Origin: Treponema sp.
GTDB taxonomy: Bacteria > Spirochaetota > Spirochaetia > Treponematales > Breznakiellaceae
Assembly: GCA_031264395.1 (NCBI GenBank)
Contig: JAISEB010000232.1
Location: forward strand, 1-34,329
Reading direction: 5' to 3'
Length of the DNA stretch: 34,329 nt
Within the stretch, counting starts at the first letter, position 1. Every line of letters begins with the position of its first letter. Position numbers and translations under genes: made by a program. The notes under the pieces were generated by a model, which ran no database searches, was not told where the DNA came from, and was given only the letters and a program-made list of their open reading frames with translations. Of the stretch, positions 1 through 34,329 are shown one piece after another.

Positions 1-245
1 CCGGTTCGCCAACATCAGGCGGCGCTTCGGCGGACGGCGCGGAAAGAGGGGGAACCTCGGAAACAATGGGAGCCGTGGGCGCGGAAACAGCGGGAGCCTC
101 AGGCGGCAGTGTACCGGGAACGTCCTGTTCGCCAACATCCGGCAGCGCTTCAACGGACGGCGCGGTAAGAGGGGGAGCCTCGGCAACAGTGGGAGCCGTG
201 GGCGTGGAAACAGCGGGAGCCTCGGGCGCGGAAACAGCGGGAACC
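1..245 (-). repeat. About 123-bp (41-codon) tandem repeat encoding Pro/Ala-rich EAPAVS.PTAP.V.E.PPL.APS.EA.PDVGE units
   Basis: gttcgccaacatc at 4 recurs at 127 in near-identical context. Protein repeats: EAPAVSTPTAPTVAEAPPLTAPSVEALPDVGEQDVPGTLPP and EAPAVSAPTAPIVSEVPPLSAPSAEAPPDVGEP. Copy number is truncated by the window edge. Confidence 0.8.
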
Positions 246-2638
246 GGAGGAGGCGAACCGGAACCGGCGGCTTCCGGGGGTTCTTCGGGGTCGTCGTCAC
301 GGCGGCCTGAAACCGCGGGGGGGACAAGGGCGGCAAGCGCCGGAACTTCGGGAACCGGATCGGGGGCGGCGTCTTCCTCCAGAACCGGGGAAGGCACGAT
401 TATAACCGGAAGATCCACAAGCGGCGCAAAGGCTTCCCCGGGGCTTTCGCCGTCAGATTCGGCGGGCGCGGAGGGGACTACGATGGATACATAAAGGCCC
501 TGCACATCCGCGTCCGCAGCGGGCTCGCTCACGGGAGAAGGGTCCCTGCCGGGAAAACTCCACAGCGTCGTGTCCAGGCGATCCGCCAGAGAATAGGCCC
601 GCCCGCGGGTTTCAAAAAAAGAGGCCAGGTAACCGTATTCACGGGCCAAACCCGGATCACGGCGGCGGAGTTCGGCGTACCAGGAATCGGAAGAGGCAAA
701 ATCATTCAGTTCATAACAGGAACGGGCCATCCCCAAAATGGCGATGCTGTTATCGGGGGCCTGTTCCAGCGCCCGCCCGAAATACCCGAGGCTCTCGGGA
801 AAACGCCGTTCCAGAAAGGCCACATTGCCCAGATTGACCCAGCCATGCAGGTAATCACGCCGGGCGGCGGCAATAAACTGCTCCCGCGCCCTGGCCGTCA
901 TGCCGTACCGTCCGTAGAGTATCCCCAGGCTGTTGCGTACTTCCGGGTCTTCCCCGAGGGCAAGCCGGTTTTCAAGAGAACGGACCTGCGGACGGATCTC
1001 GTATTCAATCCAGGCGTTCATCGAAGAGTCAAAAGCCAGGGACGCCGCGTCCTCACCGGGAAGAACAAAGCGCGACGCCGCGCCGGGAACACTGACGGGG
1101 GGGTAGATCTTCCAGGATTGAGACATGGGATAAAGCCTCGCCTGACCCCGGGCCGCCGAATCGCGCCATTCCTTGGCGCCTATACGCCAGGCCCGGAAAA
1201 ATCCCTCACGGGGAATGGTAATCTCAAGCGGAACCCAGGCTTTCCCCTCATGGTAGACCAGTTCGTCCGGGGCGTAAAAATCCCGCCGGGCTTCTTCTTC
1301 GGTCAAACCCGAATCAAAGGCCATGTAGATATGGCCGGGAATGGTGATAAAGGCGGTCTCTACACCGGCGGCCTCAAGCAGGGAACAAAAAAGTATGGAC
1401 AGATCGTCGCAGTCGCCCCCGCGGTACATCAGGGTCTGGAAAGGATAGTTAAGGCTGTCAAGGCTGGTCGAAGCCGCGGAAAGTTCCACATAGGATGACG
1501 AAGGATCGACGACATAATTGATGCCGTAGACGGCGAGGGTTTCAAAGAGGCCAAGCGCGTACTGAATATTCCGGTTGATGCCCGGCCGCAGGCGGCCCTG
1601 TACCAGCGAAGACACATAGCGGGAAAACCACTGAACCGAGGGGTCCCGGGCCGACACAAAGGAAGCGGCCCGCCTGTCGTCATCCCAGGACATGGCGTTC
1701 CTGTGGTAGACGGGAATATCCATGGGAATTTCCACCCGTTTCGCGGAACCCAGGCTCCGGTATTCGACAATTATTTTCGCGTTTGCGGTAATGTTCTCGA
1801 TAAGCTGAAGCACCGAATCGTTAAAAAAGGCGGTCACCGGTATGTCGGCGGATTCTCCCTTTTTCAAGAGGCGGACGGACCCGCAGAGTTTGGGCTGGTT
1901 CATGTACTGCTCAAGATAGAAGGAGACGTTCACCATGGTAATGTCGGTGGGTTCGTTGTTGGTAACCCGCACCGACGCGAAGGGATTCTCGTTGTACCAG
2001 GCGTATGAAACGGGAAAAACCATTTTTTGATCCGACTTTTCAGCCTTGATCCGGGTTTTCCCCGCTATCATTTCCGAAAGATTCAGGGAAACGCCCACCC
2101 CCACGGTTACATTGTTGAGAAAGGGTGAAGGATTATACGCGTACTGTTTCCAGGCCCCGAAGGCCATAAGCGCCACGGAAGGGACAAGATGCCAGGCGGC
2201 GCTTAACCTTCCGCCGAAGGAAATCCCGGAAATGGAATTCTCGTTCCAGCTTGCCGAATAAAGCCCGCCTGTTACATCCAGCTTCAGGCTGAAACGATCC
2301 ACGGGCCTGTAGGCAAACACCGGGCCGGCGGAGGCGTCAAGAAGCATGACGGATGATCCTGTCCCCCGTACCGGCGCGCTGACCAGTTCCCCGCCAATAG
2401 ACGCGCCGAAAAACGGAAAGAAGCGCCAGTCCAGGGCCGCCGATATGTCGGGCCCCGGGGTAAAATTCCCGTTCTTGAGGGGAATATAGGCGCCCGGATA
2501 CAGGCGGAATTTGATCTCCTGCTCGGAGAACGACTTTGAGGGAAGGGCCAGGGCAAGAAAAGCGGCAAGAAATACCGGGGAAAGGATAGAAGGCCTGAAA
2601 CCCCGGCGGGCCCCCTTCTTCCGTTTCCTTGCAATCAC
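1..2638 (-). CDS. Predicted outer-membrane beta-barrel / transglutaminase-like / TPR protein with Pro-Ala-rich repeat tail (partial, C-terminus beyond window)
   Basis: Open minus-strand frame from GTG at 2638 to the window edge, absent from the ORF track because no stop is in view. Starts VIARKRKKGARRGFRPSILSPVFLAAFLALALPSKSFS (signal peptide-like), then a glycine/aromatic alternating barrel-like region, transglutaminase-like motif NYPFQTLMYRGGDCDDLSILFCSLLEAAGVETAFITIPGHIYMAF...WVPLEIT, TPR-like repeats (SLGYFGRALEQAPDNSIAILGMARSCYEL), and a Pro/Ala-rich tail. SD-like GGAG upstream. Confidence 0.8.
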   Translation of the reverse strand, partial: MIARKRKKGARRGFRPSILSPVFLAAFLALALPSKSFSEQEIKFRLYPGAYIPLKNGNFTPGPDISAALDWRFFPFFGASIGGELVSAPVRGTGSSVMLLDASAGPVFAYRPVDRFSLKLDVTGGLYSASWNENSISGISFGGRLSAAWHLVPSVALMAFGAWKQYAYNPSPFLNNVTVGVGVSLNLSEMIAGKTRIKAEKSDQKMVFPVSYAWYNENPFASVRVTNNEPTDITMVNVSFYLEQYMNQPKLCGSVRLLKKGESADIPVTAFFNDSVLQLIENITANAKIIVEYRSLGSAKRVEIPMDIPVYHRNAMSWDDDRRAASFVSARDPSVQWFSRYVSSLVQGRLRPGINRNIQYALGLFETLAVYGINYVVDPSSSYVELSAASTSLDSLNYPFQTLMYRGGDCDDLSILFCSLLEAAGVETAFITIPGHIYMAFDSGLTEEEARRDFYAPDELVYHEGKAWVPLEITIPREGFFRAWRIGAKEWRDSAARGQARLYPMSQSWKIYPPVSVPGAASRFVLPGEDAASLAFDSSMNAWIEYEIRPQVRSLENRLALGEDPEVRNSLGILYGRYGMTARAREQFIAAARRDYLHGWVNLGNVAFLERRFPESLGYFGRALEQAPDNSIAILGMARSCYELNDFASSDSWYAELRRRDPGLAREYGYLASFFETRGRAYSLADRLDTTLWSFPGRDPSPVSEPAADADVQGLYVSIVVPSAPAESDGESPGEAFAPLVDLPVIIVPSPVLEEDAAPDPVPEVPALAALVPPAVSGRRDDDPEEPPEAAGSGSPPPVPAVSAPEAPAVSTPTAPTVAEAPPLTAPSVEALPDVGEQDVPGTLPPEAPAVSAPTAPIVSEVPPLSAPSAEAPPDVGEP

Positions 2639-2641
2639 CGC

Positions 2642-4588
2642 CTACTCCGGCCGGTTAAGGGCTATCCGGTTAAGCCCGCTCACGGCGATCCTGTTACCGG
2701 GATCGGCCGTCAGCGCCATGCCGAACCAGTTTTCGGCGGCGGTAAAATCGTTTTCCATCACGGCAAGATTCCCCAGATTCGCCATCGCCGCGACCGAACC
2801 CATTGCCGCGGATCGCCGGTATTCGGCCTTCGCCTCGCCGTACATGCCGGAGCGGACATAAAGAAGACCCAGCCGGTTATACCGGTCCACCGAACCGCCG
2901 TAAACGCGAATATCATCAAGGGCGGCCTGGATCTTCGGTCCCATTTCAGAGGCGATGTACCGCACCATGCTTGTCTCGGCAAGGCTCACCACATTGGCTT
3001 CAAGCGGCTTGTCAATCTGGGCCTCCTGGGTATTCAGGACCGCCGGAGGATACCTCTGCCATGCGTCGGCGAGAACAACCAGATTCAGATTGGAACCGGC
3101 CGCAAGCACGGCGTTTATTTCCCGCGCCGCCGTATACCAGTTGTTGAAAAAACCGTCCCGGAAGGCGCTGAACGCCACGGGCATCCAGACTTCCCCGTCC
3201 TTGACAAGGAGGTTCTCCATTCCCCCAAAGAAATTTTGGGCCGTCTCTTCGTCAATATCAAGGGAAAACGCCACGGCAAAATCGCCTTCAAGGGGGATAA
3301 GCGCGGTCTTGATCCCCGCCGCTTCAAGGCAGGCGGCATAGAGGAGCCCCACGTCGTCCACATCGCCCGAGCGGTAGGCCAGGGTTTGAAAGGGAAACTG
3401 GATATAATCTATACGTGAAGGGGAAAGGTACACTTCCGAGAAGGGAGTGCCGGCGTCGGGGGCGCAGATGATATTCCCCGCCCGCAGCCCCTCATAGAGG
3501 AACACGGCAAACTGCATGTTCCGGTTAAGGGCGGTCCTCAGGTGATTACGGGAAAATCCGACGATATACTTTGAAAAATCCAGCACCTCAGGCGCGGTTG
3601 GGGATACGAAAACGGCCAGCGCCGAAGGATCGCTCCAGCGGAAACTGTTCCGGTTATAGACCTCCACAAGGGCGGCGCTGTTCACCGTCCGCGTCGATCC
3701 CAACAGTTCGTACTGTATGATCACTTCCCCCGGAATCCTGCCGTCCTCGGAAAAGTTGAGAATTGACCGTGAAAAATCGGCGTACAGGGGAACCTCCGCC
3801 GTCCGGTGTTTTCCAAGGCGGGAGACGGTTCCGCATAACATTCCCGAGGAAGTGTAGTTTCCGGCCCTGAAACTGACGGTAATATTGCGTATTTCCGCCG
3901 ACTCGTCGTTGGTTATATGCAGCACGCCTATCTGGTTCTGCCGGTAAAGCCCCGAAAATACGGGAAACACCGGTTCGCTTTGCCGCAGGGCAACCTGTAA
4001 CCCGTTCCCCTTGCTCCCGGTTTCAAAGGATATTTGAACCGTAAGCCCCACATAAATGCCTTCGTAGACAGGCTCGCCCGGTTTGTAGGCGTACTGCCTG
4101 AATCCTCCCCCGGCCGAAAGGGTAAACAGGGGGGAAAAACGGAACCCCGCCTCGCCGCCGGCGCGCCAATAGGCGTTCGAATAAGTTACACGGCCGCCCT
4201 GCCCGTCAAAAGCGGCCTGATAAAAGCCGAAACTCCCGCCGGCGCGCAGATTGAGCTGGGACAAAGGATAATAGAACAGGCTGAGCCCTATACCCCCCGA
4301 CAAAAAATTCGGGCTTCCTTCCGCCTTGTTGAGGGAACTGATGCCGAAACCAAATTCCGGGCCGACCGAATAGCCGAGATCCAGAGGATTGCGGAGGATG
4401 CTGGATATATCCACGTCAAAAACGGCGTCCGCGCCGCCCCCAATACCAAAAAGCTCCGTGCTTTTTGACGAAGGGAAACTCATATACGGCTTGGCCCTGA
4501 CGCTGAAATCAACGGCAAAAAGACAGAAAGCGCCTTTTACAAGCAAGAAAATTACTGGAAAAACCCTGCTATAGAGCGGCGCCCTCAT
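2642..4588 (-). CDS. Paralogous beta-barrel / degenerate transglutaminase-like / TPR protein
   Basis: Frame of ORF 2642..4666, but that ORF runs into the tRNA, so the likely start is ATG at 4588 (MRAPLYSRVFPVIFLLVKGAFCLFAVDFSVRAKPYMSF, signal peptide-like). Same order of regions as the neighbouring CDS; transglutaminase region reads QFPFQTLAYRSGDVDDVGLLYAACLEAAGIKTALIPLEGDFAVAF...WMPVAFS, followed by TPRs. Confidence 0.8.
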   Translation of the reverse strand: MRAPLYSRVFPVIFLLVKGAFCLFAVDFSVRAKPYMSFPSSKSTELFGIGGGADAVFDVDISSILRNPLDLGYSVGPEFGFGISSLNKAEGSPNFLSGGIGLSLFYYPLSQLNLRAGGSFGFYQAAFDGQGGRVTYSNAYWRAGGEAGFRFSPLFTLSAGGGFRQYAYKPGEPVYEGIYVGLTVQISFETGSKGNGLQVALRQSEPVFPVFSGLYRQNQIGVLHITNDESAEIRNITVSFRAGNYTSSGMLCGTVSRLGKHRTAEVPLYADFSRSILNFSEDGRIPGEVIIQYELLGSTRTVNSAALVEVYNRNSFRWSDPSALAVFVSPTAPEVLDFSKYIVGFSRNHLRTALNRNMQFAVFLYEGLRAGNIICAPDAGTPFSEVYLSPSRIDYIQFPFQTLAYRSGDVDDVGLLYAACLEAAGIKTALIPLEGDFAVAFSLDIDEETAQNFFGGMENLLVKDGEVWMPVAFSAFRDGFFNNWYTAAREINAVLAAGSNLNLVVLADAWQRYPPAVLNTQEAQIDKPLEANVVSLAETSMVRYIASEMGPKIQAALDDIRVYGGSVDRYNRLGLLYVRSGMYGEAKAEYRRSAAMGSVAAMANLGNLAVMENDFTAAENWFGMALTADPGNRIAVSGLNRIALNRPE

Positions 4589-4608
4589 TATCAAGTTTTT
4601 ACCCTTTT

Positions 4609-4681
4609 TGCCGCCAAAGAGAATCGAACTCTTGACACAAGGATTTTCAGTCCTTTGCTCTACCAACTGAGCTACAGCGGC
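4609..4681 (-). tRNA. tRNA-Phe (GAA anticodon)
   Basis: Reverse complement GCCGCTGTAGCTCAGTTGGTAGAGCAAAGGACTGAAAATCCTTGTGTCAAGAGTTCGATTCTCTTTGGCGGCA folds as a cloverleaf: 7-bp acceptor with G.T pairs, GTTCGATTC T-loop, anticodon GAA, discriminator A, no encoded CCA. Confidence 0.95.
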
Positions 4682-4731
4682 AAACTTTCCGCATAACGCA
4701 CAGACGCGTAACGCGGCGTGAAACCACTATA

Positions 4732-4761
4732 AAAATACTGTATTCGGCAGAAGATTGTCAA
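4732..4761 (-). promoter_or_regulatory. Sigma70-like promoter upstream of tRNA-Phe
   Basis: Minus strand TTGACA (4761-4756), 18-nt spacer, TATTTT (4737-4732); predicted start about 40-45 nt before the tRNA. Confidence 0.6.
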
Positions 4762-4815
4762 TCCTCCCCAAAAGATGTTTTTGGGAAAAGATCCCGCATG
4801 AGGCGGTTCCGTGTT

Positions 4816-5436
4816 TTACGCGTCAAACCCGTTGCCCCCGGCGGTACGGTAAACGGTGATGGCAAGATCGACTTCCGAGACGCTGACGCCAAGGCGCGCG
4901 GCGATGAGTTCGGAGGAAAATCCCGCCCCGGCAAGTTCAGCGGCCTTTTTTCCTATTGACGGGCCTGAGGAAGGCTGTTCCGGCGCGGGGGCCGGGGAGA
5001 CGGCTTCAGGGGCCTTTGGAAGGGCGCTTTCCGACCGGACGGCGGCCTCCGGGGCGTCTTGGGCTTCCGGGCGGGCGGCGGGAACCGCGGGGGACAGGGA
5101 AGCCGCGGGGGCGGGCGTTTTTCCAAGGGCGGTGTACAGGGGGGCGGGGCGCGATGACGGATGCGTGCGGTCCAGTTCGCGGACAAAGACGGCAACGCGG
5201 CGGTCGGCGGTATCAAGAACTTCCCGCAGGGTTTTGAGCCTGTTTTCTATGAGGGTAAGATCCCGTTCCGTGGCGGCGTCTATGTCGGCAATGAGCTTCT
5301 TTGTTTCCTCAACTTCATCGCGGTATTCGCCGCTTCCCCCGCGGCCCGTCCGCCGCGCGAGGTATCCCCTGAAATAGATAAAGAAAAAGCCGCAGAGGAT
5401 AAGGCTGGCGGCGGAAAAAACAAGCGGCAGCGTCAT
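4816..5436 (-). CDS. Membrane-anchored hypothetical protein with C-terminal HTH-like segment, last gene of the flagellar cluster
   Basis: 206 aa ORF: N-terminal TM (LVFSAASLILCGFFFIYFRGYL), coiled-coil-like middle, Pro/Ala linker, C-terminal AAELAGAGFSSELIAARLGVSVSEVDLAITVYR. Confidence 0.75.
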   Translation of the reverse strand: MTLPLVFSAASLILCGFFFIYFRGYLARRTGRGGSGEYRDEVEETKKLIADIDAATERDLTLIENRLKTLREVLDTADRRVAVFVRELDRTHPSSRPAPLYTALGKTPAPAASLSPAVPAARPEAQDAPEAAVRSESALPKAPEAVSPAPAPEQPSSGPSIGKKAAELAGAGFSSELIAARLGVSVSEVDLAITVYRTAGGNGFDA

Positions 5437-5439
5437 GAA

Positions 5440-5769
5440 TTATCCGGAAATGTCCACGTTTCTGCCCAGCGCCGGATCGCGGATCACCTGGCGATCCTCT
5501 TCCGTTCCGGCTTCCTCCCCGTCTTTGCCGCGTTCTTCCTTCCCCTCCTCCCCGTTTTTCTTCCGCCTGCTCCTGTCGTTTACGCGCTCCGCTTCCCCCT
5601 CGTTCTGCGCCTCGTTGACTTCCTGTATGTGCTCTTCGGTTTTTTTCTGAATCTCCGCTCCCTGAATGGCCTGCTGAATGGCAAGTCCTTCCCTCTGGGC
5701 GGCCTGGTTCTTCGCCACCTTGTCAAGCTGGGTAAAAAGAGTTTGAAGATCAATTGGCTGTATAGCCAT
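5440..5769 (-). CDS. Small charged hypothetical protein
   Basis: 109 aa ORF MAIQPIDLQTLFTQLDKVAKNQAAQREG...; overlaps the end of the upstream CDS by 20 bp and fits the gene array. Confidence 0.7.
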   Translation of the reverse strand: MAIQPIDLQTLFTQLDKVAKNQAAQREGLAIQQAIQGAEIQKKTEEHIQEVNEAQNEGEAERVNDRSRRKKNGEEGKEERGKDGEEAGTEEDRQVIRDPALGRNVDISG

Positions 5770-7711
5770 CGGGACCCTTCTTTATGCTTTCGTCGGGCTC
5801 CTCATACTTGGTCACCCTTATCAGCCCGTTTTCAAGAATAAAGGTAACCGCGCGGTATTCGGTACGCACGTCGTCCCTGGCGTCGCGGATAAGGATCTTT
5901 ACGCCGGGATACACCTTGGACGAGGCGGAGACCTTTCCCCTGGTCTTAAGGGTGTTAAGGAATTCCTGCACCTTCTGTATGCCCTCGCCGGCCTTTTTTA
6001 TGTCGCCCATAAGGAACTGCCGCTTGTCCATGAGTTCCTTCATGTAGGCTTCCTTGTCCTCCGGCAGGGACTTCCGCTGTTTCTTGATGTTGATGAGGGT
6101 CTGCAGGTTAAGCTGCGTTTCTTCAAGCTGTTTTTCCGCCGTTTCCTTTGCCGCGGTGAGCTTTTCAAGCTCCTCTTTGCTTTTGGGATCAAAGCCTACC
6201 TCAAAGATCGTTTCGGTGCCGCTCGTGGCGCTGCCGAGAACCTTCGCGTTGATCTCCTCGGAGGCGCGCAGGCGTCCGCCGACTATGTGGGCCTTTTTAC
6301 CCTGGCAGATGATCCGTTTGAAGGCGTCAACCTGGGAATTGATGATGCCGTCCGAGACCACAACCATGTTCCCCGCCTCAACGACGGCATTCTCGATAAA
6401 GCGCGCCCAGATGGACCTTCCCGCGCGGACAAGGCCCCCGCTCTTTCCGGTGATCCCCTGATGAACGATGATGTCCCCTTCGGCGTCAAGCACGGCCTTT
6501 TCCACGGTACCGTTCACTTCGATGTTACCGGCGGCCTTGACCGAAAAACCGTCTTCCACGTTCCCGGTAATGATGACCGTGCCAAGAAATATGATGTTTC
6601 CCGTTTTCAGGTTTACGTCCCCCTGAACGGTGTACACGGGTTCGACGTTTATCTTGCCGCCCACCACCACAACCTGGCCGTTAATGTCCGCGATGATGGT
6701 GACCCCGTCTTCGCCGACATGCACGTTCTTCCCCACAGGCAGGTTCGTTTCCTTTCCGTTTTTGGCCGGAATAACCTTGCCGGTAACGGTCCGGCCAACC
6801 GTTCCGTTTTCGGCGGGTATCTTCTTTGCCAGCGGCTGGTTTTCCACCACGTTCTGAATGATGTTAAGTTCCTTGAAATCCACCCGGCCGTTGCTTCCTT
6901 CCCGGAGCCGGACCTTGGTCTGATCGGTTTCAAAGTTGTACTGAATGTAAGCATCCCTCCCGTCGACAGGACGGCTTCCTTCGGCGACAAGAACGGGTTC
7001 CCGGTAGACGGGCTTGTCGGCAAAATCACGGAGAAATTCCTCATTGACGCCGTACATGACCCTGTTGTTTCTAAGGAACGAAAGATAGGTTTCCACCGAA
7101 AGATCGCAGCCGCCCGTGCCGGGGGGCGTTACCCGCACGAACGCCTTCATTTCCCCTTCGGGTATCTCGACGCTTACGATGCTGTCGTTTACCGGACGAT
7201 GCTGAAAATCACCGGCCCTGAAGTACGTCCCCGCCGCTTCCCGGACCATTCTGGCAACCTGCGCCGTGTCTATGTTTTCAACGCCCCGGTCCTGCAGAGC
7301 CTGTACCGCGGCGGTGTCCGTTACCCGCCTGCCCCGGCCTTTGGGGGAAACCACCTTGAGGAAGGCGCCGTCGGCGCTGAGGTGAACAAAGGCATCCCCG
7401 TCCCTGTCCTCGATAACCGGAGCGCTTTCTTCCGCGCCGTCCCCGGACAGATCGCCCCCGCCCTTTTTTTTCCCTGTGTACAGGCGTTCGTAGGCCCGTA
7501 TTGCCCAGTCTTTTTTTCCCGTTCCCAGAAAGCCCGCGGCCCCCCGTTCGGAAATCTCGTATTCAAGCCGCCTCACGGGAACGTCAAGAAGGGTGGACGC
7601 TTCGGCGACGGCCTGTTCCAGCGTGGGCCCTCTGGCCTCGACGATGCGTACGGCGCGGTCATGATCCAACTGTTCCTTGACGATATGCTGCAGCCGGACA
7701 AAGTCTACCAT
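5750..7711 (-). CDS. DUF342/FapA-type protein with N-terminal Jag_N-like domain
   Basis: 653 aa; N-term VEARGPTLEQAVAEASTLLDVPVRRLEYEISERGAAGFLGTGKKDWAIRAY (Jag_N-like); central beta-helical GTVIITGNVEDGFSVKAAGNIEVNGTVEKAVLDAEGDIIVHQGITGK; C-terminal coiled coil. Confidence 0.85.
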   Translation of the reverse strand: MVDFVRLQHIVKEQLDHDRAVRIVEARGPTLEQAVAEASTLLDVPVRRLEYEISERGAAGFLGTGKKDWAIRAYERLYTGKKKGGGDLSGDGAEESAPVIEDRDGDAFVHLSADGAFLKVVSPKGRGRRVTDTAAVQALQDRGVENIDTAQVARMVREAAGTYFRAGDFQHRPVNDSIVSVEIPEGEMKAFVRVTPPGTGGCDLSVETYLSFLRNNRVMYGVNEEFLRDFADKPVYREPVLVAEGSRPVDGRDAYIQYNFETDQTKVRLREGSNGRVDFKELNIIQNVVENQPLAKKIPAENGTVGRTVTGKVIPAKNGKETNLPVGKNVHVGEDGVTIIADINGQVVVVGGKINVEPVYTVQGDVNLKTGNIIFLGTVIITGNVEDGFSVKAAGNIEVNGTVEKAVLDAEGDIIVHQGITGKSGGLVRAGRSIWARFIENAVVEAGNMVVVSDGIINSQVDAFKRIICQGKKAHIVGGRLRASEEINAKVLGSATSGTETIFEVGFDPKSKEELEKLTAAKETAEKQLEETQLNLQTLINIKKQRKSLPEDKEAYMKELMDKRQFLMGDIKKAGEGIQKVQEFLNTLKTRGKVSASSKVYPGVKILIRDARDDVRTEYRAVTFILENGLIRVTKYEEPDESIKKGPDGYTAN

Positions 7712-7714
7712 GGC

Positions 7715-8497
7715 CTATACAATGCCTTTTCGTATATTGGTCAGTTTTGACCGGAGCCGGAGTATGGCCTTGGTGTGCAGCTGGGACACCCGCGACTCGG
7801 TTACTTCCAGCACCTGGCCTATCTCCTTGAGGGTAAGATCCTCGTAATAGTAGAGCACGAGGATCTTCTTTTCCTTGTCGGGCAGTTCGTTGATGGCGTC
7901 GATAATTACCCGCTTGATCTCGCCCTTTTCCACCATGACGTCGGGATTGAGGCTGGAAGGGGATTCGATGCTGTCAATGATGGACACCTTGTCGTTTTCG
8001 TCCCCGGAATACCACACGTCGTCAATGGAGATGATCGACGTTACGGAGATTTTCTGGATGGTCTTGATGTACTCTTCCTCGTTCATGCCAAGGGAACCGG
8101 CTATTTCCTGATCGGTCGCCGTTCTTCCAAGCTGGGCTTCAAGCGATCCTATGGCGTCCTCAACTTCACGGGTTTTCTGGCGCACGGAACGGGGAACCCA
8201 GTCTATGGAGCGCAGTTCGTCAAAAATCGCCCCCCGTATACGGGTAACCGCGTATGTTTTGAATTTTACCTGTTTTTCGGGATCGAATTTGTCAATGGCG
8301 TCGATAAGGCCGAACACGCCGAAGCCTACAAGATCGTCGAATTCCACATTATGGGGCATGCCCATGGCGACCTTGCCGGCCACATATTTTACAAGCGGGG
8401 CGTATTGTTTAATAAAGGCTTCCCGAATCGCCGGATCTCCCGTTCTACGGTACTCCAGCCAAAGTTCCTCTTCTGTTCTTTGCTCAGGAAGCGGCAT
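7715..8497 (-). CDS. fliA: RNA polymerase sigma factor FliA/WhiG family (sigma-28)
   Basis: 260 aa with sigma region 2 ([53 protein letters not shown]) and region 4 ([48 protein letters not shown]). Confidence 0.95.
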
Positions 8498-8506
8498 AAC
8501 GATCCT

Positions 8507-9250
8507 TTAATCCTTTGATAATAGAGTCCTCATGGCCGAGGCCAAATCTTTGGGGTTAAAATCCCCTCCCATGCTCTGTCCCTTACCGCTTGTTCTCCGC
8601 CTTTCCGGCAGCGCTTCGTCCGCGCCGGACGGGGAATCGCCGTCCAGGCCAGCGGCATTCCAGGATTCGGCGGCGTTTTCAGGGCCCTCCCCGTCCGCCT
8701 TCTGGCCGGATAAAAAAGACCCCGTCATGGACTCCAGATCGGGAAGAACCTCCCCGGAAGGGGGCCCGCCGGAATACACGGGGAGGTCTTCCATTGCGGC
8801 CCCGGCCTCCCGCGCCGCGCCCCTCCCCTTTTCAGTATAGCCGCCTTCATCATTCTGATCCAGACCCGGAGAATTTCCCCCGCCGCCTTTTTCAGATGAA
8901 ACACTTCCCGCGCCCGGAGGCGGCCTTACGGAACTTGCGAGCTTCGCTATATCGTCCACGTCCTCGTTCGAACCGGCGGCGGGAAGCGCCCCGGACACCT
9001 GGTCGCCGACCGAGATGTCCACGCGGGAACCGGGGGCGTTCTCCTCCGGATCTTCGCCGGGGAGCAGGAGATCGGGAACAAAACGGTTGACAAGCAGCCA
9101 GATCCCCCCCCCGAGAACGAAAAAAGCCGCCCCGAAAACAAGCGGGCGGACAAGCAGGGCGGGAAAACCCGCGCCGCTTATGAGCGCCACCAGAAAGGAA
9201 AGGAGAAATCCCCCGCCTCCCGGGACCGCGCACCACTTCAGGTTAAACAC
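8507..9250 (-). CDS. Hypothetical membrane protein in flagellar operon
   Basis: Frame of ORF 8507..9370; likely GTG start at 9250 (VFNLKWCAVPGGGGFLLSFLVALISGAG...), immediately after the flhG stop at 9259. Two hydrophobic segments then an acidic low-complexity C-terminus. Confidence 0.6.
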   Translation of the reverse strand: MFNLKWCAVPGGGGFLLSFLVALISGAGFPALLVRPLVFGAAFFVLGGGIWLLVNRFVPDLLLPGEDPEENAPGSRVDISVGDQVSGALPAAGSNEDVDDIAKLASSVRPPPGAGSVSSEKGGGGNSPGLDQNDEGGYTEKGRGAAREAGAAMEDLPVYSGGPPSGEVLPDLESMTGSFLSGQKADGEGPENAAESWNAAGLDGDSPSGADEALPERRRTSGKGQSMGGDFNPKDLASAMRTLLSKD

Positions 9251-9258
9251 GCCCCCTC

Positions 9259-10218
9259 CTACTGCCCGCCGAAGATGCGCTTTATCATGCTGCCGAAACC
9301 GCCCGTTTCGCGAAGTTCGCTCTTTTCCATACGGTTCACGATATGCTGAACGCAGATGCTCGCCTTGCACCGCGGATCGATAACCGTAAAGGGCTTCTGC
9401 CTGAGCACCGCCTGGGAGACGACAGGATCGTCAAAGATAAAGCCCAGGTAATCTACCTTTAGGTTGAGAAACTGTCCGGCGATGTTGATCATGCGGTCGG
9501 CGACTTTCTTTGCCTCCGCCGCGCTCTTTACCCGGTTAACCACCAGCTTGAGCCCCATATTAAAGTTTTCGTATTCGGTGGCGATGATCTTGATGATCCC
9601 GTAGGCGTCGGTGATGGCGGTGGGCTCCGGCGTGGCGATGATCACGGCGTCGTCCGCGGCGGCGATAAAATCAAGCACGTTGCTGGACACCCCGGCGCTG
9701 GTATCTATGATGATGATGTCGGCGTTGGAAAGGGAATCAAGCTCGTTGATGAAATTCTGCCTTTCTTCCTCGGTAAGGTTGGCGATCTTGGAAAAGCCCG
9801 ACGCGCCCGCGACGATGGAAATGCCGTAGACGGTGTCTACCATGATTTCCTTCATCGTTTTCTGCTTGCGGATCACGTGGTACAGGTTGTATTTGGGAAT
9901 CACGTTGAGGATCACGTTAACATTGGCAAGCCCGAGATCCGCGTCCATGACCACCACCTTTTTTCCAAGGCGGGCATAGGCCAGGGCCATGTTCACCGAA
10001 AGATTGGTTTTTCCCACTCCGCCCTTCCCCGAAGTAACGGTAATGAGCCTTGTCTTTGTCCCGTCGCGCCTCTGTCCCTGAAGCTGCGAAGGGACGGAAG
10101 TTTCTCCCGTAGCGCCCGGCGATTGAGACGGGATCGTCCCCGGGGAAAAGGGAACGTTTTTCTTCCGCCGCACAATCTCCCTGAGTTTTTCAGCCTGATC
10201 TTCCATTTGTGTCTCCAT
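9259..10218 (-). CDS. flhG: FlhG/YlxH (FleN) MinD-like ATPase
   Basis: 319 aa with deviant Walker A (VTSGKGGVGKTNLSVNMALAYARLGKKVVVMDADLGLANVNVIL); adjacent to flhF. Confidence 0.93.
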   Translation of the reverse strand: METQMEDQAEKLREIVRRKKNVPFSPGTIPSQSPGATGETSVPSQLQGQRRDGTKTRLITVTSGKGGVGKTNLSVNMALAYARLGKKVVVMDADLGLANVNVILNVIPKYNLYHVIRKQKTMKEIMVDTVYGISIVAGASGFSKIANLTEEERQNFINELDSLSNADIIIIDTSAGVSSNVLDFIAAADDAVIIATPEPTAITDAYGIIKIIATEYENFNMGLKLVVNRVKSAAEAKKVADRMINIAGQFLNLKVDYLGFIFDDPVVSQAVLRQKPFTVIDPRCKASICVQHIVNRMEKSELRETGGFGSMIKRIFGGQ

Positions 10219-11545
10219 TGTCCTTGAAACGTTCTTCTATCCTGTTCCGGTTTACCCGGAATCCTTCAAGATTGACAAGAAAACGGACCGCGCCCGCCCG
10301 GTGGATGTGCTTTTCAACGGACTGGCCGTCGGTAATATACGAGACGGGCTTGTCCATTTCCGCGAGGGCGCTTAAAACATTGCCCGCCCGCGTGGTTTCG
10401 TCAAGTTTGGTCACGATAACGGACCTGTAATTAAAGGGGGCGAAACGCCTCATAATGTCCTTCATGTCGCTGTACTTTGTCGCGGCGGCAAGTACAAGGT
10501 GCGCTTCCCCCCTGGAAAGGCAGGCCGAAAGGGACTCCATCATTTCCCCCAGCTTCACCGCGTCACGGGGGCTCTTTCCTATGGTGTCGACAAGAATAAG
10601 ATCCGCTTCGGCCTCAAAAAGGGAGAGCGCCTTTCGCAGTTCGCCGGGTTCCGCCGCGTAGGCGACAGGAACGCCCATGATGGCCCCGTATTTTTCTATC
10701 TGCTCCCTGGCGGCGATGCGGTAACCGTCCACGGTGATCATCCTTACCCGCAGAGGATCGCCGTTCCAGCCGTTAATGCCGTAGGCCGCGGCAAGTTTCG
10801 CCACGGTTGTGGTCTTGCCTACCCCTGTGGGACCGACAAGAACAAGGACACGCGGGCGGCCGGGAGGACTTTCCGCATTCCGGTACAGCTTTACCCCTTC
10901 GCCTATCCATTCCAGCACCTGTCCCTCAAGATCGTCGAAATTGTCAAGGGTATCAAGGGGGCATTCCTTTCGTATCCGTTCAAAGATGCCCCGCGAATAG
11001 GAAGGGGAAAAATCGTTCTGTTCAAGCAGCTCCCTAAGGCGCGCGAAGGACGGATGTTCTTCTTCCTTCTCTTCCCTGTTTTCCCCCGCGTCTATCTTTT
11101 CCTTTATTGAACGCACCTCGCGGAGAACCATCTGCAGGGTGGGATCTTTCCCCGCCGCGGCGATAACCTTTTCCTTTTGTTTCTGAAATTCAAGAGGATC
11201 GGATTTCGCCTGATTCCAGGGATCAGGTTTCGCCTGGCCCGCCTCCGGTCTCACCTGATTCCAGGATTCCGGTTTCGCCTGGGTCCAGGTTTCCGGCCCG
11301 GCCTCCGCCTGGGAAGCGGCCTTGAAACGCGGTTCCCCGGCGCGGGAAGAAGGCCGGGAAAAAGTCCCCGAAAAATACGACGGGATGTAGAATTCCACCT
11401 CGACGCCTTCACGGGCGCCTATACCGAAAATGCCCCCTATGCGGATCTTGCGCTGGCGCACGGGCACAACCCGTTCCCCGTATTTTGCCAGTATTTTATT
11501 CATGCAGTCGCGGTAGTCTTCGCCCTGTTCCACAAAACATTCCAT
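10190..11545 (-). CDS. flhF: Flagellar SRP-like GTPase FlhF
   Basis: 451 aa; VLVLVGPTGVGKTTTVAKLAAAYGINGW, ILVDTIGKSPRDAVKLGEM, VIVTKLDETTRAGNVLSALAEMDKPVSYITDGQSV. Confidence 0.95.
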   Translation of the reverse strand: MECFVEQGEDYRDCMNKILAKYGERVVPVRQRKIRIGGIFGIGAREGVEVEFYIPSYFSGTFSRPSSRAGEPRFKAASQAEAGPETWTQAKPESWNQVRPEAGQAKPDPWNQAKSDPLEFQKQKEKVIAAAGKDPTLQMVLREVRSIKEKIDAGENREEKEEEHPSFARLRELLEQNDFSPSYSRGIFERIRKECPLDTLDNFDDLEGQVLEWIGEGVKLYRNAESPPGRPRVLVLVGPTGVGKTTTVAKLAAAYGINGWNGDPLRVRMITVDGYRIAAREQIEKYGAIMGVPVAYAAEPGELRKALSLFEAEADLILVDTIGKSPRDAVKLGEMMESLSACLSRGEAHLVLAAATKYSDMKDIMRRFAPFNYRSVIVTKLDETTRAGNVLSALAEMDKPVSYITDGQSVEKHIHRAGAVRFLVNLEGFRVNRNRIEERFKDNGDTNGRSG

Positions 11546-11567
11546 CTTTTCCCCCGTACTTTTTGTT

Positions 11568-13685
11568 TTACGCGGCCGGCTTGATGACGCCCACGGATTC
11601 CACCGTTACATCCTGAACGATCTCGGGAACCGAAAGCACCACCAGTTCGGGAATTTCCCGTTCGGTGGAATTTTTGACAAGGTAGCGGGCCGCCTCCGAA
11701 CAGAGTACGACGGGAATCCAGCCCTGCTCCCGCACCGCGCCCACCGCCCGCTGCAGCGACTTGATCCACGCGGTGTGGATCTGCGGCTCCAGCGCGGAAA
11801 CCACCCCCGACGCCGTTTCGTACCTGCTCGCGATGATCTTTTCCTCGAACCCCTGATCGATGGTCAGAACATGAAGGCGCCTGTCGTCGTCCGCGTACTG
11901 GTGGCAGATCTGGCTGCCCAGGGCCTGCCGGGCCTTCTCGGTAAGGAGCCGGGGGCTTTTGGACACCGGGGCGAAATCGGCAATGGCCTCGAGAATGGAA
12001 ACCATGTTCCGTATGGATACCCGTTCCCTGAGCAGGAACTGCAGCACCTTCTGAATTTCGCCCAGCGAAAGACCCCGTCCTTCCCTGAGAACCTCCTCTA
12101 TCACGGCGGGATAGGTCTTTTTAAGCTCGTCGAGTATGGCCTGGGTATCCTGCCGTCCCAGTATGTCGGCGGCGTGCCGCCTGATAATTTCGGTAAGATG
12201 CGTGGCGATTATCGAGGGAGGATCGACCACCGTATAGCCCGCCCGCTCGGCTTCTTCGCGCCTGTCTTCGCCCACCCACAGGGCGGGAAGCCCGAACGCC
12301 GGATCGCGGGTTTTTTCGCCGGGCAGCTCGGAGGTAACGGTCCCGGGGTCGATGCAGAGGTAATAGCCCATCCGTATTTTTCCCCGGCCCACGTCGACGC
12401 CCTTGATCTTGAAACAGTACTCCGAAGGCTCAAGCACCATGTTGTCCAGAATCCTTACCTTGGGGATAACCAGCCCCAGATCCAGGGCGGACTGCCTGCG
12501 CACCCCCTGTATCCGGTCAAGCAGTTCCGCGCCTTTTTCCTTGTCCACAAGGGGGATAAGGCCGTAGCCCAGTTCCAGGGAAAGGGCGTCAAGCAGAACC
12601 AGCGGGGGTATTTCGCCCGCCTCTTCCCTGGCCCGCTTCTCCCGGCTTTCGGCCTTTGCCATGGCGCCGCTAAGGCCCAGCTCCCTGCGTTTTTTCCGCG
12701 CAAGAAGGAACCCGTAGAACCCCAGAAGCAGCGCCATGGGAATAAGCACATACCAGGGGAAGCCGGGCAGAAAGGCGAGGACGGCAAGCACAAGGGCGGA
12801 AATAAGGTAAATTTTGGAAACCCTTGTGAACTGATCGGACACCTGCTGTCCCAGATCCCCAGTGGCGGCGGCCCTGGTAACAACAATACCCATGGCGGTG
12901 GACACAAGGAGGGCGGGAAACTGTGAAAGAAGGCCGTCTCCTATGGAAAAGGATATGTAATTCCCCACCGCCTGTGAAAGGGGTTCGCCGTGTATGGCCG
13001 CGCCTATGATGATGCCCCCAAGCACGTTGACGGCGGTGATGAGGATTCCCACCTTGACGTTGCCCGAAATGAATTTACTGGCCCCGTCCATAGCCCCGTA
13101 AAAATCGGATTCAAGCTGAATCTCCCGCTTGCGGGTCTGGGCTTCCTCCTCGCCTATGGAGCCTGAATTGAGCTCGGCTTCCACCGTCATGATCTTGACC
13201 TGCATGGCGTCCAGGGTAAAGCGGGCGGCCACTTCGGCAACCCTGGTGGCGCCCTTGGTAATGACGACAACCTGAACGGCGATGATCACGATGAAGATCA
13301 CGAACCCGACCACGAGCCCTTCGCTTCCGCCCGAACCGACGACAAAACTGGAAAAGGCCCTGATCATGCGGCCGTCAAAGCTCCCGCCCTTGGTAAGTAT
13401 GAGCCGGGTCGAGGAAACGTTGAGGGCCAGGCCGAACACGGTGGCGACAAGCAGCACCGTTGGGAAAAGGTTAAAATCCGTCGGCTTTCTGATGTAGAGA
13501 ACGGTAAGGAGGATCATGAGAGAGAAGATAAGATTGAAGGCCATGAGGACATCAAGGAGGACTGTGGGAAGCGGGATGATAAGCATCGCCACCACCATCA
13601 CCACGCCTACCGCTATGAACACATCCCTGTTTCTATTCAGGAGGCCCATCGTTCCTCCCGCCGTTACCTGAACCGCGTCTGCCAT
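11568..13685 (-). CDS. flhA: Flagellar export protein FlhA
   Basis: 705 aa; VFIAVGVVMVVAMLIIPLPTVLLDVLMAFNLIFSLMILLTVLYIRKPTDFNLFPTVLLVATVFGLALNVSSTRLIL and a typical cytoplasmic domain. Confidence 0.97.
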   Translation of the reverse strand: MADAVQVTAGGTMGLLNRNRDVFIAVGVVMVVAMLIIPLPTVLLDVLMAFNLIFSLMILLTVLYIRKPTDFNLFPTVLLVATVFGLALNVSSTRLILTKGGSFDGRMIRAFSSFVVGSGGSEGLVVGFVIFIVIIAVQVVVITKGATRVAEVAARFTLDAMQVKIMTVEAELNSGSIGEEEAQTRKREIQLESDFYGAMDGASKFISGNVKVGILITAVNVLGGIIIGAAIHGEPLSQAVGNYISFSIGDGLLSQFPALLVSTAMGIVVTRAAATGDLGQQVSDQFTRVSKIYLISALVLAVLAFLPGFPWYVLIPMALLLGFYGFLLARKKRRELGLSGAMAKAESREKRAREEAGEIPPLVLLDALSLELGYGLIPLVDKEKGAELLDRIQGVRRQSALDLGLVIPKVRILDNMVLEPSEYCFKIKGVDVGRGKIRMGYYLCIDPGTVTSELPGEKTRDPAFGLPALWVGEDRREEAERAGYTVVDPPSIIATHLTEIIRRHAADILGRQDTQAILDELKKTYPAVIEEVLREGRGLSLGEIQKVLQFLLRERVSIRNMVSILEAIADFAPVSKSPRLLTEKARQALGSQICHQYADDDRRLHVLTIDQGFEEKIIASRYETASGVVSALEPQIHTAWIKSLQRAVGAVREQGWIPVVLCSEAARYLVKNSTEREIPELVVLSVPEIVQDVTVESVGVIKPAA

Positions 13686-13706
13686 GTGTACTCCTGCGGC
13701 GCGCGC

Positions 13707-14990
13707 CTACGCGCCCGCTTCTTCAATTTCCCGGCGCCTGCGCCGCGCGTTGTGATCCTTCAGGGCGTCAAGATCGGCCAGACGGTTGATTTCCATCACC
13801 TTCCGGTAAACCGTGGCGACCAACTCAATGTATATGTCGGGGACCAGTTCCCCTACGTCAATGTTGGCGTACAGGACCCGCGCCAGAGGCACGTTTTCGA
13901 CAATGGGAACATCCCACTGCCGCGCCACGCGCCTGATGCGGAACGCCACTTCATCCTCGCCCTTGGCGGTAACCATGGGCGCGTCCATGTTTTCGGCGTG
14001 GTATTCAAGACAGACGGAAAAGTGCGTCGGGTTAGTGATCACCACGTCGGCCTTTGGAACCTGCACGTAAATGTTCTGCGTTAAAAGCTGCCTCATGCGG
14101 CCGCGTATGCGGGACTGCACCGCCGGGTCCGCCTCGTACATCCTCCGCTCTTCCTTTATTTCCTGCCGGGTCATGCGAAGCGACTTCCGGTAGCGCCAGC
14201 GCTGGAACATGTAATCGGGAATGGAGAGCAGCAGCAAAAGCAGGGCCGAAATTATCATCATGCGCGCGGCAAGACCCGCCACAAGGGTAATCCCCTGCCA
14301 GAGATCCGCCGTCTGAAGCCTCATGAGTTTTTCTATTTCCCCCCGTATGGTGAGGTAGGCCACAGTCCCTATGATCGCCATTTTGATAATGGATTTGAAA
14401 AAATTAAAAAGCCCGTCCACCGAAAAGAGGGTGCGCCGCAGATAACTGCCGAAATGGGGAACAATGCGGGAAAAATCCGGGACTATAGGCTTGACGGTAA
14501 AAAGAAAACCTACCTGCACCAAATTCGAAAAGATGGCGGCGGCCACGGCCACAAGAACGACAGGAAGGGCAAGCCGGACAAAATACGAAAAGAACGCCTG
14601 TACGATGATCGCGTCCCTGGCCGGATCAAGTTCCACCGACCGCTCCAGAAAGAAACGTATCATCTCCGTACAGGTCCTTAACATGGAAGGCGCCAGAAAA
14701 AAGAGCGCGAGCGCGGGAAGAAGGAGCCCCAATGCGCCGACCAGTTCCTGGCTTTTGGCGACGCGGCCTTCTTCGCGGGCCTTTTCCAGCTTGTAATCGG
14801 TAGGTTCCTCGGTACGGGTCTCGTCGTCCTCGGCGCCGTCGGCAAACCACTGCAGATCGATGTCCGCGGGGGAAAGCGGAAAGGGAAATATTTTCCGCCC
14901 GGGATCTTCCACCGCGCAAACAAGGCGCCCGGCGCGTAAACCGTACGGCCCGGACACGGGCATGCCCGCCGCTCCCGCCGTATCCGTCAC
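13707..14990 (-). CDS. flhB: Flagellar export switch protein FlhB
   Basis: RTEEPTDYKLEKAREEGRVAKSQELVGAL and NPTH autocleavage motif (VVITNPTHFSVCLEY). GTG start at 14990 overlaps the fliR TGA; the exact start is uncertain because the N-terminus is long. Confidence 0.95.
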   Translation of the reverse strand: MTDTAGAAGMPVSGPYGLRAGRLVCAVEDPGRKIFPFPLSPADIDLQWFADGAEDDETRTEEPTDYKLEKAREEGRVAKSQELVGALGLLLPALALFFLAPSMLRTCTEMIRFFLERSVELDPARDAIIVQAFFSYFVRLALPVVLVAVAAAIFSNLVQVGFLFTVKPIVPDFSRIVPHFGSYLRRTLFSVDGLFNFFKSIIKMAIIGTVAYLTIRGEIEKLMRLQTADLWQGITLVAGLAARMMIISALLLLLLSIPDYMFQRWRYRKSLRMTRQEIKEERRMYEADPAVQSRIRGRMRQLLTQNIYVQVPKADVVITNPTHFSVCLEYHAENMDAPMVTAKGEDEVAFRIRRVARQWDVPIVENVPLARVLYANIDVGELVPDIYIELVATVYRKVMEINRLADLDALKDHNARRRRREIEEAGA

Positions 14991-15814
14991 CGGAGCCCCC
15001 CCGCTTCCGCGCCTATGCGCGCGCCTATCCGCACGTAAAGGGACTCGACGCCCTGATAACCGGCGTCGATTACCCTGCTGAACGCCTCTGTCATGAACGG
15101 CAGGGACGCGAAGATGAGGAGAAAGGCCACCGTTATGGAAATGGGGAAGCCTTCCGAAAGTATGTTGATCTGGGGGGCCGCTTTGGAGATAAGCCCCGTG
15201 GCAAGGGAGGTAAGAAACAGCGTGCCCAGAATGGGCATGGAGATGATAATCGCGTCCAGAAAAAGGCGGGACAGCCCGGAAAGGAGCATGCCCACAACCT
15301 GCTCCCTGCCTTCCACAAGGGACACGATGTTGATTGACTCGATGGAACGCCAGAAACCGCCAAGGAAGAGTTTATAGAAGCCCCCCGCCGAAAGAAACAC
15401 CAGCATGGCGACAAGGTTAAGGTACTGGCCCAAAAGGGGATTTTCTATCTGCGAAAGGGGATCAAAAGTTTCGGACGCCCCGAAGCCCATCTGCAGCGAA
15501 AAAAACTGGCCGGCGGTGGAAAAAACGGAGAAAATAATCGTAAGGAAAAAACCCGTAATGATCCCGATGATCGCCTCCCCCGCCGCGAGGAGCACAAAAC
15601 TCAGGCCGTAGGGCTCCAGTTCCCAGCCGCGGGCAAGCGCGCCGGGAAAGGCGGCGTAGGCGGCAAAACCCGCCAGGGCCACTTTGGCGATCTGGGGCAC
15701 CGCGTCGATGGAAAGGAGCGGGGCGGTTTCTATCATCCCAAGGGCGCGGACGGCGACAAGCAGGAAGGCCGGCCCCCACAGGAGAATGTCGTTTAATACC
15801 GCGTTCTCTATCAC
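14987..15814 (-). CDS. fliR: Flagellar export protein FliR
   Basis: 275 aa polytopic protein between FliQ and FlhB; QMGFGASETFDPLSQIENPLLGQYLNLVAMLVFLS. Confidence 0.93.
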   Translation of the reverse strand: MIENAVLNDILLWGPAFLLVAVRALGMIETAPLLSIDAVPQIAKVALAGFAAYAAFPGALARGWELEPYGLSFVLLAAGEAIIGIITGFFLTIIFSVFSTAGQFFSLQMGFGASETFDPLSQIENPLLGQYLNLVAMLVFLSAGGFYKLFLGGFWRSIESINIVSLVEGREQVVGMLLSGLSRLFLDAIIISMPILGTLFLTSLATGLISKAAPQINILSEGFPISITVAFLLIFASLPFMTEAFSRVIDAGYQGVESLYVRIGARIGAEAGGLR

Positions 15815-15832
15815 CTTTCCTTTCCTCTTTTT

Positions 15833-16102
15833 CTAGTTGGCCATGTCCGGAATGCGCCGGAAAAGATCCCTGGTGTATTCCCCCAGGGAAGAAAACATCC
15901 ATCCCCCAAGAAAGGCCAGAACCAGAAGAATCGCGATTACTTTGGGCACAAAGGTAAGAGTCTGCTCCTGTATCTGGGTAGTCGCCTGGAGTACGGCCAC
16001 CACAAGACCCACGACAAGGGCGGTAAAGAGCAGGGGCGCCGCCAGAAACAGCACTTCCAGAACGCCTCCCCGCAACAGGGCGGTAATTTCACCTATACTC
16101 AT
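15833..16102 (-). CDS. fliQ: Flagellar export protein FliQ
   Basis: 89 aa, two TM segments, LVVGLVVAVLQATTQIQEQTLTFVPKVIAILLVLAFLGGWM. Confidence 0.95.
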   Translation of the reverse strand: MSIGEITALLRGGVLEVLFLAAPLLFTALVVGLVVAVLQATTQIQEQTLTFVPKVIAILLVLAFLGGWMFSSLGEYTRDLFRRIPDMAN

Positions 16103-16118
16103 CCGTTACTCCTCCGGC

Positions 16119-16958
16119 CTATAAAAACGAGCGGACCAGCTGGTCCGTCAGGAGACTCCACCCGTCGACAAGAATAAAAAGGATCAGCTTGAAGGGCATG
16201 GATATCATGACAGGGGGCAGCATGATCATGCCCATGGACATGAGGGCGCTCGCGACCACCATGTCGATAACAATAAAGGGAATAAAAAGCATTATCCCTA
16301 TCCTGAACGCCACGGTTAATTCATTAAGAATGAAGGCGGGAACAAGCACATAGGTAGGAACGTCGGCAAGGGTGCCCGGCCTTTCAAGGCCGCGCATCGC
16401 CATGAAGAGCCTTATGTTTTCCGGATGGTTCCGCATCTGGCTGTACATGAAGATACGGAACGGGGCTTCCGCCTCGCGGTAGGCCTCTTCCACCGAAAGT
16501 TCCCCCCGCGAAAGCGGCGCGATGGCGCCGGTGTACACCGTGTTCAAAGTAGGCCACATGATAAAAACCGTCATGAAGAGGGCTATTCCCATGAGGACCT
16601 GGTTGGGCGGAACCTGCTGCAGCGAAAGGGCCCGTTTGACAAAGTCCAGCACTATGGAAATGCGGAGAAAACTGGTCATAAGAATGACGATGCTTGGGGC
16701 AAGGGAAAGTACGGTGAGGAGCAGAAGCAGCTGGAGGGAAAAGGCCACTTCCTGCCCCGTCGCAGGGTTCCGCACGGAAAGATCTATAAAAGGAACGACA
16801 GGCGCTCCCGGCGCGGGCGGCAGCGCGGTGGTCCCCTCCGCCGCCTGTCCTGGAAAAGGAATATCCGGTACGCCGGGAAAGGGGGCGTTCTGCGCCCGCG
16901 CCCCGGGGACAATAAACAGAAAAAACACCGCGAAAAAAAGGGGGAACGCGTTTTTCAT
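16119..16958 (-). CDS. fliP: Flagellar export protein FliP
   Basis: 279 aa; LSLAPSIVILMTSFLRISIVLDFVKRALSLQQVPPNQVLMGIALFMTVFIM and C-terminal MGMIMLPPVMISMPFKLILFILVDGWSLL. Confidence 0.97.
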   Translation of the reverse strand: MKNAFPLFFAVFFLFIVPGARAQNAPFPGVPDIPFPGQAAEGTTALPPAPGAPVVPFIDLSVRNPATGQEVAFSLQLLLLLTVLSLAPSIVILMTSFLRISIVLDFVKRALSLQQVPPNQVLMGIALFMTVFIMWPTLNTVYTGAIAPLSRGELSVEEAYREAEAPFRIFMYSQMRNHPENIRLFMAMRGLERPGTLADVPTYVLVPAFILNELTVAFRIGIMLFIPFIVIDMVVASALMSMGMIMLPPVMISMPFKLILFILVDGWSLLTDQLVRSFL

Positions 16959-16959
16959 G

Positions 16960-17589
16960 CTACAGCCCCCTCAGCCGCTCCCGGCGCTTGCGGACATTAT
17001 CCGCCCCGGGAGGCCGCGGCCCCTGTATGCCCATGCGGAGCAGAAGGGCTTTGAAATCAAGGCGGCCGGCGCCTTCGGCGTTCCTGCGGCCCTGTTCCAG
17101 CATCATGGCGCTTATGGTGTTCTGATCGGTTATCTCGGCGATAAGATTCACGCCGGCATCCGCCGAACCGACAAGCCAGGCTTTTTCACCGGCCGATATG
17201 ACATGAACAAAACGGCCGGCTCCAAGGCTTGCCGTAGACAAAATTTTCAGGTTGGGATCGGTCTGCGGGGAAGGCCTCGACACTTTTTTCATGAAGAAGA
17301 CCACGCCGTAGACGGCAAGCGCGACAACGGCAAGGACGAGGATCATTCTGATGATAAGGCCGGCCGAAGCGGCCCGGCCGGGCGCTTCGGCGGGAGGGGG
17401 ATCTCCCAGAACAATGGCCCGTTCGGCCTCTTCCCGCGCCGAGACGGCGGCTTCGGCGGCCGGACGGATCTCTTCGTCCTGGGTAAACGCGAAAGGCGCG
17501 CTTAAAAAGAATATAAGGAATACATACACCGCCGCCCCAATGCGGACGGCGTTACGGCAGGTATACAGTTTTTCCCCTCCCAAGTACAA
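16960..17589 (-). CDS. fliO: FliO/FliZ-like flagellar export protein
   Basis: 209 aa; signal/TM plus VVFFMKKVSRP.PQTDPNLKILSTASLGAGRFVHVISAGEKAWLVGSADAGVNLIAEI; position between fliY/N and fliP. Confidence 0.85.
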   Translation of the reverse strand: MYLGGEKLYTCRNAVRIGAAVYVFLIFFLSAPFAFTQDEEIRPAAEAAVSAREEAERAIVLGDPPPAEAPGRAASAGLIIRMILVLAVVALAVYGVVFFMKKVSRPSPQTDPNLKILSTASLGAGRFVHVISAGEKAWLVGSADAGVNLIAEITDQNTISAMMLEQGRRNAEGAGRLDFKALLLRMGIQGPRPPGADNVRKRRERLRGL

Positions 17590-17629
17590 ACTGATTACTA
17601 CATAATTATATATTCATTCGCAATTAATA

Positions 17630-18781
17630 TCAACCCATTTCGTTCATCCGCTCCATCGGAGAAACAATTTCCGTTACGCGGACGCCGAAATTTTCATCGA
17701 TAACCACAACTTCGCCCTTGGCTATGAGTTTATGGTTAACCAGTATATCCACAGGCTCGCCGGCAAGTTTGTCCAGCTCTATGATGGTCCCTTCTCCCAT
17801 CCCCAGAATTTCCTTGATGAGCTTGCGGGTGCGGCCCAGCTCCACGGTCATCTCCATGAAGACGTCCATGATAAGGCCTATGTTGCCGGCTTCCTGTGAA
17901 GAAGCCCTGGGCACCAGGTTGGGGAACTGGACGGACTGCACGCTGGCCGGCTGGCCCATCATGCCGCCTCCCATGCCCATATTCGGCATGGCGCCCATGC
18001 CCTGCATCGCGCCCATATCCATGCCCATTCCCATGTTCGGCATAGCGCCCATACCCTGCATGCCGCCCATGTTAGGCATGCCCATGCCCTGCATGGCGCC
18101 CGCGCCGGGCGAAGCCTGGCCGTTAAGGGCGCGCGCTATATCGCCGGCAACCGAAGCGCCGAAGACTTCCCAGATCTGATGGACATTTCCGTCTCCCAGA
18201 TCAAGCTGATACACGGCGCAGGGAAATTCCCCCGCCGGCAGGGCCGCGGCGGCCTTGGGCACGTTCGCCGCCTCGGGCGAAACCGACGCGATGGATTTAT
18301 TGCCTGTCTTGTCGGTAAGGCTCGTGATCTGTGTTCCCACCAGCTGCGAAACAACTTCGCCCAGCACCGACATGGCCATTTCATCCAGCGCGATGTTCTC
18401 TTCCTTGTTCATGAGGCTGGCAATAGCTTTGGCGGTGACTTCGGGAATGATGAAGGAATGTTCCCCCGGAAAACCGGAGCTGAAATCGGCCTTGACCGCC
18501 GTTACCGTATCGGGAAGGGACGAAAGAAACGCGTCCCTGCTTGAAAACGACACCTGCGGGCCCTTAATGGTAACCGCCGCGCCCGTCATCATGGAAAGGT
18601 TGGAAGACTGCGCCTCAACCGTGGACGCCAAAAAATTCTGCAGCGCCTGCCTGTCGCCCTCCGAAGAGCCGGCCGTCATCGTGGCGGACGGAGCCGCCTG
18701 GGGGGCCGCCCCCATGCCGGAAGAATCCACACCGGCCAGTAACGCGTCTATTTCATCCTGAGAAAGTGCGCCGTCGCTCAT
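17630..18781 (-). CDS. fliY: Flagellar motor switch protein FliY/FliN
   Basis: 383 aa; N-term LSQDEIDALLAGVD, CheC-like middle, Met/Gly-rich linker, C-terminal SpoA domain FMEMTVELGRTRKLIKEILGMGEGTIIELDKLAGEPVDILVNHKLIAKGEVVVIDENFGVRVTEIVSP. Confidence 0.94.
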   Translation of the reverse strand: MSDGALSQDEIDALLAGVDSSGMGAAPQAAPSATMTAGSSEGDRQALQNFLASTVEAQSSNLSMMTGAAVTIKGPQVSFSSRDAFLSSLPDTVTAVKADFSSGFPGEHSFIIPEVTAKAIASLMNKEENIALDEMAMSVLGEVVSQLVGTQITSLTDKTGNKSIASVSPEAANVPKAAAALPAGEFPCAVYQLDLGDGNVHQIWEVFGASVAGDIARALNGQASPGAGAMQGMGMPNMGGMQGMGAMPNMGMGMDMGAMQGMGAMPNMGMGGGMMGQPASVQSVQFPNLVPRASSQEAGNIGLIMDVFMEMTVELGRTRKLIKEILGMGEGTIIELDKLAGEPVDILVNHKLIAKGEVVVIDENFGVRVTEIVSPMERMNEMG

Positions 18782-19809
18782 GTCATCTCCTCCCCTTCGG
18801 ACGCGAGCTCTTCAAATTCTTCCTGTTCAAGCTCCGCGATCTTTTTGGTAATCTGCACCGCCATTTTCTTCCCGATTACGCCGGGGCGGCACAGAAATTT
18901 CCGCTTGCTGCCTATGTTAAGCGAATAGGGGTCGCCGATGCGGGTATTGTACAGCCTGACAACATCCCCTATCTGCAGGGAAAGCACGTCCCGCACGGGG
19001 ACGTTTATCTTTCCTATTTCGGCTACTACATTAACATCGACAGTTGAGAGCTTGTCCTTTAGCACGCTGAGGTTTTCCGTGGTTGCCCCCCGGCGCACCG
19101 AGGAGTACCAGAACTGGGCGGAAAGTTTTCCGATAATGGGCTCTATGGTTATGTAGGGGATGCAGAAGTTCATCATTCCTTCCACCTCGCCAACCTTTGT
19201 TTCAAGGGTAACAAGGACCACCATTTCCGTGGGGGGAACGATCTGGGCGAACTGCGGGTTCGTGTCTATCTGCCCAAGGCGGGGCCTCAGATCGATGACC
19301 GTGGTCCAGGCCTCGCGCATGTTTCCCAGAATGCGGACAATAATTCCTTCCATGACGGACGTTTCGATGTCGGTCAATTCATGCTGCGCCTTGGTTCCTT
19401 CTCCCGTGCCCCCGAAGAGGCGGTCTATGATGGAAAAGGTAACGGCGGGATCAATTTCAAGGATCGCGTTTCCCTTGAGGGGGTCCATGTTGATGATGGC
19501 AAGAGTCGTCGGCGTGGGAATCGAACGGATGAATTCCTCGTAGGTAAGCTGATCGACGGAGGCCACATGGACGTGAACCATGGAACGGAGCTGGGCGGAA
19601 AGGCTTGTGGTGGTAAGGCGCGCGAAGGTCTCGTGCATAATGGAGACCGTGCGTATCTGTTCCTTGGAGAATTTGTCGGGCCTTTTGAAATCGTAGATCT
19701 TGATCTTGCGGGTATCGGCCGCGGGCCTGAAATCCTCAGGCTCCGTGTCGCCGGCGTTTATGGCGGTGAGAAGCTGATCAATTTCCTCCTGGGACAAAAC
19801 TTCGGTCAA
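18778..19809 (-). CDS. fliM: Flagellar motor switch protein FliM
   Basis: 343 aa; MTEVLSQEEIDQLLTAINAGD, RPDKFSKEQIRTVSIMHETFARLTTTSLSAQLRSMVHVHVASVDQLTYEEF. Confidence 0.97.
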   Translation of the reverse strand: MTEVLSQEEIDQLLTAINAGDTEPEDFRPAADTRKIKIYDFKRPDKFSKEQIRTVSIMHETFARLTTTSLSAQLRSMVHVHVASVDQLTYEEFIRSIPTPTTLAIINMDPLKGNAILEIDPAVTFSIIDRLFGGTGEGTKAQHELTDIETSVMEGIIVRILGNMREAWTTVIDLRPRLGQIDTNPQFAQIVPPTEMVVLVTLETKVGEVEGMMNFCIPYITIEPIIGKLSAQFWYSSVRRGATTENLSVLKDKLSTVDVNVVAEIGKINVPVRDVLSLQIGDVVRLYNTRIGDPYSLNIGSKRKFLCRPGVIGKKMAVQITKKIAELEQEEFEELASEGEEMT

Positions 19810-19900
19810 AACGGCATCCTTTACACCCTATGGTATCAATTTTTATCCCCTCATGCAACACCGCGCTTCTTTTCGCGGCGAAAAGCCGGACGCCTTTTGC

Positions 19901-20458
19901 CTAATACATTTCCATAACGTCGAGCTTGTTGAAAAGAATATTCCTTACCTTGGCGGCGTCGAGATAACGGGTGTTGAGCTGATCCCGTATTTCCCGCTTC
20001 AGCGCCGTCTCGTTTTCCGGGACAAGCTCCGTGACGTCTTTCTGGCTGAAGTAGTTCCGTACAAAATCCCGCAGTTCATACTGGCGGCTTGTCAGTTCCG
20101 TCTGGGCCGCGTTGTCGTTCAGATCGTACTGGATGATCATGTCGACGGTGACGGAGAAGCCCGGGCCTTTTGTCCTTGTTGTTACCGGCCCTATGAGGGT
20201 AAACGCCGCGTATTCGGGGCGTTTACCCAGGTACGGATCGGTGGGATCGGTTACAGCGGTCCTTGATTTTCCCCCGCCCGTTACTATTCTTACGGTAAAA
20301 AACGACACGGTAACGATAATAAAGACCGCCCCAAGCCCTATGGCGGCGAATTTGAGAATTGTCGGAAGTATCGCGCCCAGTCCGGATGTTTTTTTCGGAG
20401 AACTGCCCAGAGACGCGGCGTCGCCGTCGCCAAGTTCCAGTTCATCACTGTCTGACAT
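19901..20458 (-). CDS. fliL: Flagellar basal body protein FliL
   Basis: 185 aa, single N-terminal TM, VTVDMIIQYDLNDNAAQTELTSRQYELRDFVRNYFSQKDVTEL; between motB and fliM. Confidence 0.9.
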   Translation of the reverse strand: MSDSDELELGDGDAASLGSSPKKTSGLGAILPTILKFAAIGLGAVFIIVTVSFFTVRIVTGGGKSRTAVTDPTDPYLGKRPEYAAFTLIGPVTTRTKGPGFSVTVDMIIQYDLNDNAAQTELTSRQYELRDFVRNYFSQKDVTELVPENETALKREIRDQLNTRYLDAAKVRNILFNKLDVMEMY

Positions 20459-20506
20459 ACATTCTCCCCTTATTTGATCCTAACACACAAGGAACATCGT
20501 TTCAAA

Positions 20507-21250
20507 TTACAGGTGCCCTTCGTCAAGAACGATGACGTCCACCCGCCGGTTGGCGGCCCTGCCTTCGGGGGTATCGTTCCGCGCGAGGGGAACCGTGTCG
20601 GCAAAGCCCGCGGCCTGAAATCTCCGCTCGTCTACTCCTATATCGGCAAGATAGTGGAGTATATTAATGGACCTGGCCGCCGAAAGCTCCCAGTTCGATT
20701 CCCAGGGGCCGGCCGGGTCAACCGCCTCGTTGTCGGTGTGGCCCTCGAGGCGTATCTTCCGCGGCCGCCCGTCGCTGTCCACAAGATCGGGGGAAGCAAG
20801 GAAGGTCGCAAGCCGTAACAGTATGTCCCGCGTCGCGTCTATATTGATCTGGGCGCTCGCCGGCCTGAAAAAGGTGTCGGAAACAAGGGTTATTACAAGG
20901 CCCCGCTCGTCGTGGGTAATGCGGACTTTGCTGGAATTGATCTCCGGGGTAAAAAGGCTCACCGCCCTGCGCAGCGCGGTGCCCAGGGAGCGTCCCCGTT
21001 CCATGGACGGCAGGGACATGATGGTGTTTCCAAGGTCCGCGCTGCGGCCCGCCGAAAGGGTGCGGCCCCCGGCAAGGGCCCCAAGGCCCCCCGTCCGCAT
21101 GGACGCGGCGATCTCCTGCATCTGGGCGGAACTGGATTCGTCGGGGTTGAACATGATCGCGAAGAAACAGAGCATAAGGGTGACCATGTCGGAATAGGTT
21201 GTAAGCCATTCCTGCGTCGCCGCCCGTATCTCTTTCTTTTTTCTCGCCAT
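20507..21250 (-). CDS. motB: Flagellar motor stator protein MotB
   Basis: 247 aa; WLTTYSDMVTLMLCFFAIMF and OmpA-like IRLEGHTDNEAVDPAGPWESNWELSAARSINILHYLADIGVDERRFQAAGFADTVPL. Confidence 0.95.
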   Translation of the reverse strand: MARKKKEIRAATQEWLTTYSDMVTLMLCFFAIMFNPDESSSAQMQEIAASMRTGGLGALAGGRTLSAGRSADLGNTIMSLPSMERGRSLGTALRRAVSLFTPEINSSKVRITHDERGLVITLVSDTFFRPASAQINIDATRDILLRLATFLASPDLVDSDGRPRKIRLEGHTDNEAVDPAGPWESNWELSAARSINILHYLADIGVDERRFQAAGFADTVPLARNDTPEGRAANRRVDVIVLDEGHL

Positions 21251-21252
21251 AC

Positions 21253-22038
21253 TTAATTGTCCTTGAGGAGTTCCTGTTCCAGAGTTCTCCTGTCCGAGGG
21301 ATTAAGATAGGCAAGCAGTTTCATGACGAGGATGCGGGTATTGTCGCCCGCCTGAATGGAAAGAACCCCTTCAATTATCATTTCCTTTACCATGGATTCC
21401 TTCGCGTCCTGCGCTCTCAGCTTTGAGGCGAAGGGGGTCATGAAGAGGTTTGCCAATACGGAACCATAAAAGGTGGTAACGAGGGCCAGGGCCATGTTGG
21501 GGCCTATGGACGCCTTGTCTTCCAGGTTTTTGAGCATGGCGATAAGGCCGACGACGGTACCCAGCATCCCAAGGCCGGGGCCCAGTGTCGCCCACATGTT
21601 CACCGTGCCTATCTTGTCCGCGTGGCGGCCCTGCATCTGCGAAAGTTCCAGTTCCAGGAGGTTGCGTATCACCTCCTGATCGGTGCCGTCAACCACAAGG
21701 CGGAGCCCCTTCTTCATGTATTCGTCGTCAAGATCCTCAAGCTCGTCCTCAAGGGCCAAAAGCCCTTCGCGCCTGGCCTTTTCGGAAAAGGCCACCATCT
21801 TCTGTATGATCCCCTTTTCGTTAAAAACCGGTATGCGGAAGGTGCGGCCAAGGAGGCTCCAGATGCCCAGGGCTTCGGACAGGGAGGTGGCAAGCATGAG
21901 GGCGAAGTAGGACCCGATAACGACCATAAGAAAGGACGGCAGGTCGACGACGGTCCCTATGGAACCGCCCGAAGAGTAAATGGACATGACAACCATACCG
22001 ATAGCGCCGAAAACACCTATTAAACTCGATATGTCCAT
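21253..22038 (-). CDS. motA: Flagellar motor stator protein MotA
   Basis: 261 aa; four hydrophobic segments, WATLGPGLGMLGTVVGLIAMLKNLEDKASIGPNMALALVTTFYGSVLANLFMTPFASKL. Confidence 0.95.
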   Translation of the reverse strand: MDISSLIGVFGAIGMVVMSIYSSGGSIGTVVDLPSFLMVVIGSYFALMLATSLSEALGIWSLLGRTFRIPVFNEKGIIQKMVAFSEKARREGLLALEDELEDLDDEYMKKGLRLVVDGTDQEVIRNLLELELSQMQGRHADKIGTVNMWATLGPGLGMLGTVVGLIAMLKNLEDKASIGPNMALALVTTFYGSVLANLFMTPFASKLRAQDAKESMVKEMIIEGVLSIQAGDNTRILVMKLLAYLNPSDRRTLEQELLKDN

Positions 22039-22044
22039 AAACCA

Positions 22045-22242
22045 CTACTCCCCGTCTTTAAATGGGCTTAACCGCCCGCGGTACTCTTCGATTTTTCGTA
22101 AAACATCCTTCACTTCTTCCCGTACGATAAGGTGCTTGCCCGACAGCATAACCAGAGTGGTGTCGGGGTTGATCTCTATCGCCTCAATTTGATGAGGATT
22201 GACATAATATTCAATGCCGTCAAGCCTTGTTACCTTAATCAT
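22045..22242 (-). CDS. flbD: FlbD family flagellar protein
   Basis: 65 aa MIKVTRLDGIEYYVNPHQIEAIEINPDTTLVMLSGKHLIVREEVKDVLRKIEEYR; between flgE and motA. Confidence 0.93.
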   Translation of the reverse strand: MIKVTRLDGIEYYVNPHQIEAIEINPDTTLVMLSGKHLIVREEVKDVLRKIEEYRGRLSPFKDGE

Positions 22243-22254
22243 ACAGGATTTTCA

Positions 22255-23655
22255 TTACCGTTTCAGCGTCAAAAGTTCCTGCAGAAGCTGATCGGCAGTT
22301 TGTATGGTCCGGGAATTGGCCTGGAAGCCCCTCTGGGTGATGATCATGTCGGTGAACTGCTCGGCCATGTCCACGTTGGACATTTCAAGAAAGCCCGCCA
22401 CTATTTTGCCCTTGCCGGCTATGCCCGAAGGGCCTATGTTGGCGGCCCCGGAGTTGTTGGATACAACGTAGTTGTTGTCCCCGGCCTTTTCAAGGCCTCC
22501 CTGGTTGGGGAAACTCGCCATGGCAACCTGGCCCAGAACACGCACCGTTCCGTTGTCGTAGGTTCCCGTGATAACGCCGCTTTGATCGATTTTGAAGTTT
22601 TCAAGATAGCCCATGGAATGGCCGTCCTGCTCCACAGGCTTCGTGGACGCGGCGTCCGAAAACTGGGTAATGGAATTGACCACGCCCCCGACCGTTCCCA
22701 GGCGGAGGGCAAATTCCTGCCTGACAGGAGTGCCGTCCTCATTGGGAGTTGCGGCAAGGATATCGAAGGCCACGTTCATCAGCACTTCGCCGTCCGGGCC
22801 CGACACGTTCCCGGCCCCGTCTTCGGCGGAAAGGAGCGTGCCGTTGTTGTTGAAGTTGACCGTGAAATTCACGGGCCCCCCCGCGGCGGGAGCCTCCGCG
22901 CCCAGCCCTATCGAGGCGTTGTTGACATCTTCCGTTTCGGGGTCCACCGAAAGCTGGGCGTTCCAGCTGTTGCTGGTCCCCGGCACGCGGCTGAATTCCA
23001 CCTGCAGCGTATGTGTCGCGCCAAAGGAATCGTATATTTTAATGGCCGTTGCCCAGGTTCCCTCGCGGGTCTGCAGCTCCGTGGGATTTTCGGGAATTTC
23101 GGGGATGTTCTTGTTGAGATTACAGGCGTAGTTGACAAAGGTCGTGGCCCGCGCGGGGTCTTTGGAACCCACCGGGATGACAATATCCTCAATCTGCCGG
23201 GAAACGTCAATGAACTGCTGGCCCATAACCTCCCGCGCCATCCAGCCCTGTACCCTCATGCCGTTGGCGGGGTTCACCATGGTACCGGCCTCGTCTATGC
23301 TGAAGGCCCCGTTCCTGGTGTACAGTTCCCTGTCTCCTTCGTGGAGGACAAAGAACCCCGTCCCCTGAACGGCAAGATCCGTCCCTATCCCGGTGCTTTG
23401 AAGGCTCCCCTGGATGTGTATGGTGTCTATGGAGGCGACGGACATTCCAAGGCCCACTTCCTTTGGATTAACGCCCCCCAGTTCTTCGGTGGGACGGGTC
23501 GCGCCCTGAAGCTGCTGGTACAGGATGTCCTGAAAGTTCACCCGGTTGCGCTTGAAACCCGTCGTGTTGATGTTGGCGATGTTATTACCGATAACATCCA
23601 TTCTTGTCTGATGGTTCTGCAGTCCGGATACGCCGGAAAATAACGATCGCATCAT
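22255..23655 (-). CDS. flgE: Flagellar hook protein FlgE
   Basis: 466 aa; [49 protein letters not shown] and C-term [40 protein letters not shown]. Confidence 0.97.
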
Positions 23656-23661
23656 ATCGCA

Positions 23662-24105
23662 TCACTCCTCATAGATCCTTGCCACCTGTTCCCAGGCGTA
23701 TGTAACACCGTTTACCATAACGGCGGGAACCTCCCCCCTTTCCACCGCCATTACCGCGCCTTCCACTACCTTTTCGCCGTCCACAATTCGCACCTGGCGC
23801 CCCAAAGCGGAGGACGCCCCGGCCACATCGAGCATGCGGGTCAATTTGGCAAAATCGGCCGCCATACCGGTCATCTGCTCCAGCGTGGAAAACTGGGCCA
23901 TCTGCGCGATGAACTCCTTGTCTTCCATGGGGGCGGTCGGGTCCTGATAGGAAAGCTGGGTGATAAGGATCTTGAGAAAATCATCCTTCCCCAGATTCCG
24001 CCCGGAAATTTTCCCGTCGTTAAGGGTTTTGTTAAAATCGGCGGCTATTTTGTCGTTTTCCGCTTTTTCCCGCGGGCTCAAGACCGATTCTATCGCTGCT
24101 GCCAT
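23662..24105 (-). CDS. flgD: Flagellar hook capping protein FlgD (short form)
   Basis: 147 aa; LGKDDFLKILITQLSYQDPTAPMEDKEFIAQMAQFSTLEQM. Confidence 0.93.
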   Translation of the reverse strand: MAAAIESVLSPREKAENDKIAADFNKTLNDGKISGRNLGKDDFLKILITQLSYQDPTAPMEDKEFIAQMAQFSTLEQMTGMAADFAKLTRMLDVAGASSALGRQVRIVDGEKVVEGAVMAVERGEVPAVMVNGVTYAWEQVARIYEE

Positions 24106-24114
24106 GTATGTCTC

Positions 24115-25581
24115 CTATATCAGCATATTGACCTGCGTCCGCCCGTTCAGGCGGAAAACGCCGCCGGCAAGAAATTCCGAATCTTCCTGCCCCAGGGGCT
24201 CATAACGGAACGCGTCTTCTGGGGACGGCGCCTCTCTTTTCCATTCACCGAAAAAAAGATCCTCCCGCCGTTCGTTTCCCCCCTGTCCTCCCTGGGCCAG
24301 GGAAAAATCAAGCTCCGCGCCGTCAAAACCGGAATCCAGGAACGCCTGTTCCAGGGAATGTGTTTCCCGTTCAAAGGCGCGCAGGGCCTCTTCGCTTTCG
24401 ACAACGACATGCCCTGTTATCTTGTTTTCGGCCATTTCAAGGCGTATCTTTACATTTCCCAGGGATTCCGGTTTAAGGGAAAGCCTTATGGTCCCTTCCC
24501 CGCCGTCCCGGAGCACAAGGCGGGCTTCGCGGACTATGCCGTCCGAAAGGCCCTGCTGAAGCTCCCTGGCCAGAAAATGCTCAAACGGGCCGGTGTTTCC
24601 GGCCGGGGGGCCTTTCCAGTCTCCAGAAGGGGCCTTTTGCCCGCGAAGTTCGACGATCATCTCCGCCTCATGGGAAAACGCCGCCGCGTGGGGGGCGTCC
24701 CTGACCGTTTCCGGGGGAAGGCCCGCCTCACGGCCCATGTTCCCGGCGGCGCGGAGATCTTCCACAACTACGGCCTTCTCCCGTTTCTTCCCCCGTGTCC
24801 CCTCCCCCCGGCTTTCACGCGGGGGAAAAGCGGCCTTTTCGGCGGACTGTCCGTCCGCGGCGGGAAAAACCGCGGCGGAAAAATCAACGAGAGTATCTTC
24901 GGCGGTTTCCACGGGCACGGGCGCGGCCGCGGCGCGGAGGGCGGGGGACGATTCGGGGAATACGGCGGGAGATCCGGGCGCGGGAATTTCCGGGACAAAG
25001 GCCCCGGCAGGGCCGGCGCGGCTCTTTTCCGCCTCCGTTCCGCCGGAAACGAACGCCTCCGCTCCGGTTTCGGCGCTTTTGAGGCCGGGGGAATCTTTAC
25101 CCTCGTCCCCGCCCGCCTGTACCGCCCGAGATTTCCGGCCAAAAAGCCGCGCGGGAAAAACCGGCTCCGGCTCTTCTTCCCCGCGCCTCACGGCGTCCGG
25201 GATTACGGGCGTCAGGAAGGCCGCGTTCCCGGCGGCCGCGGCCGCAAGGGCCCCGGTTTCCCCGGCGGTTTTGGGGTGATCTTTTTCCCCGGCGTTTTTT
25301 CCGCGCCGGAGGCCCCGCAAAAGGCCTTCCGCCGGACCGTGTTCCCCGTCTTCGGGCGGCCCGGCGGGCGGAAGGGTCCTGGCGTCTTCCGCGCCCCCTT
25401 CCCGGCCGTTCGCGGCGGTTTTTACGGAAAGGCCGGCAAGTATTTTGGCAAAGACGCCGAGGGCGGAAGCGCCGGAATTTTCGCGGGCGCCTGACGCCTC
25501 TTTTTTTCCGGCGTTTACGGGAACCCGCTCGTCCGCGCCGTTTACACGGGGATCTTCAGTGTAGGGGGATATTTCAATCAC
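24115..25581 (-). CDS. fliK: Hook-length control protein FliK-like
   Basis: 488 aa; low-complexity Ala/Pro/Glu N-terminus; C-terminal Flg_hook-like LVLRDGGEGTIRLSLKPESLGNVKIRLEMAENKITGHVVVESEEALRAFERETHSLEQAFLDSGF; upstream of flgD. Confidence 0.88.
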   Translation of the reverse strand: MIEISPYTEDPRVNGADERVPVNAGKKEASGARENSGASALGVFAKILAGLSVKTAANGREGGAEDARTLPPAGPPEDGEHGPAEGLLRGLRRGKNAGEKDHPKTAGETGALAAAAAGNAAFLTPVIPDAVRRGEEEPEPVFPARLFGRKSRAVQAGGDEGKDSPGLKSAETGAEAFVSGGTEAEKSRAGPAGAFVPEIPAPGSPAVFPESSPALRAAAAPVPVETAEDTLVDFSAAVFPAADGQSAEKAAFPPRESRGEGTRGKKREKAVVVEDLRAAGNMGREAGLPPETVRDAPHAAAFSHEAEMIVELRGQKAPSGDWKGPPAGNTGPFEHFLARELQQGLSDGIVREARLVLRDGGEGTIRLSLKPESLGNVKIRLEMAENKITGHVVVESEEALRAFERETHSLEQAFLDSGFDGAELDFSLAQGGQGGNERREDLFFGEWKREAPSPEDAFRYEPLGQEDSEFLAGGVFRLNGRTQVNMLI

Positions 25582-25635
25582 CGCCTGACTCCTTGCAGCA
25601 AACGTTCCGGAAGCCGGCGGAAAGGCCCGGGGGCC

Positions 25636-26262
25636 TTAATTCAGGCCGGGGGGCATCCCGGCCATTTTCCGCTGCAGTTCGGCCGCCCGGCCGGGCTCCA
25701 TGAGCGAAAGCCAATAGGACACAATGGACTGGCTCCCTTCCGCCTGGGCGATTTCTTCGGTCTTCCGGAAAACATTGATAACGTCCAGATCGTCCATGGC
25801 GGCCATGATTCCCACGGCCCGCTCCGGCGGCATGCCGGTTAACAGCCTGGCGTTTGTTTCAATGTTTCTCTCTCTAATGTCGGCCTGATCGGCCGCGGCA
25901 TTGAAGGATTTTTCCCTGTCGTCCTGGGCTTTCTGCTGTTCGGCAAGCGTCTGGGCCATTTGTTCTATTTCACCGTACCTGTTTTCCAGTTCCTGTTCCC
26001 GGCCGTCAAGTTCCCTTTCCTGCAGATCCAGGGCTTCAAGGCGCACCGCGAGCCTTTCGGCGTCGATGTTGAGCGTTTCGCCGGGGGGCGTTTCGGGCTG
26101 GGTGCGGCCTTCCCTTCCGGCAAAACGGTACAGGGGGGCCAGAACGGATTTGGCGTCTATGATATTGAGATAATCAAACCAGAGCAGGCTGCCCCCCGCC
26201 ATGACCAGAATGAGGAGCAAAAGGACGATTACCCTGCCTAAAATACGAGCGCCGCCGGCCAT
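25636..26262 (-). CDS. flbB: FlbB-like periplasmic flagellar (collar-associated) protein
   Basis: 208 aa; N-terminal TM, coiled coil, MgtE-N-like C-terminus (LLTGMPPERAVGIMAAMDDLDVINVFRKTEEIAQAEGSQSIVSYWLSLMEPGRAAELQRKM); precedes fliK-flgD-flgE as in spirochaetal operons. Confidence 0.8.
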   Translation of the reverse strand: MAGGARILGRVIVLLLLILVMAGGSLLWFDYLNIIDAKSVLAPLYRFAGREGRTQPETPPGETLNIDAERLAVRLEALDLQERELDGREQELENRYGEIEQMAQTLAEQQKAQDDREKSFNAAADQADIRERNIETNARLLTGMPPERAVGIMAAMDDLDVINVFRKTEEIAQAEGSQSIVSYWLSLMEPGRAAELQRKMAGMPPGLN

Positions 26263-26330
26263 TATACCCTCCCGTTAACGACATAACACCGGGCCGGTTC
26301 GCAGTCCGGCCGGCCGTAAGAAATTATTGA

Positions 26331-26484
26331 ACAATTGAGGCTGTTCCAAAACTTCAGTTTTTGGAACAGCTTCTTACCCCGGAGAAAATTGCACAAGAGG
26401 CAAATACCTGCCCTACAAGGAATTAGCAATTTTCTCCAAGAGCTTGTTTCAAAACCAACCGGGTTTTGGAACAAGCTCAATTCT
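26331..26484. repeat. 154-bp structured near-palindrome with imperfect 22-bp terminal inverted repeats and nested hairpins
   Basis: Ends acaattgaggctgttccaaaac (26331-26352) and gttttggaacaagctcaattct (26463-26484) are inverted repeats (19/22). Internal 12-bp perfect inverted repeat ggagaaaattgc / gcaattttctcc (26381-26392 / 26426-26437). Local hairpins at 26340-26370 and 26440-26478. Confidence 0.85.
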
Positions 26485-26507
26485 ATTACAGTATCGGTCA
26501 AAAGGAA

Positions 26508-27608
26508 TCAACGGTTCACCCCCCGGGAATTATCTCCCCTCTTTCCCAAAAGTTCTATCCGCGCCGCGACATAGTCCAGCCTGTCCTGATTCAGCACGGC
26601 CCGGCGGTGCGGCCCCATGCTTTCCACAGGGTAGCCCCCGCGGCTGATAAAGTGTTTTCCGTTCCCCCCGGTAAACCAGTAGACCAGGGAAATTGAATCC
26701 CTGTCCAGTTCTATGGCGTTGATCCCCTTTTTTCCTATAGCGCAGCCGGCGTTGAAGAGGCAGGGAACGGGAAGCGTGTCCCCGTAAAGGCTCTGGCGGA
26801 GAACGTCCCGCCTTTCCTTTCTGCGGAGTTTGCCGAGATCGGCCGAAAGGGCGGTGACTTCCCCGGAGATTTTTTCCTTTTCGGCCGGCGTGGCGGCAGG
26901 ATAATCGCGGCAGAGCCGTTCTATTTCGAATTTGATGTAATCGAAACGTCCCAGAGACTCAAAGAGGGGCCTGTGGGTGTGGCCTATGACGGAGATACAG
27001 TTGTTCTCCAGGGAAAATCCGTAGGCCTTTCTTTCGACATAGAAACGCCGCCGGGAACTGCGGGCGGTGGATATGTTCCGTATTCCGAAGGGCTTGAGAA
27101 AATAGCGTATGCTGGCCCCTACGAGGTTGTTGTATTCGGTGTACACCCTGGAAGACTGGTGTCCGTGGTACACATACACCGGTATAATCCCCGTCTCTAT
27201 GCGGACCGCGCTGTGCAGGGCGTAAGGATAGGACTTGTGGAAAAGCAGATCCTCGTCGTGATTTCCTATGAGTTTGTAAAGGCGCTCCGCCCCGGCAAAA
27301 CGGTCAAAGACACGGTACAGGCGGGGCCACTGTTTCTGCACGGCTTCAAGGGAATAGCGCATCATCTCCTCAATGTCCCCGTTGAGAACAAGATGCCAGC
27401 CGCGCTCAAAATAATAACCGGACAAAAGAGCCGTAAGAAGCTCGCCGTTACCGGCAAGATCGTCCCGCCGGCCCGAGCCCATGTGAAAATCGCCTGTTAT
27501 AAGGACTTTTTTGCCGTCCCGTATATCCAGCACCGCGTCGGGATTAAAGCGCGGGCCCACCATATCGTTGAAAAAACTGCTTTCGGCTTTTTCCGTCCGG
27601 TACAACAT
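26508..27608 (-). CDS. Calcineurin-like metallophosphoesterase
   Basis: 366 aa; metallophosphoesterase signature residues VLITGDFHMGSGRRDDL, LVLNGDIEEMM, KLIGNHDEDLLF, SVIGHTHRPLFE. Confidence 0.85.
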   Translation of the reverse strand: MLYRTEKAESSFFNDMVGPRFNPDAVLDIRDGKKVLITGDFHMGSGRRDDLAGNGELLTALLSGYYFERGWHLVLNGDIEEMMRYSLEAVQKQWPRLYRVFDRFAGAERLYKLIGNHDEDLLFHKSYPYALHSAVRIETGIIPVYVYHGHQSSRVYTEYNNLVGASIRYFLKPFGIRNISTARSSRRRFYVERKAYGFSLENNCISVIGHTHRPLFESLGRFDYIKFEIERLCRDYPAATPAEKEKISGEVTALSADLGKLRRKERRDVLRQSLYGDTLPVPCLFNAGCAIGKKGINAIELDRDSISLVYWFTGGNGKHFISRGGYPVESMGPHRRAVLNQDRLDYVAARIELLGKRGDNSRGVNR

Positions 27609-27621
27609 TGAACAACTTCTA

Positions 27622-27643
27622 CGGTAAAGATACCTCTTTACCG
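27622..27643. repeat. 8-bp perfect inverted repeat upstream of the metallophosphoesterase gene
   Basis: cggtaaag atacct ctttaccg in the 65-bp gap between the CBM9-like CDS stop and the metallophosphoesterase start. Confidence 0.75.
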
Positions 27644-27673
27644 CCCGGAGGGCAACGGCCCCGTAATCCGCCC

Positions 27674-28483
27674 TTATTCCACAAAACGCAGCCGGGCAAA
27701 ACGCTCGGGGATGTGGGAATCGTAGGCCCCGTGCCCGTTCAGGGCCCAGCCCGCGCCCGCCAGTTCCCTGCCGTTGGCCCGGAGGTTTTCAAAGCGGAAA
27801 AACTGGCAGCGGATGCTGTCCCCGGCCTTTGGGGGAAAATTCCCCGAAGGATTCAAAATCCTGAAACCTTCCCAGGGAAAGGCAATCTCAACGGTCCAGC
27901 CCCTGTCGGTGCAGGAAGGATCGTTGATCTTCCCGTCCACCCAAACGGCGCTCTTCATGCCCGGAAAATCAAAATCCATAAAGGCCCAGCGCCGGCCCCG
28001 GGGGTGCTTCCTGAAGCGGGCGGCATCCTGAAAACCGGAGAGCACATCCACGTCCCGGCTGTAAAGGTCAAATCCCCCCTGTTCAAACCGGCTTCCCTTT
28101 ACAAGGGCATCCTGATAAACAAAAAATACCTCATACACCGTATTAAAGGCGTTGATCTCGCATTCGTAGTAGCAGTCTTCACCGTCAATAAAAAACTCCA
28201 CGTCGTTGTCGTACCAGACAAGCGAATCACGTTCGGTAAACGACGCCCGCACATCAGGCTCCTCCATCCAGAAGGCAACGTACAGGGCCTTCTCGTCCCA
28301 GAGGGCGGCGGCGCGGGTATCAAGGAGCGCGGGGCCGCCCGTCAGAAGATCCACAAAACGGCCGGATTTCCGGGCCTCCTTCCATACGGGCTTGTCCAGG
28401 CGGCCGTCTATGGGGAAAAAACCCCGCGTCCTCCGGCAGTCATATTGGGCGGGACAGTCCCGGCCTTCGGCATGTTCGTCCAT
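27674..28483 (-). CDS. CBM9-like carbohydrate-binding-domain protein without an obvious signal peptide
   Basis: 269 aa; LDKPVWKEARKSGRFVDLLTGGPALLDTRAAALWDEKALYVAFWMEEPDVRAS...LVWYDNDVEFFIDGEDCYYECEINAFNTVYEVFF...GWTVEIAFPWEGF resembles CBM9-like domains; SD-like AAGGGGGG upstream. Confidence 0.75.
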   Translation of the reverse strand: MDEHAEGRDCPAQYDCRRTRGFFPIDGRLDKPVWKEARKSGRFVDLLTGGPALLDTRAAALWDEKALYVAFWMEEPDVRASFTERDSLVWYDNDVEFFIDGEDCYYECEINAFNTVYEVFFVYQDALVKGSRFEQGGFDLYSRDVDVLSGFQDAARFRKHPRGRRWAFMDFDFPGMKSAVWVDGKINDPSCTDRGWTVEIAFPWEGFRILNPSGNFPPKAGDSIRCQFFRFENLRANGRELAGAGWALNGHGAYDSHIPERFARLRFVE

Positions 28484-28543
28484 ACGTACCCCCCTTTAAG
28501 CATAACGCTGTTTCAGGAAGAATGCACGCGGACGAAAGCGGGC

Positions 28544-29236
28544 CTATATCTCCATCGCCTCGCCCAAATAATTGATAAACCATCCGTTTTCAGGGGGAAC
28601 GGTTTTTTCGCCGGTGATGATCCTGTACATGTTTTCAACCGACACCAGAGGCTCTATCTGGGCGTCGTTCCGCCCCATGACGGTGTTCATGCGGCCGGGA
28701 TGAACGGCGTAAATTTTATAGTCGGAAACTGTTTTGGCAAACACGGCGACAAGTTTATTCTCGGCGGATTTGGAGACCGAATAGGCCGGATACCTCGTCC
28801 CCACATTGGTCATGGAACCGCCTTCGGAGGTAATCGTTATGAAAATACCGCCCGGCTTTACGGCGTTGTGAAAATGTTTGATAACAATCGCGGCCCCGGT
28901 TACATTGACATCGAGGGCCAGGCGGAGATCGGCAACGTTGACTTCGGTTATGGGAAGTTCGCGGTCGCTGTCGGCGAGAATTCCCGCCACCGAAACAACC
29001 GCGTCAAGTTTTCCCCCGTCGTTCAGAATTGTTTTTGCCGCCCCGGCGATATCCTCTTCCCTGGTAACATCCGCGGGGAAGACCTTTAAACCGGAAAATT
29101 TCGCCGCCGCGTTTGTGGTTTCTTCATGGGGAAGGGAAGGATGATAACACGCGTACACCCTGTGCCCTTTTTCCGCCATGTAGAGCGAGAGGAGCAGTGC
29201 AAAGCCCCGGTTGGCCCCCGTAATAAATACCCGCAT
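28544..29236 (-). CDS. Short-chain dehydrogenase/reductase (SDR) family protein
   Basis: 230 aa; MRVFITGANRGFALLLSLYMAEKGHRVYACYH, DAVVSVAGIL, YPAYSVSKSAENKLV (YxxxK); SD AAAGGAGGG upstream. Confidence 0.9.
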   Translation of the reverse strand: MRVFITGANRGFALLLSLYMAEKGHRVYACYHPSLPHEETTNAAAKFSGLKVFPADVTREEDIAGAAKTILNDGGKLDAVVSVAGILADSDRELPITEVNVADLRLALDVNVTGAAIVIKHFHNAVKPGGIFITITSEGGSMTNVGTRYPAYSVSKSAENKLVAVFAKTVSDYKIYAVHPGRMNTVMGRNDAQIEPLVSVENMYRIITGEKTVPPENGWFINYLGEAMEI

Positions 29237-29257
29237 GATTCCCTCCTTTACCGGGGA

Positions 29258-29286
29258 ATTTTACACCGTGTCCCCCGGCGCGTCAA
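29258..29286 (-). promoter_or_regulatory. Sigma70-like promoter for the SDR gene
   Basis: Minus strand TTGACG (29286-29281), 17-nt spacer, TAAAAT (29263-29258), followed by an SD and ATG at 29236. Confidence 0.7.
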
Positions 29287-29376
29287 CGCACGGCGGGACG
29301 AAGCGTGGCTTCGCCTTCAACGCGGTGAGCCTCGTCATTGAACAACTCCGCTACGGACTTTCACATACATTCGTAG

Positions 29377-29382
29377 TATACT
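29377..29382 (+). promoter_or_regulatory. -10-like hexamer TATACT immediately upstream of the AMMECR1 gene
   Basis: tatact ends 7 nt before the A of ATG at 29389; no convincing -35 and no SD. Confidence 0.45.
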
Positions 29383-29388
29383 AAGAGC

Positions 29389-29952
29389 ATGGATTTTACC
29401 ATAAGTGATGAGGAACAAAGGCTCCTCCTTGCCGAAGCAAGGGAAGCCATAACCGCGAAACTCGAAGGCCGCGCGCCCCGTTACAAACGGGCCGGAGAGG
29501 CGGGCGGCGGGGCCCTTGACCAGCCGTGCGGCGCTTTCGTCACCCTCCGCAAGGGGAAAAATCTCCGGGGCTGTATAGGCAGGATGAGCGCGTCCCTTCC
29601 CTTAAGGGAAACGGTGCGGGCCATGGCCGTTGAGGCGGCATTCGGAGATCCCCGCTTCCCTCCCCTCAGTCCCGGCGAGGCCGGACAATGCCGCATTGAA
29701 ATATCCGCCCTTTCCCCCATGATCCCCTGCGCCGATCCCCGGCGGGTAACGGTTGGAGTGCACGGCCTCTACCTTGCCTCTGGCGGCCGTTCCGGCGTAC
29801 TGCTTCCCCAGGTCCCGGTGGAGCAGGGCTGGGATCTTGACGAGTACCTTGACTACATTTGCGTCAAGGCGGGCCTTCCCGCCCGTTCATACGAGGCCCC
29901 CGGCGCGAAGCTCTGCACATTTACCGCGGCCGTTTTCGGGGAACCGGACTGA
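29389..29952 (+). CDS. AMMECR1-domain protein (AmmeMemoRadiSam system protein A-like)
   Basis: 187 aa; CGAFVTLRKGKNLRGCIGRMSASLPLRETVRAMAVEAAFGDPRFPPLSPGEAGQCRIEISALSPM...LLPQVPVEQGWDLDEYLDYICVKAGLP. Confidence 0.9.
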   Translation: MDFTISDEEQRLLLAEAREAITAKLEGRAPRYKRAGEAGGGALDQPCGAFVTLRKGKNLRGCIGRMSASLPLRETVRAMAVEAAFGDPRFPPLSPGEAGQCRIEISALSPMIPCADPRRVTVGVHGLYLASGGRSGVLLPQVPVEQGWDLDEYLDYICVKAGLPARSYEAPGAKLCTFTAAVFGEPD

Positions 29953-30073
29953 CGCGCCGTTACCGGTTCACCGGCTAAACAAAGAACAAAAACCCGCGTT
30001 TTGCCGGAATTTCCGCCGCCGGCAACTGTGTTTTCCGTCTTTTTCGGGTTTTTCATTCCTTGTTTTCAAGAGC

Positions 30074-30100
30074 TTGCACATTATTGAAGGGCCGTATAGA
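30074..30100 (+). promoter_or_regulatory. Possible promoter for carA
   Basis: TTGCAC (30074-30079), 15-nt spacer, TATAGA (30095-30100); ATG only 8 nt downstream of the -10. Confidence 0.4.
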
Positions 30101-30108
30101 CTGGTCCC

Positions 30109-31293
30109 ATGAAAAAGCGGGTTACGGAGGCGCGGCAGACAAAGGCGGCAAGACAGGCGACGCTTGTCCTTGAGGACGGTTCCGAATTTTCAGGCTGGTC
30201 CTTCGGCAGGGCCCGTTCGCAGGCGGGGGAAGTGGTCTTTACCACCGGCATGACAGGGTATCCACAGTCCCTTACGGACCCCAGTTTCCGGGGGCAGATC
30301 CTCGTGTCTACATGGCCGCTTGCCGGGAACTACGGCGTTCCTGTAAAACCCGGAACAGGGGAACCGTACCTGGACGAACAGGGCATTCCCCTTCATTTTG
30401 AATCGCCTTCCGTACAGGTTTCGGGTTTTGTGGTTTCCGAAGCATGCGCGGAGCCAAGCCATTTTTCTTCGGGGGCTACCCTTTCGGCCTGGCTTGAAAA
30501 AAACAACGTTCCCGGCGTGTACGGCGTCGATACGCGCGCGCTCGCGAAACGGCTGAGGGAACACGGGGTCATGCCGGGGAAGATCCTTGTCGAGGGAAGC
30601 AGGGACATCACCATTGATTCGGGGCTCATCGCGCATCCTGTGGCGGACGTTTCCCCGCCCGAAGTACGGCGCTACACGCCCGGCGGGCAGGGCGGGGAAA
30701 AAGGCGGCCGTGAAGGCCGCGCTCCCCGCGTTGTCCTTGTGGACTGCGGCGCAAAGGCAAACATCATACGCTGCCTTCTTGCACGCGGAACCGAAGTGAT
30801 ACGGGTCCCCTGGGATCACGATCTGCGCGGCATTGAATACGACGGCCTTTTTTTGTCCAACGGCCCCGGAGATCCCAAGTCCTGCGGCAAAACCATCGCC
30901 ATGGTTCGGAAGGCGTTTCACGCGGAAAAGCCCATCTTCGGCATCTGCCTGGGCAACCAGATCATGGCGCTTGCCGCGGGCGGGGACACCTACAAGCTCC
31001 CCTACGGCCACCGCGGCCAGAACCAGCCCTGCGTCGAAACAAACAGCCGGCGCTGTTATATCACAAGCCAGAACCACGGCTACGCGGTGCGGGGAGAAAC
31101 GCTTCCCAGAGGATGGGAGCCCTGGTTTGTCAACGCCAACGACGGCACCATAGAAGGAATACGCTCGAAGAAGGGCCCCTTCTCCGCCGTGCAGTTTCAC
31201 CCCGAAGGCTGCCCCGGCCCGCGCGATACGGAATTCCTCATCGACCTTTTCATTAAACAGGTGAAGGAAGGAACAAACAAAAACCATGAGTAA
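30109..31293 (+). CDS. carA: Carbamoyl-phosphate synthase small (glutaminase) subunit CarA
   Basis: 394 aa; LVLEDGSEFSGWSFG...AGEVVFTTGMTGYPQSLTDPSFRGQIL; glutaminase FGICLGNQIMALAAG and HPEGCPGP. Confidence 0.95.
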   Translation: MKKRVTEARQTKAARQATLVLEDGSEFSGWSFGRARSQAGEVVFTTGMTGYPQSLTDPSFRGQILVSTWPLAGNYGVPVKPGTGEPYLDEQGIPLHFESPSVQVSGFVVSEACAEPSHFSSGATLSAWLEKNNVPGVYGVDTRALAKRLREHGVMPGKILVEGSRDITIDSGLIAHPVADVSPPEVRRYTPGGQGGEKGGREGRAPRVVLVDCGAKANIIRCLLARGTEVIRVPWDHDLRGIEYDGLFLSNGPGDPKSCGKTIAMVRKAFHAEKPIFGICLGNQIMALAAGGDTYKLPYGHRGQNQPCVETNSRRCYITSQNHGYAVRGETLPRGWEPWFVNANDGTIEGIRSKKGPFSAVQFHPEGCPGPRDTEFLIDLFIKQVKEGTNKNHE

Positions 31294-34200
31294 CAGGGAA
31301 AAAGTAAAAAAGGTAATCGTCCTCGGTTCGGGCGGCCTTAAAATAGGACAGGCCGGCGAATTCGACTATTCGGGATCACAGGCGCTCAAGGCGCTGCGGG
31401 AAGAAGGGATCAAAACCGTACTGGTAAACCCCAACATCGCCACCATACAGACAAGTGAAGGCATGGCCGACGCAACCTACTTTCTCCCTGTAACTCCTGA
31501 ATATGTAAAGCAGGTAATCGAAAAGGAAAGGCCCGACGGGATCTTCCTTTCCTTCGGCGGGCAGACCGCCCTTAACTGCGGGGTCGCGCTGGAACGGGAC
31601 GGGACCCTCTACAAGTACGGCGTGCGGGTTTTGGGAACCCAGGTCAGGGCCATTGAAGACACGGAGGACAGGGAACGCTTTGTAAAACGCCTTGGGGAAA
31701 TCGGGGCGCTTGTTCCCCGCAGTACGGCTGTGGGGGGAAAGGACGGCGCCGAAGCGGCCGTAAAAACGGCGGTGGAAGCGGCGGAGCGCATCGGGTACCC
31801 TGTAATGATACGGGCCGCCTACGCGCTGGGCGGTTCGGGATCGGGGATATGCCGCAATGAAAAGGAACTTGTCCGCCGCTGTGACCGCATCTTCGCGCGT
31901 TCAAGCGAAACGGGAGAATCGCCACAGGTTTTAATTGAGGAATGGCTCGGGGGCTGGAAGGAAATCGAATACGAAGTAGTCCGGGACTCCGACGACAACT
32001 GCATCACCGTCTGCAACATGGAGAACTTCGATCCGCTGGGCATACACACGGGCGAAAGCATCGTGGTAGCCCCTTCCCAAACCCTCACCGATTCGGAATA
32101 CCACAAACTGCGCCGCATTGCCATAGAGGTAATACGGCATCTGGGCATCGTGGGTGAATGCAACATACAGTACGCGCTGGACCCCGCGTCGGAAGACTAC
32201 CGCATCATCGAGGTGAACGCCCGGCTTTCGCGCAGTTCCGCCCTTGCCTCCAAGGCGACAGGGTACCCGCTGGCCTTTGTCGCGGCGAAACTCGCGCTGG
32301 GTTATTCGCTTGCCGGCATAGAGAACCGCATTACACGGGCGACAAAATCCTGTTTTGAACCGGCCCTTGATTACATCGTGGTCAAGGTTCCCCGCTGGGA
32401 TCTTTCCAAATTCAAAAACGTGGATCTCAGGATAGGCTCCGAAATGAAATCGGTCGGGGAAGTAATGTCCATAGGCCGCGGTTTCGAGGAAGCGCTGCAG
32501 AAGGCGCTTCGCATGACAGGCACAGGCGCGCCGGGACTTGCCGGAGGCGATTCCCTCTGCGGCGCGGGAAGCGGCCGCGGTTTCGGCGGAAAGGAAGGGG
32601 CGGCAAACATACGCGACGCGCTTGCGCGGCCGACCGACAGGCGCGTCTTTGTGATATACCGGGCCCTTGCCGAGGGGTGGACCGTTGACCGCATACACAG
32701 GCTTACGGGCATAGACAAATGGTTCCTCCATAAAATGGCAAACGTCCTTTCGTGCGAACAGGATCTCGTCGCGGCAAAGGAAAAGCCTGTCCTGGACAGG
32801 GAACTTCTTGCGCGCGCAAAGCGCCTGGGATTTTCCGACGGGCGCATAGGGGAACTGGCCGGGGCGGACGAGGCCGGGATACGTTCCCTCCGCGAAGAGT
32901 ACCGCATACGGCCCAGCGTCAAACAGATAGACACGCTGGCGGCGGAGTACCCGGCAAAAACAAACTACCTTTACATGACCTACGGGACAGGCGGCGCGGT
33001 AAACGACGACGTTGCCCCGGCGGCGCGGGGGGTCATGGTGCTCGGATCGGGGGCGTACCGCATAGGAAGCAGCGTGGAATTCGACTGGTGCTGCGTAAAC
33101 GCCGCGGAAACGGCGCACGCGCTGGGCCGCTATTCCATCATGGTGAACTGCAATCCCGAAACGGTCTCCACCGATTACGACATGTGCGACAGGCTTTACT
33201 TTGAGGAACTAACGCTGGAACGCATACTCGACATATGGGAAAGGGAAAGGCCCGGCGGGATCATCCTTTCCATGGGCGGGCAGATCCCCAACAACCTGGC
33301 GACAAAACTCTACGCGGCGGGAACGGTGATCTACGGCACCAGCCCCGAATCCATAGACATGGCGGAAGACCGCAACAAATTTTCAGGCCTCCTTGACAGC
33401 CTGGGGATAGAGCAGCCCGAATGGAAGGAACTGACCGATCTTGCCTCGGCAAAACAGTTCGCCGCCCGCGCGGGTTACCCGGTGCTGATACGGCCGAGCT
33501 ATGTCCTTTCGGGCGCCGCGATGAACATTGCCTGGGACGACGCGAGCCTTGAAAAATCCTTAAGCCTCGCGGCGGACGTTTCCCCCGAACATCCGGTGGT
33601 CATTTCCAAGTTCATTGAAAATTCCAAAGAGATAGAAATAGACGCGGTGGCAAAACGCGGCGACATCATCTTTCACGCAATCACCGAGCACATAGAAAAC
33701 GCCGGCGTCCATTCGGGCGACGCGACGGTGGTGCTTCCCGCGCAGCGGCTCTACATAGAAACGGTCCGGAAAATACGGCGCCTGAGCGAACGGATAGCCC
33801 GCGCGCTTGACATCACAGGACCCTTCAACATACAGTTCCTTGCCCAGCGCAACCGGGTGCGCGTCATCGAATGCAATCTCCGCGCGTCAAGGAGTTTTCC
33901 CTTCTGCTCAAAGATAAGCCGCGTAAACATGATAGATCTCGCGGTGCGGGCCATGCTGGACGAAAAGGTTGAAAAGCCCCCCGTGTCCGCCCTTGACCTC
34001 GAGTGGGTGGGAGTAAAGGCGGCGCAGTTCAGCTTTTCGCGGCTTCACGGCGCGGACCCCGTAAGCGGCGTCGAGATGGCGTCAACAGGAGAAGTGGGCT
34101 GCATAGGATCGGAACTTTCCGACGCCTTTCTTAAATCGCTCCTTTCGGTAGGCTACAGGCTTCCCAAAAAATCCATACTTCTTTCCACAGGCCCCATGGA

Positions 34201-34329
34201 AGACAAACTTGACTTTCTTGACTCCGCCCGCAGTCTCGTGGAAATGGGATACGAACTGTGCGGATCGCGCGGAACGGCGAAGTTCCTTTCGGCCAACGGC
34301 GTGCCTGTCCGCGTCCTCAACTGGCCGCT
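31286..34329 (+). CDS. carB: Carbamoyl-phosphate synthase large subunit CarB (partial, runs off window)
   Basis: ATG at 31286 overlaps the carA stop by 8 bp; MSNREKVKKVIVLGSGGLKIGQAGEFDYSGSQALKALREEGIKTVLVNPNIATIQTSEGMADATYFLPVTPEYVKQVIEKERPDGIFLSFGGQTALNCG. Second half VMVLGSGAYRIGSSVEFDWCCVNA...; not in the ORF track because no stop is in the window. Confidence 0.95.
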   Translation, partial: MSNREKVKKVIVLGSGGLKIGQAGEFDYSGSQALKALREEGIKTVLVNPNIATIQTSEGMADATYFLPVTPEYVKQVIEKERPDGIFLSFGGQTALNCGVALERDGTLYKYGVRVLGTQVRAIEDTEDRERFVKRLGEIGALVPRSTAVGGKDGAEAAVKTAVEAAERIGYPVMIRAAYALGGSGSGICRNEKELVRRCDRIFARSSETGESPQVLIEEWLGGWKEIEYEVVRDSDDNCITVCNMENFDPLGIHTGESIVVAPSQTLTDSEYHKLRRIAIEVIRHLGIVGECNIQYALDPASEDYRIIEVNARLSRSSALASKATGYPLAFVAAKLALGYSLAGIENRITRATKSCFEPALDYIVVKVPRWDLSKFKNVDLRIGSEMKSVGEVMSIGRGFEEALQKALRMTGTGAPGLAGGDSLCGAGSGRGFGGKEGAANIRDALARPTDRRVFVIYRALAEGWTVDRIHRLTGIDKWFLHKMANVLSCEQDLVAAKEKPVLDRELLARAKRLGFSDGRIGELAGADEAGIRSLREEYRIRPSVKQIDTLAAEYPAKTNYLYMTYGTGGAVNDDVAPAARGVMVLGSGAYRIGSSVEFDWCCVNAAETAHALGRYSIMVNCNPETVSTDYDMCDRLYFEELTLERILDIWERERPGGIILSMGGQIPNNLATKLYAAGTVIYGTSPESIDMAEDRNKFSGLLDSLGIEQPEWKELTDLASAKQFAARAGYPVLIRPSYVLSGAAMNIAWDDASLEKSLSLAADVSPEHPVVISKFIENSKEIEIDAVAKRGDIIFHAITEHIENAGVHSGDATVVLPAQRLYIETVRKIRRLSERIARALDITGPFNIQFLAQRNRVRVIECNLRASRSFPFCSKISRVNMIDLAVRAMLDEKVEKPPVSALDLEWVGVKAAQFSFSRLHGADPVSGVEMASTGEVGCIGSELSDAFLKSLLSVGYRLPKKSILLSTGPMEDKLDFLDSARSLVEMGYELCGSRGTAKFLSANGVPVRVLNWP

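Follow-up and report, generated by a model that had tools for sequence, protein, structure and literature searches.

A catalytically depleted transglutaminase-like protein retained beside its intact paralog in treponemes: a candidate partner in an envelope system with giant Ig-repeat lipoproteins

Two adjacent genes at the start of a Treponema contig encode proteins of similar layout, of which one carries a full set of catalytic-type residues in a transglutaminase-like domain and the other none. Is the second gene a dying duplicate, or has it been kept as a non-catalytic partner of the first, as an earlier sequence-only reading proposed? The DNA analysed here (the window, 34,329 nucleotides) starts at base 1 of contig C64 in a 2.9-Mb draft genome, and the distal gene, D, is incomplete because the window begins there. 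Full-length D in the closest relative, 97% identical, is 1,174 aa long, and its spacer ends in a transmembrane helix followed by RRKKNNNR. The proximal gene, P, reads from an ATG at 4588 to a stop at 2642; an alternative TTG start at 4666, given by the ORF program, falls within the upstream tRNA-Phe gene (4608-4682). The features are as follows.

2642..4588, minus strand: gene P (proximal), pseudo-transglutaminase of 648 aa, laid out as signal peptide, 8-strand barrel, Ig-like domain, transglutaminase-like domain and TPRs (codon check, homologs, AlphaFold2, Foldseek)
4514..4588, minus strand: P signal peptide, about residues 1-25 (sequence; start of the mature part conserved in alignment A3)
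4022..4510, minus strand: P predicted 8-stranded OmpA-like barrel (AlphaFold2 strands; Foldseek to OmpA/NspA)
3638..4000, minus strand: P Ig-like domain (AlphaFold2)
3053..3628, minus strand: P transglutaminase-like domain without catalytic residues (AlphaFold2; Foldseek to human TG3 and factor XIII)
3359..3361, minus strand: P Cys-site codon, Val (GTG) (codon check)
3281..3283, minus strand: P His-site codon, Asp, in GDFAVAF (codon check)
3173..3175, minus strand: P Glu-site codon, Ala (GCG) (codon check)
2654..3001, minus strand: P TPR region (Pfam, AlphaFold2)
2..2638, minus strand: gene D (distal), putative transglutaminase-like enzyme with a Cys-His-Glu site, truncated where the contig ends
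2081..2518, minus strand: D predicted 8-stranded OmpA-like barrel (AlphaFold2, Foldseek)
1688..2050, minus strand: D Ig-like domain (AlphaFold2)
1106..1678, minus strand: D transglutaminase-like domain (Pfam, AlphaFold2)
1409..1411, minus strand: D catalytic-type Cys (TGC) (codon check, homologs)
1331..1333, minus strand: D catalytic-type His (CAT) (codon check, homologs)
1223..1225, minus strand: D catalytic-type Glu (GAG) (codon check, homologs)
641..1054, minus strand: D TPR region (Pfam, AlphaFold2)
2..550, minus strand: D Pro/Ala-rich spacer, incomplete in the window
4608..4682, minus strand: tRNA-Phe gene on the 5' side of P, at which synteny with the closest relative ends

The DNA match to the closest relative (95% identity) and to genome G002 (86%) begins exactly at the tRNA-Phe gene and covers both P and D (window 4608-4683). 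On the 5' side of the tRNA gene lies a flagellar gene cluster in the window, as against acetyl-CoA carboxylase genes in the closest relative; the tRNA gene thus marks either a break in synteny or the border of a segment that is mobile or has been rearranged. The flagellar cluster includes a FapA-type protein with an N-terminal Jag_N domain (5750-7711). The D spacer contains 24-base and 123-base tandem repeats (4-246) whose length is likely to vary between strains and which are likely to break assemblies. The window's own genome has a second P gene, about 39% identical to P, near the end of contig C110 (L039 829-2907).

P and D are tandem paralogs of one layout, as had been claimed: D aligns with P at 31% identity over 556 columns (BLASTP, E = 3e-84), and the domains are recovered by AlphaFold2 and partly by Pfam. 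We modelled each protein singly from an alignment of its own orthologs (76 rows for D, 63 for P), with mean pLDDT values of 92.7 for D and 91.6 for P. The two models are alike and contain both the anticipated barrel and the transglutaminase fold: eight long strands are followed by an Ig-like sandwich, then by an alpha/beta domain of mixed type that holds the Cys/His/Glu positions of D or the Val/Asp/Ala positions of P, and last by TPR helices. In Foldseek searches, the N-termini of both models matched OmpA (1bxw) and NspA (1p4t) with TM-scores by target of 0.65-0.75, and the central domain of the P model matched human transglutaminase 3 (TG3) and factor XIII with probabilities of 0.93-0.99. 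Transglutaminases were absent from the top 50 Foldseek rows for the D model; we assign D this fold because it aligns with P throughout, and from Pfam, in which it scores 23.5 bits for Transglut_core (PF01841) in the genome search and 19.8 in hmmscan, with a cut-off of 23. At E ≤ 0.01 the same profile matched 35 of 76 D members and 3 of 63 P members; since the sequence of P scarcely matches it, fold retention in P is established apart from D. TPR-family matches were found in both proteins (Pfam), and a sequence search of solved structures gave just TPR-type matches among the matches listed. The OmpA-like barrels place both proteins, by prediction, in the outer membrane.

The three D codons of the sequence-only reading proved correct, as did the Val and Ala codons of P. 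Its Asp codon was misplaced: 3291-3293 reads Pro (CCT), and the Asp is the second codon of GDFAVAF (3266-3286), that is, 3281-3283. A search of 99 related genomes together with one named scan yielded 221 distinct family members in three groups: P, the D genes paired with P (partner D), and the remaining D-like genes (Ds). The complete set of Cys, His and Glu was kept in 134/134 scorable D-type genes (87/87 partner D and 47/47 Ds, all positions aligned), a Cys-His-Glu version of the Cys-His-Asp/Glu triad. Among 81 scorable P genes, by contrast, 75 lacked all three residues and six had the Cys only; none had His or Glu. The behaviour of these homologs excludes chance as the source of the residue contrast, and the codons, AlphaFold2 and Foldseek agree that P has lost all three positions with its fold intact, as expected of a pseudoenzyme. 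In a tree built with the catalytic columns masked, P formed a single clade on one side of one branch (SH-aLRT 100), sister to the partner-D clade (support 87). These sequences indicate a single, ancient loss of the catalytic residues in P, after which the gene was retained. Two irregular frames were also met: one D gene ends early, after the His and before the Glu, beside an open P frame (L063 2627-3985), and an 8,256-aa open frame matches D residues 206-410 only, from the Ig-like region up to the Cys (G079:C6:24000-24614).

The active/inactive pair is conserved in relatives: where a locus is long enough for a judgement, P almost always comes with an intact D. Among 84 partner D genes, P lies directly upstream on the same strand in 69 and upstream with 0.4-3.2 kb between in six, and nine D genes are cut by a contig end, with no locus against the pairing; such linkage counts, like the tree agreement and co-occurrence given below, ignore kinship and in part reflect common ancestry. 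Within the genomes searched, P is confined to four families of the window's order and was not found in the sampled small (1.1 Mb) genomes or the 2.8-Mb f3 genomes; D-like genes unaccompanied by P occur across the phylum. With dN/dS of 0.15-0.24, P is under purifying selection, as is D (0.12-0.20). The intact fold, purifying selection, single origin and constant absence of His and Glu support the proposal of a retained non-catalytic partner, and P may act as a scaffold or regulator of D. One genome (G042) carries five P-D pairs, two of them near-identical in both genes, and two rumen Treponema genomes have two consecutive P-type frames before D (L123 4587-7709, L124 2419-4361). In genome G032, two genes lie between P and D: one encodes CHASE2 plus a nucleotide cyclase, and the other, which has no Pfam match, we take to be FecR-like. 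Genes of both kinds stand between P and D in some termite-group genomes (L063 3989-7083, L099 4193-7242), and related cyclase genes lie directly upstream of D in L068 and L158.

A third gene, missed by the sequence-only reading because the contig ends, commonly adjoins the pair. In the closest relative, D ends at 7880 and a 2,645-aa open frame with a lipoprotein-type start follows at 8034. Homologous lipoprotein genes adjoin P-D in 38 loci, in 33 of them directly downstream of D and in the others upstream of P; their products share an N-terminal domain after the Cys (alignment A4) and Big-type Ig domains, the largest reaching 4,667 aa in T. ruminis. The lipoprotein domain occurs in 52/295 genomes of the order, 48 of which also have P, and P occurs in 58/295 (odds ratio 280, kinship ignored). 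P was present without a detected lipoprotein in ten genomes, several of them fragmented, and the lipoprotein without P in four. When linkage was counted for the 34 best-scoring lipoprotein hits, 26 lay on a P-bearing contig, in every case on the strand of P and no more than 10.3 kb away. The gene was not seen in the window's own genome, which fits the contig break and leaves its presence there unproven. The P-D pair thus usually lies beside a gene for an Ig-like surface lipoprotein, and this arrangement suggests a system, so far undescribed, for modifying or releasing that protein.

Our preferred reading, in which we infer the complex, its chemistry and its substrate, is that P and D form an outer-membrane complex whose target is the lipoprotein of the cluster, with P as its non-catalytic member; we give it an even chance. 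P and D would each be anchored in the outer membrane by an OmpA-like barrel, with their Ig-like, transglutaminase-like and TPR domains in the periplasm. Judged by its residues, D would be an enzyme, a thiol hydrolase or a transamidase with a Cys-His-Glu site. P, lacking a working active site, would be its non-catalytic subunit, using an intact fold and TPRs to bind D, the substrate or both, and could activate, position or restrain D. The likeliest substrate would be the same-cluster Ig-like lipoprotein, to be cleaved or covalently attached; sequence cannot tell cleavage from crosslinking, and D may perform either. By way of long spacers with SPOR, LysM or transmembrane ends, many D proteins would be fastened to peptidoglycan or to the inner membrane. 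More tentatively, and with rather more doubt than belief, we consider that the pair could represent a novel kind of envelope machine in spirochaetes: a heteromer of enzyme and pseudoenzyme in the outer membrane, dedicated to Ig-repeat lipoproteins of 2,500-5,000 aa, which would be cleaved or covalently fixed, in some lineages under nucleotide-cyclase control.

The ends of D bear on another account, by which P and D are mainly structural OmpA-like tethers, the transglutaminase domain of D has peptidoglycan as its target or serves to attach D, and the lipoprotein is co-expressed surface cargo only. The C-termini of D are interchangeable: some carry SPOR or LysM, others (those of the window's genus and T. 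bryantii among them) a transmembrane helix and a basic tail, and others no additional domain. SPOR and LysM are peptidoglycan binders in known proteins, and these ends, the transmembrane-plus-basic ends of many other D proteins, the long Pro-rich spacers and the OmpA-like barrels would all suit a tether. However, about 15 D proteins stop after the transglutaminase domain with no anchor at all, Cys-His-Glu is strictly conserved in D, and the lipoprotein is both linked to and co-occurring with P. We regard tethering as an unlikely main function, and as the best placed of the alternatives. Several D C-terminal regions, including one that we take from its sequence to be LamG-like, had no Pfam match. 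TPRs are kept by P in 74/75 pairs and absent from D in 15, all of them pairs with a TPR-bearing P; since P keeps TPRs where D has none, they can evidently be left to P. The D tail of the closest relative matches LPXTG_anchor (18.1 versus 15.9 bits), but no sortase was found in seven genomes, the window's own included; we therefore rejected D as a sortase substrate and read this tail as an inner-membrane anchor. An anti-phage role was also rejected, because matches to NF058533 were weak (19.9 versus a cut-off of 1500) and PADLOC found nothing.

Alternatively, P might have a role of its own, as receptor, anchor or chaperone of the lipoprotein, and make no contact with D, the pair being held together by operon co-expression alone. 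P has retained its TPRs and barrel, six pairs are split by other genes, and the P-D contact is something that we infer, all of which would be compatible with independence. Yet the order and adjacency of the two genes are fixed over four families, they have been duplicated jointly in one genome (L045/L047), and their trees match (r = 0.88 between tree distances versus 0.12 for the best of 1000 shuffles, much of which is expected from shared descent). Such independence ranks second among the alternatives, and we hold it to be improbable.

The residues that replace the triad raise the question of a different catalytic site. At the His site, 79 of 82 P proteins have an acidic residue (Asp in 65, Glu in 14), the Glu site is chiefly Ser or Ala, and the Cys site is varied (V, S, K, A, R, I, Y, L, with Cys in six). 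Since the Cys-bearing P genes are scattered on the tree (four changes), the Cys site appears to have drifted while the acidic His site was held; the alignment thus identifies His to Asp/Glu as the constrained change in P. P could then be an enzyme whose active site has shifted or changed, in the manner of the microbial transglutaminases that have Asp/Glu for His, among which Cys-Asp-His and Cys-Glu sites are documented (PMC10318531). But most P proteins have no usable nucleophile (V, A, K, L, I, R) and the Cys-bearing ones lie among Cys-less relatives, which makes this reading very improbable. A reading of P as a duplicate in decay, or as a product of bad assembly, might be suggested by the lost residues alone and the early stop in one D (L063), but it has practically no chance of being right: P is not decaying, its frames being open in dozens of genomes, with the homolog residues, dN/dS and pLDDT given above.

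The proposed partnership of P and D joins parts and a principle that are already known. We found no description of the family in the literature searched, and a study of bovine and human treponemes (PMC8049484) never mentions transglutaminase. D shares its fold and the motif order GDCDD...H...E with the Transglut_core (PF01841)/papain-like superfamily; it differs in having Glu third, in its near-cut-off scores and in its fusion to an outer-membrane barrel and TPRs. EPB42, FBXO21 and CC2D2A are inactive transglutaminase-fold proteins used as scaffolds or adaptors (PMC10318531). Like P, they have the fold without catalysis; unlike P, they are eukaryotic and are not outer-membrane proteins. None of them is known to form a fixed tandem with an active paralog. 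A dead paralog activates its live twin in the trypanosome prozyme/AdoMetDC pair (PMC5201418) and in FAM20A/FAM20C (PMC10211241); the folds there are others, and contact is proven there and presumed for P-D.

In LapG/LapD/LapA and Dvh, a periplasmic papain/transglutaminase-like protease acts on a giant surface protein of the same cluster (PMC13090378). Some termite-group P-D loci likewise hold a nucleotide-cyclase gene, but the large protein of the P-D cluster is a lipoprotein, the window's D had no LapG-family (PF06035) match at E ≤ 0.1, and no LapD-like gene was among the recurrent neighbours of P-D. LapG itself is not known to have a barrel or a dead twin. Slam surface-lipoprotein exporters also combine an outer-membrane barrel and TPRs beside surface lipoproteins (PMC5449769). 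In both of our models, unlike Slam, the barrel is 8-stranded, N-terminal and joined to a transglutaminase domain, and TPR_Slam matches were weak, below cut-off. The Slam barrel is 14-stranded and C-terminal, after N-terminal TPRs. OmpA resembles P and D in its 8-stranded barrel and in a periplasmic C-terminal part reaching peptidoglycan; P and D instead carry an enzyme or pseudoenzyme domain, and their anchor is SPOR, LysM or transmembrane rather than the OmpA domain. The barrel, transglutaminase fold and TPRs as a fixed live/dead pair beside giant lipoproteins were not found elsewhere. The pair is linked to giant surface lipoproteins of gut and rumen treponemes, a family so far uncharacterised, with cultured carriers in T. 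bryantii, T. ruminis and T. zioleckii. Some 80 pairs, in which D has or lacks TPRs and has varied anchors, form a natural series for asking how a live transglutaminase might be served by a dead one. The best-known enzyme/pseudoenzyme pairs are eukaryotic; P and D are a bacterial example, long fixed as adjacent genes and, by prediction, sited in the outer membrane.
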